Assembly: GCF_002252635.1 (NCBI RefSeq)
Contig: NZ_NQKX01000001.1
Span: forward strand, 124,001 to 188,000
Direction: 5' to 3'
Length of the DNA stretch: 64,000 nt
DNA from: Synechococcus sp. MW101C3
Lineage (GTDB): Bacteria; Cyanobacteriota; Cyanobacteriia; PCC-6307; Cyanobiaceae
Shown here in pieces: positions 1 to 64,000 of this stretch. Both the position numbers and the translations under genes were made by a program. The notes under the pieces are model-generated. The model ran no database searches. It was given only the letters and a program-made list of their open reading frames with translations, and was not told the origin of the DNA. Within the stretch, counting starts at the first letter, position 1, and each line of letters opens with the position of its first letter.

Positions 1-1
1 A

Positions 2-976
2 TGTCGCATCGGCTTCCCTCCCGGTGCGTATGGCTCTTCCAATAGGTTTAATCATTACGTTAAATTCAGGCTAAAGGCTAATAGTAACTTCAGCAACAAT
101 ACAAATGCCAATGCGATTCAGGACGTTACCTTGAACAACGTCTCGATCCTCTCTGGTCAAGCAACCCCACCTACTAATCCATCAACGGCTGCTGCTAGCG
201 CTCCCGAATACCTGAATACGTGCGAGTACAGCGGAACCTTTCCGGCTACGGCCTCGTTTACTGGCGGGTTCCATTGCTTGGGCCCCACCGTTGATATGCG
301 TGGGCTCGGCAACAATCTCTGGATTGACACTACCGATCATTCCGTCACCTTTTACTACAACCGCTCAACGGACTCACGGGGTATAAGTATTAACAGTCCA
401 TTGATCAATCTGACTCAAGGTGGGTTGATGGCCAACGTGTCTTGCCCAAGAGGTGCGAATCCCCTGGGCACGGTGCCAGCGGAAAACTGCAAGACCCTAG
501 TATCAGAAAACATCTTTAATCCTGTAGGCGAATACGATCGTTTCAATATCTTCGGAAGGGATACTACTCCTGCGAATACATGCTTTGATTCCGGTCTAAG
601 CAACCAGCCTTGCAATCAGTTCATTGCGATTGGCGCTGACGCATCCGCTACGGCCGCCAATCGTTCCCGTATTGCGGGTGCATGGTTCTACTTGCCTTGG
701 GGCTATGTTTCCATCTGCGCCAATGGTTGCGGGGACATTCCAAATGCCGGTTTCGATATTAGCCAGAATGACAGTTGGAACTTTGGTGGGCGCATTTGGG
801 TTAGAACCATTCATAACGGTGGCCAAACCCATTTCAGAGTTCCACCTTCGACATCATCAACCCTGACCCAATTGGTTGGAGCGGCGAACTCGGCTGAAGT
901 TTCTTACATCGGCTGGGAAGGAGTCGACTGGGTGGCGCGTTCCTCAACGGCTGCACGCAAAGGATCCCTGGATTGA
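2..976 (+). CDS. C-terminal part of a probable exported pilus-associated protein, unknown function
   Basis: The frame is open from the left window edge, so the N-terminus and any signal peptide lie outside; the TTG at 131 is only an internal candidate start. About 324 residues are visible. They are rich in Asn, Ser, Thr and Gly and carry several Cys, which fits a disulfide-bonded exported protein, but no family is recognised. The stop lies 4 bp before the ATG of a prepilin gene and three prepilins follow in the same direction, so the gene probably heads or belongs to a minor-pilin operon. A role as an unusually large PilX/PilY-like pilus component is inferred from position only. Base composition is lower in GC than the core genes further right. 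Confidence 0.6.
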   Translation, partial: CRIGFPPGAYGSSNRFNHYVKFRLKANSNFSNNTNANAIQDVTLNNVSILSGQATPPTNPSTAAASAPEYLNTCEYSGTFPATASFTGGFHCLGPTVDMRGLGNNLWIDTTDHSVTFYYNRSTDSRGISINSPLINLTQGGLMANVSCPRGANPLGTVPAENCKTLVSENIFNPVGEYDRFNIFGRDTTPANTCFDSGLSNQPCNQFIAIGADASATAANRSRIAGAWFYLPWGYVSICANGCGDIPNAGFDISQNDSWNFGGRIWVRTIHNGGQTHFRVPPSTSSTLTQLVGAANSAEVSYIGWEGVDWVARSSTAARKGSLD

Positions 977-980
977 GCTG

Positions 981-1613
981 ATGCGCAAACTACTCAATCA
1001 CAGAGGCCATCGCCCAAGCCATGGCCCTTCATCTGCAGCACAGGGATCCGCCATCGTGGAGGTGTTGGTTTTCACCGTGATGATCACGATTGTGTTGGTC
1101 TCCACGGGTGCCATCTTCAACGGCATCAGCCGCAGAACCGTTTCCACGCGGCAGCAGGTGGTGATGCAATCGAGAATCGACGACAACCTGCGTGAAATCA
1201 AGACATTGGCCCGTCGCTACACCTGCTGTTCTGGTGTTTGCACCACGACCTCCCCCACCACCTTTGGGGTGATCTCGGGAGTGACCCAGCCCTGTGCCAC
1301 CAACAATCCTTTGGATGATCGTTACTACTTCCCTCAGGTTGATCTCGCTTCCACCACCGCAAACTTTCCGAATACCACTACCCCTTCTGAACCCATCGCT
1401 GTGGAGCAGCTCTGTGCGGCGAACAACAACACAGCCTTCTTGACCCCGTTTCAAACGGCGGTGAACGCTCTGCCGCAGCCTGCTAACGCCACCCGCACCA
1501 CATCCATCCAACCCGAGCGCATCTTGCGGGTTACCTTTACAGATAACAACCTCAACAACCGCGTTGTTCGTGTTGAAAACATCATCCCCCAGATGGCGTA
1601 TTTCTGCCCATGA
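981..1613 (+). CDS. Type IV prepilin-like protein (PilV-type minor pilin)
   Basis: 210 residues from the ATG at 981, chosen because it directly follows the upstream stop and gives a basic 22-residue leader. The leader ends in Gly and is followed by SAIVEVLVFTVMITIVLVST, so Glu falls at mature position +5 as required for type IV pilins cleaved by PilD. After the hydrophobic helix comes a globular part with several Cys, including a paired CC near residue 80, likely disulfide-bonded. It overlaps the next prepilin by 4 bp (ATGA), indicating translational coupling. The role is inferred as a minor pilin of a type IV pilus in the inner membrane or periplasm. Confidence 0.75.
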   Translation: MRKLLNHRGHRPSHGPSSAAQGSAIVEVLVFTVMITIVLVSTGAIFNGISRRTVSTRQQVVMQSRIDDNLREIKTLARRYTCCSGVCTTTSPTTFGVISGVTQPCATNNPLDDRYYFPQVDLASTTANFPNTTTPSEPIAVEQLCAANNNTAFLTPFQTAVNALPQPANATRTTSIQPERILRVTFTDNNLNNRVVRVENIIPQMAYFCP

Positions 1614-2179
1614 AGTTCAACGTTGCTGGTTCCCACCGTAAATCCCGCAGGCAGGCCTTTACGCTCGCCGAGCTGATGATCACCGTGGCAGTGATCGGTG
1701 TGATCGCCTTGGGTGGTGTGTATGCCTCCTCCCAGGTGATCGCCCGCCGGGATTTTGCCAACACAGCCGCCGCAGAGTTGGTTGGCTGGTTGGAGGCCAT
1801 TTCTGCACGCTCGGGATCCGTTGGGCCCTGCCGCGTGCAATTCACAACGGGCAATGCGCTAGAACCAGGAGCCACGTTTGCTTCCCTACAGACCAGCGAT
1901 GCCAGGTGCACCCCAGAGCCGAACCTGAGGCTTCCCTCCGTCTACGGCAATCGCGTCTACGACGTTGCCGTTACCTACACTCCCGTAGGCACAACATCGT
2001 TAGCCTTCACTTCCAGGGGTGGGGTTGTGGCCGGCAATGTGGAAGCCACCGTGAAGATCGCTGTGAGCAATCAATTGCCCTTGCGTTGTGTAAGGATTTC
2101 ATTCGGCTCGATCAGCACCGGCATCAACAACGCCACAGGCAATGTAGCTCAAACCTGCACCGTTTGGGAGCGCACATGA
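1610..2179 (+). CDS. Type IV prepilin-like protein (GspH/FimT-type)
   Basis: 189 residues. The leader is 16 residues, strongly basic and ends in Ala; the mature part begins FTLAELMITVAVIGVIALGG with Glu at +5. Ala instead of Gly at -1 also occurs in the two major-pilin-like genes of this window. The rest is a small beta-rich domain with a few Cys, as in FimT/GspH minor pilins. ATGA overlaps link it to the gene before and the gene after, so the three prepilins are one translationally coupled operon. Confidence 0.75.
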   Translation: MKFNVAGSHRKSRRQAFTLAELMITVAVIGVIALGGVYASSQVIARRDFANTAAAELVGWLEAISARSGSVGPCRVQFTTGNALEPGATFASLQTSDARCTPEPNLRLPSVYGNRVYDVAVTYTPVGTTSLAFTSRGGVVAGNVEATVKIAVSNQLPLRCVRISFGSISTGINNATGNVAQTCTVWERT

Positions 2180-2802
2180 TCAGATCTGCAGCTGCCAAAC
2201 CCAGGCACGCGAATGGCTTCACCCTGGTTGAACTGCTGATCGGAGGGGTGCTTTCCATCCTGGCGATGGGATCGGTGGCCTTCCTCGCTGTCCAACAGAT
2301 CCGCATCGCTGACAACGTCTATGCCTCCTCCACCATCGATCGCAGCTTCAGGCGCGTATCCGATCTGTTGAAAGTGGAGGTGGGTGAAGCCTGCCTTCTG
2401 CGCGGCGGGGCCAATCCACGCACAACGGCCACCCTGCCCGATACCCCCTGCAAACCTCAGAATCCTTCTGTGTGCGCGCCTGCTGCGGCCGCTGCGGATC
2501 TCCGTCTGCTGGTTCCGGTTCAGGCCCCAGGCTCTAACGCCATCACCTACACCGTGATCAGGTATTACCGCACCGGAACCGAGTTGCTTCGCGATGGCCC
2601 CCAGGTGGGAGCCAATGGCCTGCTAACGGCAACAGCCGCCACTGGCAGCCGGGTTCTTACCAACGTTTCCGCTTTCTCAGCCACCGTTTCAGCTGACTGC
2701 ACCTGGGTGAGGTTGAACGTAGGGCTCACCGTGCCGGGTTCTGCAAACGTGGTCACACGCACGCTCGATCTCTATTCTGGAGCCTCCCTGAGCATTCACT
2801 GA
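2176..2802 (+). CDS. Type IV prepilin-like protein (PilW-type minor pilin)
   Basis: 208 residues from the ATG at 2176, which overlaps the previous stop (ATGA). The leader MIRSAAAKPRHANG ends in Gly and is followed by FTLVELLIGGVLSILAMGSV, a canonical class III signal with Glu at +5. The C-terminal region contains several Cys and a long Ala/Thr-rich stretch. It is the last of three coupled minor pilins; the methyltransferase gene that follows starts one base after this stop and is likely in the same transcript. Confidence 0.78.
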   Translation: MIRSAAAKPRHANGFTLVELLIGGVLSILAMGSVAFLAVQQIRIADNVYASSTIDRSFRRVSDLLKVEVGEACLLRGGANPRTTATLPDTPCKPQNPSVCAPAAAAADLRLLVPVQAPGSNAITYTVIRYYRTGTELLRDGPQVGANGLLTATAATGSRVLTNVSAFSATVSADCTWVRLNVGLTVPGSANVVTRTLDLYSGASLSIH

Positions 2803-2803
2803 A

Positions 2804-4453
2804 TTGGCTCAAGCTGGCTGGGATCACGGCTATCACTCCTCAAGTTCTTATACGAGTGTGTTTTACCGTGAGCTAACGCCAAGTTGGCTTGATTTTGCAG
2901 CCTTGCTCAAGGGCCACTTGCCGCCCAGAGAATCTGAAGGTGAGCCCTTCGTTTTTCTCGATCTAGGTTGCGGCACAGGATTCTCCCTGGTGGTGCTGGC
3001 CTCGCTTTATCCAGAAGGCCGCTTTTTTGGGGTGGATTTTCATCCTGATCATGTGGCCCACGGCCTGGATCTGGCCCGCCGCGCCGGGCTGAAGAACGTG
3101 GAGATCATCGAAGCTGATTTTCTGGGCTTGGCTGCTCCAGGTGCGCTCCTTCCTTGGTCTGTTGGAGGCTGCCATTACGTGGTAGCCCATGGCATCGCCA
3201 CCTGGGTCACCGAGCCCGTTCAACAGGCCCTGCTGGCTGTGGCGGCCGCTTCTTTGCGTTCTGGCGGGTTGTTTTATTGCTCTTACAACACCTATCCCGG
3301 CTGGCTGGCAAGGAGCAGTTTTCAGCAGCTTCTTACGCTCGAGGTTCCTGCAGCGCACCAGGGGGGCAAAGGGCTCCACTTCCATGCAGCAGCGCGCGTG
3401 CTCACCCAACTGCTTGGCGATGAATCGCAACCTTCCCAGTTAGGCGCCTCGTATCCAAACCTGAGAAGAGAGCTGCAATCCGTTGAGTTTGCACCTGTCG
3501 ACTATCTCTTTGGTGAGTATGCCAATGCGGGTTGGTCTCCGCTGTATTTCACGCAGATGAGTGCGCGGTGCAAGCAGCACAAGTTGTCTTTTCTGGGTTC
3601 GGCCACCTATTCCGAATCGTTCATTGAACTGCTGCCAGCTCCGATGCGCGAGGTGGTGATGAAGGAGCCAAGAACAGAGGCCCGTGAATTGCTGGCTGAT
3701 CTCGCCACCAATAAGGCATTCCGCAGGGATCTCTTCACCAAGGGCCATGTTCGGCTCACGCCACAGGAATGGAGCCAGCGCCTCGGCACGCTGTCGTTTC
3801 GTCTGCTGCAGCCGCCGGAGGGGTGGTTGACGCACCCGCTGGAGGCCCTGCGCTTCAGAGCCTGCTTTGGCGAGATCCAGGGAGATCCGCAGGCTTACGG
3901 ACCCGTTCTCTCCGCTCTCTCGGCTTCACCGGCATCGATTGAGTCCCTCTTGCCCATCTGCCAGCAACCACACGGTGAGCTCGTCGTGATGCTTTCGCTC
4001 TTGCTTGAGGCCGGAGCCATCGGCTTCGAGCGTGGGCCCGCCGGTGCCAAGGCTGCTGCGCAGGTTCAGCGCCTCAATCTGTTGCTGCTGGGTCGCATGC
4101 AGGAGGGGCGTTCCTACACGCAGCTGGCCTTGCCCGCCGTGGGTTCCGCCGTTCCCTTTTCCGTGCTGGAGGCCTTGATCTACCGGGCCCAGCGCGAACA
4201 GCTTCAGGAGCCCATGCTCAGCAGCTGTGTGCTCCTGGGGCTCAAGGATCTCGATGTGCAGTTGCTTGGCCGTGATCATCAGGTGGTTGTGGAAACACCC
4301 GCTCAGATCGCGAGGATCCAAGAGATCGCTGCCGTGGTGATGGGCAGCAAAGTGCCCCTGCTCCAGCGTTTGGGTGGCCTGCCAACCGCGCCGCTCACGG
4401 CTTCCCGATCCACTCGGAGCCGAAGTAAGGCACCAACGCGTAAGGAATCCTGA
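2804..4453 (+). CDS. Class I SAM methyltransferase with methyltransferase-regulatory domain
   Basis: 549 residues from a TTG at 2804, one base after the minor-pilin stop; a paralogue (7963-9552) begins at the matching place, which supports this start. Motif I, LDLGCGTGFSLVVLA, lies near residue 48, with an acidic GVDFHPDHV strand after it, so the N-terminal third is a Rossmann methyltransferase. The middle and C-terminal parts resemble the predicted methyltransferase regulatory domain family (PF10119 type). The substrate is unknown. Its position directly behind three prepilins suggests action on the pilus or its assembly, which is inference. The last 59 bp overlap the convergent 3' end of serS. 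Confidence 0.75.
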   Translation: MAQAGWDHGYHSSSSYTSVFYRELTPSWLDFAALLKGHLPPRESEGEPFVFLDLGCGTGFSLVVLASLYPEGRFFGVDFHPDHVAHGLDLARRAGLKNVEIIEADFLGLAAPGALLPWSVGGCHYVVAHGIATWVTEPVQQALLAVAAASLRSGGLFYCSYNTYPGWLARSSFQQLLTLEVPAAHQGGKGLHFHAAARVLTQLLGDESQPSQLGASYPNLRRELQSVEFAPVDYLFGEYANAGWSPLYFTQMSARCKQHKLSFLGSATYSESFIELLPAPMREVVMKEPRTEARELLADLATNKAFRRDLFTKGHVRLTPQEWSQRLGTLSFRLLQPPEGWLTHPLEALRFRACFGEIQGDPQAYGPVLSALSASPASIESLLPICQQPHGELVVMLSLLLEAGAIGFERGPAGAKAAAQVQRLNLLLLGRMQEGRSYTQLALPAVGSAVPFSVLEALIYRAQREQLQEPMLSSCVLLGLKDLDVQLLGRDHQVVVETPAQIARIQEIAAVVMGSKVPLLQRLGGLPTAPLTASRSTRSRSKAPTRKES

Positions 4454-5681
4454 CGCTGCCGTCGCTCTGCTGTCCCGCCTCCAGGAGCGCGGCCATGGTG
4501 CGTCCCACGGCCAGGCCGCTGCCATTGAGGGTGTGCAGCAGGCGCGTGTGCTTGCCCTCCCGGTAGCGGATCGAGGCGCGGCGCGCCTGGAAATCACCGC
4601 AGGTGCTGCAGCTGGAAATTTCGCGGTAGGTGCCGGCTCCCGCCAGCCACACTTCCAGGTCGTAGGTGCGGGCGGCCGAAAAGCCCAGATCGCCACTGCA
4701 CAGTTCCAGGCGCCGGTAAGGCAGCTCCAGCGCTTCCAGAATCGCCTCGGCATCCCGGGTGAGCTGCTCGTGGGCCTGCTCTGATTGCTCGGGCAGGCAA
4801 AACCAGTAGAGCTCCACCTTGTTGAACTGGTGCAGGCGGATCAGTCCACGCGTGTCGCGGCCGTAGGAGCCGGCCTCCCGGCGGAAGCAGGGGGTGTAAG
4901 CCGCATACTTCAGCGGCAACTGCTCGGCGTTGATCACCTCGCTGCGATGCAGGGAGGTGATGGGCACTTCAGCTGTGGGAGTGAGCCAGAGGTCGTCCTC
5001 TGCGCAGCGGAAGCTTTCCTCGGCGAACTTCGGCAGCTGGCCGGAGCCGGTGAGGCTGGCCGTGTTCACCAGGATCGGCGGCAACACTTCGGTGTAACCC
5101 CTGGAGGAGTGGCGATCCAGCATGAAGCTGATCAGCGCCCGCTCCAGCCGCGCACCCTGGCCCATCAGAGTCACAAAGCGGCTCTGGGCAATCCGCACCG
5201 AGCGTTCGGTGTCAACGATGCCGAGCCGTTCGGCAATCTGCCAGTGCTCTTCGAGCTGCTCTCCCTCGGCGGCCAGCCGCGGGGTGCCCCAGCGCTTCAC
5301 CTCCACGTTGTCGGCCTCGCTGCAGCCCGTTGGGCAGAGGGGCGAGGGCAGGTTGGGCAGCACCATCAGCTGCTGCATCAACTGCGCTTCGAGGCCCTTC
5401 TCCTGCTCCTCGATCTCCCCCACCCGCTGCTTGATCTGCGCGCCCTGCTGGCGCAGCTCCTTCACCTCCGCGCCGCCGGGGGCGGCGCCGGCCTTGATCA
5501 GCTCTCCCACCTCACGGCCGATGCGGTTGCCGTCTGCTTGCAGCTCACTGCGTTGCTGTTCCAGATCACGCGTTTCAAGGGCGAGCTGGTGGCAGCCATC
5601 GAGATCAGCCACCGCGCCCCGGCGGCTAAGGCCTTCGGCGATCTGCGCAGGGTTGTCGCGCAGGAGGCGCTGATCCAGCAC
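4395..5681 (-). CDS. serS: Seryl-tRNA synthetase
   Basis: 428 residues, normal for bacterial SerRS. It charges tRNA-Ser with serine in the cytoplasm, and two tRNA-Ser genes occur in this window. The N-terminus (about residues 25-105) is the coiled-coil arm that binds the long variable arm of tRNA-Ser. The class II core shows motif 2 around FRREAGSYGRDTRGL and motif 3 around GSGLAVGRTMAALLE near the C-terminus. The 3' end runs 59 bp into the convergent methyltransferase gene. A NifU-domain gene lies just upstream on the same strand. Confidence 0.96.
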   Translation of the reverse strand: MLDQRLLRDNPAQIAEGLSRRGAVADLDGCHQLALETRDLEQQRSELQADGNRIGREVGELIKAGAAPGGAEVKELRQQGAQIKQRVGEIEEQEKGLEAQLMQQLMVLPNLPSPLCPTGCSEADNVEVKRWGTPRLAAEGEQLEEHWQIAERLGIVDTERSVRIAQSRFVTLMGQGARLERALISFMLDRHSSRGYTEVLPPILVNTASLTGSGQLPKFAEESFRCAEDDLWLTPTAEVPITSLHRSEVINAEQLPLKYAAYTPCFRREAGSYGRDTRGLIRLHQFNKVELYWFCLPEQSEQAHEQLTRDAEAILEALELPYRRLELCSGDLGFSAARTYDLEVWLAGAGTYREISSCSTCGDFQARRASIRYREGKHTRLLHTLNGSGLAVGRTMAALLEAGQQSDGSVRIPYALVPYFGSEWIGKP

Positions 5682-5729
5682 GGCGGGGATTGCAGATGGG
5701 GCGCAGGTTAGTTCTGCGCGGTCCCCCGC

Positions 5730-6011
5730 TCAGAGCACCTGCACCACTTCGCTCACCTCGGGAATCGATTCGCGCAGCTTGCGCTCGATGCCCATCTTGA
5801 GCGTCATGGTGCTGCTGGGGCAGGAGCCGCAGGCGCCCTGCAGGCGCACCTTCACGATCGGCCCGTCGATTTCCACGATTTCCACGTTGCCGCCATCGGC
5901 CATCAGGTAAGGGCGCAGCTCATCGAGCACACGCTCCACGTTCTCGACCGTGAGGGCTCGGGGATCGGCGGCTGGGGCCTCAGCGGTGGGGGCGGTGGTT
6001 TCGCTGGACAT
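5730..6011 (-). CDS. NifU-like C-terminal domain protein (Fe-S scaffold)
   Basis: 93 residues, made of a short Ala/Pro-rich N-terminus and one complete Nfu domain. The conserved CGSCPSS motif near residue 60 supplies the two Cys that hold a [4Fe-4S] cluster between two subunits. In cyanobacteria this small NifU-type protein delivers clusters, for example to photosystem I; the role here is by family. It is divergent from lepA and lies upstream of serS on the same strand, separated by 48 bp. Confidence 0.92.
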
Positions 6012-6152
6012 GGATCGGGTTCGAGGATGCGATCAGCTTAGGCAGGGCAGCCGAAGGCAGGGCTGTTCGGCACGGCCGGCGTGGTGTCCCGGCGACGCAG
6101 GGACCGCTTTCTAAGATTCGGACACTTCCTCTGAACGGGCTGACCCGCTGCG

Positions 6153-7961
6153 ATGACCGACGTTCCCGTTCAGCGGATCCGCAACTTCTGCATCATTGCC
6201 CACATCGACCACGGCAAATCCACCCTGGCCGACCGCCTGCTGCAGGAAACCGGAACGGTGGCGGAGCGCGACATGCAGGCCCAGTTCCTCGACAACATGG
6301 AGCTGGAGCGGGAACGGGGCATCACGATCAAGCTGCAGGCGGCGCGGATGGAGTTCCGTGCGGCCGATGGCGAGCTCTACATCCTCAACCTGATCGACAC
6401 GCCGGGGCACGTCGACTTCTCCTACGAGGTGAGCCGCAGCCTGCAGGCCTGCGAAGGGGCCCTGCTGGTGGTGGATGCCAGCCAGGGGGTGGAGGCCCAG
6501 ACCCTGGCCAACGTGTACCTGGCCCTGGAGAACGATCTCGAGATCATCCCGGTGCTCAACAAGATCGACCTGCCCGGCGCCGATCCCGCCCGGATCAAGG
6601 AGGAGATCGAGGCGATCATCGGCCTCGACACCTCCAAGGCGATCGACTGCTCCGCGAAGACCGGCCTGGGAGTGCCCGACATCCTGCAGGCGGTGGTGGA
6701 CCGGGTGCCGGCGCCGGCCGACCGGGTGAGCGAGCCGCTGCGGGCGTTGATCTTCGACTCCTACTACGACCCCTACCGGGGCGTGATCGTGTACTTCCGG
6801 GTGATCAGCGGCGTGATCGCCCGCAAGGACAAGGTGCTGCTGATGGCCAGCGGCAAGACGGTGGAGCTCGATGAGGTGGGCGTGATGGCGCCCGACCAGC
6901 GGCAGGTGGACAGCCTCCACGCCGGCGAGGTGGGCTACATGGCGGCCTCGATCAAGGCGGTGGCCGATGCGCGCGTGGGCGACACGATCACCCTGGCGGC
7001 CAATCCAGCCGCCGAGCCGCTGCCTGGCTATGCCGAGGCCAAGCCGATGGTGTTCTGCGGCCTCTTCCCCACCGATGCCGATCAATACCCGGATCTGCGG
7101 GAAGCGCTCGACAAGCTGCAGCTCTCCGATGCGGCCTTGAAGTACGAGCCGGAAACCAGCAGCGCCATGGGCTTCGGTTTCCGCTGCGGCTTTCTGGGGC
7201 TGCTGCACATGGAGATCGTGCAGGAGCGCCTCGAGCGCGAATACGACCTCGACCTGATCGTGACGGCGCCCTCGGTGATCTATCAGGTGAACATGGTGGA
7301 CGGCAGTGTTCAGATGGTGGACAATCCCGCCACCCTGCCGGATCCGCAGAAACGGGAATCGATCGAGGAGCCCTACGTGAAGCTGGAGATTTACACCCCC
7401 AACAGCTTCAACGGCGCCCTGATGGAGCTGTGCCAGGAGCGGCGCGGTGAGTTCATCGACATGAAGTACATCACCACCGATCGGGTCACCCTGCACTACG
7501 AAATGCCGCTGGCTGAGGTGGTGACGGATTTCTTCGATGTGATGAAGAGCCGCACCAAGGGCTACGCCTCGATGGAATACAGCCTGATCGGCTACCGCAA
7601 GAACGAGCTGGTGCGCCTCGATGTGCTGATCAACAGTGAGAAGGCCGATCCGCTCACCACGATCGTGCACCGCGACAAGGCCTACAACGTGGGCAAGGGG
7701 CTGGTGGAGAAGCTCAAGGAGCTGATTCCACGCCAGCAGTTCAAGATTCCGATCCAGGCCTCGATCGGTAGCCGCATCATTGCCAGCGAAAGCATCAGCG
7801 CCATCCGCAAGGATGTGCTGGCCAAGTGCTACGGCGGTGACATCTCTCGCAAGAAGAAGCTGCTCAAGAAGCAGGCCAAGGGCAAGAAACGCATGAAGGC
7901 GATGGGCCGCGTGGACGTGCCCCAGGAGGCCTTCATGGCGGTGCTCAAGCTCAATCAGTAG
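6153..7961 (+). CDS. lepA: Elongation factor 4 (LepA), ribosome back-translocating GTPase
   Basis: 602 residues, the normal length. The N-terminal GTPase domain shows [15 protein letters not shown] (P-loop), [12 protein letters not shown] (G3) and NKID (G4). EF-G-like domains follow, then the LepA-specific C-terminal domain with its basic tail rich in Lys ([19 protein letters not shown]). It acts on stalled ribosomes in the cytoplasm. The gene ends one base before the convergent stop of the second methyltransferase. The start ATG at 6153 matches the conserved N-terminus of the family. Confidence 0.97.
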
Positions 7962-7962
7962 C

Positions 7963-9552
7963 TCAGGTCATCACCCCGAGGCGGCGCAGCATCGGCAGCA
8001 CGGTGGTCTGAAGATCCGCGGCCAGCTTCTGGAAGGCCTCCAGCTGGGCGGCAGGATCTTCCAGAAGCTGGCCTTTGGCATCCTTGATATCAGCGGCGCC
8101 CATGGAGGCCAGGCCCGCCTGCACGCACATCGCGAGCAATTCTCCTTCCATGCCTTGCTCCAGGCCTTGGGTCGCCATGGCCTGGATGGTGGTGAAGCTC
8201 ACGGCGTTGCCGAGCAGCGGGCTTGCAAGGTTGGCGAGCTGGGCGCCTTCCAGCATCAGTTCAATCACCGCCACATTGAACGGCTGGCAGCTGGCGCGGG
8301 CGGCCTCGCAGGCGGCCCCTCGGTGCAGGCCGATGCGGTTGGCATGCAGCAGCAGTGTCACCACTCGGATGGCTTCCTCTGGCGGCAGGTTGGTGCTTGT
8401 TGCGAGGTCTTCCAGACTGCAGGGGCCAGCTTCGGTCAGGCGCGCCTCCATGCCGGCGCAGGAGGCATGGCTGGCGGTGAGGGTGCCGAAGCTGGTGGTG
8501 AAGGTGTAGTCGTCCATGGGAGGCGCGGCCTGCAGCGTCAAGAACAAGCGGCCAAGGGCCTGGTGGCGCTGGGCCCGGTTGAGGTGGAGCTGGCCGTTCA
8601 CGAAGATGTCACGGCGGAAGGATTTGTTGCTGCCCAGATCCAGAAGCGTTTCGCGCACCAGCGGATCCTGCTCGGCCTTCACCACGGCCTGAAGCGGCGC
8701 GGGCAGTAGATCGTCGAACAGTTCCGGCAGGGTGGCGCTGGCCAGGGGCCGCAGCTTGTGCGCCATCAGGCGCTGATGCATGTCGGCCACATAGAGCGGT
8801 TGCCAGCCGTCGTTGGCGTACTCGTGGGGGAGATAACGCTGATCCTGTTTGATCGCTTGCTCCACTTCCGCCCGCAAAGTGGGCAAGGCCATTCCCAGAA
8901 CAGCGGGGTCGTTTGCCGGGCCCACCAGGGCGAGTAGGCGTTGGCTAGCACGTTGCATCGCGCCCTTCGCATCGCAGCCAGCCCCCTGCTTGAGCTCCAC
9001 TTTGAGTAACTGATGGAAGGCTAGGCGTGGTAACCAGCCAGGAAAGGTGTTGTAGGAGCAATAGAACAGGCCGCCGGGCCGCAGTGCCGCCGCCGCCACT
9101 GCGAACAGTGCCTGCTGCACCGGTTCGATCACCCAGGTGGCGATGCCATGGGCGGCCACATAGTGGAACTGGGCCGCTCCCCCTGGGGTGGTGGCTGCCG
9201 TAGCGGGGGGGCGCAGCGCGGAGGGATCGCGCTGGAGATCAAGGAAATCGGTTTCCAGGAAGGTGATGTTGGCGAGCCCCAGGCGGCGGGCCAACCACTG
9301 GCCGTGGGCGATGTGATCGGGCAGGAAATCCACGCCGGTGAACTCCCCTTCGGGATAGAGCGCCGCCAGGATGCAGAGCCCAAAGCCCATGCCGCAACCG
9401 AGATCCAGATAGCTGAAGGGTTCGCCCTCCACGGAGCGGGGCGGGCGGTGCCCTTTCACGAGCGCAGCGAAATCGAGCCAGTTCGGCGCCATCTCCCGGT
9501 AGTAGCCGATGGTGTAGTAATCACTGGAGTAGTAGCCCTGATCCCAGCCCAT
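7963..9552 (-). CDS. Class I SAM methyltransferase with regulatory domain, paralogue of 2804-4453
   Basis: 529 residues from an ATG at 9552. The N-terminus MGWDQGYYSSDYYTIGYYRE matches the paralogue closely, as do the WLDFAAL, motif I (LDLGCGMGFGLCILAALYP), VAAHGIATWV and LFYCSYNTFPGW segments. The C-terminal half is the same regulatory-domain type. It is divergent from the second minor-pilin operon, which begins 117 bp away. Thus both copies of this family sit beside pilin operons, which suggests a linked function such as pilus modification; the substrate cannot be told from sequence. Confidence 0.78.
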   Translation of the reverse strand: MGWDQGYYSSDYYTIGYYREMAPNWLDFAALVKGHRPPRSVEGEPFSYLDLGCGMGFGLCILAALYPEGEFTGVDFLPDHIAHGQWLARRLGLANITFLETDFLDLQRDPSALRPPATAATTPGGAAQFHYVAAHGIATWVIEPVQQALFAVAAAALRPGGLFYCSYNTFPGWLPRLAFHQLLKVELKQGAGCDAKGAMQRASQRLLALVGPANDPAVLGMALPTLRAEVEQAIKQDQRYLPHEYANDGWQPLYVADMHQRLMAHKLRPLASATLPELFDDLLPAPLQAVVKAEQDPLVRETLLDLGSNKSFRRDIFVNGQLHLNRAQRHQALGRLFLTLQAAPPMDDYTFTTSFGTLTASHASCAGMEARLTEAGPCSLEDLATSTNLPPEEAIRVVTLLLHANRIGLHRGAACEAARASCQPFNVAVIELMLEGAQLANLASPLLGNAVSFTTIQAMATQGLEQGMEGELLAMCVQAGLASMGAADIKDAKGQLLEDPAAQLEAFQKLAADLQTTVLPMLRRLGVMT

Positions 9553-9669
9553 TCGGTGGCGCCCGGTTGCGTGATTGTTGGGTAGCGGGCGAAGCCTACC
9601 GGGTGTTTCCTGCGCTGCCGGGGAGCAAATCAGCCACGGCCGGGAACACTCCCAGGGTCGTGATCATCC

Positions 9670-10200
9670 ATGCCCATGGAGCCGAGGAGAACACGCTGCG
9701 GCAGACGGCAACTGACGCTGCAACGGGCCCAGCGGCGCGCACCCTCGCAGGGCTTTCTGATGCCGTTCAGCTTTGCCGCCTCGTTGGTGCTGCTGCTCAG
9801 CGGTCTGTCGGTGCAGACGGCTGCGCTGCAGGCGCGGGCAAGGCTGGAGGCCGACCTCAAGCGCGACCGGGCCGAAGATGCCCTGGCTTCCGCCGCCCAG
9901 CAGGTGGTGGCCCAGCTCAGCGGGCCGTTTGCCTGCCTGCTCCACCTGCCCTCGGAGCGCTGGTCGGGGCAGGTGTGCGCTGAAGGTGTCACAACCTCTG
10001 CGCTCGTGGCCGGATCGGTGGCGGGGCTGTCCTATCGGGTGGTGGCCTGGAAACCCGCCGCTGCTGCGGAGCCCGCCCAGCTGCTGCTGCAGCTCGTCGG
10101 CGAGCAGGGTGCCGATGGCCTGCAACGTCGTTTTGCCGTGAGCCTGGCCGAGGAGGCCGGCGCGGCTCCGATCAGCGCCGTGCGGGGCATGGGGCTGTGA
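9670..10200 (+). CDS. PilX-like minor pilus protein without Glu+5
   Basis: 176 residues. A basic leader of about 28 residues ends at Gly and is followed by FLMPFSFAASLVLLLSGLSV, a hydrophobic helix placed like that of a prepilin but with Ser rather than Glu near +5, so membrane anchoring or cleavage may differ. A helical region rich in Ala and charged residues follows, as in PilX-type proteins encoded at the head of cyanobacterial minor-pilin operons. The stop overlaps the next gene's GTG start (GTGA). Start chosen: ATG at 9670; a shorter form is possible. Confidence 0.6.
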   Translation: MPMEPRRTRCGRRQLTLQRAQRRAPSQGFLMPFSFAASLVLLLSGLSVQTAALQARARLEADLKRDRAEDALASAAQQVVAQLSGPFACLLHLPSERWSGQVCAEGVTTSALVAGSVAGLSYRVVAWKPAAAAEPAQLLLQLVGEQGADGLQRRFAVSLAEEAGAAPISAVRGMGL

Positions 10201-10634
10201 CGCTCACCGAAGCGATCATGGCTGTGGCGGTGTTCAGCCTTTCTGCCACCAGCTCGGTGCGGCTATGGGGCTCCAGTGCCGTCTGGAGCCAGGCCGCCGC
10301 CGCACGCGAGGCCTTGGCCAGCGGCATCGAGGCGGATCTGCTGCGACGCACCCACCACCTGCGGGCGAGCGTGGCGCGCGACCAGCCCGCTCCCGCCTCT
10401 TGCGAAGTGGCGGCGGCATGGATGGTCTCCCGCCTGGCGAGCGGCGCCTCATCCCTGCCGCAGGGCGTGCGCAAGCAGCTGGAGCTGGTTCCGGATGGCG
10501 GTGCCGTGTGGCTGATCTACACCGCTGCCGAGGGGCAGTTGGAACGGCGGCGGTTGTTCAGTGCCGCAGCCCATGGCCTTTGCCCGGTGGTTCCCGAGCT
10601 GCCAGCGATGACGGATCTGGAGGTGGGGGCATGA
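10197..10634 (+). CDS. Pilin-like protein apparently lacking a prepilin leader
   Basis: 145 residues from the GTG at 10197, overlapping the previous stop. The protein begins MTLTEAIMAVAVFSLSATSS, so the initiator Met occupies what would be mature position +1 and Glu falls exactly at +5. No ATG, GTG or TTG lies upstream in this frame before the nearest stop (near 9983), so a normal basic leader is not available in frame. Upstream codons would read GHGA before position +1. Possibilities are a leaderless pilin, a frameshift or small indel at the junction, or an uncommon start codon. The next gene starts in the overlapping ATGA at 10631. The context is a coupled minor-pilin operon. Confidence 0.6.
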   Translation: MTLTEAIMAVAVFSLSATSSVRLWGSSAVWSQAAAAREALASGIEADLLRRTHHLRASVARDQPAPASCEVAAAWMVSRLASGASSLPQGVRKQLELVPDGGAVWLIYTAAEGQLERRRLFSAAAHGLCPVVPELPAMTDLEVGA

Positions 10635-11151
10635 CCCCGCAACGGCCGCAGGGGGGGACACGGTGCTGGAGGGGGTGATCACGGCGCTGATCCTCGCTCT
10701 GCTGGCGGCGCTGGCCCTGCGCGACAGCGGCGAAACGCTGGCCCGCCAGCGGCTGGAGGCGGCGACCCGGCGGATCGCCCTGGCGATCGAGCACGGCCGG
10801 GCGGCTGCTGAGGCCAGCGGCCAACCCTGTGCTCTGGAGCTGGGCGAGCTGGGCTGGCAGGCGCCCACGGGGGGCGAGCTGCCCGGTTGCGCGCAGCCGA
10901 TCACGGGCCTCGATGACGGTGGGCAAGCGGCCGGTGTGGAGCTGAGCCACAACCTGCCCGCCGCCCTGCGCTTCAGCAGCACCGGGCTGGTGCTCGATGG
11001 GGGAACGGTGGTGCTGAGCAGCGAGGGCACGGAGTTGCGTCGCTGCCTGGTGATTGCCCTTCCCCTGGGGTTCGTGCGCCTTGGCCGTTATGTGGGCCCG
11101 GGCCAGGCCCCTCCCGACAGTGCCGCCTGCGGCCCCGACCCCACGCTTTGA
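10631..11151 (+). CDS. FimT/GspH-like prepilin with out-of-frame leader (G7 tract)
   Basis: The ATG at 10631 overlaps the previous stop (ATGA) and encodes MTPQRPQGG before a run of seven G (10651-10657). In the sequence as given that frame ends after about 15 codons, while the pilin body is in another frame, starting at best with GTG at 10663 (162 residues). One extra G, or a -1 slip in the run, joins them as MTPQRPQGG followed by DTVLEGVITALILALLAAL, a textbook prepilin with Glu at +5. The body ends with a FimT-like C-terminal domain. It could be a sequencing indel, phase variation, programmed frameshifting or a recent mutation. The next gene overlaps the stop. Confidence 0.65.
10651..10657 (+). 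repeat. G7 homopolymer between prepilin leader and body
   Basis: Seven consecutive G lie in the codons for the Gly-Gly that would precede the pilin cleavage site. In frame with the upstream ATG they are read as part of CAG GGG GGG ACA; slipping back one base gives GGG GGG GAC ACG and opens the pilin frame. Such tracts are prone to length change and ribosome slippage. Confidence 0.8.
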
Positions 11152-11156
11152 GCCCA

Positions 11157-11849
11157 ATGACGCTGCGTTTGACTCTCTCCTGCGCCCGCCGCCCTGCCGC
11201 GACGCGCAGGGGGTTCGGGCTGGTGGAGATGCTGCTGGCGATGACCCTGGGCCTGGGCTTCTGCGGGGTGGTGATCCAGGCCCTGGTGGGAGAAGGGCGC
11301 CATGCCCAGCAGTTCACCCGTGCCCTGCGCGAACGCGGCAACCAACAGCGGGCGCTGGCGTTGATCCGCAGCGACCTCGTGCGGGCCCTCTCGGTTGCCG
11401 ACGACCCTGCCAAGGGCACCAGCCGTTGTGGCCTGGCTGGACGTACCGCAGTGTTGCGTCTGCACACGCCCGAGGGCACGATTGATTACAGCGTGGGAGC
11501 CGCGCCGAGTGGCATCTGGCAGGGGCGGGTGCTGGTGCGCTGCGGACCCGCCTATGGCCTCCATGGCCAGGTGAACCCCGGCAGCGTGTTCCAGAGCCGA
11601 GTGGTGCTCGACCGTCTTGCTGCTGAAGCCACGCCATGGAAGGGATGCGCCGCCCTGCTGGGGAGACCGGCGGCGCCAGCCGGGGGCCTCCATCCCCACG
11701 ACCTTGCCGGTTCTTCGCGGTTGCCGTTCTCTGCCTGCCTGGATCGCGAGAGCGAGGTGGTTGGCCTGCGGCTGGAGCAGAGCTTTCCGGGCGGAGCGGG
11801 GCGCAGCGAGCAGCGCCTGAGCACGGAGGCGGCGGCCGGAGCGGGGTGA
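11157..11849 (+). CDS. Type IV prepilin-like protein (PilW-type)
   Basis: 230 residues from the ATG at 11157; a TTG at 11148 overlapping the previous stop is an alternative. A 19-residue Arg-rich leader ends in Gly, followed by FGLVEMLLAMTLGLGFCGVV with Glu at +5. The C-terminal region is long, Gly-rich and contains several Cys, as in PilW-like minor pilins. It is the last gene of the coupled cluster 9670-11849, and a PilZ gene follows 37 bp later in the same direction. Confidence 0.75.
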   Translation: MTLRLTLSCARRPAATRRGFGLVEMLLAMTLGLGFCGVVIQALVGEGRHAQQFTRALRERGNQQRALALIRSDLVRALSVADDPAKGTSRCGLAGRTAVLRLHTPEGTIDYSVGAAPSGIWQGRVLVRCGPAYGLHGQVNPGSVFQSRVVLDRLAAEATPWKGCAALLGRPAAPAGGLHPHDLAGSSRLPFSACLDRESEVVGLRLEQSFPGGAGRSEQRLSTEAAAGAG

Positions 11850-11886
11850 TTGATCTAATGTTGCGGTATTAATAGCCGGCAATGCT

Positions 11887-12351
11887 GTGGGAGGAGACAG
11901 CAACAATCCTCTCCACAGCGAGTCTGCTGGCGAGGGGCTTTCCGACCAGGTGCCACCTCCCCAGCCAGAGGGGTATCTCCCGTCTGACCGCGCCAATGTG
12001 CGCCGCGTCTTGCCGGAGCCATTGAGCGCCATCATCAGCTTCCCGTCCCTGGAGGGCCAGCCCTGGTTCAACGTGGATGTGCTGGATTTGAGCGAAGGTG
12101 GCCTGCGCCTTCAGATCGCCCTGCCTCCTGGCCTCAACCTCGAGAAAGGCCAAGAGGGCGTTATCAGCCTGATCCTTCGGCGTTCAGACCCACCGTGCAT
12201 TTCCAATTTCACAGTGCGCTGGGTCGAGATCAATTCGCTGATCTCGGTGGCAGGTGTGGCCTTTGAGCAGCCGTTGACCCTGCCGGTCTTGCCCTCAGGG
12301 GGCAGCGGCGAAGCGATCCCTGCGGCGAAGCTCTCTGAGCAAACACCCTGA
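11887..12351 (+). CDS. PilZ domain protein (c-di-GMP receptor)
   Basis: 154 residues from a GTG at 11887. Residues about 35-130 form a PilZ domain: both c-di-GMP binding signatures are present, RANVR (RxxxR) near residue 36 and DLSEGG (D/NxSxxG) about 34 residues later. The N-terminal 30 residues are polar and probably disordered. PilZ proteins transmit the second messenger to pilus motors or to exopolysaccharide machinery; the gene follows a minor-pilin operon directly, so pilus control is the natural reading. An EAL phosphodiesterase gene at 36865 could lower the same messenger. Confidence 0.82.
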   Translation: MGGDSNNPLHSESAGEGLSDQVPPPQPEGYLPSDRANVRRVLPEPLSAIISFPSLEGQPWFNVDVLDLSEGGLRLQIALPPGLNLEKGQEGVISLILRRSDPPCISNFTVRWVEINSLISVAGVAFEQPLTLPVLPSGGSGEAIPAAKLSEQTP

Positions 12352-12380
12352 GCCCCGGCCGGGTTCATGGGCCACTCGCT

Positions 12381-12965
12381 TCAGCGGCAACCCGTAGCTG
12401 CATCGGGAATCAGGTTCACCACCCTTGACATCATGGTGACGCCGTCCACCGAGACCGTATAGGTCCACTGCAGTCGGTTGAGGTCGGTGTCGGAGACGGT
12501 GGGGCCCGTGCGGGTGAGGGAAACACCCGGCGGGGCGGTGGGCGGCTCCGGGAAGGCAGCAATCATGCGTTCCGCCATGCCCCCGTCCGGGCAGGCGTCG
12601 CGCTGGTTTTCGGCCGCTGCAAGGGCGGCGCTGCGGCAGGCGCCAGGGGTACCGCCGGGAATGGCCGCCTCGCCACACTCCTCGCCACAGCAGCTGAAGC
12701 GACTGTTGAGCTCGCGGATCAAGGCCAGATCCTGAGCGATGAGGCGCTCCAGCTCATCAGCGTTGTCTATGGGGCGACCAGAGCGGTTGTTCGCCATCAA
12801 CGTGACGGTGGTGCCGCTGACCACGATGGTGATCAGAATGGCTGCCAGCAGAAACTCCATCAGGCTGAAGCCTTCGTTGGCGGTGTCCGCTCCATGACCT
12901 GCCGCGTCAATGAGCCGCTGGCGCCGCATCCTCAGGAGCCGCAACCGCAGGAGGTCTGTGGTCAT
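12381..12965 (-). CDS. Type IV prepilin-like protein (PilV-type)
   Basis: 194 residues from the ATG at 12965; an in-frame ATG at 12932 would give a 20-residue leader, and the frame is open further up to 13052. The leader ends NEG and is followed by FSLMEFLLAAILITIVVSGT, with Glu at +5. The body has a CC pair and further Cys like the prepilin at 981. It lies convergent to the PilZ gene, 29 bp away, and is not in the coupled operon. Probably another minor pilin of the same pilus system. Confidence 0.72.
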   Translation of the reverse strand: MTTDLLRLRLLRMRRQRLIDAAGHGADTANEGFSLMEFLLAAILITIVVSGTTVTLMANNRSGRPIDNADELERLIAQDLALIRELNSRFSCCGEECGEAAIPGGTPGACRSAALAAAENQRDACPDGGMAERMIAAFPEPPTAPPGVSLTRTGPTVSDTDLNRLQWTYTVSVDGVTMMSRVVNLIPDAATGCR

Positions 12966-13293
12966 ACCGGGCCGAAACGTATGAACCTGAAAGATCGGGA
13001 AGAAAGGCGGCAGGAGGGGAGCAGAGATTGGAAATAGCTGAGAGTTGGGCATTGAATGGCTAAGCCCTCCTCAACATAAGCGCGAAAACTTGGTGATGTG
13101 TTCAGCTTGATGTGTTCCGGACACGCAAGCCATCGTGCGCTGATGACGTTGTCGGGCCGGCTTGGATGCCACCAGAATCCTGGCGTCTTCCTTGCTGAGC
13201 GCCATAGCGGGCCCGTAGAGGGACACTTACACTCTCTTCATACTTGGCAGCTAGGCCCGTCCGGCATGAGACGCCCCTCGCCCGGTCCGCGCG
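12966..13293. other. Intergenic region between divergent prepilin and histidine kinase genes
   Basis: About 330 bp between the start of the minus-strand prepilin and the plus-strand kinase. It should hold both promoters. No convincing -35/-10 pair, hairpin or small gene could be assigned by eye. Part may encode a longer N-terminus of the prepilin (frame open to 13052). Confidence 0.4.
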
Positions 13294-14763
13294 TTGGCTG
13301 AGAACCCAGCACCAAGGCGGCGGCGCTCGCGGGCCTCGATCCGCCGCCAGCTGCAGATCACAAGCCTGCTCGCCATCCTGGTGGGGTACGCGGTGTTGGT
13401 TTTTTCCAACGGGCTGATCGCCAGCAAGGTACGGCGTGACCGCCACCGCCAGACGGTGTTTGAAGTGCATCAGGCGCTGCTGCGCGCGCCGGTGCCCCGC
13501 AGTGCGGCCGAGATCCAGGCGCGGCTGGATCAGTTGCTCACACCAGGACTGCTGATCTGGGTGGAGACGGCCGCCGGAAAGCCCTACAAAGTGACGCAGC
13601 GCGAGAACACCTTCGGGCTGGGCCCACTTGGGCCCTTGGCGGCCCAGCTGGCGCTCATCGCTCGGGGGAAGCCCAATGCGATGACGTTGCGGCTGAGCGG
13701 CAACACCTTTCTGCTCTCCACCCAGCCGGTGCGCCTGTCTGGCGGTGGCGCCCTGCTGCGCTACATGGAGGATTTCACCGCCGATGTGAGGCGGCAGATC
13801 AATGCCCAGGACCTGCTGATCGCGGTGGCGGTGCTCACGGCTCTGCTCACCAGTGCGCTGATGCGGCTGGCGTTGGATCGGGGCCTCAGCCCGCTGGGCC
13901 GGCTCAGCGCCCGGCTGGAAGACGTGACGTTGCCGAACCAGAGCCTCTCGGCGGAGGGCCTGAAGGTGGACGAGCAACCTCGGGAACTGCAGCAGATCGC
14001 CGCCTCCTTCAACGACCTGCTCGACCGGCTGGCCACCTCCTGGGAGCGGCAGACCTCGTTTGCAGATGGCGTGGCTCACGAATTGCGCACGCCGATCACG
14101 CTGATCAGTGGGTATGCGCAGCGTCTGCGGCGCCAGATCCCTACCAGCGCCCCGGAGAGCCGGCCTCTGGCTTTGATCGAGAGCGAATCCGCCCGCATGG
14201 GACGCCTGGTGACCGACCTGCTCGACATCGCCAGAGACGATGCCGGCCGTTTGGATCTGGCCTTGCGGGAACTGGATCTCGACCAGGAGCTGTTGGAAGC
14301 CTATGAACGCCTCACCCTCTACACCACCGGTCGCCTGCGGCTGATCCCCTCAGAAGAGCGGGAGCCGCTGCGGGCCTGGGGTGACGCCGATCGGCTGCAG
14401 CAGTGCCTCACCAACCTGGTGGAGAACGCGCTCAAGCACACACCGGTGGGCTGCCCGATCGAGCTGTTCGCCGACGGCAGCCAGCGCGAGGTGGTGGTGC
14501 ATGTGCGCGACCACGGCCCGGGGGTGCATCCCGGCGACCGACGCCGCATCTTCGATCGGTTCGTGCGAGGGGCACCGGCGAGCGGAGTGCCAGCCAACCT
14601 GGTGGGCAGCGGCAGTGGCCTGGGACTCTCGGTGGTGAAGCTGCTGATGGAACGCATGGACGGCACAGCGCGGGTGGCGGAAACCCCGGGCGGCGGCGCC
14701 GATTTTCAGCTGAAGTTGCGGCGGATCAGCCCGCACCTGCAGGAGGACCCTCCTTCAGCATGA
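13294..14763 (+). CDS. Membrane-bound sensor histidine kinase
   Basis: 489 residues from a TTG at 13294. An Arg-rich N-terminus precedes TM1 (about 20-44). A periplasmic sensor domain of roughly 125 residues follows, then TM2 (about 173-193), HAMP, the H-box FADGVAHELRTPIT with phospho-acceptor His262, the N-box NLVENALKHTP, and G-boxes VRDHGPGV and GSGLGLSVV. All catalytic elements are intact. It autophosphorylates and presumably passes phosphate to the OmpR-type regulator encoded convergently next door, whose 3' end it overlaps by 38 bp. The signal sensed is unknown. Confidence 0.88.
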   Translation: MAENPAPRRRRSRASIRRQLQITSLLAILVGYAVLVFSNGLIASKVRRDRHRQTVFEVHQALLRAPVPRSAAEIQARLDQLLTPGLLIWVETAAGKPYKVTQRENTFGLGPLGPLAAQLALIARGKPNAMTLRLSGNTFLLSTQPVRLSGGGALLRYMEDFTADVRRQINAQDLLIAVAVLTALLTSALMRLALDRGLSPLGRLSARLEDVTLPNQSLSAEGLKVDEQPRELQQIAASFNDLLDRLATSWERQTSFADGVAHELRTPITLISGYAQRLRRQIPTSAPESRPLALIESESARMGRLVTDLLDIARDDAGRLDLALRELDLDQELLEAYERLTLYTTGRLRLIPSEEREPLRAWGDADRLQQCLTNLVENALKHTPVGCPIELFADGSQREVVVHVRDHGPGVHPGDRRRIFDRFVRGAPASGVPANLVGSGSGLGLSVVKLLMERMDGTARVAETPGGGADFQLKLRRISPHLQEDPPSA

Positions 14764-15460
14764 ACCCCACACCTCGCACCGTCTGAATCAAGGTGGGCTG
14801 GCCCTCCTGCTCAAGCTTGCGACGCAGGTAACGGATGTAGACGTCGAGCAGGTTGTCGTCGCCGTAGTGGTTGTCGCCCCACACGGTCTGCAGGATCGTT
14901 TCGCGCTTGAGCACGCGGTTGGGCTCCGAGAGCAGGCAGAGCAACAGGTCGTACTCACGAACGGTGAGGTTGATCGGGATGCCGTTGCGGGACACCTCGC
15001 GGCTGCCGGTGTCGACGCTGAGGTTGCCGAGGCTCACCACCGCGGCGTCGTCGTTGGTGGCTTCTTCGTTGGGGATGGAACGGCGGATCAGGGCCCGCAC
15101 CCGGGCGAGCAGTTCCTCAAGCGAAAATGGCTTGGTGACGTAGTCGTCGGCGCCGGAATCGAGCGCCTCCACCCGCTCGCGCACGTCATCGCGGGCGGTG
15201 AGCATCAGCACGGGGGTTTTGATGCCGCTGCGGCGGATGCGACGGCACACCTCCACGCCTGAAAAATCTGGCAGGGTCCAGTCGAGCATCACCAGATCGA
15301 ACACCTGGTCGCGAAGCAGCGAGAGGGCGTTCTGACCGCTGTCGGCCTGCTCGAGGCTATAGCCCTCCACCTTCAGCTCCTGGCTGAGAAAGCGGCGCAG
15401 TTCGGGATCGTCATCGACGATCAGGACACGATGGTTTTTGGGGTCCACCAGGTCGGTCAT
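14726..15460 (-). CDS. OmpR-family two-component response regulator
   Basis: 244 residues from the ATG at 15460; the frame extends 12 codons upstream but the conserved receiver starts after this Met. The receiver domain has acidic residues DDD at 16-18, phospho-acceptor Asp60 in LVMLDWTLPDFSG, Thr in LTARDD and Lys in VTKPFS. The C-terminal winged helix has the usual REYDLLLCLLSEPNRVL and the recognition-helix region LDVYIRYLRRKLE. It pairs by position with the convergent kinase, and the 3' ends overlap. Target genes are unknown; an exact orthologue among RpaA/RpaB/NblR-like regulators is not assigned. Confidence 0.88.
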   Translation of the reverse strand: MTDLVDPKNHRVLIVDDDPELRRFLSQELKVEGYSLEQADSGQNALSLLRDQVFDLVMLDWTLPDFSGVEVCRRIRRSGIKTPVLMLTARDDVRERVEALDSGADDYVTKPFSLEELLARVRALIRRSIPNEEATNDDAAVVSLGNLSVDTGSREVSRNGIPINLTVREYDLLLCLLSEPNRVLKRETILQTVWGDNHYGDDNLLDVYIRYLRRKLEQEGQPTLIQTVRGVGFMLKEGPPAGAG

Positions 15461-15660
15461 CGCAAACAATCCCGTGTTGGTCAGTGTGCCCTGCAAAGGC
15501 CTGGCCGGGAGCTCGGCGCTCCACCACGGAAACGTAATGGGTAGCGGCCGCTGCAGTTTGCCGCTGACCGGTGGCTCTCACCCCTTCCTCACCCTATACT
15601 CAGTGCATCTTCTCAGTCAGATGCCCTGGCGCTTGTGCTGCTGCTGCCGATGAGCCGGTT

Positions 15661-16539
15661 GTGATCCCCCTCTCCTTCCCACCCTTGAGCCTGCGGCTGT
15701 TCAACGGGCGGCCAGCCGGGCTGTCGGGGCGCATTGCCCGCTGGGGCCTGGTGGTGGTGCTGGCGTACGCGCTCGTGGCCTTGCTCACGCCGCTGCTGGT
15801 GCAGGCGGGGATGCTGCCGGATCCAAACGCCGGCCTGGAGAACCCGATCTATGCGGGCCCTTCCCTGGCCCATTGGTGTGGCACCGACCGCCTCGGCCGC
15901 GATGTGTGCAGCCGCACCCTGGCAGGCAGCGGCGTGGCCCTGCAGGTGGTGCTGCTGGCGCTGGTGGTGGCGCTCACGATCGGTGTGCCGCTGGGCATGG
16001 TGAGCGGCTATCTGGGTGGCCCGATCGATCGGCTGCTGGTGCTGCTGATGGACACGCTCTACACCCTGCCGGTGCTGTTGCTCTCGGTGGTGCTGGCTTT
16101 TCTGCTGGGCCGCGGCCTGCCCAATGCAGCGGCGGCGTTGTGTGTGGTGTATGTGCCGCAGTATTTCCGTGTGGTGCGCAACCAAACGGCCCAGGTGAAA
16201 GCCGAGCTGTATGTGGAGGCGGCGCGTTCGCTGGGGGCTGGCCCGTTATGGATCCTGCGCCACTATCTGCTGCGCAATGTGATCACCTCGGTGCCGGTGT
16301 TGCTCACCCTCAATGCAGCCGATGCAGTGCTGGTGCTGGGCGGGCTTGGATTTCTTGGCCTGGGGTTGCCCGAATCCATTCCCGAGTGGGGCGGTGATCT
16401 GCAGCAGGCACTCACTGCAGTGCCTACAGGGATCTGGTGGACGGCGCTTTACCCCGGCTTGGCAATGTTTTTGCTGGTGCTGGGCTTGTCGTTTCTGGGT
16501 GAAGGGCTGGAGAGCTGGTTGAGCGGCGAAACCGCCTGA
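15661..16539 (+). CDS. ABC transporter permease, DppC/OppC-like
   Basis: 292 residues from the GTG at 15661; the frame is open 30 codons further up but that part is not permease-like. One TM near residue 30 precedes the binding-protein-dependent permease domain with about five more TMs; the EAA loop reads EAARSLGAGPLWILRHYLLR. This is the type that pairs with a DppB-like permease, ATPases and a solute-binding protein for peptides or similar solutes. None of those partners is encoded next to it, so the permease is an orphan here. Neighbours are a response regulator and a pilin gene, neither obviously related. Confidence 0.82.
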   Translation: MIPLSFPPLSLRLFNGRPAGLSGRIARWGLVVVLAYALVALLTPLLVQAGMLPDPNAGLENPIYAGPSLAHWCGTDRLGRDVCSRTLAGSGVALQVVLLALVVALTIGVPLGMVSGYLGGPIDRLLVLLMDTLYTLPVLLLSVVLAFLLGRGLPNAAAALCVVYVPQYFRVVRNQTAQVKAELYVEAARSLGAGPLWILRHYLLRNVITSVPVLLTLNAADAVLVLGGLGFLGLGLPESIPEWGGDLQQALTAVPTGIWWTALYPGLAMFLLVLGLSFLGEGLESWLSGETA

Positions 16540-16553
16540 TTTTTCCAGTTGTC

Positions 16554-16572
16554 ATCGCCATTTGATGGCGAT
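16554..16572. repeat. Perfect 8-bp inverted repeat with 3-nt loop
   Basis: ATCGCCAT, a TTG loop and ATGGCGAT form a tight hairpin 15 bp after the permease stop. No U-run follows on either strand, so it is not a standard terminator; it could stabilise the mRNA 3' end or be an operator-like palindrome. Confidence 0.5.
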
Positions 16573-16794
16573 CAAGGTTTCAGCTCATCCAGGCAAGTTT
16601 GAGGGGCAGGACACAGCTGAAACTCTGCAGATCGTGGGCCTGCCTGCTTCGTGTCATGCTGGCATTTTCTGGGGTGTTCCTTCGTGTGAAGATCTCCACA
16701 TCAAGCCACCAGCCCTCTGCAAGACTCCCCTTTTGGTCGATCCTTTGCTAAGATAAGCATGGTTATTCACCAGCTCAACGCCCCATCCAGGCCC

Positions 16795-17229
16795 ATGAAA
16801 CTCTCTTCCAAAACCCAGCTTCAGCTGATCCGCTCCCTCAATACCCGCCGCGGCATCGCTCGCGCCTTCACGCTCGTTGAGCTGATGATTGTTGTGGCGA
16901 TCGTGGGCATTCTTTCCGCGGTGGCTCTGCCTACCTATCTGAACGCCCGGAACGCCGCTGCCGCCGGCGCCCGCATCGGCGAAGCCATCGGCATTGCCAA
17001 GGAATGTGCCACTGCTGCAGCCTCTGATATTGAAACTGGTGTTACAACTCCTAGCTCTGCAGTGACCCTTGTACAGACTTCAGGATGCACCGGCGGTGGT
17101 TCCGTCACAGCCAGTTTTACCGCTGGCGCTGCAGGTATCAGCTGCTTGGATGACACTTCTGACAGTAAGAGTGCCTCAGCCAAGATCACAGTTTCACCAG
17201 CAGGCGCAATCAGCTGCACCTTCACTTGA
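16795..17229 (+). CDS. Major-pilin-like type IV prepilin (PilA family)
   Basis: 144 residues from the ATG at 16795. An ATG at 16759 is in frame, but a TAAGAT box at 16749-16754 looks like a -10 element and would leave that start without a 5' leader. The 24-residue leader ends in Ala, then FTLVELMIVVAIVGILSAVA with Glu at +5. The helix continues into PTYLNARNAAAAGARIGEA, and a short C-terminal domain carries several Cys. A paralogue with a leader of the same length is at 23752. It is followed directly by a 15-bp tandem repeat and a strong terminator, as expected for a highly expressed monocistronic pilin. Confidence 0.85.
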   Translation: MKLSSKTQLQLIRSLNTRRGIARAFTLVELMIVVAIVGILSAVALPTYLNARNAAAAGARIGEAIGIAKECATAAASDIETGVTTPSSAVTLVQTSGCTGGGSVTASFTAGAAGISCLDDTSDSKSASAKITVSPAGAISCTFT

Positions 17230-17238
17230 TGATCAACA

Positions 17239-17335
17239 GGCCTGCTTACACCAGGCCTGCTTACACCAGGCCTGCTTACACCAGGCCTGCTTACACCAGG
17301 CCTGCTTACACCAGGCCTGCTTACACCAGGCCTGA
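17239..17335 (+). repeat. 15-bp minisatellite (six full copies plus a partial one)
   Basis: The unit GGCCTGCTTACACCA is repeated head to tail six times without visible variation from 17239 to 17328, followed by GGCCTGA. It begins 9 bp after the pilin stop codon and ends about 20 bp before the pilin terminator, so it lies in the 3' untranslated part of the pilin mRNA. Identical copies point to recent expansion by slippage. GGCC within each unit allows weak local pairing. Confidence 0.95.
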
Positions 17336-17349
17336 TTTCTTCTCTTGCT

Positions 17350-18876
17350 CTACCCCGCCTTTGGTGGGGTTTTTCTTTGGAGACGTTCTGCCAGAGCAGC
17401 ATGCACCTCGCAGACTACTCCGTCCCAGGAATTGATTGTTTGCTGACGAAAGAGCCGTGCAGTGGGGTAGAATGGGGAATAGGAAATGTTGCAATGCCAA
17501 TACCAGATCAGGCCACGGCCTGCGGGCAAGAGCACCCAGCATTCCTTGCCTAGAGCGCAGGCCAGATGGGCTGTCACATTGCTGATCGTGATCACCAGAT
17601 CGCAACAATCGATCACACTCGCAAGGGAATTGATGTCCTGGCGCTTGTTGATCGCTGGGTCAATCATCGGGAGAACAGCCTGCTTGTTGAAGCCCTCAAT
17701 CTCTTCAGCGGTTGTATCGTATTGAAGGTTGATGAGCTGAAGGCGAGAATCTCTCGCCATAGGCAGAAACAGCGAAAGCTCGATGGATTTGAAAGCACCT
17801 ACACGTGGCCGGATGCTTTTCCATGCCAATCCAATGCGTAGCGGTGAAAGGCCTGCGCTAGAGGAGGTGAGCTGGTGCGCGAATCTGGCCGTAGTGGCAG
17901 GTTCGCTCTGCAGATAGCGGGGGGGGAATGCTGGTGTGCTGCGGTACGCGCCTACGAATTCGCCAAGAGAGCCCATCGGCAACGCGTGGGTCACGCCGAA
18001 ATCGTTGGGCGACTCACCCAGGGGGATAATGATGGCTCCAGGTAGGCTGCGACGGCATAGTGCTAATAATCTTGGCTCCACTTCGGCCACGAAGGGCTGC
18101 CCGGTGGCCATCAGGCAGCGAAGCCAGCCGAAGTAGAGAATCTCATCGCCTAGGCCCTGTTCTCGCCAGATCAATACAGGTGTCGAGATCGGCTCGCCAG
18201 TCCAGAGTGGCAAATCCTGATGGCGCTCAACGTCTCCAGTGTCACTAGCAAATCGCCAGGCAAAATCTTGCCATGCCTCTTGATAGTACATGCAGGCTAA
18301 CTTCGCCATGCCGCGATAGGCAAGTTGGTTGGCATTGGAGGGATCCAACCGAAGCCCGTCTGTGAAGGCGGTGATGGCATCACCCATGCGTCCAAGCTGA
18401 GCTAGCACTAAGCCGTGAATTTCGTGGGTGCGCGGCTGCTGGGGATCCTGCTGTACCGCACGCTCCGCGTGCAAGAGTGCTTCATTCATGCGGCCTTGGT
18501 CACTCAAAGCCTGTGCAAGGCCTACCAATCCGTTGCTGAGCTCTGGGGCTAAGGTGATCACCTGGGAATACGCTGCTTCGGCGGAATCAGGTTCACCTGC
18601 TTTGATCAATAGATCACCCAAGCGGATCAACATGGAGATATTGGTGCCATCCAGCAGCACTGCAAACTGCATGGATTCGATGGCCCGATCCAGTTGTCCC
18701 TTGGCTTCCAACAAGTGGGACATGGCCACGAGCAAATCAGGAGTGGCCCCACTTGCAGCCAACTGAGCATCTAGGGCCACAAGTGTTGCATCGATCTGCT
18801 CAGGATCGGTTAGATCAACATCAATCTTGTGCGTGTATTCAATGGAGGGATCTACTTGGTACTGGGGAGAACTCAT
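17350..18876 (-). CDS. TPR protein with C-terminal glycosyltransferase-like domain
   Basis: 508 residues. Residues about 40-215 are tandem TPR helices (repeats with pattern ALL-A-RA-Q-DP). The C-terminal half, from LPLWTGEPISTPVLIWREQG to the end, resembles the GT-B domain that often follows TPRs in cyanobacterial and proteobacterial proteins (GT9/GT41-like): GLAWKS, then a DCCDLVITISNVTAHLACAL segment and WYWHCNISYSPFYPTARLFRQ near the end. Such proteins are thought to act in glycan or protein glycosylation. Its place next to a pilin suggests pilin or surface glycan modification, which is inference. GC is lower than the core genes. Confidence 0.75.
   Translation of the reverse strand: MSSPQYQVDPSIEYTHKIDVDLTDPEQIDATLVALDAQLAASGATPDLLVAMSHLLEAKGQLDRAIESMQFAVLLDGTNISMLIRLGDLLIKAGEPDSAEAAYSQVITLAPELSNGLVGLAQALSDQGRMNEALLHAERAVQQDPQQPRTHEIHGLVLAQLGRMGDAITAFTDGLRLDPSNANQLAYRGMAKLACMYYQEAWQDFAWRFASDTGDVERHQDLPLWTGEPISTPVLIWREQGLGDEILYFGWLRCLMATGQPFVAEVEPRLLALCRRSLPGAIIIPLGESPNDFGVTHALPMGSLGEFVGAYRSTPAFPPRYLQSEPATTARFAHQLTSSSAGLSPLRIGLAWKSIRPRVGAFKSIELSLFLPMARDSRLQLINLQYDTTAEEIEGFNKQAVLPMIDPAINKRQDINSLASVIDCCDLVITISNVTAHLACALGKECWVLLPAGRGLIWYWHCNISYSPFYPTARLFRQQTINSWDGVVCEVHAALAERLQRKTPPKAG
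17352..17375 (+). terminator. Rho-independent terminator of the pilin gene
   Basis: ACCCCGCC, a TTT loop and GGTGGGGT form a GC-rich hairpin followed directly by TTTTTC. It terminates the pilin/minisatellite transcript. Its left arm also overlaps the stop codon of the convergent TPR gene (17350-17352). Confidence 0.88.
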
Positions 18877-19195
18877 CGTGTAGTGGCTGCTGTGAAGCGA
18901 TTGTACTTGTCGTGTCCTGATCTGATGGCTGATGCTGGAACGGTGCTCCCCGCTCTGTGTAGAGAGCCTCCAAGCCGCATGCCACTCAAAAGTACTGCTG
19001 CAGGGACTCTCAAAATCTCATTCTTGCTCTGGATGCTCTCTTCGCATCCAATCAGGCAACGAAGGCACATTGATAGGCTGTAACCTGATTTGTCTGATTG
19101 CCCCATCTTGGTCTTGCTGGCCAACAGCCTGGAATTGTTGAGGGCATCAAGAGGTAACCAGATAGTGACGCCAGCTTGGCTGAAAGGTCGCTGGC
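18877..19195. other. Intergenic region in the low-GC island, no gene supported
   Basis: About 320 bp between the TPR gene start and the next methyltransferase. Open frames on both strands have no recognisable features. It presumably carries the divergent promoters. No repeat or hairpin stands out. Confidence 0.4.
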
Positions 19196-19915
19196 GTGAC
19201 ACCTAAGATCGCTGCACCATTATTGAATGGCCACTGCGAGTATGTTGTAGGATCATTAGAGGTTGTGATTTCTGGCGTGGCAACAGACAAGCAGCTTGAG
19301 CTTACTGCCATGTATGCGGTGATGGCGCGTGAAGGAGTTAACCGCGGGCAAGGGGCCGGCATCGCTAGTGACTTTTCCTTGATGAATATCCGCTTGTTCA
19401 AGGAGATGGTCGCTCCTTTGTTCCTGCAGCATCGAATCAAATCTGTCTTGGATTATGGGTCCGGGAATACGAGTTGGGATGCGGAGGGATTCAGCGGTAA
19501 CCAATCAGCTAAAGAATTCTTTGGCGTTGAAACGGTGTGGCGTTTTGAGCCGGGTCTTGGCGTGGATGAACGGCAGCCAGCAGAAGCGGTGGTTTGTTTC
19601 GATGTTTTAGAGCATGTTTTCTTGGCTGATGTCTCGAGCGTAGTGTGGGATCTTTTCTCCTATGCGCAGAAGCTCCTTGTTGTGAATGTTGCTTGCTATT
19701 CTGCTCGATCGCTACTTCCCAACGGTGAGAATACTCACATCACAGTACGGCCTCCGCTTTGGTGGAAGGGTGTGTTTGATGCGGTTGCGCCAGCATTCCC
19801 AGATGTGGTTGTGTGTTTGTATGCATCAACTGAATTCGCAAAGGCTCAGCTTTTCGCGCCCGCTTCGCCGGCTGATTGGCTTTCAGCGCCAGGGTTTACG
19901 AGGCCGCTTTCTTAG
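19196..19915 (+). CDS. Class I SAM-dependent methyltransferase-like protein
   Basis: 239 residues from a GTG at 19196; an internal ATG at about 19310 is an alternative start. Motif I reads SVLDYGSGNTSWD and the post-strand-4 segment is VVCFDVLEHVFLADVSSVVW, typical of the small methyltransferases found among sugar and polysaccharide genes. It lies between the TPR/glycosyltransferase-like gene and the FkbM fusion, all in the lower-GC island between two pilin genes, so a role in surface-glycan or pilus modification is likely but unproven. Confidence 0.65.
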   Translation: MTPKIAAPLLNGHCEYVVGSLEVVISGVATDKQLELTAMYAVMAREGVNRGQGAGIASDFSLMNIRLFKEMVAPLFLQHRIKSVLDYGSGNTSWDAEGFSGNQSAKEFFGVETVWRFEPGLGVDERQPAEAVVCFDVLEHVFLADVSSVVWDLFSYAQKLLVVNVACYSARSLLPNGENTHITVRPPLWWKGVFDAVAPAFPDVVVCLYASTEFAKAQLFAPASPADWLSAPGFTRPLS

Positions 19916-20089
19916 TGGGGAATGGCGATTATCTTTTCGATGAGTTTAGAATGTGGATGTCTATTCTGCTGTGGCGATGATGAGGAAGCTTTCAGTGATT
20001 ACAACGTAGATCGATGCCATGCCCATCTCTGCATCCGTGCAACGTTGCTATTTCCGATTTTCGTTCAAATAGCTCCATTGCATCGAGTC

Positions 20090-21649
20090 TTACTTGGTCA
20101 GGCGAATATTGTTGATCAGCAAGTTTCGTTCGGGGCTCCCATCCCGTATCGGTTCCACTCCGTGAAAGGAAGAGTCGGTTTTAGGAATGAGAACAAGGCG
20201 ATTTGGAATGTAATCGATAGTTGCAACTCGCTCAAAGTCATCATGGCTGTGGTGCTTAAGTCCAGAGCAAGACATTCCTTCGTATTTTGGCTTATAGAGA
20301 GACGTTCCGAGATGACGCATTGAATCATCACTCGGAAGGTAGAAGAGGAATGATATCAGCCTGTGAGGTGCATCTGTGTGAGGACCAATCGCGTAGCTTG
20401 TTTGATCTGAAACAATCAGTGCATCGCTACTAAGTAGCACCGAGCTTTGTGTTTCGGTATAAAGTGCCTCAAGCCGGGGGCGCACGTAAGGCTCTAGATA
20501 GTCAATGGATGAACTGATGAATTCCGGATGATAGAGCCATGCAGCAAACTCGCTCCAGAAGTCAAACTGCTTCTGGCTTAGCCGTGAGAATCCCAGTTTG
20601 TTAAACAGCACGATATGCCTCTTTTCGTAAGATCCACCTATTGTTCTTCCCGTAGAAGACAGTGGTATTAGTTGCTCTGGCAGTGGAAAGTTGTTGAGGA
20701 TTTCTTGGTAGTAATCTTCTGGAAACACGTTGTCAACAATGCTAACTGGAAAGGGATCGGTCTTAATGTTAGTGAGCCTAATCTGCTTTAGCACATACTC
20801 CCTCACCTGTTTGCCACGGTTGGTTTGGGTGCATAGAACTGGCGCTTCATCGACAGTTTGGATTAACTGCTGAATGTGAACACTCTCCTTGCTTCGAGTG
20901 AAGATCCATTCGCCAACCCCCTGAAAAGGCCCTTCCTTTCGGCTGGCCTGCTTCACCTGCGCTTCGTCGATTTCAAAGCCAAGCGCTGAGAGAGCAAAAA
21001 CAATTTCCAGATGTTCTGGGAGATTTGGATTGATCTCAACGATCAACGAACGAACACTGGAATCGTTGAGTGTTTTTGAAGCTCCTAGTAGAACTTTGTG
21101 TTCAAACCCATCAACGTCAATCTTAATGTGATTAGGTGTGGGGATGGCGCCTGATTCGACTGCCTGATCGATGGTTATCGCATAGGCGCCTTGGGTAAAG
21201 CCTGACTGTCTTGGTCGCAGGTCAAACCCAACTTCTTCTCCGAGTGAGTGGCAGGAGCCGCCAGTCTCAAATCTTGAAAGATAGAGCGGATTGAACCCAC
21301 TTTGATCCGAGCAGGCGAGACAATAGGCTTGAATGCGATCGCTTGCTTGATTTTCGAAGATGTTCCAGTTTAGCAATGCGTAATTCTGTGATTCAGGCTC
21401 AAATGAGTAGACTCTGGCTTCTTGGTAAATCGCAGCAAACAATGAATACATTCCAATGTTTGCCCCAACATCAAACAAAATCTCATTCTGTTTTATCTGG
21501 CAAAGCCACTTGATCGTGGAAGGCTCTTTGGATAAGAGCGTATTCACTCTCCAGAGCGCTGTGGCATTGGGAGTGCAGTATCTGATCGTTTTGCCTTGCC
21601 ATGTGAACGTTTCAACTCGTTGGGCTGTCTCTAATGGTGTTGGCCCCAT
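20090..21649 (-). CDS. FkbM-family methyltransferase fused to a 2OG-Fe(II) oxygenase-like domain
   Basis: 519 residues. The N-terminal half (about 1-260) is an FkbM methyltransferase: LFDVGANIGMYSLFAAIY near residue 58 and KIDVDGFEHKVLLGAS near 175. The C-terminal half (about 300-519) looks like a prolyl-4-hydroxylase-type 2OG-Fe(II) domain: HTD at about 424-426, the distal His in SSFHGVEP at about 496 and an Arg at about 508 that could bind 2-oxoglutarate. The pair suggests O-methylation and hydroxylation of one substrate, perhaps a sugar or an amino-acid side chain on a glycan or peptide. It lies in the low-GC island with other transferases and pilins. The start at 21649 fits the family. 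Confidence 0.75.
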   Translation of the reverse strand: MGPTPLETAQRVETFTWQGKTIRYCTPNATALWRVNTLLSKEPSTIKWLCQIKQNEILFDVGANIGMYSLFAAIYQEARVYSFEPESQNYALLNWNIFENQASDRIQAYCLACSDQSGFNPLYLSRFETGGSCHSLGEEVGFDLRPRQSGFTQGAYAITIDQAVESGAIPTPNHIKIDVDGFEHKVLLGASKTLNDSSVRSLIVEINPNLPEHLEIVFALSALGFEIDEAQVKQASRKEGPFQGVGEWIFTRSKESVHIQQLIQTVDEAPVLCTQTNRGKQVREYVLKQIRLTNIKTDPFPVSIVDNVFPEDYYQEILNNFPLPEQLIPLSSTGRTIGGSYEKRHIVLFNKLGFSRLSQKQFDFWSEFAAWLYHPEFISSSIDYLEPYVRPRLEALYTETQSSVLLSSDALIVSDQTSYAIGPHTDAPHRLISFLFYLPSDDSMRHLGTSLYKPKYEGMSCSGLKHHSHDDFERVATIDYIPNRLVLIPKTDSSFHGVEPIRDGSPERNLLINNIRLTK

Positions 21650-22515
21650 TGTGTGATCGCGATTCTTTGCTTATATCTTAGCAATGCCCCGTTGATTTGA
21701 GTAATTTGCCTGGCCGCTCCTAGGCTCATCTTCCGTGCTGTGCTGTGCTATCCGCAGGCCCAGTCTCACCATGAAACATGGCTGCTCTGTTCCTTGCAGT
21801 GTTTCGGCGATGTCTTCGTCCTTCTTGGTGTTCTTCAGGATGAAGGCGTTGCGAGGTGTGCCCCCTTCGCACTTCCTTGGTGTGTGATCAATGAGCATAG
21901 TTGAAATCAGTTGAAGGTCTTTGCTGTTGTGCTAGTAAAACTAGCCTACGGAATTAGGCGAAGAGAGGCATGGTTGCTGCAATGTGGCTGGTTCGCTCAA
22001 GTGCTCCTTTCTGTTGTCGTCTTACGTTCACTTGGATGATCTGCCTAGGTAACTTCTTCGCCTTCGTGCGAAACTGAATGGCGTTTGCGTGATCGGCGCA
22101 GAGTTGATCGATCTTCTGTTTGGGAATGGGCAGAGGACTTGCCTGGCTGGGGTGCTCAGGCTCAGCCTAGGTTGTGGATTGCTCGTGAGCCTTCACTGCA
22201 TCGCTTTAGGTGTATTGGTGGGTTGTGTATTCTCTTGCCTCCCAGATCGAGGGCTTGGTTGTTTCAGTGTGTTTGCCACTTTCCGAGGTCTCTTTCACGA
22301 GAAGCGTGGATTCCTTGGGCAAGGATGCAGGTTATGGCTTGCACGCCCCAGCCTTCGATTCGGCCATCAAGTTGAGCGCCATTGGATGCTTAGAGCCTGC
22401 CCGTCGTAGTGGACGGCCAACTCAGTGGGAGTGCTCTGGGTTGTGTTCACTGGCTGACGGTCAGTGCGTAAGCGCTTTCCAGCCTTAAACTTAACCATTG
22501 CTTAGCCCGCTGCCT
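21650..22515. other. Long non-coding stretch of the low-GC island, no gene supported
   Basis: About 870 bp. Short open frames occur on both strands (for example 21671-21898 minus, 75 codons, and 22089-22409 plus, 106 codons) but none shows a recognisable domain, a good ribosome binding site or cyanobacterial codon use. It may contain decayed genes. No tRNA, repeat array or transposase remnant was recognised. Confidence 0.4.
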
Positions 22516-22773
22516 GTGCCCGTCTGGCTCACCCTGCTCCTGCTCTCCGTGTCCGCCATCCTCTGGCTGTCGGGTTCCGGCAACCGCGACGACGTGATCG
22601 GTCTGCTGGAGCGGATCCTTTCGGTGGCCGCCCTGTTGGTGGTGGTGATGGTGGGCCGTGGGGTGCCTTTGGAGATCGCCGGTGTGATGCTGGCCATCTG
22701 GCTGCCCCGTGCCCGTGCCGACCAGGCGCCGCCGCCGATCCCCCACCGCGACGATGTGCTGATTCCGTTCTGA
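22516..22773 (+). CDS. Small hypothetical membrane protein
   Basis: 85 residues from a GTG at 22516; a TTG at 22498 is in frame. Two hydrophobic segments, VWLTLLLLSVSAILWL near the start and a second around residues 35-65, are followed by a polar Pro-rich tail, so it is probably a two-TM inner- or thylakoid-membrane protein. High GC, unlike the island to its left, suggests it belongs to the core. It converges on trmH with a 36-bp gap. No family is recognised. Confidence 0.5.
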   Translation: MPVWLTLLLLSVSAILWLSGSGNRDDVIGLLERILSVAALLVVVMVGRGVPLEIAGVMLAIWLPRARADQAPPPIPHRDDVLIPF

Positions 22774-22809
22774 TGCCCTGCTGAACCCATCGCTCAGCAC
22801 GTAACGCGC

Positions 22810-23499
22810 TCAATGGCGCATCTTCACGGTGCGCGGCAAAGCTTCGGTGATGGTGCCCTCGGCATCGAGCGGGGGATAGGGCCGCCCCTGCTGCCGGCAC
22901 CAGTGCGCCACCTCCGGGTAGGCCCACTCGAACAGCAACTCCCGGCGCCGCTCCGCCGGCACCCCTTCGCCGGCCGTGGGCAGCAGCCCGGCCGCCTGCC
23001 GCTGGCGCAGCGCCTCGAACAGCAGCACCGCCGCCGCCACCGACACGTTCAGTGACTGCACCATGCCGCCCATCGGCACGAACAGTGCCTGGTCGACCGC
23101 CGCCGCCGTGGCCTCGCCCAGGCCCCATTTCTCCGCCCCCAGCGCGAAGGCCGTGGGGCCGGTGAAGTCGCAGCTGCGGTAATCCACCGCATTCACCCCC
23201 AGGTGAGTGCCGTACACCTTGAAGCCCTGCTGTTGCAACGCTGCCACGGCATCGGCGCCGCTGGCATGCGGGCGCAGGGCCACCCACTTCTGGCTGCCGC
23301 GGGCGGTGTCGTTGAAGGTGCGGGTGCGGCCCGCCAGGCTCACCGCATGGGCCTCCAGCACCCCCACGGCATCACAAGTGCGCAGCACCGCCGAAAGGTT
23401 GTGCGGTTTGTCCACCGCCTCCAGCAGCACCGTGAGGTCCGCCATGCGGCGGTTCAGCACGGCCTGGAGCCGTTCGAAGCGTCGGGGGAGCAGGGGCAT
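22810..23499 (-). CDS. trmH: tRNA (guanosine-2'-O-)-methyltransferase TrmH (SpoU family)
   Basis: 229 residues. The SpoU motifs are present: EAVDKPHNLSAVLRTCDAVG (motif 1), ALGAEKWGLG (motif 2) and VPMGGMVQSLNVSVAAAVLL (motif 3, part of the trefoil knot that binds SAM). A C-terminal extension typical of TrmH follows. It methylates the 2'-O of G18 in the D-loop of tRNAs. A deleted relic of the same gene lies at 24410-24541, on the other side of the second pilin gene. Confidence 0.93.
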   Translation of the reverse strand: MPLLPRRFERLQAVLNRRMADLTVLLEAVDKPHNLSAVLRTCDAVGVLEAHAVSLAGRTRTFNDTARGSQKWVALRPHASGADAVAALQQQGFKVYGTHLGVNAVDYRSCDFTGPTAFALGAEKWGLGEATAAAVDQALFVPMGGMVQSLNVSVAAAVLLFEALRQRQAAGLLPTAGEGVPAERRRELLFEWAYPEVAHWCRQQGRPYPPLDAEGTITEALPRTVKMRH

Positions 23500-23751
23500 G
23501 GGCGACGGCTGTTACCGCTTCAGTTCAGCATCCGATTGAGGCGGCTGGCCTCTGCGGACTACTGCCTCCCATGAAGGTGCCGGCCAGTTGAGGTCTGAAG
23601 GGTGACAGGCCCGCTCCTGATGGCATGGACATTCAGATGGACAATGGAGCTTGGTGAAGAATTGCATTTCGGATCAACCTGCTATCTCACTATGTGTAGA
23701 GCCCGATAGACTGCTAGCGTTCAGGTGCTGGGTAGGCCGGCATGGGGTCTG

Positions 23752-24177
23752 ATGAGCCTTTCCTTTGGAGCCAAGCTTGAGCTGAAAGCCTCTCTCCGGG
23801 CCCGGGATGGCATCGCTACAGCCTTCACGCTCGTTGAGTTGATGATTGTTGTGTCCATTGTGGGCGTCTTTTCTGCTGTGGCACTGCCCACTTACATCAA
23901 TGCCAGAAATGCCACTGCCGCCGGCGCCGTGGTGGGTGAAGCCGTCGGCTTCGCCAAAGAATGTGCCACAACTGCCGCTTCTGATGTGGACACTGGCATT
24001 ACACCGGGATCAACGAATGTCACCGTGGCTTGCACCACGGCTGGAGGCACTGTCACCGCCATGTTCACACCGGGCGCTGCCGGCATTCAGTGCCTTTCCT
24101 CCAGTTCTGCTGCAACCGACGGCACCGCTACGATCACGATCTCCGAGCGAGGCGTGATGACCTGCGCCTTCTCCTGA
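23752..24177 (+). CDS. Major-pilin-like type IV prepilin, paralogue of 16795-17229
   Basis: 141 residues from the ATG at 23752; a GTG at 23725 is in frame. The 24-residue leader ends TA and is followed by FTLVELMIVVSIVGVFSAVA, then PTYINARNATAAGA, matching the pilin at 16795 in leader length, the Ala at -1 and helix sequence. The C-terminal domains align but differ more. Several Cys probably form disulfides. It may be a variant major pilin. It is flanked by trmH on one side and a trmH relic on the other. Confidence 0.85.
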   Translation: MSLSFGAKLELKASLRARDGIATAFTLVELMIVVSIVGVFSAVALPTYINARNATAAGAVVGEAVGFAKECATTAASDVDTGITPGSTNVTVACTTAGGTVTAMFTPGAAGIQCLSSSSAATDGTATITISERGVMTCAFS

Positions 24178-24409
24178 TTGAATTCACTTGGCGTTTTCAT
24201 CATCTGCACAAGCCACTCATCGAATGGTGGTATGGGTTGTTTCCTAAGCAGGGCCCATCGTTAACCTTTGCGGCGGGGAACTACCCCTGAGAAGGGGCTG
24301 CCGCCCATGTGCAAACGCCGAATCCTTAGCCCGAGTTCAAGGCCAGGGTCGCGATGCAGTGATCCGTGGTCGCAAGACACTCGAGGAGATCACGGTCATT
24401 CACTCCATG

Positions 24410-24541
24410 CACCCCGGCGGCGCCGCGGTTGTGCGCCTGCAGCGCCACCCACCTCTGGCTGCCCTTGGCGGCGTCGTTGAAGGTGCGCAGCACTGCCGGG
24501 AGGTTGTGGGGTTTGTCCACCACCTCCAACAGCAACGTGCC
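24410..24541 (-). pseudogene. Deleted fragment of a trmH copy
   Basis: Read on the minus strand the fragment gives LLEVVDKPHNLPAVLR followed by TFNDAAKGSQRWVAL, which matches the start of TrmH at 22810-23499 except for an in-frame loss of 60 nt between short GTGCG direct repeats. Homology stops before the methyltransferase core and the frame runs into unrelated sequence. It abuts the 3' end of the next gene. It cannot encode a working enzyme and is a relic of duplication or of gene conversion. Confidence 0.8.
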
Positions 24542-24552
24542 CCGGCCTCGCT

Positions 24553-25692
24553 TCAGTTCAGCACCGGGTCCAGCCCCGGAATCACGGCGATCGCGTCGCT
24601 GCTGCTGCGTACCGCCACCCCGTCTCGCAACACGCGGAAGCGGCCGGCGTCCTGCATGCGGCGGCCATCGGCGCTGCGCGCTTCGATCGCCACCCGCCCA
24701 TCGCCGAAGAAGGCATAGGCGCTGCGGGCGCCATCAGCCCAGGCGAGCTGGTAGAAGGTTTGCCCTTCGGCGGTTTCGCCTCGGCTCAGCTGGCACGGGA
24801 TGGAGGCAGCTGCCTCCTCGTCGGGCCGTTTGAACAGGCAGAGCGTGGCGTCGCCAGCGTCATCCGGGGCCTGGGCGATCGGCGGCCTTGAAGGTGCCGG
24901 CTCCGCTGCCGAGGCGGGCGGCAGGTCTGCCAGGAATTCCCGCACCACCGCTGCGGAGATCGCGAAGTTGAGGCCCTCGCTGTCCCTGTACTTGAAGGTC
25001 GCCACCCCCGCCACGCAGTTGCCGGCATTCAGCACCGGACCGCCGGAGTTGCCTGGGTTGATGGCGGCATCCACCTGCAGGATCTCGTCGCTGTCGCGCA
25101 GGCTGCTCACCACGCCGCGGCTGAGGCTGAACTCCAGGCCTTTTGGGGCGCCGATCACGAACACCTCCTGCCCCACCGCCGACGGCTGGTCGGCGATGCG
25201 CAGCGGCTCACCCCGGGTGCCCTGCACCGCCAACAGGGCCAGATCGCTGCTGGGCGTGTCACCCCGACCGCGCGCCACCACCCGCGCCCCGTCGCTCTTG
25301 CCATCCACCCACTTCAGCCGCACCGTTTCGGTGCCGCGCACCACGTGGGCGTTGGTGATCAGGAACGTCTGGCCATCCTTATGGGCCACCACGAAGGCGC
25401 TGCCGATGCCGTCGCCGCGCGTCACCACGGCCACCCCCTGCTTGGCGCTGTTGAACACCTGCTCGGCGCTCTGGGTGCTGCTGCTGCAGCTCTGCCCCGC
25501 TGGGCCTGGGGCCGTGGCCGCCGCCGCCAGCTTTGGCGTGGGCGCGGTGGCATTGCTGCGCACCGCCGCGCAGCTGGAGAGCAGCAGCGCCAGGCCGGCG
25601 GCGCCCGCCGCCGCGGCGCTCCAGGAGCGGCGGCGAGGGGTCGGGGGCTGGTGCTGCTTCTGGTTGGGTGAGGGTTGGTGGGGGAAGGTCAT
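24553..25692 (-). CDS. Trypsin-like serine protease, probable lipoprotein (HtrA-related, no PDZ)
   Basis: 379 residues. A basic Pro-rich N-terminus, a hydrophobic stretch and the lipobox LLSSC (Cys41) indicate a secreted lipoprotein. The protease domain spans about 75-260, with the triad His116 (LITNAHVV), Asp150 (SSDLALLAV) and Ser216 (INPGNSGGP). Instead of a PDZ domain there is a linker and a C-terminal domain of about 100 residues with two Cys. Likely extracytoplasmic protein quality control or processing. A second HtrA-type gene begins at the right end of the window. Confidence 0.85.
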   Translation of the reverse strand: MTFPHQPSPNQKQHQPPTPRRRSWSAAAAGAAGLALLLSSCAAVRSNATAPTPKLAAAATAPGPAGQSCSSSTQSAEQVFNSAKQGVAVVTRGDGIGSAFVVAHKDGQTFLITNAHVVRGTETVRLKWVDGKSDGARVVARGRGDTPSSDLALLAVQGTRGEPLRIADQPSAVGQEVFVIGAPKGLEFSLSRGVVSSLRDSDEILQVDAAINPGNSGGPVLNAGNCVAGVATFKYRDSEGLNFAISAAVVREFLADLPPASAAEPAPSRPPIAQAPDDAGDATLCLFKRPDEEAAASIPCQLSRGETAEGQTFYQLAWADGARSAYAFFGDGRVAIEARSADGRRMQDAGRFRVLRDGVAVRSSSDAIAVIPGLDPVLN

Positions 25693-25859
25693 CGGGGCTG
25701 TCGTCAGGAGACGATCCAGGTCATGACTTCGTCCTACGCCGCCTGATTCCCCTGTCTCTCACTGGCCTCCGCACGCCTGATGACAGGATCTTCCCCTGCT
25801 GGCCTGCGGGGGGATCCTGTCACTGTTCGGCCCGGCTGGGCCGGTCAGAATCTCTGGCC

Positions 25860-26189
25860 ATGGCGAACCCGTTCGATCAACGCGTCTGGGCTGAGGTGGA
25901 GCGCATCCCCCATGGGCGGCTGGCCACCTACGGGCAGATCGCCGATCGGATCGGTGCCTATGGCTGTGCTCGGCAGGTCGGCTGGGCGCTGCGGCGGCTG
26001 CCGCTGCCGTCGGCGGTGCCCTGGCACCGGGTGGTGAACGCCCAGGGGCGCATCAGCATGAGCCTGGGCCGGGAAGGCAGCGACTGGATCCAGCGCGACC
26101 TGCTGCTCGCAGAAGGCATCCCGGTGGCGGACGACGGACGCCTGCCGTTGCGGCGCTATCTGTGGGTTCCACCGCTGCCTGCCGATTGA
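25860..26189 (+). CDS. Alkyltransferase-like protein (ATL, MGMT C-terminal domain)
   Basis: 109 residues from the ATG at 25860. It has the AGT/MGMT DNA-binding fold (IPHGRLATYGQIADRIG, ARQVGWALRR) and the active-site segment PWHRVVNAQGRIS, in which the alkyl-accepting Cys of PCHR is replaced by Trp. Such ATL proteins bind O6-alkylguanine lesions without repairing them and flag them for nucleotide excision repair. The stop overlaps the likely TTG start of rsmB, so the two genes are coupled. Confidence 0.88.
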   Translation: MANPFDQRVWAEVERIPHGRLATYGQIADRIGAYGCARQVGWALRRLPLPSAVPWHRVVNAQGRISMSLGREGSDWIQRDLLLAEGIPVADDGRLPLRRYLWVPPLPAD

Positions 26190-27523
26190 GCGCCGCCACT
26201 CCCGCTTCCACCCCGCCCGCCAGCGCGCCGGCACCGGGTCTTGATGCCCGGCGGGTGGCCTGGCGGGTGCTGCTGGCGGTGGCTTCGGGGGCCTATGCCG
26301 ATCTGGCACTGGAGCGGGAGTTGCGCCGCCTGCCGCTGGCCTCCCAGGACCGGGGTCTTGCCACCGAGCTCGCCTACGGGGCGATCCGCCAGCGCCGCCT
26401 GCTCGACGCCTGGCTGGATCAGCTCGGCAAGGTGCCCGCCGTGCAGCAGCCACCGCCGCTGCGCTGGTTGCTGCACCTGGGCCTCTACCAGTTGCTGTTC
26501 TCCCAGCGGGTGCCGGCCTCGGCAGCGGTGAGCACGGCGGTGGAGCTGGCCAAACGCGACGGCCTTGCCCGGCTGGCGCCGGTGGTGAACGGTCTGCTGC
26601 GCGCCTTCCTGCGCCGCAGCGCCCCCTTGCCGCTGCCGGCGGATCCCGCCGCCGCCTTTGCGTTGCGCCATTCCCTGCCCGACTGGCTGGCGGCGGATCT
26701 GCAGGTCTGGCTGCCGGAGGAGCAGGCCGAGGCGTTCGCTCTGGCGGCCAACCAGGCGCCGCCGCTGGATCTGCGTGTGAATGTGCTGCGCAGCAGCCGC
26801 GCTGCCGTGCTGGCCGCCTTCGAGGCCGCAGGGGTGTCCGCCGAGCCGCTCGCCGATCTGCCCGCCGGCCTCACGCTCAGCGCCCGCAGCAGCGATCTGC
26901 GTGCCCTGCCCGGCTACGCGGAAGGGCACTGGTGTGTGCAGGACCGCGCCGCCCAGACGATCGTCCCCCTGCTGGAGGCGCAGCCGGGTGAGCGGATCCT
27001 TGATGCCTGCGCCGCCCCCGGCGGCAAGAGCACCCACATCGCTGAGCTGATCGGCGATGTGGGCACCGTGGTGGCTGTTGATCGCTCCAGCGGCCGCTTG
27101 CAGCGCGTGCGTGACAACGCCGAGCGGCTTGGGCTGCGGGCGATCCAGCCGGTTCAGGGTGATGCGGCGGCGTTGGGAGCGGATCTGGGCGAGGCGCCGT
27201 TCGATCGTGTGCTGCTGGATGCCCCCTGCTCGGGCCTCGGCACCCTTGCCCGCCACGCCGATGCCCGCTGGCGCCTCACCCCCGAGGCCATCGACACGCT
27301 GGTGGAGCTGCAGCAGAGCCTGCTGGCCGGTGTGGCACCGTTGCTGCGGCCCGGCGGTCGCCTGGTGTACGCCACCTGCACCGTGCATCCCCGCGAGAAC
27401 CAGCAGCAGATCGGCGCTTTTCTGGAGGCCCACCCTGGCTGGCAGCTGCGCTTCGAGCAGCAGCTCTGGCCCCGGCCCCAAGGCGGCGATGGCTTCTATG
27501 CCGCCGTTCTCGAGGCGGCTTAA
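26186..27523 (+). CDS. rsmB: 16S rRNA (cytosine-967-C5)-methyltransferase RsmB
   Basis: 445 residues if started at the TTG at 26186, which overlaps the previous stop (TTGA); an upstream GTG at 26162 would overlap the ATL gene more. The N-terminal NusB-like RNA-binding domain (about 15-150) precedes a SAM domain with DACAAPGGKSTHIAEL, the DAPCSGLGTLARH motif with its catalytic Cys, and YATCTVHPRENQ carrying the second Cys. This is the normal RsmB architecture. Its 3' end overlaps the convergent PBP gene by 4 bp. Confidence 0.93.
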   Translation: MSAATPASTPPASAPAPGLDARRVAWRVLLAVASGAYADLALERELRRLPLASQDRGLATELAYGAIRQRRLLDAWLDQLGKVPAVQQPPPLRWLLHLGLYQLLFSQRVPASAAVSTAVELAKRDGLARLAPVVNGLLRAFLRRSAPLPLPADPAAAFALRHSLPDWLAADLQVWLPEEQAEAFALAANQAPPLDLRVNVLRSSRAAVLAAFEAAGVSAEPLADLPAGLTLSARSSDLRALPGYAEGHWCVQDRAAQTIVPLLEAQPGERILDACAAPGGKSTHIAELIGDVGTVVAVDRSSGRLQRVRDNAERLGLRAIQPVQGDAAALGADLGEAPFDRVLLDAPCSGLGTLARHADARWRLTPEAIDTLVELQQSLLAGVAPLLRPGGRLVYATCTVHPRENQQQIGAFLEAHPGWQLRFEQQLWPRPQGGDGFYAAVLEAA

Positions 27524-29667
27524 GGCGGCGGCGGCGCTACGGGAGCTGGCGCCGGCGGTGGTGCCACGGGCGGGGGCGGGGCCGGTGGTGCGCTCACCGG
27601 CGGCGGAGGGGCCGCTGGCGGCGGGGGCTGGCTGGGCGAATTGGGCCGCGACGGCACCGTGGGGATAGAGGGTGCAGGCGCTTCGCTGGGGCCCGATGGG
27701 GCGGAGGGGCCCGGCGGTTCGCCCTGGAAGCGGCTGTCGTCGCCAAGGCCTTCCTCCGGGCTGGCGGGCGCGGGCTCCCACGGCCGGTTGGATTCCGCGC
27801 CCCGATCACTGGAGCTGGGCGGCGCCTGCGGCTTGACGCCCCGCACGTTGAAGGTGGAGGTGAGCGTGGGCTTGGGCGGGAACTGACGCACCGGCAGATC
27901 CTTCGTGATCACGGCCATGTAGCGGCCCCAGGCGGCTGCCGCCGCGCCGCTGTCGCTGTTGGTCTTGCGGTTGTTGTCGTAGCCGAGCCAGACGCCGGTG
28001 GTGAGCTGGGGAATCGAGCCCACGAACCACAGATCCCGGGCACCCTCGGAGGTGCCGGTCTTGCCGGCCACCGGCCGGTTCGGCAAGGACGCTGCGCCGC
28101 CGGTTCCGCCGGTCACCACCCGCTGCAGCATCCACACCATGGCGTCGGCCACATCGGAGCTCACCACGCGACGGCCGCGATCGCCCTGCACCCGGCGGCT
28201 CCACAGCAGCTGCCCCTCTGGCCCGCTGATCTCCTCGAACGGGGTGGGTGGCACGAAGATGCCGCGGTTGACCACCCCGGCGTAGGCGGCGGTCATGTCA
28301 AGCACGGTCTGCTCGTAGGCGCCGATGCCCATCGGGTAGAAGCGGCCCAGCGGGCGGGTGATGCCCAGGCCCTGGGCCACGGAGATCACCTTGTCGAAGC
28401 CCACCTGCTGCAGCAGGCTCACCGCCACCACATTCAGGGAGTTCTGCAGGGCCGTGGCGATGGAAACCCGGCCCATGTAGCGGTCGCCGAAGTTCTTCGG
28501 GCAATAGCCGGCAAAGCAGCGCGGCGCATCCAGCACCGTGTCTTCCGGTTTCATGCCGGCCTTGAGCGCCGCCAGATACACGAACAGTTTGAAGGTGGAG
28601 CCCGGTGAGCGCAGCGCCTGGGTGGCGCGGTTGAACTGGCTTTCGTTGTAGTCCTTGCCGCCCACCATCGCCCGCACCAGTCCAGTGCCGGGTTCGATCG
28701 TGACCAGGGCTCCCTCCATGCCCCCGTAGGCGCTGCCCTCGATCACCTGTTCGGCTTCCTTCTGCCAGGCGAGGTTGAGGCTGCTGCGGATCGTGAGCCC
28801 ACCCACTTCAAGCTGCTCCGGGGTCAGCACCTTCGGCAGTTCCTGCGCCACCCAGCTGGTGAAGTGAGGCGCTCGGCTGGTCCAGTACTTGGGCTCTGCC
28901 GGCTTGAGTGCCAGCGGCGCCGCATTGGCTTCGGCCTCCTCGCTGGCGTCGATGAAACCGGCCTCACGCATGCGGCGCAGCACCACCGCCCGGCGCCGCT
29001 GGGCCAGCTCCGGATTCACCAGGGGCGAATACACCGACGGCGCCGGCGGCAGGCCGGCGATCAGCGCCGCTTCCGGCAGCGTCAGCTGTTCCGGGGTCTT
29101 GGAGAAGTAGATCCAGGCGGCGTCCGCCACCCCGTAGGCGCTGGAGCCCAGATACACATAGTTCAGATACTGCTCAAGGATCTGGTCCTTGCTGAGCTCA
29201 CGCTCCAGCTTTCCCGCCAGCAGCGCTTCCTGCAGCTTGCGCACCAGCGTGGGGTCCTGGCTGAGGAACACCAGCCGCGCCAGCTGCTGCGTGATCGTGC
29301 TGGCCCCTTCCTCCACGGCGCCTCGCTGCACGTTGCGCCACAGGGCCCGGCCGATGCCCCAGGCGTCGATGCCGTTGTGCTCATAGAAGCGGCGGTCTTC
29401 GGCGGCGATGAAAGCCTGCTGCACCAGCTCAGGCATCTGGCCGCCCACCAGCTTTTCGCGCGTGGCCGGGCCCAGCTTCTGCAGCACCTGGCCATCGGCC
29501 GAAAGGATCGTGACGGTGCCAGGCCGGTTGAAGGTGCTGATGCGGCTGACATCAGGCAGGGTCTTGTCGAGGGTGCGCACCACGAACACCTGACCCACGG
29601 CCACAATCCCGCCGGCACCGGCAGCCAGCAGCGCCGTGACCAGAAGCTGGCGCTGGCGGCGCCTCAC
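27520..29667 (-). CDS. Class A penicillin-binding protein (bifunctional transglycosylase/transpeptidase)
   Basis: 715 residues. One TM near the N-terminus, then a GT51 glycosyltransferase domain with catalytic Glu90 in AAEDRRFYEHNGID and GASTITQQLAR. The transpeptidase domain has Ser357 in the STFK motif, SLN at 410-412 and KTG at 536-538. After about residue 600 comes a long tail dominated by Pro, Ser and Ala, probably disordered in the periplasm. It polymerises and crosslinks peptidoglycan. Its start overlaps the end of chlG (ATGA), so it is co-transcribed with it. The tail is unusually Pro-rich. Confidence 0.92.
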   Translation of the reverse strand: MRRRQRQLLVTALLAAGAGGIVAVGQVFVVRTLDKTLPDVSRISTFNRPGTVTILSADGQVLQKLGPATREKLVGGQMPELVQQAFIAAEDRRFYEHNGIDAWGIGRALWRNVQRGAVEEGASTITQQLARLVFLSQDPTLVRKLQEALLAGKLERELSKDQILEQYLNYVYLGSSAYGVADAAWIYFSKTPEQLTLPEAALIAGLPPAPSVYSPLVNPELAQRRRAVVLRRMREAGFIDASEEAEANAAPLALKPAEPKYWTSRAPHFTSWVAQELPKVLTPEQLEVGGLTIRSSLNLAWQKEAEQVIEGSAYGGMEGALVTIEPGTGLVRAMVGGKDYNESQFNRATQALRSPGSTFKLFVYLAALKAGMKPEDTVLDAPRCFAGYCPKNFGDRYMGRVSIATALQNSLNVVAVSLLQQVGFDKVISVAQGLGITRPLGRFYPMGIGAYEQTVLDMTAAYAGVVNRGIFVPPTPFEEISGPEGQLLWSRRVQGDRGRRVVSSDVADAMVWMLQRVVTGGTGGAASLPNRPVAGKTGTSEGARDLWFVGSIPQLTTGVWLGYDNNRKTNSDSGAAAAAWGRYMAVITKDLPVRQFPPKPTLTSTFNVRGVKPQAPPSSSDRGAESNRPWEPAPASPEEGLGDDSRFQGEPPGPSAPSGPSEAPAPSIPTVPSRPNSPSQPPPPAAPPPPVSAPPAPPPPVAPPPAPAPVAPPPP

Positions 29668-30662
29668 ATTCCCACCGTCAGCGGGCTGTGCCCGATCGCA
29701 AGGGCGGTGACCAGCATGCCGAGCACCAGAAAGGGCTGGGCGCTGGCCTGATATTTCACATCGAAGGCCACAGGATCGCGCAGCAGCCAGATGTCCTGGA
29801 AGGTGATCTGCGGCACGATCAGCAGCACGAGCAGCACGGCCGCAAAATGCTGGCCGATGGCGATCAGCACGCCCACCATCGCCAGTTGGAAGAGATCGAT
29901 CATCGCGGCACTGATCCAGCTGGCCCGCTCGATCCCGAACACCACCGGCAGCGATTGCAGGCCCAGGGTGCGGTCGCCTTCCACGCTTTTGAAATCATTC
30001 ACCACCGCGATGCCGAGACCCGCGAGGCTGTAGGCCAGGGTGAGCAGGGCGGTGGGCCAGGTGAGCTGTCCGAACAGGGCCTGACCGGCCCACCAGGGCA
30101 GGGCGATGTAGCTGGCGCCGAGGGCGTAGTTGCCAAGCCAGCCGTTCTGCTTGAGCTTGAGCGGCGGAGCGGAATAGATAAAGCTCACGAAGGAGCCGCC
30201 CAGCGCCAGCAGCAGCAGCACCGGGGTGGTGTGACCGGCCCAGCGATCAAGGCCCCAGGCCACCGCCAGCCCCGCCAGCAGCAACACCCAGATCTGCGTT
30301 TTCACCTGCGGCAGCGAAATGGCACCCGACGGGATCGGCCGGTAGGGCTCGTTGATCGCGTCGATCTCGCGGTCGTAGTAGTCGTTGATGGTCTGGGTGT
30401 AGCCGGCCAGCAGGGGGCCGCTCATCAGCATGCAGGCGAAGGAGGCCAGCACGTTCGGCAGAGTCCATTCAAAACGTCCCGACGCCGCCGCGCCGCAGAT
30501 CACCCCCCAGATCAGCGGGATCCAGGTGACCGGCTTCATCAGCTGCAGCCGCAGCTTCCAGAGGCTGCTGGTGCCACTCGCACCCTTCATGCCAAGCAGC
30601 TGGCGGGCGCTGCCGGACGCCTCGGCGGCCTTGCTGGCGTTGGGATCGGGGGTGTCGCTCAA
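29664..30662 (-). CDS. chlG: Chlorophyll synthase ChlG
   Basis: 332 residues. A UbiA-family prenyltransferase with about eight to nine TM segments; the Mg-diphosphate motifs are NDYYDREID and a second acidic segment NDFKSVEGDR. It attaches geranylgeranyl or phytyl diphosphate to chlorophyllide in the thylakoid membrane. The PGS-type loop and the conserved RPIPSGAIS are typical of ChlG. The gene is followed by the class A PBP (4-bp overlap) and preceded by a DUF2862 gene. Confidence 0.95.
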   Translation of the reverse strand: MSDTPDPNASKAAEASGSARQLLGMKGASGTSSLWKLRLQLMKPVTWIPLIWGVICGAAASGRFEWTLPNVLASFACMLMSGPLLAGYTQTINDYYDREIDAINEPYRPIPSGAISLPQVKTQIWVLLLAGLAVAWGLDRWAGHTTPVLLLLALGGSFVSFIYSAPPLKLKQNGWLGNYALGASYIALPWWAGQALFGQLTWPTALLTLAYSLAGLGIAVVNDFKSVEGDRTLGLQSLPVVFGIERASWISAAMIDLFQLAMVGVLIAIGQHFAAVLLVLLIVPQITFQDIWLLRDPVAFDVKYQASAQPFLVLGMLVTALAIGHSPLTVGM

Positions 30663-30684
30663 GTGAGAGAGGCGAAGGGGACGC

Positions 30685-30897
30685 TCAGGCCGGGGTGATT
30701 TCGTCGTCGAAGAACCAGCCGGTGCTGCCGTTGCTCAGCTCCACCACCACGCCGATGCCGCTGCCATCCGTCATCTTGAACTCTTTGACCACGCCCGAGG
30801 CATCGCTCTGCAGCAGGCCCACCATCTCGGCAGGGATGCGGTCACGCACCCGATGAATCCGCACTTTCGAGCCGATCGTGATGGCGTTCTGCGACAT
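30685..30897 (-). CDS. DUF2862 small cyanobacterial protein
   Basis: 70 residues, the usual length of this family. It has an SH3-like beta-barrel pattern (GSKVRIHRVRDRIP, GVVKEFKMTDGSGIGVVVEL, GWFFDDEI) and no TM segment. Function is unknown. It is upstream of chlG on the same strand with a 22-bp gap, suggesting cotranscription with chlorophyll synthase. Divergent from hisF. Confidence 0.85.
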   Translation of the reverse strand: MSQNAITIGSKVRIHRVRDRIPAEMVGLLQSDASGVVKEFKMTDGSGIGVVVELSNGSTGWFFDDEITPA

Positions 30898-31009
30898 GAA
30901 GCCGGGCCAAAAAAGCCCTGAAACATTACCAGCGCCCTCGCGGCACGCGGCGGACTGAAACTGGAGCCATCACCCCCCGCTCCCTGACGGCCCTGCGCCG
31001 CCGCCCGCC

Positions 31010-31855
31010 ATGGTTGCCAAACGCATCATTCCCTGCCTCGACGTGGCCGATGGCCGGGTGGTGAAGGGGGTGAACTTCGTGGGCCTGCGGGATGCCGGCG
31101 ACCCGGTGGAGCTCGCCTGCCGTTACGACGCCGCCGGCGCCGACGAGCTGGTCTTCCTCGACATCGCCGCCAGCCATCAGGGGCGCACCACCCTGGTGGA
31201 TCTGGTGCGCCACACCGCCGAGGCGGTGACCATTCCCTTCACCGTCGGCGGCGGCATCGGCTCCGTGGAGGGCATCACCGAACTGCTGCGTGCCGGCGCC
31301 GACAAGGTGAGCCTCAACTCTTCGGCCGTGCGCACGCCCGAGCTGGTGACCGCGGGCGCCCGCCGCTTCGGCTCCCAGTGCATCGTGGTGGCGATCGACG
31401 CGCGCCGCCGCCAGCTGCCGGAGGGGGCCACGCCCGCCTGGGATGTGTACGTGAAGGGGGGACGCGAGAACACCGGGCTCGACGCCGTGGCCTGGGCCCG
31501 CCAGGTGGTGGCGCTGGGCGCCGGCGAGATCCTGCTCACTTCTATGGACGGTGACGGCACCCAGGCGGGCTACGACCTGGCACTCACCCGTGCGGTGGTG
31601 GAGGCGGTGGAGGTGCCGGTGATCGCCTCCGGTGGTGCCGGCTGCATCGACCACATCGCCGCGGCGCTGAGCGAGGGCAAGGCGGCGGCAGCCCTGCTGG
31701 CCTCCCTCCTGCACGACGGCGTGCTCACGGTGGAGGCGATCAAGGCCGATCTGCTTGGCCGGGGGCTCGTGCTGCGCCCGCCCGCTCCGCCGCTGGACGG
31801 ACTGATGGAGGGTGAGCCGGAGCCGGAAGCGGAAACCGGGCTCGGGGCGCTGTAA
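31010..31855 (+). CDS. hisF: Imidazole glycerol phosphate synthase cyclase subunit HisF
   Basis: 281 residues. The (beta/alpha)8 barrel has the catalytic Asp11 in [14 protein letters not shown] and the second Asp in VVAIDARR, phosphate-binding VGGGIGS and ASGGAG. It closes the imidazole ring using ammonia supplied by HisH. Residues after about 255 form an acidic tail not needed for the fold and longer than in most HisF. The start ATG gives the canonical [12 protein letters not shown]. Confidence 0.96.
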
Positions 31856-31887
31856 AGGGTCGTTACATTAAGGAGATTCCTCTTCGC

Positions 31888-32253
31888 TTGCCGGTCACCC
31901 GTTTGCGTTTCGCCGTGCCGGTCGTTCTGTCTCCCTTCACCACCGTGATCTGCCTGGTGATGGTGCTGGCCGTGGTCGGCCTCGTGGCCTGGGCGCTTCA
32001 GCTGATGGAGGCGGCCAACGCACGCCGAGAATTTTCGTTGATGCTCGCCGGCTGCATGGTGTGCTCCGCTGCCGTTGGTCTGGCCACGGTGATGGTGATC
32101 ACCCTCACCAGCCCTGAGCGCTTCCCCGCTGCCGGAGTGGCGCGCAGCGAGGCCGACGCCGGCATCAGCCTCAACGCCGTGGCCCTGCCCTTCGACGACT
32201 CCCTGGACTGCCTGGTGGATGCCCGCTTCTGCGCCCCCCTGCCATCCTCCTGA
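31888..32253 (+). CDS. Hypothetical membrane protein
   Basis: 121 residues from a TTG at 31888, with AAGGAG about a dozen bases upstream. Two TM helices (about 14-40 and 52-73) are followed by a polar C-terminal region with two Cys, likely outside the cytoplasm. No family is recognised. It sits between hisF and menG, all plus strand with short gaps, and may share their transcript. Confidence 0.6.
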   Translation: MPVTRLRFAVPVVLSPFTTVICLVMVLAVVGLVAWALQLMEAANARREFSLMLAGCMVCSAAVGLATVMVITLTSPERFPAAGVARSEADAGISLNAVALPFDDSLDCLVDARFCAPLPSS

Positions 32254-32277
32254 GCAGCCAACACAGCGCGGTTCGCT

Positions 32278-32991
32278 TTGAAGCCCGGTGATCCCCAGGC
32301 GGTGCGTGAGCTCTTTGACAGCATCGCCCCCCGCTACGACCAGCTCAACGACCTGCTCAGCCTTGGCCTGCATCGCGTCTGGAAGCGTCAGGCCGTGCGC
32401 TGGCTGGAGCCGGCTCCGGGCCAGCAGCTGATCGATCTCTGCTGCGGCACCGGCGACCTTGCCCTGCTGCTGGCCGCAAAGCTGCGGCCCGGAGGCCGCG
32501 TGCTCGGCCTCGATGCGGCCGCCACGCCTCTGGCGATCGCCCAGCGGCGCAGCGCCCGCCAGCCTTGGTTGCCCGTGTGCTGGCAGCAGGGCGATGCCCT
32601 CGCCACTGGCCTGGCCAGCGGCCGCTTCGACGGGGCGGTGATGGCCTACGGCCTGCGCAACCTCAACGCCCCAGGGCCGGGCCTGCAGGAGCTGCGGCGG
32701 CTGCTGCGGCCCGGTGGCCGCGCTGCCGTGCTGGATTTCAACCGCCCCGATCCCGCCACCCCGGCCGGTGCCGCCGCCGCCAGCTTCCAGCAGCTCTACC
32801 TCCGCCGCCTGGTGGTTCCTGCGGCCCGCCGCTTCGGCCTGCCCGAGCAGTACGCCTATCTGGAGGCCAGCCTGGAGCAGTTCCCCAGGGCGGCGGATCA
32901 GGAGGCAATGGCCCGCCGCGCCGGCTTCACGCAGGTGCGCCACCGGCCGCTGATGGGCGGCCTGATGGGCCTGCTGCAGCTGGTGGCGTGA
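32278..32991 (+). CDS. menG: Demethylphylloquinone methyltransferase MenG (UbiE family)
   Basis: 237 residues from a TTG at 32278. UbiE/MenG signatures are present: FDSIAPRYDQLNDLLSLGLH, motif I LIDLCCGTGDLALLLA, and the MAYGLRNL segment. In cyanobacteria this enzyme adds the final methyl group to the phylloquinone ring of photosystem I. The sequence ends with a short hydrophobic GGLMGLLQLVA. A hairpin follows the stop. Confidence 0.92.
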   Translation: MKPGDPQAVRELFDSIAPRYDQLNDLLSLGLHRVWKRQAVRWLEPAPGQQLIDLCCGTGDLALLLAAKLRPGGRVLGLDAAATPLAIAQRRSARQPWLPVCWQQGDALATGLASGRFDGAVMAYGLRNLNAPGPGLQELRRLLRPGGRAAVLDFNRPDPATPAGAAAASFQQLYLRRLVVPAARRFGLPEQYAYLEASLEQFPRAADQEAMARRAGFTQVRHRPLMGGLMGLLQLVA

Positions 32992-33009
32992 GGCAGCGCA
33001 CGGCTGCCT
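32991..33009 (+). terminator. Possible weak terminator hairpin after menG
   Basis: AGGCAGC, a five-base loop and GCTGCCT form a 7-bp stem that starts at the last base of the menG stop, followed only by TTCTG. The short U-poor tail makes function uncertain. Confidence 0.35.
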
Positions 33010-33080
33010 TCTGACAGGATCGGTGGCCGGTGCTCTGCCCGCGCCTCTTCACGCTTCGCCCCGCACCCCAGAACCCGGCC

Positions 33081-33995
33081 ATGCTTTTTCAGGACATCAT
33101 CTCCACCCTGAACCAGTTCTGGGCGGCGCAGGGATGTCTGCTGCTTCAGCCCTATGACACCGAGAAGGGCGCCGGCACGATGAGCCCCCACACGGTGCTG
33201 CGGGCGATCGGGCCGGAGCCCTGGGCCGTGGCCTACCCCGAGCCCTGCCGCCGCCCCACCGACGGCCGCTACGGCGACAACCCCAACCGGGCCCAGCACT
33301 ACTTCCAGTACCAGGTGCTGATCAAGCCGTCACCGGACGGCATCCAGGAAACCTATCTGGCTTCGCTCGAAGCGCTCGGCATCCGCGCCGCTGACCACGA
33401 CATCCGCTTCGTGGAGGACAACTGGGAATCGCCCACCCTCGGCGCCTGGGGCGTGGGCTGGGAGGTGTGGCTCGACGGCATGGAGGTGACCCAGTTCACC
33501 TACTTCCAGCAGTGCGGCGGCCTCGATTGCCGGCCGGTGTCGATCGAGATCACCTACGGCCTTGAGCGGCTCGCCATGTATCTCCAGGATGTGGAGAGCA
33601 TCTGGGAGCTGCGCTGGAACGAGCAGCGCTCCTACGGCGAGATCTGGCTGCCGTTCGAGAAGGGCCAGTGCGCTTACAACTTCGAGGCCTCCAACCCCGA
33701 GCGGCTGCAGCAGCTGTTCGCGCTCTACGAGGCTGAAGCCACGGATCTGGTGGCCCGCAAACTGCCGGCCCCAGCCCTCGACTTCGTGCTCAAGTGCAGC
33801 CACACCTTCAACCTGCTGGAGGCCCGCGGCGTGATCTCGGTCACGGAACGCACTGCCACGATCGGCCGCATCCGCCACCTGGCTCGCCAGGTGGCCCAGG
33901 CCTGGCTGGAGGAACGGGAGGCTCTGGGCTTTCCCTTGCTGGCCGGATCGGCCGCGCCGCCCCTGCCGGCGGCGGCTGGCACCGCCTCGCGCTGA
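33081..33995 (+). CDS. glyQ: Glycyl-tRNA synthetase alpha subunit
   Basis: 304 residues from the ATG at 33081; the frame opens at 33030 but the conserved N-terminus is [19 protein letters not shown]. Typical motifs are [20 protein letters not shown] and [14 protein letters not shown]. It forms an alpha2beta2 enzyme with GlyS, which is not in this window. The C-terminal 15 residues are Ala/Pro-rich. Confidence 0.95.
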
Positions 33996-33998
33996 GCC

Positions 33999-34181
33999 TT
34001 GAAGCGCACGTTGCTGGTGGTGGTGCTGCTGGCCGGCAGCTTCCAGGCTGGCCGGCTCACCGAACGGGCGATCTGGCCCTGCCGGCTGCGGCCGGTGGCC
34101 GCCCTGGTGGCGCCCCTGCTGGGCCAGACGATGCCGAGTGAGCAGGTCTGCGATCTGATCCAGCGGCTGCCCAGCTTCTGA
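33999..34181 (+). CDS. Small hypothetical protein between glyQ and comEC
   Basis: 60 residues from a TTG at 33999, three bases after glyQ. The N-terminus MKRTLLVVVLLAGSFQAGRL resembles a signal peptide or a single TM segment, followed by a short domain with two Cys. Position between two plus-strand genes with a 57-bp gap to comEC supports translation. No family is recognised. Confidence 0.5.
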   Translation: MKRTLLVVVLLAGSFQAGRLTERAIWPCRLRPVAALVAPLLGQTMPSEQVCDLIQRLPSF

Positions 34182-34238
34182 AGACCCGCCGCAACCAGGC
34201 AAAAGCGGGGAACCCTGAGCGCACACAGGCGATCAGGA

Positions 34239-36332
34239 GTGGCCGGCATGCCCTTCGTGGTGGTGAGCGTGGCCCTGGCGGCACTGGCGCTCGGCTTCTG
34301 GTCGCACGGCTGGCTGGGCGCGATCCCTCTGGCCGCGGTGGCCTGGTGGTGGCTGGCGCGGCAGGGCGCCGCGCTGCACACCCGGCTGCTGGTGCTGGCG
34401 CTGCTGCCCCTGCTGATGCTCTGGGTGCAGCTGCGTCTGCCCCAGCCAGGCCCGGCCGATCCGGTGCGGCTGCTGGGGACTGAGCTGTCACGTCCGGCCG
34501 AACTGAGCGGACGCCTGCTGGCCGACCCCCGCGCCAGGGGAGAGGGGGGCGGCTGCAGCGTCATGCTGGCCAGCGCCGGCGGGAACACCGAGCTGCGTCT
34601 GCCCTCCTGCCTGCCCTTGCAGGAAGGCTGGCGGGTGAGCGTCCGTGGGGTGCTCAGCCGCCCCGCCCCACCGGCCCACCCCCTGCTGGGCAGTGGCGCT
34701 GAGCGCCTTGCCCGGCAGGGAGTGTGGAGCCGGCTCACGGTGGCGGCCAGCCCCGATGCGGTGCGGGTGCTCGCCCGTCCGGCCACCCCGGCCGCGGATC
34801 TGCGTCGGCGCATGGCCGCCGCGCTGTTGAAGCAGGACGGCCCGGAACGGGGTGGGGTGCAGGCCGCCCTGGTGCTGGGCAGCGCCGTGGTGCCCTTGCC
34901 GGCCGCGGTGCGGGAGTCGTTCCGCGTGGCGGGGCTTTCGCATGCGCTGGCAGCCTCCGGCTTTCACCTCACGGTGCTGCTGGGCGCGGTGATGGCCGTG
35001 GGCCGGCGGCTGCCGCGCCTGCCCCGTTGCCTGCTGGCGGCCGGCGCCATGCTGCTGTTCCTGCTGCTGGCCGGCCCCCAGCCCTCGGTGGTGCGGGCGG
35101 TGTTGATGGGGGCCGTGGCCTTTGCCGTGCTGGAGAGCGGCCAGCGCAGCCGCCCACTGGGTGTCCTGCTGGCCTCGGTGCTGCTGATGCTGCTGGCCCA
35201 GCCCGGCTGGTTGCTCGATATCGGCTTCCAGCTGTCGGTGGCCGCCTGCGCCGGCCTGATGCTCACGGCCCGGGATCTGGAGCAGGCGCTGGCTCATCGC
35301 CTGCCGGGCTGGGCCGCTGCAGGGGTGGCAGTACCGCTGGCCGCCTCGCTCTGGACCCTGCCGCTGCAGCTGCTGCATTTCGGCACGGTGCCGCTCTGGG
35401 CCGTGCCCGCCAACCTGGCGGTGGCGCCGCTGCTCACCCCGCTCACGCTCGGGTCGATGGCGGCGGCCGTGGTGGCCGTCACGGTGCCGCCGCTGCTGCC
35501 GCTGTTCGCCTGGCCCCTCGGGCAGCTCACGGCCCTGCTGCTCTGGCTGGCCCAGGCCTTCGCCGCCCTGCCGATGGCGCAGTGGCAGGTGGGACGCTCC
35601 CAGCCGCTGCTGGTCGCCCTGTTCACGCTGGGGCTGCTGCCCTGGTTGGTGCCAGCACTGGGGCGGCGCCTGCGGGGCTGGGCCCGCCCGCTGGGCCTGG
35701 GCGCCATGGTGCTCACCATGGGCGTGCATCTGGCGGCACTGGCGGGGGATCAGCTGCTGGTGGTGCACCAATGGGGCGGCGATCTGCTGATCGCGCGCCA
35801 TCAGGGCCGGGCCGCCCTGCTCAGCAGCCGCGCCGATGGGATGAGCTGCGCCAGCGCCGCCCGGCTGGCGGTGGGCCTGGGGGTGCAGCGCTTCGACTGG
35901 ATCCAGCTGCTGGATCCGGTGGCCACAGCGGATCGGGAGTGCTGGCGGGGGCTGAGTGCCCTGGTGCTGGATGCCGGGGATGGCAGTACCTCGCTGCAAC
36001 CCGGGCAGCGGCTGGAGATCCGCGGCTTGCGTCTGGCGCCGCTCACCGCCAGCAGCGCCGCCCATGTGCTCACGGTGGGCCGCCACCCCTGGTTGCTGCT
36101 GCCCGACCGCCAATCGGTGTGGGCCTGGCAGCAGCAGCTGGCGGAGGGCCATCCAGCGCTGCCGCGCCATCTGGCCGGTCTGTGGCTCGGTTTTGCGCCA
36201 CAGCACGCTGAACGACAGGCCCTGGAGGTGGTGGGGACAGCCAGGCGCTGGGTGAGCGGTGCCTGGGCGTCCCCACCGGCGGGCTGGAGGGCCAGCGGTT
36301 CCAGTGGTTTCCTCGCTGGGGCTGCCGGCTGA
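34239..36332 (+). CDS. comEC: ComEC/Rec2-type competence protein (DNA-uptake channel)
   Basis: 697 residues from a GTG at 34239; an ATG at 34248 is also possible. N-terminal TMs and a soluble DUF4131-like part precede the competence domain, which begins near GLSHALAASGFHLTVLLGAV and has about eight TM helices. The C-terminal portion after about residue 500 is soluble but lacks the HxHxDH metallo-beta-lactamase motif found in many ComEC, so it appears degenerate. ComEC carries single-stranded DNA across the inner membrane; type IV pilus genes elsewhere in this window would supply the uptake pilus. Confidence 0.86.
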   Translation: MAGMPFVVVSVALAALALGFWSHGWLGAIPLAAVAWWWLARQGAALHTRLLVLALLPLLMLWVQLRLPQPGPADPVRLLGTELSRPAELSGRLLADPRARGEGGGCSVMLASAGGNTELRLPSCLPLQEGWRVSVRGVLSRPAPPAHPLLGSGAERLARQGVWSRLTVAASPDAVRVLARPATPAADLRRRMAAALLKQDGPERGGVQAALVLGSAVVPLPAAVRESFRVAGLSHALAASGFHLTVLLGAVMAVGRRLPRLPRCLLAAGAMLLFLLLAGPQPSVVRAVLMGAVAFAVLESGQRSRPLGVLLASVLLMLLAQPGWLLDIGFQLSVAACAGLMLTARDLEQALAHRLPGWAAAGVAVPLAASLWTLPLQLLHFGTVPLWAVPANLAVAPLLTPLTLGSMAAAVVAVTVPPLLPLFAWPLGQLTALLLWLAQAFAALPMAQWQVGRSQPLLVALFTLGLLPWLVPALGRRLRGWARPLGLGAMVLTMGVHLAALAGDQLLVVHQWGGDLLIARHQGRAALLSSRADGMSCASAARLAVGLGVQRFDWIQLLDPVATADRECWRGLSALVLDAGDGSTSLQPGQRLEIRGLRLAPLTASSAAHVLTVGRHPWLLLPDRQSVWAWQQQLAEGHPALPRHLAGLWLGFAPQHAERQALEVVGTARRWVSGAWASPPAGWRASGSSGFLAGAAG

Positions 36333-36461
36333 CCGCTTCGTAAGCTGGGTCGATGCAGATCGCGGCTCCCACCGGAGTGGCAGCTCTGCATTCCCTGGAT
36401 CCCTGCCTCTTCCGGCGCCTTCGTTGGCATGGGGAGGGCCATCGGTTCCCTGGAACCACCT

Positions 36462-36546
36462 GGAGAGGTGGCTGAGTGGTCGAAAGCGAACGACTCGAAA
36501 TCGTTTGAAGGGAAACCTTCCGTGGGTTCGAATCCCACCCTCTCCG
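36462..36546 (+). tRNA. tRNA-Ser (CGA)
   Basis: An 85-nt gene with a long variable arm. The acceptor stem is GGAGAGG paired with CCTCTCC. The anticodon stem AACGA/TCGTT encloses loop CTCGAAA, giving anticodon CGA (reads UCG). The T-arm contains GGTTCGAATCC and no CCA is encoded. Confidence 0.96.
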
Positions 36547-36864
36547 TTCTATCCCTCGGCTCAGGGTTGCCATTCCTCCCCGGCGGCATCAAGCGGGGTC
36601 AATGCGTAGCGCGCGGGGCTAATGATTCTCACTTGTGCATGGCACGATGGCGTTGTCTCGCCTCATGGTCGAATCCTGATCTTCCCTGCTGCTGCATGGT
36701 GATGAGGCACCCAGAACGTGCACCTCTGCCTGAACGTCCTCGTACCTGAAAGCCTGCAGGCTTGCGTGCCGCATTTAGCTTTTTCTCATTCAGGAGAACC
36801 ACGGCTTCTGGCTTGCTTTGGGACGGTTCTCGGGCACAATTGAACCCATCACCCAGCGGAGCGC
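36547..36864. other. Intergenic region between tRNA-Ser and the EAL gene
   Basis: About 320 bp with no supported gene. It should hold the promoter of the phosphodiesterase gene. No clear -35/-10 pair, terminator or repeat could be assigned by eye. Confidence 0.4.
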
Positions 36865-39225
36865 TTGTTCCTCTCTGTGCCTCGAAGCCTGAGCAGAGCG
36901 CACACCGTTCTGGGCAATGTCCTGGGCAGCATCAGCAAGGGCTGGTCGGGATTGTCCGTTGAGGATTCGCGCACGATCACTACCGATGCCTTCGGGCTTG
37001 TTGCCACCGGCGCCTGTGTGTTGGTGGTGTCCACCATCCTTTTCATGGATGGCCAGGCACAGCAGGCGCAACGCAGTTGGCATGCGGAAAGCAATCTGTT
37101 GCAGTTGCGCGTGCAATGGCACAAGCTCATGGCCAAGGAATGGGGCCGAAACGATCAGATCAACGCCGCTGTTGCTGGTGGTCCGGCGGATGCCCTGAAG
37201 GAAAGGCTGGCCGGTTCAGAGATTCTCCAAGGCGGCCAGAACATGCTGATCGCCGATGCGGATGGCCGGATCCTGTTCGATTCGTTGTCAGGCCCCAGGG
37301 GAGAGGCCATGGGTCCGGCGGCCCGTCAGGAGTTGCACCGGTGCGTTGCCCAGAAGCTCAGCAGGGTGATCGCGCTCCGTCGCTTTGAGCCTGCCACCGC
37401 CTATGGCTGGATCTGTCTGGATGCTCACGTGTTTGCGATCGGAGCTGTTGCGGGTGTGCTCGATCAAGGCGCGCAGAACTCGCCAAAGGGCTGGTTCTTC
37501 CACTTCGGACAGGTGATGGTCAACGATGACGACCCGAACCTTCGCGGCGCCTTCGGCAAGATCCGCGACAACCTTTCCGTCGCGGTCGACGCGGTGCCAC
37601 TGCTGGGCTCCGGGGTTGAGGGGCTGCGTATCTCCTCTGCCCCAGTGTTTGCGATCAGCGATCTTGAGCCGTCCTCCGCGCCGTGGCGCCTCCAACAGAC
37701 CGTCCCCTGGAGGCAGTTGCTGGTGGGCTATGGGCTGGATGTGCTCGTCCCCTGGTTCACCCTCTGCCTCGGGCTCGGTGTGGTGGGTCTGTTGCGTCTG
37801 AGATCCCTGCGCAGCAGCTCCCACCGCAAGCGGCGGGGGCTGCTCACAGCCCCGCGTGCCTTCCGTGTCGCGCGGCCGAAGGGCCTGCCGCACACCCTGC
37901 AGCCCAGCTCGGATCTTGCCGATGCCCTGCCCCTGCTGCCCGCGCTGGTGAAAGCCCACCCCCTGCCCCTGCTGGTGGTGCTCTCCCCTCTGATTCGCGC
38001 CTTCGACGGCTCTGTGCCCAGCGGTCTGGAGGCTCTGAACCGCACCCTGGTGCTGCTGGAAGAAGGGTTTAGCGTCGCATTTCCGGCAGCGCTGCTGTGC
38101 AGGAGCCAGGAGCTCGCCCTGGTGGCGGTGGTGCCGCTGCCGGAAGCGCTGGACCGCCACCTGGCAGCCACCCGGGAGGAGCTGGTGGCGCAGGTGCAGG
38201 CCATCATCGATCGGGCGACCGACAACGTCCACGCGGTCATCCGGGCGGATGTGAATTCCAACCTGACGTGGCTGAAGCCTGATCGCATCGCAGAACAGAT
38301 TCTGGATCTCATTTCCATGAATCGGCAGATGAAGCATCACTTTCCGCCAGCTTTCCTGGATGCCGATGCTGCTGAGCAGCCCGCTTTACTGCGATACCAG
38401 AGCAGCCAGGATTTTAAAGTTGTGCAGTTGGCAGAGAGTTTCATTGACCATCATTACAGGTTGGAGAATGTGATTCTTTTTGATGGCCATCAGCAGCGCA
38501 TTGCCTATCGCGAAATGCTTTTCTCGCCCTCCAGGAATCAGCACCCCGATGTGCCGCTCCAGGATTTGATTCGTTCGCTGGAGCGAACGTCAGCCATTCA
38601 TCTGATCGATCGCTCCATGTTGCGCAAGGCCCTCTCCTTCAGCGCTGAAGCTGTCAAGGATGTGCCCCTGACGGGGGAGTGCCAGTTGCCGGTTGAGTCT
38701 CGGCAGCGTGGTGAGGTGGGGCTGGTGCGTATGCCAGGGCCGGAGGCTCAGTCTTTGCCGCTGATCGCCACCAACCTTTCTGCGCTCACTATCCAATCGG
38801 AGCTGCACCGCAACGGAATCCTCGACATCCTTGAGGCCGCCCCTGCCCCAGTCCGTCAGACCATCGTGATGGAAATCACGGAAACGGCGTTGTTGGGTGA
38901 GGAGTCTGTGTGGCTGGATTTCTTCTGCCGCCTCCGCCGCTTGGGGGTGCGGGTGGCGATCGACGACTTCGGTTGTGGCTATGCCGCCCTCTCCTATCTG
39001 TTCCGCTACCCGGCCGACTTCATCAAGGTGGACCTGCACTATGCCCGGCTCACCTGCGACCGGCGCGTGAATGCCATGGTGGAGTTTCTGCTGAGTTTTG
39101 AGGTGGGCTATCCCACCCGCGTGATCATGGAAGGAATCGAAACGCAGAGCCAGCTCAGCCACTGGCGGCAGAAAGGTGTCACCCATTTTCAGGGCTACCT
39201 GTTCGCTTCACCACCACAGAGTTGA
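36865..39225 (+). CDS. Membrane-bound EAL-domain protein, probable c-di-GMP phosphodiesterase
   Basis: 786 residues from a TTG at 36865. TM1 lies near residues 42-62 and TM2 near 290-313, enclosing a periplasmic sensor domain of about 225 residues that resembles CHASE4-type domains. A long cytoplasmic linker of unknown fold follows. The EAL domain covers about 535-786; key residues appear kept: Glu in YREMLF (where EAL is usual), Asn in NLSALT, Glu in MEITETALL, the DD of IDDFGCGY, Lys in FIKVD, Glu in EGIET and Gln in FQGYLF. No GGDEF motif is seen. It probably degrades c-di-GMP in response to an external signal. Confidence 0.82.
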   Translation: MFLSVPRSLSRAHTVLGNVLGSISKGWSGLSVEDSRTITTDAFGLVATGACVLVVSTILFMDGQAQQAQRSWHAESNLLQLRVQWHKLMAKEWGRNDQINAAVAGGPADALKERLAGSEILQGGQNMLIADADGRILFDSLSGPRGEAMGPAARQELHRCVAQKLSRVIALRRFEPATAYGWICLDAHVFAIGAVAGVLDQGAQNSPKGWFFHFGQVMVNDDDPNLRGAFGKIRDNLSVAVDAVPLLGSGVEGLRISSAPVFAISDLEPSSAPWRLQQTVPWRQLLVGYGLDVLVPWFTLCLGLGVVGLLRLRSLRSSSHRKRRGLLTAPRAFRVARPKGLPHTLQPSSDLADALPLLPALVKAHPLPLLVVLSPLIRAFDGSVPSGLEALNRTLVLLEEGFSVAFPAALLCRSQELALVAVVPLPEALDRHLAATREELVAQVQAIIDRATDNVHAVIRADVNSNLTWLKPDRIAEQILDLISMNRQMKHHFPPAFLDADAAEQPALLRYQSSQDFKVVQLAESFIDHHYRLENVILFDGHQQRIAYREMLFSPSRNQHPDVPLQDLIRSLERTSAIHLIDRSMLRKALSFSAEAVKDVPLTGECQLPVESRQRGEVGLVRMPGPEAQSLPLIATNLSALTIQSELHRNGILDILEAAPAPVRQTIVMEITETALLGEESVWLDFFCRLRRLGVRVAIDDFGCGYAALSYLFRYPADFIKVDLHYARLTCDRRVNAMVEFLLSFEVGYPTRVIMEGIETQSQLSHWRQKGVTHFQGYLFASPPQS

Positions 39226-39226
39226 C

Positions 39227-39541
39227 ATGCGCTGGTTTGTGAAGCTGGAAGAGGGCACGGTGGATCGCCGCCATTTCGACCAGCACCTTCAGGCGCATCT
39301 CGCCTGGGTGCGGGAACTGAAGGTCCGTGGCCACTGTCCCAGCACCGGCTATTGGCAGGAGTGCAAAGGCCAACCTGGGGCAGGAGGCATGTTGCTGTTC
39401 CAGGCGGGTAGCTGGGAGGAAGCGGAAGCCATCGTGCGAAGCGATCCACTCATTCAGGCCGGCAGCGTGAGCTGGATCCTGCACGAGTGGCATGTGGTGG
39501 CTGGAGCTCTGGGGACCGCCGGGGATCCCGGATTCAGCTGA
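39227..39541 (+). CDS. YciI-like protein
   Basis: 104 residues from the ATG at 39227, one base after the EAL gene stop, so the two are coupled. It looks like a YciI/DGPF ferredoxin-like fold: MRWFVKLEEG, a His (FDQHLQAHLAWV) in the place of the conserved YciI His, GMLLFQAGSWEEAEAIVRSDP and a final WILHEWHVV. The family has putative enzymes of unknown substrate. The coupling to a c-di-GMP enzyme may be accidental. Confidence 0.75.
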   Translation: MRWFVKLEEGTVDRRHFDQHLQAHLAWVRELKVRGHCPSTGYWQECKGQPGAGGMLLFQAGSWEEAEAIVRSDPLIQAGSVSWILHEWHVVAGALGTAGDPGFS

Positions 39542-39581
39542 CCGCTGCCGGAACCAGGCCAGGCTCTGTAGCCATAGGGGC

Positions 39582-39908
39582 TCAGAATCGGGCCAAGGCG
39601 GAGATCTTCACGAGCTTTTCTTTCTCGATGCCTTCAAGTTCACCCACATGGAGAAGCCCATCTTTCACGAGGGTGGCAAACATGAAGATAAGGGAGGAAT
39701 CTCTGAGGTCAAACTTGCCATCCATCTCGTGACGTTTAGCACTCAGAAAATCATGCAAGCTCCACACGTCGTTGGGACTGGCTGCCTGCTCCACGCGATT
39801 CTGGAGAGTGGCGATCAACGCAGCCACTTCGCGTTGATAGGCCAACTCCACTGCTTTCTGGGCTGCTTCTCTTTCCTCGGGCGTCCAGCCGGAGTGGCTC
39901 ACTTCCAC
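39582..39908 (-). CDS. frp: Fluorescence recovery protein FRP
   Basis: 108 residues, the same length as known FRP. The signature WSLHDFLSAKRHEMDGKFD (about residues 49-67) and the C-terminal KISALARF match FRP. It binds the C-terminal domain of photoactivated orange carotenoid protein, speeds its return to the orange state and detaches it from the phycobilisome. It is the last gene of the minus-strand cluster ocp-crtW-frp; the gap to crtW is about 100 bp. Its presence implies an FRP-regulated (OCP1-like) OCP. Confidence 0.94.
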   Translation of the reverse strand: MEVSHSGWTPEEREAAQKAVELAYQREVAALIATLQNRVEQAASPNDVWSLHDFLSAKRHEMDGKFDLRDSSLIFMFATLVKDGLLHVGELEGIEKEKLVKISALARF

Positions 39909-40011
39909 CTTTCTTCAGAATTGACTTTGTGTTATTGAGACCCTAACACATCAAAAATCCGACTGAGAGGCGCTCGGCGGAGGCTACTTTGCTCGTAGGT
40001 GCTAGGTAAAA

Positions 40012-40899
40012 TTACTCACCCTGTAGCCGTGGGTGACCGTTGTGCGACCAGTGTCTGCGATGCAGGCGAGGCAGCTCGTACCAGGCAGCCTCTGGATGTT
40101 GATGATGCTCCCAGTGAAAGCCGAAGTGATAACAACTCACCAGGGAGATCAATGCAGGCAGCGGCAGGCTTTCCACCCTGTGAGTGACACCATCACCCGC
40201 CTGGCCGTGGCGGTGAGGAAGATAGGTGCCGAACACAAACAACTGCACAGAACTGAGCACCAATGGCACGACCCAGAACACAACGATGTTGAGTTGAATT
40301 GCTGGAGCTGCTGATGGCATCACTGCTGCAGTACAGATCCAGGCAGCCGCCAGGCTGACAATCTGGGGCATTGAAAGGTATCCCCGCATGAAGTGCAGGT
40401 ACCAACTGACAGGATGGGAACGGATACCGTCGTGGAAGTCGGGATCGCCTGGGCTCCCGGGAGCCTGGTGATGCTGGCGGTGCTTCCTGAGGCAGTCGCC
40501 GTAGGGAAGGCAGGCGTAGAGCGTCAGCGCCAAACGGCCCAGGCGGTGGTTCAAGCGTGGGCGCGCCGGTATCAGGCTGCCGTGCATGGCGTCGTGGGCG
40601 ACGATGAACAGCCCGGTCTGCAGAAAGGTGCGCACCAGAATCTCGGTGCCCACCCCAGCCGCCGCGATCCAGGTGTGCGGCAGGCGCCAGTGGGCCAGCT
40701 CCTGGGCTGGAGTGTGGCGGCCCGTGGCCAGCAGGGCAGTGAGATCTACCTGCAGCAGCAGCAAGAGGCTGGCCAGCCAGGCGACCACGATCAGTGCCGC
40801 TAGGGCGAGCCCCACCCACGACCGCTGCTCGGCGCCCATGGACGGCGGGACCGAAACCGAGGCATCGGTTCCCATGACGATCGGCCGAAACAAGCGCAC
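40012..40899 (-). CDS. crtW: Beta-carotene ketolase CrtW
   Basis: 295 residues. A membrane di-iron enzyme of the fatty-acid-desaturase type with four to five TM helices and the His clusters HDAMH, HRQHH and HWEHHQHP. The FGTYLPHR segment is characteristic of CrtW-type 4-ketolases rather than CrtR hydroxylases. It makes echinenone or canthaxanthin, the ketocarotenoids bound by OCP. It lies between ocp and frp on the same strand. The first ATG at 40899 may be upstream of the true start; a Met at residue 9 or 22 is possible. Confidence 0.92.
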   Translation of the reverse strand: MRLFRPIVMGTDASVSVPPSMGAEQRSWVGLALAALIVVAWLASLLLLLQVDLTALLATGRHTPAQELAHWRLPHTWIAAAGVGTEILVRTFLQTGLFIVAHDAMHGSLIPARPRLNHRLGRLALTLYACLPYGDCLRKHRQHHQAPGSPGDPDFHDGIRSHPVSWYLHFMRGYLSMPQIVSLAAAWICTAAVMPSAAPAIQLNIVVFWVVPLVLSSVQLFVFGTYLPHRHGQAGDGVTHRVESLPLPALISLVSCYHFGFHWEHHQHPEAAWYELPRLHRRHWSHNGHPRLQGE

Positions 40900-41315
40900 T
40901 TGAGGATCCTCGCTGGTTGTTGTGAGGCCAGCGCGCCGTTGCGATGAGGCTTGATGGTGTGATGTGACAAGCCGTTGGCCTGTCCGTCGGTGCGGCTGCC
41001 GCTTTGGAGCAGCAGCTGCTCTCAGGTGCTTCCGGATGGAAGCTGCAGCGTGGTCAACACGGCACGTGCGTTTGTACCACCACCCCTCTGCTTGGAGGCA
41101 GTTCCATGGCGGCGGTGATGGCCACCTTGGAAAGGCACCGGCCTAAAAGCTTCAGCCCCCGTGGTGTAGCCAGGGGCATTTCAGAGAGCGCAGGCTTGGC
41201 AGCGTGGACCGAGGCTGTTTCTGGCCTGATCAAGGAGCGGTGCACCGATGAACAGCCTCCGGGCAGGGCCCAGGAGGCTGTTCGGTGGTATCAGGCGGAG
41301 TGCTCCGCGACGGGC
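40900..41315. other. 416-bp spacer between ocp and crtW
   Basis: No gene is supported; small open frames have no family features. The length is unusual for two genes expected to be cotranscribed, so an independent crtW-frp promoter or a processing element may lie here. No clear terminator hairpin with a U-run is seen after ocp. Confidence 0.4.
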
Positions 41316-42275
41316 TCAGCGGATGAAATTGAGCAGCTCTTTGGGGGAGGCCAGCAGATCAATCGCCACGAAGAAGATTTTCCCCTGAGGATCGATCAGG
41401 AAGCGCCAGGCCACGTTCATCCCCACGCCGGCGCCGAACCAGGGGGTCTGCACCCGACCCGTCACCTTGATCTGGGTGTAACCATCGGCAGCGGGCTCAG
41501 TGACGCCTTGCTCAGGCAGCAGCTTGAGGTTCTGGCAATCTTCCTTGAAGAAGCGCAGCACAGCTGCCTTGCCCACGATGGGCCTTTGGAAGGGGGGCTG
41601 AAGAGCACCGTCGGGAAGGAACAGCTCAATCAACGCGTCGAAATCGTTGGCATTGAGCAGGTTCATGTAGGAGAGCACAGTGGTGTTGCTCACTCCCTTG
41701 ATGCTCACTTCGCTGCGCTGGGCGGGCTCGGTGGGGGGCACCACCGGCTCGGCGATCCGCTCGGCATCTTCGATCTTGTTCGGGTCGAAGCCCATGTCGA
41801 CCACGGCGTTGCGCAGCACGGTGATCTGCTGACCGCCTTCCAGACCCTTGATGGCATTGAGGATGGCGGCGGCGTTCGCCGACAGCTGATACCCCTGGGG
41901 AATCGGGGCCACGGTGCCCTGCTCCATCCATTCGCCGAGGCGATACCAGAAGCCAAGCTTGATGTTCGGCGACCAGATCGAATAGGTGCGGGAGATCGGA
42001 GTATCCACGCGGTTGGCCAGATCGCACATCACCTGCGACTGATCCTGGAAGCTGAGTTGACGGATCTGGTTGAGGGTGGGCTCGGCGAACTGCATCCGAG
42101 CGGCACCGGGAGCCGCAATGGTGATTGTTTTTCCCATTTCCAGATAGGCGTACCAGATCAGAGCGAGCTGATCTTCAGCGCTCAGCTGGTTGAATCGCGC
42201 AATCGTGGCTGGCACGACATCCGCTGAAAGCGTTGTTGGAAAAATGCCGCGAGCGTCTTCAAGCGTGATGGCCAT
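41316..42275 (-). CDS. ocp: Orange carotenoid protein (OCP)
   Basis: 319 residues with both domains: the helical N-terminal carotenoid/phycobilisome-binding domain (1-165) and the NTF2-like C-terminal domain (about 195-319). Residues known to matter are present: Trp41, Tyr44, Trp110, Tyr111 and Arg155 in the first domain; Tyr203, Glu245, Trp279 and Trp290 match the carotenoid-contact and salt-bridge positions with a shift of one or two against the Synechocystis protein. It is a photoactive quencher of phycobilisome excitation in strong light. With crtW and frp downstream it makes a complete photoprotection set. Confidence 0.97.
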   Translation of the reverse strand: MAITLEDARGIFPTTLSADVVPATIARFNQLSAEDQLALIWYAYLEMGKTITIAAPGAARMQFAEPTLNQIRQLSFQDQSQVMCDLANRVDTPISRTYSIWSPNIKLGFWYRLGEWMEQGTVAPIPQGYQLSANAAAILNAIKGLEGGQQITVLRNAVVDMGFDPNKIEDAERIAEPVVPPTEPAQRSEVSIKGVSNTTVLSYMNLLNANDFDALIELFLPDGALQPPFQRPIVGKAAVLRFFKEDCQNLKLLPEQGVTEPAADGYTQIKVTGRVQTPWFGAGVGMNVAWRFLIDPQGKIFFVAIDLLASPKELLNFIR

Positions 42276-42523
42276 GGGAATCCTTCGCTGCAGGGATTGT
42301 GACTATCGTAACAGTCTTCCTCGCTCTCCCTTTTTCCTCCCAAACAGCTGCGGCGCAAGGGGTGTGAGCCGACGCCGCGCCTGAGGCCTGCTCCGTGCTG
42401 GCGACGCCTGTGGCCCCGCGCGCGACACGCCGCTTCGCACCCCCAGGCTCCACCGCTGGGCAGATCTGCGCTCGCGTTTGTGGGCTGGGCTCGTCCAGAG
42501 TTGGAGCAATCCGTGGTTCGGCG

Positions 42524-42748
42524 ATGCTTCCCAACCCCTTCTGCCCGCTCAGGGGTGCTGCCGTGCTGAGCCTCAAGGCCACGGTGCTGCTGTTGCTCAC
42601 CCTGTTGATCAAGGCGCGCATCCAGATCCGTTTCTTTTCTGCCCTCGGCGTGCTGTTGCTGCTTCTGCAGACGCTCGCCTTTCTGGCCGCTGGCGGGCTG
42701 CTCAGCCTGGCGGGGCTGGGCGTGATGGCCACGGGCCGGCGGCGCTGA
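42524..42748 (+). CDS. Possible small membrane protein
   Basis: 74 residues from the ATG at 42524. Two hydrophobic segments, VLSLKATVLLLLTLLIKA and a second around 38-65, end in a basic tail. It precedes tRNA-Ser on the opposite strand and has no family. The membrane pattern is the only support; it could be a chance frame in GC-rich DNA. Confidence 0.3.
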   Translation: MLPNPFCPLRGAAVLSLKATVLLLLTLLIKARIQIRFFSALGVLLLLLQTLAFLAAGGLLSLAGLGVMATGRRR

Positions 42749-42797
42749 GCCGGGCACGACCGGCGGGGACCTGCGCCAGGCCAGGAGCTTTTGGAAA

Positions 42798-42882
42798 CGG
42801 AGAGGGTGGGATTCGAACCCACGGAGGCTTTCGCCTCGCTGGTTTTCAAGACCAGAGCCATCAACCACTCGACCACCTCTCC
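42798..42882 (-). tRNA. tRNA-Ser (TGA)
   Basis: An 85-nt gene. Acceptor stem GGAGAGG/CCTCTCC, identical to that of the other tRNA-Ser in this window. Anticodon stem CTGGT/ACCAG encloses loop CTTGAAA, giving anticodon TGA. A long variable arm and a standard T-arm are present. Confidence 0.96.
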
Positions 42883-42971
42883 AGGTGCCCCGCAGGGGTG
42901 GTCAGATTTTCTCATGCCCGCCCTGCCCCCGCCCCGCCGGCCGGTTGAGCCCACCACCTGCCTTGCACCAC

Positions 42972-43442
42972 TCAACGGCCTGGCCAGGGCAGTGGCCGCA
43001 GCTGGGCGGGCAGATAGAGCGGATGCATGGGGCAGCCCTGGCGGCTGAGCCGGAGGCAGTGCAACGCCGGCAGCAGGCTTCGGACAGCCTGATCACGACT
43101 GGCAAAGCGGCCCTTCACGCCCCAGGCCGCCACCACCAGAGCGGCGCCTTCGGCTTGCTGCTGCAGCCAGCGGTCGTTGGCAGGACCCACCGGATCGGTG
43201 GCCGTCAGCATGCTGCGGGGATCGGTGGCGCGAAAGGCGAACAGGTTGCCAATCCTTAGCCCCCCATAGCCCCAGCTGCGGGCGAAGGCCACACAGCGCC
43301 GCACCGTGGGATCGTCGCTGTGAGCATCGGCGCTGCTGGGGTTGAGGCCCACGATCAGCACCACCGGCGCGGCCGACCAGCGGCGCCCGAGCGCATACCG
43401 GTAGCTCCGGCACGGACTGAACACGACCCAGCGCTGCATCAC
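42972..43442 (-). CDS. DUF1643 protein
   Basis: 156 residues. DUF1643 signatures are clear: VVLIVGLNPSSADAHSDDPT, RRCVAFARSWGYGGLRIGNL and FAFRATDP. Function is unknown; the fold may be related to uracil-DNA glycosylases, which is family-level suspicion only. It lies downstream of a methyltransferase gene on the same strand with a 13-bp gap. Confidence 0.85.
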   Translation of the reverse strand: MMQRWVVFSPCRSYRYALGRRWSAAPVVLIVGLNPSSADAHSDDPTVRRCVAFARSWGYGGLRIGNLFAFRATDPRSMLTATDPVGPANDRWLQQQAEGAALVVAAWGVKGRFASRDQAVRSLLPALHCLRLSRQGCPMHPLYLPAQLRPLPWPGR

Positions 43443-43455
43443 CGCCGGCCGCCCT

Positions 43456-44109
43456 TCAGAGGCTGGCCTTGCGGCCGATCACCGCAAAAAAGGGATCTCC
43501 CTTGCCGCCCAGCCAGCCCAGCGGCCCCTGGGCAGGGGTGTCTTCGGCGATCACCGCTTCCACAGCCCAGCCCTGGGCGGCCAGCACCCGGGCCACGATC
43601 TCCAGGTGGTCCCGGTCGCTGCCGTCGGTCCACACCTGGGGGGCCTTCTGGAAGAACATCCGGTTCGAGAAGGCCACGATCACCTGCCCGGCCGGACGCA
43701 CCACCCGCAGCAACTCGGCGGCGATCGCTTCCGGCTGCTGCAGATATTGCCAACCGGCCACGATCAGCACCGCATCCACGCTGGCCTCGGCCAGGGGCAG
43801 CATCTGGTCGCGGTTGAGGTTCTGCACCCAGTGACGATCCAGCCGGGGATTCGCTTCCAGCTCCCGGGCATTGAGGCCATGGCCGATCACCTCGTCGTAG
43901 GTGAGGCCTTCGGGCAGGTGGCTCACCCAGCTGCTCATCAGATCCAGCACCACCGCGCAAGGGGGAATCCGCTCGCGGTAGAGCGCCGTGAGCCTGCTGC
44001 GGAAGCTGGCATCGAGATGCTGAACGAAACGGGGCTCCGCATAGAACAAGGCGTCGTCGGAGCCATCGAGCTTCGCCCGCTGGGCTGCGCTCAACACCTG
44101 CTGAACCAT
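43456..44109 (-). CDS. SAM-dependent methyltransferase-like protein
   Basis: 217 residues from the ATG at 44109; the frame is open to 44178 but the upstream part is not conserved-looking. It contains FVQHLDASFRSRLTALYRE, then VVLDLMSSWVSHLPEGL where the glycine-rich loop of motif I would be, and LPLAEASVDAVLIVAGWQYL. The loop is degenerate (no GxGxG), as seen in a family found widely in cyanobacteria and plastids. Substrate unknown. It is divergent from the VOC-like gene and upstream of DUF1643. Confidence 0.7.
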   Translation of the reverse strand: MVQQVLSAAQRAKLDGSDDALFYAEPRFVQHLDASFRSRLTALYRERIPPCAVVLDLMSSWVSHLPEGLTYDEVIGHGLNARELEANPRLDRHWVQNLNRDQMLPLAEASVDAVLIVAGWQYLQQPEAIAAELLRVVRPAGQVIVAFSNRMFFQKAPQVWTDGSDRDHLEIVARVLAAQGWAVEAVIAEDTPAQGPLGWLGGKGDPFFAVIGRKASL

Positions 44110-44212
44110 TGCGATGTCCGCCTGCTGTGAATGGCTGGCGCAGCCTGGCAGCGGCGCCTTCCTGCCGCGAGCGGCCACGCCATCCTGGCGGCGGTGTGTT
44201 GCTCACAATCCG

Positions 44213-44623
44213 GTGACTTCCAGTTCTCAAGCGGGCCCGATCGAGAGTTCGCTGGTGCTGGCGGCTGACGATCCCAAGCAGCTCGCCGGCTTCTATGGGC
44301 TGTTGCTCGACAGCACACCCCAGCCGGGGCTGAGCGCGCGGCACTGGCGCCTGCCGCTGCCCTCCGGCGGCCGGCTGGAGATCTACGCCCCGTCGTCACG
44401 GCGGCCCAGGCCGCGACAGCATGGCCGGCTGGGGATCTGCGCGACACGGGCGGCCGGAGCACAGCCAGCCCTGCAGGTGCTGCACGACTGGCGGCTGCAG
44501 CTGCTGGCCCGGGGGGCCGCTGAACTGGAGCCGGTGCGGCTGGAGCCGTTCGGAGCGGAAGCCTGGATGGCCGATCCAGAGGGCAACCCGTTTCTGCTGC
44601 TGGTGCAAGGAGGTACAAGCTGA
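44213..44623 (+). CDS. VOC (glyoxalase/bleomycin-resistance) superfamily protein
   Basis: 136 residues from the GTG at 44213, 12 codons before the first strand. The pattern SSLVLAADDPKQLAGFYGLL and the terminal AWMADPEGNPFLLLVQ mark one vicinal-oxygen-chelate unit. The usual metal ligands (His early, Glu late) are not obvious, so enzyme activity is doubtful. It starts close to and divergent from the methyltransferase gene. Confidence 0.7.
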   Translation: MTSSSQAGPIESSLVLAADDPKQLAGFYGLLLDSTPQPGLSARHWRLPLPSGGRLEIYAPSSRRPRPRQHGRLGICATRAAGAQPALQVLHDWRLQLLARGAAELEPVRLEPFGAEAWMADPEGNPFLLLVQGGTS

Positions 44624-44889
44624 GTTCGATCTTCAGCCTCTGAAGCAACAGAGAATCCGCACGTCCGTTCCTGCAACGTGCCCTGATTGGTCACGGCGCT
44701 GTTGTACCAAATGCGCTTCCCAAGCGCGTGCGCCATCACTCAGCAGCGCCATCCCCGCTTGAGCAGCGCCTTCCCTTGGTTGTTGCAACCTGCAGCGCTT
44801 TCGCTGCAGGCGTGTGTTGCCGCTCGGTGCGTGGGCCGTTTGCTGAGCGATGGCTACGGTTGCCATGGATCTTCCTGGCTGTAGGCCCC

Positions 44890-45612
44890 ATGATTGAAAC
44901 CATCGATGATCTGCCGGAAGGCACACTTGGTTTTCAGTTCAGAGGAAAGATCACGGCCGATGATTACAATCTTGTGCTCACTCCGGCGTTGGATCGAGCA
45001 CTGGAGGAGCACGACCGCATCAAGGCGCTGGTCTGCCTCGTAGACGATTTTCAAGGCTTCAGCCTGGGGGCCGCCTGGGAAGACACCAAAGAGGGATTGC
45101 GGCACTGGGACGGCTTTGAGCGGCTGGCTGTGGTCACCGATGTGGCCTGGATGCGGCACGGCCTGCCGGCCATCGCCGTGGCCCTGCCCTACCCCGTGCG
45201 GGTGTTCGGCAATGCCGAGCCTGAGGAGGCGCGCCGCTGGCTCAGCGAGGCCCTCGGCCTCATTCAGGTGTCCCGTGACGCCGATGTGGTGACGGTGCGG
45301 TTGATCGGCTCGCTGGATGCCGGTGCCTACGCCCACGCTGAGGAGGAGATCGCGGCGGCTTTCGCCGGCCTCGACGGCGTGCGGCTGCTGCTCGAGTTGA
45401 GCGCCTTTGACGGCTGGGCTGGGCTGGCGGCGCTGAGCCGCCACCTGGGACTGATCCGCGACCATCACCGGGCGATCCGGCGTGTGGCCCTGGTGGGCAA
45501 CAAGGTGTGGCAGAAGCTGGCCGAAAAGGCCACCTCCCGCTTCATCACCGCCGAAACCCGCTTCTTCGCTTCCACGGATGCCGCCTTGGCGGAGGTGTGG
45601 ATCCGGCAGTGA
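44890..45612 (+). CDS. Tandem SpoIIAA-like (STAS-related) protein
   Basis: 240 residues from the ATG at 44890. Two SpoIIAA-like units follow each other: about 1-120 (MIETIDDLPEGTLGFQFRGK, HDRIKALVCLVDDF) and about 122-240 (DADVVTVRLIGSLDAGAYAH, GVRLLLELSAFDGW). Each has the alternating strands of the lipid-binding SpoIIAA-like family. Function unknown; possibly stress-related. Single-domain versions are more usual, so the duplication is noteworthy. No operon partners. Confidence 0.75.
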   Translation: MIETIDDLPEGTLGFQFRGKITADDYNLVLTPALDRALEEHDRIKALVCLVDDFQGFSLGAAWEDTKEGLRHWDGFERLAVVTDVAWMRHGLPAIAVALPYPVRVFGNAEPEEARRWLSEALGLIQVSRDADVVTVRLIGSLDAGAYAHAEEEIAAAFAGLDGVRLLLELSAFDGWAGLAALSRHLGLIRDHHRAIRRVALVGNKVWQKLAEKATSRFITAETRFFASTDAALAEVWIRQ

Positions 45613-46074
45613 CCGGCGCAAGCATGAACAGATGTACAGAGCGATGGACGGTTTCGGCCCACCGTTCCATGATTCATTTGTTGGGATTCGGAGGCACCAT
45701 TTGGCAGATACTCCCCCTGAACATCAATCAGGAGTGCGCTGACGTTTCGGACCCTGCTCCAACAGTCTCGCAGGACATTGTGGCTTTATGGTTGCTCTTT
45801 GCAGCCACCCAATGCATCGTTTCAGGTGCCCATGGGTATGGATGAAGCCATTCCGTTGATCACCATGGCCCCAGGTGCCAGCGGCAGCAACTCCGTCCCA
45901 CAACTTCATCTTTTGCGAATCGATTGATTCGCCCTTGGTTCATCTCACTCACCCGTGTTGAGATCACGCCTGTCCTTGACCCTGGCCTGATCGTCACACC
46001 CCAGAGGAGCGAAGCCCGGTGGCCTTGCCATCGGGCTTTCTCATGGCTGTGCACCACCCCAGGCCAGTGCCACT
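45613..46074. other. Gene-poor region with one hairpin
   Basis: About 460 bp between the SpoIIAA-like gene and the convergent acyltransferase-like gene. No frame has family features or convincing start. The only structure seen is the hairpin at 46013-46037. Confidence 0.45.
46013..46042 (+). terminator. Probable Rho-independent terminator
   Basis: AGCCCGGTGG, loop CCTTG and CCATCGGGCT make a 10-bp stem with one G-T pair, followed by TTCTC. It lies between convergent genes about 400 bp after the SpoIIAA-like stop, and may serve an unrecognised transcript. Confidence 0.6.
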
Positions 46075-46602
46075 TCAGGCTTCCTCGCCGTTGCCCCTGC
46101 AGCCGTCCGCTGTGTGCTGCCGCCGCAGGGACCGCAGCACGGGCTCCAGCCTCAGGCGGTTGTAGCGCTGCAGCCACAGGCAGGGCAGGTTGAACAGGGT
46201 GGCGAAGCCGAGGCTGATCCACGCACCCAGCGGCGGCAACCACAGGGCCGTGAGCAGCCAGAAGGGCCAGAGCGCCAGGTGCACCAGCTCGGCGCGCCGG
46301 GTTTCCGCCACCAGCCGTTGCAGGGTGGCGGCATCCCGCCGTACCAGGGTGTTTTTGCGCACTCCACCCGGCAAGGCGTCGCCGGCATCGGGCAGCAGGG
46401 ATTTCCAGCGCCGGATTCCCAGCCGGCGCTCGTAGCCCTGGGTCGTTTCCGGCCAGGGTCGCCGAGCGGTGAGCCAGGTGTCCCGCTCAAGGGCCGCCAG
46501 CGGCAGCCGCTGAGCGAGCCAGCCGATCAGCAGCGACCACAGCAACCAGCCCAACGCACAGGCGAGTGCCGCTAGCGCGTTGGAAAACGCCTGCCTTTCC
46601 AT
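46075..46602 (-). CDS. CrtO-like acyltransferase family protein (glycosyl-carotenoid acyltransferase-like)
   Basis: 175 residues with two to three TM segments at the N-terminus and around 108-140. The central TTQGYERRLGIRRWKSLLPD resembles the GYxxRLGIRRWKxxLP pattern of glycosyl-4,4'-diaponeurosporenoate acyltransferase (CrtO of staphyloxanthin synthesis). It overlaps the end of the GT2 gene by 31 bp; that GT2 resembles CrtQ of the same pathway. The pair may glycosylate and acylate a carotenoid or another lipid; which one cannot be told here. Confidence 0.65.
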   Translation of the reverse strand: MERQAFSNALAALACALGWLLWSLLIGWLAQRLPLAALERDTWLTARRPWPETTQGYERRLGIRRWKSLLPDAGDALPGGVRKNTLVRRDAATLQRLVAETRRAELVHLALWPFWLLTALWLPPLGAWISLGFATLFNLPCLWLQRYNRLRLEPVLRSLRRQHTADGCRGNGEEA

Positions 46603-47681
46603 TCGATCGTGCCGCGCTCAAGATTCAGAATGGCCAGAAGGAACACCGCCAGGAAGAACAGCACCGGCAGCGGAAAGATCAGGCAGATCCAGCCGAAATC
46701 ACCCACCCGCCGGGTGATCACCAGCAGCTGCAGGGCGAACGCCAGGTAGAGCACCAGGTTGGGTGCCAGGGAGGCATCCCCCACCATCGGCCAGCCCAGC
46801 AAGGCCGCCGGCAGGCACCAGGCCGCCCAGAACAGACCGGACAGCCACAGCAACACCGCCAGCATCCACAGCCAGCGCACCTCACCGGCGGCGGTGGCGA
46901 AGTTCTTGGCGAAGCCCACCACCATGTCGTGGAGGCCGCCGGGGTACATGCGGTATTCGATCAGCCCATCGCCGATGTAGGCGCTCACCGGCAGCCCGGC
47001 CTTTTCGTAGAGATGGCCCATGAACCAGTCTTCGACCACCTTGCCTGCCACCGCCTCATGGCCGCCGACCCGGTCGTAGTCGGCCCGGCTGGTGGCCATC
47101 GCCGGACCGAACGCCACCCCGCACCCCGGCCCCATCGGCACCGCCATCAACCCCACCAGGTTGAACAGCATCGACAGCTGTTCGTAGGGCTTTTCGGTGC
47201 GGTGGAACGGTTGCACCGACACCAGCCCGCCCAGAGCCTGACGGGTGGCCAGGAGCCGCTCCAGGAACTCGGGCCGCGGCTCGGTGTCGGCGTCGAGGAA
47301 CACCAGGATCTCGCCCGTGCTGGCGCGCACGCCATGGTGCAGGGCCCAGGTCTTGCCGCACCAGCCCTCGGCCAGCGGCGGCGGTTGCATCACCTTCACA
47401 CCGGCGGACCGGGCGATGGCTGCCGTGCGATCGCTGGAGTGATCGTCGACCACAATCACCTCCAACCCCTTGAGGCTCTGAGCCTGCAGGGCTGGCAGCA
47501 GGTTGGGCAGGGTTCGCTCCTCGTCCCGGGCGGGGATCAGCACGGAAATCGTCTGCTCGCCCTGCAGCCGGCGCTCGGGAAGCCGCGTGAGCCGCTGGCA
47601 GAGGGCCCAGCCCAGCAACCAGCGCACCACAAGAGAAATCGCCACCAGGTCCAACGGTCGGCTCCGGCGGTATCTCTCCAA
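46572..47681 (-). CDS. Family 2 glycosyltransferase, CrtQ-like
   Basis: 369 residues if the TTG at 47681 is the start; the frame is open to 47780, which would overlap the Anbu gene. One N-terminal TM, then the GT2 domain: SVLIPARDEERTLPNLLPAL, VIVVDDHSSDRT, ILVFLDADTEPRPEF and VVEDWFMG (a QxxRW-like region is replaced by EYRMYPGG). Three or four TMs follow. The architecture matches 4,4'-diaponeurosporenoate glycosyltransferases and hopanoid/carotenoid GT2 enzymes. It is coupled to the acyltransferase-like gene. Confidence 0.8.
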   Translation of the reverse strand: MERYRRSRPLDLVAISLVVRWLLGWALCQRLTRLPERRLQGEQTISVLIPARDEERTLPNLLPALQAQSLKGLEVIVVDDHSSDRTAAIARSAGVKVMQPPPLAEGWCGKTWALHHGVRASTGEILVFLDADTEPRPEFLERLLATRQALGGLVSVQPFHRTEKPYEQLSMLFNLVGLMAVPMGPGCGVAFGPAMATSRADYDRVGGHEAVAGKVVEDWFMGHLYEKAGLPVSAYIGDGLIEYRMYPGGLHDMVVGFAKNFATAAGEVRWLWMLAVLLWLSGLFWAAWCLPAALLGWPMVGDASLAPNLVLYLAFALQLLVITRRVGDFGWICLIFPLPVLFFLAVFLLAILNLERGTIEWKGRRFPTR

Positions 47682-47730
47682 GCTAGGTAGGCCGCCCCAT
47701 GGTGAGAACAGCGTGGCAGGGTTGACCTGC

Positions 47731-48459
47731 TTACCAGGCGAGTTCTGGCAGCTCCCGGAACACTTTGCGCACGCCCGCACTCCACTCGCCGCTCAGCTGC
47801 TTGAAGTAGCTATCTCCTTCCGCGAAGCGGCGGCGCTGCTGGATCGCCAGGCTGTCCCGCTCGTAGAGCAGCAGGTCGATCGGCATCCCTACCGACAGAT
47901 TGCTGCGCATGGTGGAGTCGAACGACACCAGGACGCATTTGGCCGCTTCCGCCAGGGTGGTGTCGCGGTCGATCACCCGGTCGATGATCGGTTTGCCGTA
48001 CTTCGCCTCGCCGGTCTGCAGGAACGGGGTGCCTTCGCTGGCCTCGATGAAGTTGCCTTCGGCGTACATGCGGAACAGGCGTGGGGCTTCCCCCTTGATC
48101 TGCCCGCCCACCAGGAAGGAGGCATTGAAGCCGCCGGCCGCCCCCTTGAGGTAAGGGCCATCGCGCTCTTCGATCGCCCGCACCGCATCGGAAACGAGGC
48201 CCATGACATCGAACATGGTGCGGGCCGTCCACACGTTGGGCGTGCCGTCGTCGGCGTCAGCGCGCTGACGCAGCAGGCTGATCACCGCCTGGGTGCCGGC
48301 CAGGCTGCCGGAGCTGAGCAGCACCAGCACCCGATCGCCGCGCCGCTCGAACACCGTCATCTTGCAGAAGCTGGCGAAATCATCCAGGCCTGCATTGGTG
48401 CGTGAATCGGAGGCGAACACCATGCCGCTCTCCAACAGCACCGCCACGCAGTAAGTCAT
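47731..48459 (-). CDS. Anbu, proteasome-type protease
   Basis: 242 residues from the ATG at 48459, so the protein begins MTYCVAVLLESGMVFASDSR; Met removal would expose Thr as the N-terminal nucleophile, and SDSRTNAG follows as in Anbu (bacterial proteasome homologue). Its ATG overlaps the stop of the transglutaminase-like gene (ATGA). Anbu forms open helical or ring assemblies and usually occurs with a transglutaminase, an ATP-grasp protein and an alpha-E protein; only the transglutaminase is present here. Natural substrates are unknown. Confidence 0.92.
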   Translation of the reverse strand: MTYCVAVLLESGMVFASDSRTNAGLDDFASFCKMTVFERRGDRVLVLLSSGSLAGTQAVISLLRQRADADDGTPNVWTARTMFDVMGLVSDAVRAIEERDGPYLKGAAGGFNASFLVGGQIKGEAPRLFRMYAEGNFIEASEGTPFLQTGEAKYGKPIIDRVIDRDTTLAEAAKCVLVSFDSTMRSNLSVGMPIDLLLYERDSLAIQQRRRFAEGDSYFKQLSGEWSAGVRKVFRELPELAW

Positions 48460-49328
48460 GCCGCCCATACCTCGAACGACTCCAGCACCGACGGCCCGAA
48501 GCTGGTGGTGAGGGCCACATCCGCCGCATCCCGGCCCCGGGCGATCAGGATCCGCCCGATCCGCGGGGTGTTGTTGCGTGGGTCAAACACGTGCCAGCCC
48601 TGGCCGAGATAGGCCTCGAACCAGGCCGAGAAATCCATGGCGGTATGGGGCGGTGGCACCTCGATGTCACTCAGGTAACCGGTGCAGTATCGCGCCGGGA
48701 TGTTCATGGAGCGGCAGAGGGCAATGGCCAGATGGGCGAAATCACGGCAGACCCCCACGCGGCTTTCGAAGGTCTGCAGGGCCGATTTTGTCGGGCTCGA
48801 GCGGTTGTAATCGAAGCGCACGTGCTGATGCACGAAATCGCAGATCGCCTGCACCCGCCCCCAGCCTTCTGGCGCCTGGCCGAACTGGGACCAGGCGAAG
48901 TCCGTGAGTAGGTCGCTCTCGCAGAAGCGGCTGGCCAGCAGGAACAGCAAGGCGTGATCCGGCAGTAGCTCCACCGGCTGCTGCTCCAGCCAGGGCAGCA
49001 CCGGATCCGGCAGGCCACTGTCGGCCACCAGGCCACGGCCCCGCAGGCGCATCGGCCCGGCGGGGGCCAGCAGCCGGTTGCAGTGGTTCCCGTAGGTGTC
49101 CACGTACGACTGGCAGGGCACCTGCGGCGATAACTGCAGCGGGTCCGCTTCCAGCAGATCGCCGGCGCGGGAGTCATGCACCCCCAGGATCACGATCATC
49201 GGCGTGGGCCGCTGGCAGCGCAGCAGCAGATCAAACCCCACGCGAATCTGCAGCGGCTGAGTCGGTGGCGTCGGTTCCGCTGGGATTGGTTCCGCTGGCG
49301 GCGGGGTGGGGCGTTCAGGTCTTTCCAT
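48456..49328 (-). CDS. Transglutaminase-like protein of the Anbu cluster
   Basis: 290 residues. A Pro-rich N-terminus of about 25 residues, an N-terminal beta domain, then the core with the catalytic-type Cys in SRVGVCRDFAHLAIALC. In the second motif, MDFSAWFEAYLGQGWHVFDP, Ser stands where classical transglutaminases have the His of HAW; the Asp of FDPR is present. The loss may be common to this subfamily. The gene is coupled to Anbu. It may act as a peptidase or amidase on the same substrate. Confidence 0.85.
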   Translation of the reverse strand: MERPERPTPPPAEPIPAEPTPPTQPLQIRVGFDLLLRCQRPTPMIVILGVHDSRAGDLLEADPLQLSPQVPCQSYVDTYGNHCNRLLAPAGPMRLRGRGLVADSGLPDPVLPWLEQQPVELLPDHALLFLLASRFCESDLLTDFAWSQFGQAPEGWGRVQAICDFVHQHVRFDYNRSSPTKSALQTFESRVGVCRDFAHLAIALCRSMNIPARYCTGYLSDIEVPPPHTAMDFSAWFEAYLGQGWHVFDPRNNTPRIGRILIARGRDAADVALTTSFGPSVLESFEVWAA

Positions 49329-49352
49329 GTCCCAGCTTAAGAACGTCTGCTC

Positions 49353-50135
49353 TCAGGGAAGCGGCGGGAATCCCTCTGTCAGCGCATCCAGCAGCACGGC
49401 GGCGAGCCGCTCCACCCACTCGCGCTGCCCGGCGTCGCTGGCCAGCAGGTCCTGGCGGATTTCCAGTTCCACATGCGGAATCCGGCGCTGCTCGCCATGC
49501 ACGACCACTGTGTAATCGCTGGCGTCGCAGACCGCGTAGGGCTCGTTGTTGCCCACGCACAGCCCCTGCTCCCGCTCCAGCCGCTCGCGCACCCGTCCGG
49601 CCAGGCGGCCATCGCGGCCGTGCAGCACGCCCACATGCCAGGGACGTACGTCGCCGGCATGCACTGGCGTGAAGCTGTGCAGCGCCACCAGCACGCTGGG
49701 CCGGGCCCGTTGCTGGCGGGCCTCCAGCTCGGCGCCGATGCGCCGGTGGTAGGGCTGGAAGAGCTCCTCCAGCCGCTGCTGCCGCTCGTCTGCGGAGAGG
49801 TCGGCGTTGGCGGGGATGGGGGTGTGCTCGCTGAGGCACACGATCGAATCGGGCGCCTCCGGAGGGCGGTTGGCGTCGATCACCAGCCGTGAGTAGTTGT
49901 GCAGGATCAGAAAGGCGTCGAGCCGCGCCGACAGCCCCAGCCCCAGCTGGGCCACCCCCAGATCCCAGGCCACGTGCGTGTCAAGCACCGTGTCGCTGAG
50001 GTTGAGGCGGTTCAGACGACGCGGAATGGCACGGCCGGCATGGTCGGCCGTGAGCAGCACCGCCGAGCGGCCGGTGGGGCGCACGACGCGGAACACCGGC
50101 GGATCCGCCGCCTCCAGCAGCGGGTTCAGTGGCAA
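49353..50135 (-). CDS. N-formylglutamate amidohydrolase family protein
   Basis: 260 residues from a TTG at 50135. Features of the FGase family are VLLTADHAGRAIP, HVAWDLGVAQLGLGLS, NYSRLVIDANRPP and VALHSFTPVHAG, with probable zinc-binding His and Glu. Despite the family name, many members act on other N-acyl amides or are uncharacterised. It lies 24 bp upstream of the transglutaminase-like gene and 10 bp after the GH13 stop, in a possible operon with Anbu. Confidence 0.85.
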   Translation of the reverse strand: MPLNPLLEAADPPVFRVVRPTGRSAVLLTADHAGRAIPRRLNRLNLSDTVLDTHVAWDLGVAQLGLGLSARLDAFLILHNYSRLVIDANRPPEAPDSIVCLSEHTPIPANADLSADERQQRLEELFQPYHRRIGAELEARQQRARPSVLVALHSFTPVHAGDVRPWHVGVLHGRDGRLAGRVRERLEREQGLCVGNNEPYAVCDASDYTVVVHGEQRRIPHVELEIRQDLLASDAGQREWVERLAAVLLDALTEGFPPLP

Positions 50136-50145
50136 GGTCTGGCCG

Positions 50146-51969
50146 TCAATGGGGTGCCCCAGCCGGGCCTGTCCGCCCCGTGGCCGTCGCCTGGGAATAG
50201 ATCAGCACGCTGTAAGGCGCCAGTGCCACGGCGGCTGACCAGGGAAGCCCGTCTCTGCTCTGCGCCACTGCTTCAACGTCACCGCAGAGGTGATCATCGA
50301 ACAGATCGCTGTAGCCCTGCCAGTTGCTGTTGAAGCGCAGCTCCCAGGTGCCTGCTCCAGGGAAGCCCACGGTGTAGGTGTCCTGGAAGCCGTTCAGGAG
50401 GTTGGCGATCACCACCACATCATCTCCCGCACCACCTTGATCCCAGCGGTGAAACGCGATCACGTTGCGCTCCTCATTCAGGTGAAACACCTGGGTGAAC
50501 TGCCCACACAGTCCACGTGACACACCCTCACGGTTGAGACGAAGGCGGATCAGATCCCGGTACATCCGCACAATCCCCCGGAACTCATCCCGTTGGTCCC
50601 AGTCGATGGGCACCGAATCACGAAACCAGCCCCCCTCCAGAAACTCCTGCCCCTGAAAGAGCATGGGAATGCCCGGCGAGGTCAGCACCAGGGCTGCTGC
50701 CATGGTGGAGCGCTTCTGGGCAAACCAACCCGTGGGATCGTCGGGGTTGACATCCTGCGGTACACGTGACTGCCCGTTGGCCACATCATCGTGGGATTCG
50801 CTGTAGATCACGCGCTCAAAGGCGTCGTCGTTGTAGCGGTAAAGGATGGCCTCTCGAATGCTGTGCAAGGAACGGCTTTCATCCTGCGTTGTGATCATCG
50901 CCTGGCGAATCGCTCGCACGAAATGCGGATCCCACTGCGAACCGAAGCCAGCGCCTCCAGCGCCTACATCCTTGGTGATCCAGGCGTTGCTTTCCAGATC
51001 TTCGCCGATGGTCAGGAAGCCGGGTTGAAGCTGAGCGGTGGTTTCATTGATGGCCTGCAACAGGCTCCAACCGTCCGGAAGATCTTCGGTGCCCGCATCA
51101 TCGATGCTTCGGATGAACAGCGTGCTGTCGAGGCGCAGGCCATCGAGGTGGTACTCCGTGATCCACATGCGCACGTTGTCGAGGATGTATTGACGCACTT
51201 CCCCGCGGCCGTAATCGGGACGGGTTGCCCCCCAGGGCGTGAGCGCGCGGTGGTCGTTGTAGAAGTAGATGCCTCCTTGATCGTTTTCGCACCAGCCATC
51301 AAATCGCCAGAGATCCAGGTCGCTGGGGCCGAAATGGTTGTAAACAACATCAAGGATCACTGCGATGCCAGCCGCATGGGATTCCTTGATGAACTGCTTG
51401 AAGCCCAGGGATCCGCCGTAATCCGAATCCACTGCAAAGATGTTGGATGGGTTGTAGCCCCAGGAGCGCATCCCTGCGAACTGGCTCACTGGCATGATCT
51501 GAATGGCATTGATGCCAAGTCGCTTCAGGTGCTCCAGCCGAGCTGTGATCGACATGAATTTGCCTGGGCGGCTGGATTCGTCATTGAAGGTGCCAACATG
51601 CAGCTCGTAGATGACGAGCTCGTTCCAGCCGCGCATCGAGAAGCTGTCTTCTCCCCAGTTGAAGCTGGGATCATGAATCACCCCATTCCCTGCGGAGTTG
51701 GTCACCTCATGGGCATAGGGATCGATGCGGTAAACTGTGCCTTTTCCGGTATCAATGGCGTATTTGTATTGATCAGCAATCCCTGCATGCGCCACCTTGG
51801 CGTACCAATAGCCTCCCTCCTCCGCTTGCATTGGAGTCACGCGGCTGTCCCAATCGTTGAAGGTGCCGATCACGGCCACCCCCCTGGCATTGGGCGCCCA
51901 TACGCGGAACGCCACGCCATCCGCGCAAAGAATGGTTCCCATGCCTGTGACGGCTTGCTGCTGCCCCAT
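50146..51969 (-). CDS. GH13 alpha-glucan enzyme (branching-enzyme-like)
   Basis: 607 residues from the ATG at 51969, which has GGGAG six bases upstream; a GTG at 51999 is in frame. An N-terminal CBM48-like domain (VAFRVWAPNARGVAVIGTFN) is followed by the catalytic barrel: DVVYNHFGPS, the nucleophile in DGLRLDSTLF, the acid/base in IGEDLE and the third acid in YSESHDD. The C-terminal domain is beta-type. It is a short relative of glycogen branching enzyme or trehalohydrolase; exact specificity is not clear. It heads the minus-strand run towards Anbu. Confidence 0.85.
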   Translation of the reverse strand: MGQQQAVTGMGTILCADGVAFRVWAPNARGVAVIGTFNDWDSRVTPMQAEEGGYWYAKVAHAGIADQYKYAIDTGKGTVYRIDPYAHEVTNSAGNGVIHDPSFNWGEDSFSMRGWNELVIYELHVGTFNDESSRPGKFMSITARLEHLKRLGINAIQIMPVSQFAGMRSWGYNPSNIFAVDSDYGGSLGFKQFIKESHAAGIAVILDVVYNHFGPSDLDLWRFDGWCENDQGGIYFYNDHRALTPWGATRPDYGRGEVRQYILDNVRMWITEYHLDGLRLDSTLFIRSIDDAGTEDLPDGWSLLQAINETTAQLQPGFLTIGEDLESNAWITKDVGAGGAGFGSQWDPHFVRAIRQAMITTQDESRSLHSIREAILYRYNDDAFERVIYSESHDDVANGQSRVPQDVNPDDPTGWFAQKRSTMAAALVLTSPGIPMLFQGQEFLEGGWFRDSVPIDWDQRDEFRGIVRMYRDLIRLRLNREGVSRGLCGQFTQVFHLNEERNVIAFHRWDQGGAGDDVVVIANLLNGFQDTYTVGFPGAGTWELRFNSNWQGYSDLFDDHLCGDVEAVAQSRDGLPWSAAVALAPYSVLIYSQATATGRTGPAGAPH

Positions 51970-52301
51970 GACTGGCTCCCGATGTTTCCACTCTTTCACA
52001 AGGAAGAGGCTTCAGATCGCTTGCTTGAGCGTTCGAATTGGAACGACAGAATGACTGGTAAGCGAGCTCTTCAGGCGCTGCAATCACGTGCAGTCCGATG
52101 CGATGTGCAGCGGATTTACCTCGCTTCAACACGTGGAAAGTGGCATGGCTCTGTCAGCAGCAGTCAGCACAAGGAAGGATCAGGAGCAACCATCCGCGGG
52201 TCTCACCCGGATCCTGCATCGGCAGGAAATCCAGAGCAAGCCTCCGCCCGTGATGGGCGCCTGGGCGCCGTTTAGCTTTCCTACGACCGCAGGGGCCACC
52301 G
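51970..52301. other. Divergent promoter region
   Basis: About 330 bp between the GH13 gene and the CDF transporter, which point away from each other. No gene is supported. A GGGAG ribosome binding site for GH13 is at its left edge. No promoter boxes or repeats can be assigned with confidence. Confidence 0.4.
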
Positions 52302-53279
52302 GTGAACGCGAATCGTTCCTCACCCTCCGGCGCTCCGAGCGACCACGACCGCCACCCCAACCCCAACCAATCTCACGGCCGTTCCCACGGCCACCAGCAC
52401 GGCCACCAGCACGGCGGCAGCCCTGCCGGCGCCTTCAAGTGGAGCGTGCTGCTCAACACCGTGCTGACCAGCCTGCAATTGGTGATCGGCCTGAGCTTCG
52501 GCTCCCTGGCCCTGGTCGGTGACGCCCTGCACAACCTCGGAGATGTGGTGGGTCTGGCGCTCGGCTGGGGGGCGGAGCGGGTGAGCCAGCGGCCGGCGAG
52601 CGGACGCTTCACCTTCGGCTATGGCCGCACCACCCATATGGCCTCGCTGGCGAACGGGCTGTTGATCCTGGTGGCCGGTGGCGTGGTGGTGGTGGAAGCC
52701 ATCGAGCGGCTGTCTGCGCCCGTGGCGCTGCATCCTGCGCCAGTGGCCTGGGCGGCGGCGGCCGGTGTGGTCATCAACCTGCTCTCGGCGCGCCTGTTCG
52801 GCCAGCACCATCACCACGACCTCAACCAGCGCGCAGCTGTGCTGCATCTGCTCACCGATGCGGCCGTGTCCGTTGCCGTGCTGGTCAGCACCCTGCTGGT
52901 CGGTCTCACCCAGTGGGCCTGGCTGGATCCCCTGACCGCCATCGGGGTCGGCATTGTGGTGATGATCAGCGCCCTTTCTCTGTTGCGTGAGGCGATTGCC
53001 GTGAGCCTCGATGCCGCGCCGCGGGGCACCGACCTGGCGGCGATCCGCGCGGCGCTGCTGGAGTTGCCGGATGTGGTCGATGTGCGCGATCTGCACGTCT
53101 GGGGGGTCAGCACCTCCCGGCTGGCACTCACAGCCCATCTGGTGCGCCACGACCATGCATCCACCGACGATGGCCGCGCTCTGTTGACAGAAGCCCGCCA
53201 GCGGTTACAGGCGTTGGGAATCCGGCAGAGCACGCTGCAGCTGGAAGTCAGCCACGACGACTGCGCCGCTTCCCCTTGA
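52302..53279 (+). CDS. Cation diffusion facilitator transporter (CDF, Zn/Co/Cd type)
   Basis: 325 residues from a GTG at 52302. A His-rich N-terminus (HGRSHGHQHGHQHGG) is followed by six TM helices with the metal-site pattern ALVGDALHNLGDV in TM2 and HLLTDAAVSV in TM5, a His-rich loop (GQHHHHD) and a cytoplasmic C-terminal domain (VRDLHVWGVS). It exports divalent metal, most likely zinc, in exchange for protons. No metal regulator is adjacent. Confidence 0.93.
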   Translation: MNANRSSPSGAPSDHDRHPNPNQSHGRSHGHQHGHQHGGSPAGAFKWSVLLNTVLTSLQLVIGLSFGSLALVGDALHNLGDVVGLALGWGAERVSQRPASGRFTFGYGRTTHMASLANGLLILVAGGVVVVEAIERLSAPVALHPAPVAWAAAAGVVINLLSARLFGQHHHHDLNQRAAVLHLLTDAAVSVAVLVSTLLVGLTQWAWLDPLTAIGVGIVVMISALSLLREAIAVSLDAAPRGTDLAAIRAALLELPDVVDVRDLHVWGVSTSRLALTAHLVRHDHASTDDGRALLTEARQRLQALGIRQSTLQLEVSHDDCAASP

Positions 53280-53384
53280 GCGCCGTTCGTGCAGCCGGTG
53301 CTGGCTTGACGACGTCGGACTGTTGCGCGGCCACTTGCCGCCACCGCTGCTTGCGGCAACGCTGAAGCAAATGCAGCGGGCGCC

Positions 53385-53588
53385 ATGAGCTGGAGCGAAC
53401 TGGAGCGATTGGTGGCCGAAGCGGAGCAGGATCCGGCGCTGCGATCACCGCTGCGTCACTGCCGCTCCCTGAAGGAATTCCTGCTGGTGGCGCGCAAGCT
53501 TGGCTACGCCGTCACCCGCCACGATCTGCGCCTTGCCCGCGAGGAGCATCGCCGGCAGCCTGCCGGCCCGGCAGCCCTCAAGGCCTGA
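53385..53588 (+). CDS. Nif11-domain small protein
   Basis: 67 residues from the ATG at 53385. The pattern WSELERLVAEAEQDPALRSP, KEFLLVARKLGYAVTRHDL matches the Nif11 domain, which in picocyanobacteria also forms the leader of lanthipeptide (prochlorosin) precursors. Here there is no GG site and no Cys/Ser/Thr-rich core peptide, so it is a stand-alone domain protein. Function unknown. Confidence 0.72.
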   Translation: MSWSELERLVAEAEQDPALRSPLRHCRSLKEFLLVARKLGYAVTRHDLRLAREEHRRQPAGPAALKA

Positions 53589-53738
53589 GTAGTTCCAGTC
53601 CAGTCCAGAACAGTTCCAGCCCAGAACAAACCCACCGGCCTCGGCGTTGAGCGCGGTTTTGGCGGCGGATTCGCTCCCTCAGCGCGTGGGCACCCATGAG
53701 AACGTCCGGCAGGATCAAGCGTGGTGGGGAGAAGCCGC

Positions 53739-54371
53739 ATGGAACGCATCCCGGCAGCAGCGCCCGAGCGGCTGCTGTTTCTCCCCGGAGCCTCCGGCAA
53801 CATCTGCTTCTGGCATCCCGTCGCTGAACAGTTGAGCGCGGCTGGCCTGCCGCACCGCCACCTGGGCTGGCCAGGCTTCGGTGGCACCCCCCGCGACCCC
53901 GCCATCAACGGCTGGTCGGATCTGCTGCAACAGGTGCTGGCCCAGCTGGATGGTCCCTGCGCGCTGATCGCCCAATCCATGGGCGGGGTGCTGGCGGTTC
54001 AGGCCGCCTTGCAGCGGCCTCGCCAAGTGACCCATCTGGTGCTCGCTGCCACCTCCGGCGGCCTGCCGATGGCCCGCCATGGCGCACTCGATTGGCGTCC
54101 GGGTTTCCGCGCCAGCCACCCCGACCTGCCAGCCTTGTTCAGCGAGGCTGCGGTTGACCTCACTGGCCAGCTGTCCCAGCTGCGCCTGCCCGTGCTGCTG
54201 CTCTGGGGCGATGCCGATCCGATCAGTCCCGTGGGTGTGGGCGAGGCGCTGGCGCAGGCGATCCCCCGCAGCCGCTTGCACGTGATCCCCGGGGGAGATC
54301 ACGATCTGGCGATGACCCACGCCGCCGTGGTGGCTCCGTTGATCACCGCCCATCTGCAGCTCCAGCCATGA
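53739..54371 (+). CDS. Alpha/beta hydrolase
   Basis: 210 residues from the ATG at 53739; six more codons are open upstream. FLPGASGNICFWHPVAEQL carries the oxyanion region, AQSMGG the nucleophile Ser, GDADPISP the acid Asp and GGDHDLAMTH the catalytic His. It lacks a large cap domain, so it is compact. Substrate unknown. Its stop overlaps the following cupin start (ATGA). Confidence 0.82.
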   Translation: MERIPAAAPERLLFLPGASGNICFWHPVAEQLSAAGLPHRHLGWPGFGGTPRDPAINGWSDLLQQVLAQLDGPCALIAQSMGGVLAVQAALQRPRQVTHLVLAATSGGLPMARHGALDWRPGFRASHPDLPALFSEAAVDLTGQLSQLRLPVLLLWGDADPISPVGVGEALAQAIPRSRLHVIPGGDHDLAMTHAAVVAPLITAHLQLQP

Positions 54372-54817
54372 GCAAATCCACCATCACCTACTGGAATCCC
54401 TTGTTGCCGGCGGAGCAGCACCGCTGGCGCTGGATCGAAGGACTGGAAGGCCAGGTGGAGGAGCTGATCCTCAGCCACGACCCCAGCAGCGGCGAGATCA
54501 CCCGCCTCACCCGCTTTCTGCCGGGAGCCGACACCACCCCCTTCGGCGCCAAGGCCCACACGTTTCCCGAGGAGATCTTCATCGTGAGTGGCCGCCTTCA
54601 CGACGCCGCCTTCGGGATCTGGCTGGAGGCGGGCCATTACGCCAGCCGTCCTCCGGGGGAACTGCACGGCCCCTTCCGCAGTGACGAGGGGTGCGTGGTG
54701 CTGGATGTGTCCTTTCCGCAGCGCAACGAGGAAGCGCACCATCTTCCTTGTTCAGGGTCTGTGGATTCGCCGCGTCCATCGGCTTCGGACCGGAACCTTC
54801 CCACAGCCGCACCGTGA
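54368..54817 (+). CDS. Cupin protein (ChrR-like), possibly altered at the C-terminus
   Basis: 149 residues. The cupin core includes GAKAHTFPEEIFIVSGRLHD and PPGELHGPFRSDEGCVVLDV, with His, Glu and His suitable for metal binding, as in ChrR-type cupins. After SFPQRNEEAHH the sequence becomes low-complexity (Ser, Pro, Arg) and overlaps a VapC-like relic in another frame, so the original end may have been lost in a rearrangement near 54735. It is translationally coupled to the hydrolase. Confidence 0.72.
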   Translation: MSKSTITYWNPLLPAEQHRWRWIEGLEGQVEELILSHDPSSGEITRLTRFLPGADTTPFGAKAHTFPEEIFIVSGRLHDAAFGIWLEAGHYASRPPGELHGPFRSDEGCVVLDVSFPQRNEEAHHLPCSGSVDSPRPSASDRNLPTAAP

Positions 54818-54875
54818 TCCATTCGATCGGATGCTGGTGGCCCAGGCAGAGACTGAGCGGCTGATGCTGCTCATG
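54795..54875 (+). pseudogene. C-terminal relic of a VapC/PIN toxin gene
   Basis: In the frame starting with His at 54810 the sequence reads HRDPFDRMLVAQAETERLML, the hallmark C-terminal motif of VapC PIN-domain toxins. No N-terminal PIN residues, start codon or antitoxin gene precede it. It is a decayed fragment overlapping the tail of the cupin gene. Confidence 0.7.
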
Positions 54876-55352
54876 GCCCATCCCGCCCCTGGCGGACGTT
54901 CCCTACCCATCCCGACCTGACGGCCTTCCCTTCCCTCCGGCGACGCCGCACCGCGCGATCACCCCCTTACACATCTGCGCTACGAGCACTCCTTCGCGGC
55001 TGCCGAGGCTTATCCCCTCGTCCCTGACACGAACACTCTGGCGTTCGCGACGCGACACCAACGACTGAACGTCAAGAACAAAGCCAAAAGCCAGAGCCAA
55101 TGGAGGTGGAGGTGGGGAAGCCCGATTGATCGACGCCGCCGAACGTCATCCTGCCAATCGTGGTGACACCAATCCTGGCGGCGGAAATCGTGATCCTGAC
55201 TGATCGTCCCACTGGCGCCCTGGATGACGCCCATCGTGACGCTGGCTGATCGTCACCCTGACGAATCGCTGCTCAGATCAATGGTGAGCCTGAACATTCG
55301 TCAGAGATAAAGAGGTGCCGCCAAAATTGCGGCGAGTCGAACGAGAAGAGAA
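54876..55352. other. Non-coding region with degenerate repeats
   Basis: About 480 bp without a supported gene, between the VapC relic and tRNA-Thr. Two imperfect 24-bp copies (55187-55210 and 55233-55256) share the core ATCGTGA and CTGATCGTC, and related shorter matches lie around them. It may be degraded DNA from the same rearrangement. Confidence 0.45.
55187..55256 (+). repeat. Imperfect 24-bp direct repeat
   Basis: Copies at 55187-55210 and 55233-55256 agree at 20 of 24 positions and are 46 bp apart start to start. No regular array is formed. Confidence 0.6.
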
Positions 55353-55424
<72 letters not shown>

Positions 55425-55467
55425 AGTCCATGGAAACTAGCATCGAGCCCTCCCCCAGCGCCTGCCG

Positions 55468-55710
55468 ATGCCACCCACCCCGCCCAGGCCGCTCGATCCC
55501 GAACTGCGGGCCCGGCTGCTGGAGGAAGCACGCACGCCCTGGCGCGGGTTGCGCCGAGGCCTGTGGTTTGCCTTCAGCGCCTCAGCGGCGATCGGCCTGG
55601 CCACCATGGCGATGCGGGTCTCGGCGGGAGGAGAGCTGGCCTCAGGAGACCTGATCATCCAGAGCGGAGCCCTGCTCCTCTTCGGCGTTCTGCTCTGGCG
55701 CGATCGCTGA
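55468..55710 (+). CDS. DUF3493 protein
   Basis: 80 residues. LDPELRARLLEEARTPWRGL and RRGLWFAFSASAAIGLATMA match DUF3493, whose plastid relatives (LPA3-type) assist photosystem II assembly. Two TM segments are likely (about 31-47 and 58-77). It lies 43 bp from tRNA-Thr. Its last 69 bp overlap the convergent 3' end of the membrane-protein gene. Confidence 0.82.
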   Translation: MPPTPPRPLDPELRARLLEEARTPWRGLRRGLWFAFSASAAIGLATMAMRVSAGGELASGDLIIQSGALLLFGVLLWRDR

Positions 55711-56400
55711 GTCCACCTCGCTGGCCGTGATGGAAGTGGTGGTGGGTGAGGAGCTGGAGCTGGTGGCTGGAGCAGGAATCGCTAGGGGCTGGGCGGGCAG
55801 CAGCTCGGCCAGCAGCAGGGGCTCGGGCAGCAGCAGCGGCAGACCCAGGCAGAGGCGCTCCCTGGCGGTGGCCTCCAGGCTGAGGCCACCTGGCCCCGCG
55901 CCTGCAACCACCGCTTCTGGCCGGCTCAGCAGCCAGGCGGATTGGCACAGCTGCTGCCACTGCCACAGGCACACAGCCAGCAGGGGGATCGTGAGCAGCA
56001 GCGTCACCAGGCGGGAGTTGCCCGCCAGTGGTGACACGGCCATGGCCAGGCCGGCGCGATCGTCCATCAGCCAGACCAGTGCCAGCAGCAACGCCGTGCC
56101 GGCCGCCCCCACCACCTTCACCGCCAGGGGTGCCTGCAAGGCACTCAGGCGCCGCTGCAACTCCCGTCGCCCCTGCAAGGGGATCTGCACCAAGAGCAGC
56201 GACCACACATCGGGTGGCTGGCGCCAGAACAGCACCGCCGGCAGCAACGCTCCCAGCGACCAGCAAAGCACCCTCTCCAGGCCGGGTAGCGGGCCTGGGT
56301 CAGCCCCGGCGAGCAACAGGAAGGCCAGCAGCAATTCGGCGGGAAGTGCTGCCAGGCCGAGCAGTTGAATCCACAGCAGAGGCTCGCTGCGGGGGTTCAT
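55642..56400 (-). CDS. Hypothetical multi-TM membrane protein downstream of infB
   Basis: 252 residues. Four or five TM helices (near 8-32, 40-58, 92-112 and 130-150), then a Leu-rich segment and a Ser/Thr-rich acidic tail of about 50 residues. No family is recognised. It starts 2 bp after the infB stop, so it is the last gene of the rimP-nusA-ylxR-infB transcript. The tail overlaps DUF3493 on the other strand. Confidence 0.65.
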   Translation of the reverse strand: MNPRSEPLLWIQLLGLAALPAELLLAFLLLAGADPGPLPGLERVLCWSLGALLPAVLFWRQPPDVWSLLLVQIPLQGRRELQRRLSALQAPLAVKVVGAAGTALLLALVWLMDDRAGLAMAVSPLAGNSRLVTLLLTIPLLAVCLWQWQQLCQSAWLLSRPEAVVAGAGPGGLSLEATARERLCLGLPLLLPEPLLLAELLPAQPLAIPAPATSSSSSPTTTSITASEVDSAIAPEQNAEEEQGSALDDQVS

Positions 56401-56402
56401 GG

Positions 56403-59400
56403 TCAGTTGGTGCTGAGGGTGCGGCGCTGGGTGACGAGCTTGTAAGCCTCCACCCGGTCGCCGTCCTGCCAGTTGGCGAATCGATCACAGCCGATGCCGC
56501 ATTCGAAGCCGGTGGCCACGTCCTTGACGTCGTCCTTGTTGCGACGCAGGGAGTCGAGGTCGCCCTCGAACACGATCTGCTTGCCGCGGTGGACGCGCAC
56601 CTTGCAGTTGCGTTGCAGCTTGCCGTTGGTGACATAGCAACCCGCGACGGCGCTCTTGCCGATGCTGAACACCGCGCGCACCTCCGCTTCGCCGAGTGTT
56701 TCCTCCACCATCTCCGGCTCCAGCAGACCTTCCATGGCCAGCTGGATGTCCTCGAGCAGCTTGTAGATCACGTCGTAGTCGCGCACATCGACGCCGGTGG
56801 CATCGGCGGCGCGCTTGGCGCCTGGTGCCATCGAGGTGTTGAAGCCCACGATCACCGCACCGGAGGCGGCAGCGAGGTCCACGTCGGTTTCAGTGATCTC
56901 GCCCGGTGCCGAGAGCAGCACCCGCACCTGTACCTCGCCCTGGGGCAGCTGTTCGAGCGATCCGAGAATCGCCTCCACACTGCCCTGGACATCGGCCTTG
57001 AGGATCAAGTTGAGCTCCTTGAGGTCGCCCTCGCTCGCCTGACCCGACATGGAGGCCAGCGACACCCGCCGTGAGGCCATCTGCTGGGCCAGCCGGGTGG
57101 CGCGGGCCTCGGTGGCCCGTTCCCCCACCACCGAGCGGGCTGTCTTCTCATCGGGGTAGACCTCGAACTCGTCACCGGCGGTGGGCACTTCGCTGAAGCC
57201 GAGGGCTTCAACGGCCGAGGACGGACCCGCCGTCTTCACCCGCTTGCCGGTGTCGTCGACCATGGCGCGCACCTTGCCGAGCACAGGGCCGGCGGCCACC
57301 ACGTCGCCGGCACGGAGGGTGCCGTTCTGGATCAGCAGAGTGGCCACCGGGCCCTTGGCCTTGTCGAGGTGGGCTTCGATCACGGTGCCCTTGGCCATCC
57401 GGTCAGGGTTGGCCTGGAGGTCTTCGACCTCCGACACCAGCAGGATCATCTCCAGCAGCTTGTCGATGTTCTCCCGCTTGATGGCGCTCACCGGCACCAT
57501 CACCGTGTCGCCGCCCCAGTCTTCGGCCACCAGTTGCTGGCCGGAGAGCTCCTGCTTGACGCGGTCGGGCTGGGCGCCTTCCTTGTCGATCTTGTTGATC
57601 GCCACCACGATCGGCACTTCGGCGGCACGGGCGTGGCTGATCGCCTCAAGGGTCTGGGGGCGCACGCCGTCATCGGCAGCCACCACCAGCACGGCCACGT
57701 CGGTGACCTTGGTGCCGCGGGCACGCATGGCGGTGAACGCCTCGTGGCCCGGGGTATCGAGGAAGGTGATGCGGCGCTCTTCGCCGGCGTGGGGAATCGT
57801 GACTTGATAGGCCCCGATGTGCTGGGTGATCCCGCCGGCTTCGCCGGCGGCCACGCGGGTCTTGCGGATGGCGTCGAGCAGGCTGGTTTTGCCGTGGTCG
57901 ACGTGGCCCATCACGGTGACCACGGGTGGCCGGCGGATCAGATGCTGGAGATCGCTCTCCTCGATCATGTCCACCGTCTTCTTGGCGGCTTCCTGGACGT
58001 CGTCTTCGAGCACGGGAACGCCGAACTCCTCAGACACGGTTTCAATCGTGGAGAGATCGAGGGTCTGGGTGACCGTGGCGATGATGCCCTTGAAGAAGAG
58101 CGACTTGATGATCTCGGAGCTCTCCACGCCAAGGCGATCGGCGAGCTCCTGCACCGTGAGGTTGCCCTCCGGCACGATCAGCATTTCCGGCCGTGTGGCC
58201 TTGGCCTCGCGGGCGGCACGCAGTTCCATGGCCCGGCGCCGCTGGCGCTGGCGGGTGGTTTCCTTCTTGCGCTTGCGCATCGCCACCACCGGCTTGGCCG
58301 CCGGGGCGCTCTGGCGGGTGCGTGGTTTGGCAGGGCGGGCCAGACTGGCCTGAAGCACCTGGGCTTCGTGCTCGCCGGCGAATCCGCCGGTTTCAGCGGT
58401 GAGCGCATCATCGTTTTCGCCGATGATGTGCACCTTCTGCCGCAGCTTCTGCGGCGACTTGCTGCGCAGTGCTTCGAGCTTGGCGCTGTCGTCCCATTCC
58501 GGGCGACGGGCCTTCCCGGCCGGCTGGGGCGTGCGGAACCCCGGGCGCCGCGGCGCGGCCGGTGGAGTGGCCGTGGGTCGTGGGCCGGCATCGGCAGGGC
58601 TGGCGATCTCGCCGCGTTCAGGCCGGCGCGGGGGCGGGGCAGTGGGGCGGGTGCCGGGTTTCTGCAGCTGCATGAGCTCGCCGGGCGCCACCGGCTTGCG
58701 CATGCCCTGAGGCATGCCGCCGGCCCGGATCGGCGGGCCCGGCTTGCCGGGAGCACCAGGACCAGCGGCGTCGCGGCGGATTGGCTTGCCCACCAGCTCC
58801 AGGGGGCTGCGGGCCTGCACCGGCCGGGGGCTCGGCGCTGGAGTGCGCTGCGGGGCGCCGGCAGGGCGCTGGCTGAGGGCTGGCCGCCCCGAAGGCGGAG
58901 CCGGCCGGTTGCTCGTGCCGGCGGAGGGGCTGGGCGCGGCCGGGCGTGGTTGGGGCTGACCGGGTGCCACCCGTCCGATCAACTGGGGTTTGCCGCCACC
59001 GTCGGCGCGGGTCGGCGCGCTGGGGCGCTGCGGTGGCGCCGGACGGCTCGACGGGGCATTGCCGCGGGGCACGGGCCGGGGGCTGGTGCTGGGCCGGGGG
59101 CTGGTGGCGGGTGCGGCGACCGGACGGGGGCTGGTGGGCGTGCTGGCTGCAGGCGCTTCGGGTTTGCGTGCCGGCATGGCCGGGGCCTTGCTCACCGGGG
59201 TGGCAGGGCGCGCGGGAGGGGCCACCGGCCGTGAGGGTGCCGGCTTGGCGGCAGCTGAAGGGGGCGCGGCAGGGGGCCGGGAGGGAGGCGATGAGCCGGC
59301 GGCCGGCGCACGTGTGGGCAGCGGCGCCGTGGGCCTGGCTGGTGGCGGAGTGGTGGAGGGGGGCTTCTGAGCCGCAGGTTGCGCGGCAGATTGCACCAGA

Positions 59401-59816
59401 ACAGGTTTCACCGGCGCTGGCGGGGAAACCGCAGGGCGGGCCGGCTGGGCAACGATGACCGGAGGAGCTGGCGGCCGGGCCGGGGGGGGTTCAGGTGCGG
59501 CAACAGATGAGGCGGCCGCGGTGGCCGGCGGCGTTACAGGAGCCGCTTTCTTCACGGCCAGGATCGCTTTGCCAGGCTCCGCCAGCGGCGGTGTCGCGGG
59601 CTTCGGGGCGGTCATGGAGGGCGGCGTGGGTCGGGAGATGCCGCTGCCGTTGGGGCGGATCAGCTTCCGGATGCGGGCAGCTTCGTCATCGCTGATCGAG
59701 CTGCTGTGGCTGCGGGCGGCAATGGACAGCTTTTCGGCAGCGTCGAGCACGTCCTTGTTGTCCAGGCCCAGGTCCTTGGACAACTCATAGATTCTCACTT
59801 TGCCGCTGCTGGTCAT
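56403..59816 (-). CDS. infB: Translation initiation factor IF-2
   Basis: 1137 residues, long as in other cyanobacteria. The N-terminal about 470 residues are dominated by Pro, Ala and Arg and are probably disordered, after a small IF2_N domain. The GTPase domain shows [32 protein letters not shown] and NKIDKEG. Domains II-IV follow and bind fMet-tRNA at the C-terminus. It is in the rimP-nusA-ylxR-infB operon, a very conserved order. Confidence 0.97.
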
Positions 59817-59879
59817 TCAGGTCTCCGATCGGTCGGGGCCGCAGGTGCCGCCGGGCCCCACACGCGGTGCAGCCATCAA

Positions 59880-60158
59880 TCATCTTGCCTCAGAGGCTGC
59901 TGCCGGAGAGCGGTTCAGCCGCTGTTCAAGCGCGGCATAGGTGGATTCCGCCACCGCGCAGCGCAGGGCGCGTTGCACCCGCTTTCGCCGCTTCGCCTCG
60001 TCAAAGCAGGCCCGGGTGGGGCACAGATAGGCCGAGCGGCCCATGCCCTGATCCAGGGCGATGCCGCCACCCGCCAGGCGGATGACCCGCAGGAACTGGT
60101 CCCGGTCGGCCAGCAGGCGGCAGCTCACACAACGCCGCAGGGTGGGGGGGGTCGCCAT
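59880..60158 (-). CDS. YlxR (DUF448) RNA-binding protein
   Basis: 92 residues from the ATG at 60158, ten bases after the nusA stop. LRRCVSCRLLADRDQFLRVI and GRSAYLCPTRACFDEAKRRK are the YlxR signature, with Cys pairs and a basic helix. YlxR is a nucleoid or RNA-binding protein encoded between nusA and infB in most bacteria. Upstream codons are open but overlap nusA. Confidence 0.9.
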   Translation of the reverse strand: MATPPTLRRCVSCRLLADRDQFLRVIRLAGGGIALDQGMGRSAYLCPTRACFDEAKRRKRVQRALRCAVAESTYAALEQRLNRSPAAASEAR

Positions 60159-60168
60159 CGGGTGACCC

Positions 60169-61614
60169 TCAGCCGTTGAGCGGCTCAGCTTCCGCATCGG
60201 GTTCGCCTTCGGGCTCCAGGTCAGCTGCCGCTTCCGCGTCGGCCTCAGTTTCAGCGTCTTCCCCAGGCTCGGCTTCACCTGCATAGACAGGCTCTTCGTC
60301 TTCTTCCTGGAGGTCGAGCTCGTCTTCGGGCAGGGGATAGAGCTCCCGCAGGCGCGCATCCTCCTCCGCGCGGTTGGCCTGCTCCACCGCCAGGCGGGCT
60401 TCCGCCTCGGCCTGCTGGCGCTCGTCTTCCTCGCGCAGGGCGATCAGCTCGGCGGCGCGGGCGTCCTCGCTCACCTGGTCGTATTCGGCCGCGTTCTTGA
60501 TGTCGATCTTCCAGCCGGTGAGGCGTGCGGCGAGGCGCACGTTCTGGCCTTCCCGGCCGATCGCCAGGCTGAGCATGTCCTGCGGCACAAGCACGTGGGC
60601 GTGATGCCCTTCCGGATCCACCAGCCGCACCATCTCCACCCGTGCCGGGCTGAGCGAATTGGCGATGTACTGGGCCGGATCGGGAGACCAGCGGATCACG
60701 TCGATCTTCTCGCCCCGCAGTTCGTTCACCACCTGCTGGATGCGGGAGCCGCGGGCACCGATGCAGGCCCCCACGGGGTCCACTTCGCGCTCCACGCTGT
60801 CCACTGCCACCTTGGTGCGTGGCCCCACGGCCCGTGACGGGGGGTTGGCTTCCCGCGCCACCGCCACGATGCGCACGGAACCTTCCTGGATTTCCGGTAC
60901 TTCGTTTTCGAAGAGGTACACCACAAGGCCGGCGTTCGCCCGGGAGACGAACAGCTGCGGCCCGCGGCGCGCCACCTCGCTCACCTCCTTGAGGAACACC
61001 TTGAAGGTGGCATTGGCGCGGTAGTTGTCGTTGGGAAGCTGGTCGCGACGAGGCAGCTCCGCCTCCACCTCCGGCCGGCCAAGCCCGGAGCTCACCGCCA
61101 TGATCACCGACTGGCGCTCGAAGCGGATCACCCGGGCGGTGAGCACGGGATCCTCCAGATCGGCGAACTCCTCCTGGATCATGCGGCGCTGCTGGTCGCG
61201 CAGTTTCTGGGCCAGCACCTGCTTGGTGGTGGAGGCGGCCATGCGGCCGAAATCGTCCTTCTCGGGGGTGACATCGAGCACCACGGTGTCGCCGATCTGG
61301 GCGTCTTCCGCCACCTGCTGCACCTCGGCGAGGGCGATCTGGTGGTCTTCACTCTCCACCTCCTCGACGATGATCTTGCTGGCGAGCACGCGGTAGCCCT
61401 CCTCATCAAGATCGAGGGCCACATCAAAATTGCTGAAGTAGTCCTCCTCGAACGGGTCCTCGCTGATGCCGAGATAGAGGGTGCGGCGGTAACGCTCGTA
61501 GCCCTTCAGCAGCGCCTCGCGCAGGGCCGCTTCCACCACCTGGGTGGGCAGCTTCTTCTCATCGCTGATGTCCTCGATCAGGTTCTGCAGACCGGGGAGA
61601 AGAACGAGCGCCAT
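60169..61614 (-). CDS. nusA: Transcription termination/antitermination factor NusA
   Basis: 481 residues. N-terminal RNA-polymerase-binding domain (1-130), S1 domain (about 135-200), then KH1 and KH2 (DPVGACIGARGSRIQQVVNE; LSLAIGREGQNVRLAARLTG). After the KH domains comes a segment rich in Glu, Ala and Asp (about 390-481) in place of the AR repeats of proteobacteria. It controls pausing and termination. Part of the rimP-nusA-ylxR-infB operon. Confidence 0.96.
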   Translation of the reverse strand: MALVLLPGLQNLIEDISDEKKLPTQVVEAALREALLKGYERYRRTLYLGISEDPFEEDYFSNFDVALDLDEEGYRVLASKIIVEEVESEDHQIALAEVQQVAEDAQIGDTVVLDVTPEKDDFGRMAASTTKQVLAQKLRDQQRRMIQEEFADLEDPVLTARVIRFERQSVIMAVSSGLGRPEVEAELPRRDQLPNDNYRANATFKVFLKEVSEVARRGPQLFVSRANAGLVVYLFENEVPEIQEGSVRIVAVAREANPPSRAVGPRTKVAVDSVEREVDPVGACIGARGSRIQQVVNELRGEKIDVIRWSPDPAQYIANSLSPARVEMVRLVDPEGHHAHVLVPQDMLSLAIGREGQNVRLAARLTGWKIDIKNAAEYDQVSEDARAAELIALREEDERQQAEAEARLAVEQANRAEEDARLRELYPLPEDELDLQEEDEEPVYAGEAEPGEDAETEADAEAAADLEPEGEPDAEAEPLNG

Positions 61615-61683
61615 GGGATGGGAAGAGGGGTTGGAACAACAATCGGGTTGGGAAGCGGCGCGCCGCTCAGGCTGAGGGCGGAG

Positions 61684-62151
61684 TCACTCGCTCGGCCGGG
61701 TGAGGCTGACGGTCAGCACGTCTTGGCGGGGAATCCGCTGGCGGCGGCCACGGACGTTGAGGTGCAGGAAGGCGTCGTCGCGCTCCAGCAACAGCCCGGC
61801 ACGGGTGCATTCAGCTCCGCTGGAATCCCGGAACCGCACCTCGATCGGGAAACCCCGAAAGCTGTGGAAGTCACGGTCTTCAACCAGCGTGTCGCTGAGA
61901 CCAGGACTGCTGATTTCGAGAACATAGGCCTCGCTCAGCAGCTCTTCGGCCTCCATCGCCTCAGCCAGGGCACCACTGAAGGCGGCGCAATCGTCGAGGG
62001 TCACATCGCCGCCTTCACCAGTGCGGATCTGCACCAGAACGATGCAGGGATGGCGATGGGTCTGGATCTGCGCCTCCACCACGCGAAATCCGGTTGTGTC
62101 AGCCACCCGGCGCGCGAGGGATTCCAGTGCGGGAAGAAGGGGGTGGGGCAC
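61684..62151 (-). CDS. rimP: Ribosome maturation factor RimP
   Basis: 155 residues. The N-terminal domain (GFRVVEAQIQTHRHPCIVLV) and C-terminal SH3-like domain, with LEISSPGLSDTLVEDRDFHS between them, match RimP. It aids 30S subunit maturation. First gene of the nusA/infB operon; gap to nusA about 70 bp. Confidence 0.93.
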   Translation of the reverse strand: MPHPLLPALESLARRVADTTGFRVVEAQIQTHRHPCIVLVQIRTGEGGDVTLDDCAAFSGALAEAMEAEELLSEAYVLEISSPGLSDTLVEDRDFHSFRGFPIEVRFRDSSGAECTRAGLLLERDDAFLHLNVRGRRQRIPRQDVLTVSLTRPSE

Positions 62152-62306
62152 CGGGGCGGGTCAGGAGCAGTGGAGCGAGCCCGACCGGCTCCTGCAGAGA
62201 ACTGCCCCGGACGCTGGAGCAAGCTCATGCGCCTGGGTATGCCCGCCGGGCACTTCGTCATCCTAGAGGTCGGTGCTCCAGCACCGCCCAGCGGCCAGGC
62301 GACGCC

Positions 62307-62591
62307 TCACTCCGTGGTGCCCAGGCTGGTGCTCGGAGCGCCGCCGAACAGGCCGAGGCTGGGGGCCTCCCCATAAAAGTCGTCCACCCCCGCTTCACCG
62401 CGCAGGGCCGCGTCCTGGTTGATGCAGCGCTGCGGCTCCTTCACGTATTGACAGACCCTCGCCCAGAGCTTGGCGCGGGTGCCGGGAGCGCCCTGGCTGA
62501 AGAGCACCTGGTCATTGCCACCGACCATCCCCTGGATCTCCACCTGACAAAGTGCGCAGCGCACGCGGGTGCCGGGGGGGATCGAAGCCAT
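62307..62591 (-). CDS. Small Cys-containing conserved-type hypothetical protein
   Basis: 94 residues. Four Cys in the order RCALC, RVCQYV and RCINQD could bind a metal or form disulfides; the C-terminal third is Gly/Ser-rich and likely unstructured. No TM. The start MASIPPGTRVRCALC follows a plausible ATG. It is upstream of rimP on the same strand, with a gap of about 155 bp. Family not recognised with certainty. Confidence 0.65.
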   Translation of the reverse strand: MASIPPGTRVRCALCQVEIQGMVGGNDQVLFSQGAPGTRAKLWARVCQYVKEPQRCINQDAALRGEAGVDDFYGEAPSLGLFGGAPSTSLGTTE

Positions 62592-62695
62592 GGCATGGCG
62601 GCGGTTGGAGGCAACTTAGGCTGCTATCTGCGGGCCCGGGCCCCACTGTTGCGACGTCGAAAAGGTGCGACGTCAAAAAGTTCCCGTTGCCAGCT

Positions 62696-64000
<1,305 letters not shown>

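Follow-up and report, generated by a model that had tools for sequence, protein, structure and literature searches.

In the freshwater picocyanobacterium Synechococcus sp. MW101C3 (genome GC content 66%), a gene for a core minor pilin at the type IV pilus tip is split between two reading frames: the leader and the pilin body meet at a run of seven G but cannot be read as one polypeptide. On balance, and with some reservation, we attribute the split to a genuine, recent, private frame-disrupting indel, the G run being its scar or hotspot rather than a regulatory device, and the subunit being lost. The window is the whole analysed stretch of 64,000 nucleotides, and coordinates refer to it unless stated otherwise. 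The broken gene, here called gene 3, is the third of four genes in a K-I-H-J-type minor-pilin operon, which comprises the following features.

9670–10200, + strand: gene 1, PilX/GspK-like minor pilin (family by N-terminus, position and conservation); leader ending in SQG before FLMPF, without Glu at +5
10197–10634, + strand: gene 2, PilV/GspI-like minor pilin by position; no leader, the GTG start being residue +1, with Glu at +5
10631–10678, + strand: leader ORF of gene 3; 15 codons, MTPQRPQGGTRCWRG, then TGA at 10676–10678; conserved Shine-Dalgarno sequence GGAGGTGGGGGC; ATGA overlap with the upstream gene
10651–10657, + strand: tract of exactly seven G at the leader/body junction, the site of the frame break
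10657–11151, + strand: body frame of gene 3, a GspH/FimT/FimU-type core minor pilin; Glu at +5 encoded by 10669–10671
11157–11849, + strand: gene 4, PilW/GspJ-like minor pilin; leader ending in TRRG before FGLVEM

Genes 1, 2, and 4, which flank gene 3, are conserved in Synechococcus sp. ATX 2A4. N-termini and gene order point to the I, J, and K types for genes 2, 4, and 1, respectively; K-type minor pilins usually lack Glu at +5.

The frame break is directly visible in the sequence. The ATG at 10631 overlaps the TGA at 10632–10634 of the upstream ORF (10197–10634) as ATGA, and the pilin helix lies in another frame, as an earlier note on this DNA had described and as both the sequence and the ORFs confirm. 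Gene 3 of the window has no class III leader ending in Gly in frame with its helix. The body frame runs without a stop from 10612 until the TGA at 11149–11151; its earliest possible in-frame start is the GTG at 10663, with no ATG, GTG, or TTG between 10612 and that codon. The earlier note was also right about the run of seven G at 10651–10657. Read in the leader frame it is G-GGG-GGG, a slippery heptamer in phase for a tandem -1 slip. The product of such a slip would be QGG followed by DTVLEGVITALILALLAALALRD, with Glu at +5 and Asp at +1, and lengthening the run by one G likewise places Asp at +1.

The body of gene 3 is a real gene, far beyond chance by identity, Pfam, fold, and dN/dS. It shares 81% protein identity with the homologue from Synechococcus sp. 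ATX 2A4 and scores 24.5 bits for the Pfam GspH domain (PF12019), where the cut-off is 21; of 37 aligned homologues, 36 match this domain with E values no higher than 0.01. The AlphaFold model (pLDDT 90.9) consists of one 51-residue helix and a beta sheet, i.e., the type IV pilin fold, and its top PDB match in Foldseek is Pseudomonas FimU (PDB 4ipu, probability 1.00, E 0.01). Gene 3 thus belongs to the GspH/FimT/FimU-type core minor pilins, which form part of the priming complex at the tip of the type IV pilus. The dN/dS value of the body versus ATX 2A4 is 0.23, inside the range of its operon neighbors (0.17–0.49), hence the body was under purifying selection until recently. The break is therefore recent, or not real, or tolerated.

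Relatives were represented by 80 named loci from Cyanobiaceae and Prochlorococcus, with one genome per species, and by 20 extra loci sampled from the 231 genomes of the family that scored positive; some contigs of these extra loci overlap the named set. In all 80 named loci the body of gene 3 shares a frame with its own start, Glu at +5 being invariant, and in each of the 20 sampled loci the leader (or start) and the body share one frame and Glu is again at +5. A G7 tract within the leader occurs in none of the 80 homologous loci; runs of seven G are present near gene 3 in two of them (L074, L093), where they lie upstream of the start codon and outside the leader. Since about 80 relatives are in frame, the break looks private and is most likely a recent one-off event (or a base error), not a built-in switch. 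The earlier note had proposed that in-frame relatives without the tract would speak for a private mutation, and this is the pattern seen across the 80 named and 20 sampled loci.

The closest relative is Synechococcus sp. ATX 2A4, one of two other genomes used for the same-genus comparison; in the second, which is 88% complete, no gene 3 homologue was found. The ATX 2A4 gene has the same Shine-Dalgarno sequence and ATGA context as the window and is read in a single frame, MKPAQQAG followed by YTLVEG, with no G7 tract. From the ATG to a shared ACACG there are 27 nt in the window versus 25 nt in ATX 2A4, a net difference of +2 that is equivalent to -1. The leader sequences differ too much for the indel event to be uniquely placed, and with one reasonably close relative (81% identity) the age of the break can only be bounded.

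Candidate in-frame starts 3–30 codons upstream make 70 of the 80 named loci leader-bearing. The residue at -1 is Gly in 62 of these 70, and the residue at +1 is Phe (50), Met (8), Leu (7), Tyr (3), Ser (1), or Trp (1), never Asp. Hence, a slipped or length-changed window product would not be a normal prepilin. The earlier note had expected a perfect prepilin with Glu at +5 from such a slip: the Glu is indeed there, whereas the Asp at +1 takes away the perfection. Its three suggested readings fared unequally as well, the sequencing/assembly indel keeping some probability and the two regulatory ones becoming unlikely given the lack of conservation, the lack of structure, and the Asp at +1.

The first of the latter two is phase variation, in which slipped-strand changes of the G tract would switch the minor pilin on and off within the population. 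Pilus genes are typical phase-variable targets. The tract in the leader, at seven G, is also just as long as the shortest over-represented G/C tracts considered in a meningococcal survey (PMC5084427). Nevertheless, we consider such a switch unlikely: the leader tract occurs in 0 of 80 homologues, the on-state product would carry Asp at +1, other tracts of 7–8 G/C in conserved genes keep their frame, and G7 runs in the window are rarer than in shuffled sequence rather than enriched (9 observed, 31.6 expected). Programmed -1 ribosomal frameshifting at G-GGG-GGG, joining leader and body, is highly improbable. The run is in the exact phase for a tandem slip, but the site is absent even from the closest relative, ATX 2A4, the 80 named and 20 sampled loci being in frame without it; the product would again begin with Asp; and when the 80 and 59 nt downstream of the tract were folded, no structure stood out from shuffles (z 0.12 and 0.88). 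No report of poly-G frameshifts in cyanobacterial pilins was found in the literature searched.

A consensus or assembly error, with the chromosome in frame and the homopolymer or an adjoining base miscalled, is a more serious possibility, though in our estimate still a doubtful one. The break coincides with a G7 tract in a genome of high GC content, the body shows full conservation, and no relative has lost the frame. On the other hand, one added G would give an Asp at +1 unlike any leader-bearing homologue, so that a pure run-length miscall would not restore a normal sequence. Other frame breaks are few: across 268 kb, the comparison of ORFs filtered by codon-position GC to drop shadow ORFs yielded two candidates on the window's side over about 39,000 aligned residues. 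Moreover, 14 other G/C tracts of at least seven nucleotides are spanned by in-frame alignments to ATX 2A4 at identities of at least 66%. A genuine recent mutation is favored over a consensus error because frame breaks are few and these 14 tracts keep their frame, and we infer that the change is present in the DNA. A generally poor assembly was considered and rejected: a comparison of all ORFs gave approximately 20 apparent breaks each way, mostly in GC-rich shadow ORFs, and two remained after filtering.

According to the favored reading, a recent private indel at the leader/body junction would have cut the class III leader off from the pilin body, leaving the G7 tract as its scar or hotspot. 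Translation from the conserved start would end after 15 codons and give no processable prepilin. The strain has thus probably lost the pilus-tip subunit encoded by gene 3, and the coupling to gene 4 may be weakened, with a possible reduction of gene 4 translation. The intact, conserved body could equally mean that gene 3 is still expressed.

The genome carries genes for a prepilin peptidase and a secretin, and no second complete GspH-type gene was found in it. Compensation by an intact paralogue was rejected, the single candidate being a 185-bp remnant of the 3' end of gene 3 on another contig (L016, G000:C3:165177-165361; 79% DNA identity). This remnant adjoins a GGDEF/EAL gene and mobile-element-like ORFs and is possibly the leftover of a horizontally acquired copy. 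Directly 3' of the operon lies a PilZ-domain gene (11887–12351), which suggests c-di-GMP control of the pilus. A further prepilin-like gene, EGFSLMEFLLAAILITIV, with a weak Pfam N_methyl score, is located on the opposite strand (12381–13052, -). A short tandem repeat at 17226–17335, translated as RPAYT or HQACL repeats, directly follows a PilA-like gene (16759–17229).

A separate observation concerns minor pilins that lack a leader altogether. Gene 2 was recognized in 71 loci, including the window, and in 58 of them its start codon (53 ATG, 5 GTG) is the codon for mature position +1, and Glu occupies position +5. Aligning 26 of these leaderless proteins shows no variation at Met1 or Glu5. In L086, L092, and L097 (two Prochlorococcus and one Prochlorococcaceae MAG) an in-frame stop lies 4–6 codons upstream of gene 2, so no leader is possible there. 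The leaderless product may bypass the prepilin peptidase. Among 145 genomes drawn from the class, gene 2 has convincing matches only inside the family; the window protein has no Pfam or NCBIfam match, and comparison of its structure with the PDB gave no clear match. Gene 3 itself lacks a leader in 10 to about 14 of the 80 loci, depending on which weak upstream starts are counted; the start codon is at +1 in L039, L056, L071, L077, L089, L090, L091, L093, L094, and L095, a subset of the picocyanobacteria. In several loci with a leaderless gene 3, gene 2 has Phe at +1 instead (G before FGLTEV), as though the part without a leader had passed from one gene to the other.

Type IV pilin leaders are 6–26 residues long and in bacteria invariably end in Gly (review, PMC4471445). 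A gene 2 start at mature +1 in most of the family is at odds with this rule, under which prepilin peptidase removes the leader, and the literature searched yielded no description of pilins without one. We regard leaderless gene 2 as a stronger lead than the frameshift; whether processing is needed can be tested on it directly.

These proteins also bear on gene 3 of the window, where translation might restart at the GTG at 10663, the G run serving as a Shine-Dalgarno-like site 5 nt upstream, and give a leaderless pilin-like protein. Within the family, this operon commonly encodes minor pilins that lack a leader (gene 2 and part of the gene 3 homologues), the GTG and the G-rich stretch are suitably spaced, and selection on the body looks intact. 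However, the known leaderless members all begin at +1, whereas this GTG is residue +3, with Glu as the third residue of the product, and we find the restart quite unlikely. There is a small probability that the frameshift is, rather than an inactivation, a step toward a leaderless minor pilin made from this GTG and bypassing prepilin peptidase; such a step would mirror gene 2, leaderless throughout the family, and the gene 3 versions of other picocyanobacteria that have no leader.

Returning to the preferred private indel, the case at present is a commonplace break (or base error) in one strain's gene for the pilus priming complex, and it serves mainly to predict that the Synechococcus sp. MW101C3 isolate has lost pilus assembly or DNA uptake. 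The importance would be greater if the gene 3 body were still made, or if tract lengths were mixed, in which case a core minor pilin would be phase-variable in a cyanobacterium.

In comparison with known systems, gene 3 resembles the FimU/FimT/GspH core minor pilins, such as Pseudomonas FimU, in its long N-terminal helix, the Glu at +5 of its relatives, its GspH domain, and its clustering with three other minor pilin genes; it departs from them in that the leader is out of frame with the body and any tract slip would yield Asp at +1. With the orthologue from Synechococcus sp. ATX 2A4 (L018 = G002:C40) it shares high identity, operon order, Shine-Dalgarno sequence, and ATGA overlap, whereas that orthologue has one intact frame with Tyr at +1 and no G7 tract. 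Like homopolymer-tract phase-variable genes, e.g., those of Neisseria, the window has a G7 tract near the 5' end of a gene for a surface structure, but unlike them its tract is not conserved in relatives. Finally, it shares an in-phase slippery-type heptamer with programmed -1 frameshift sites, and differs from them in having neither a stimulatory structure nor conservation.
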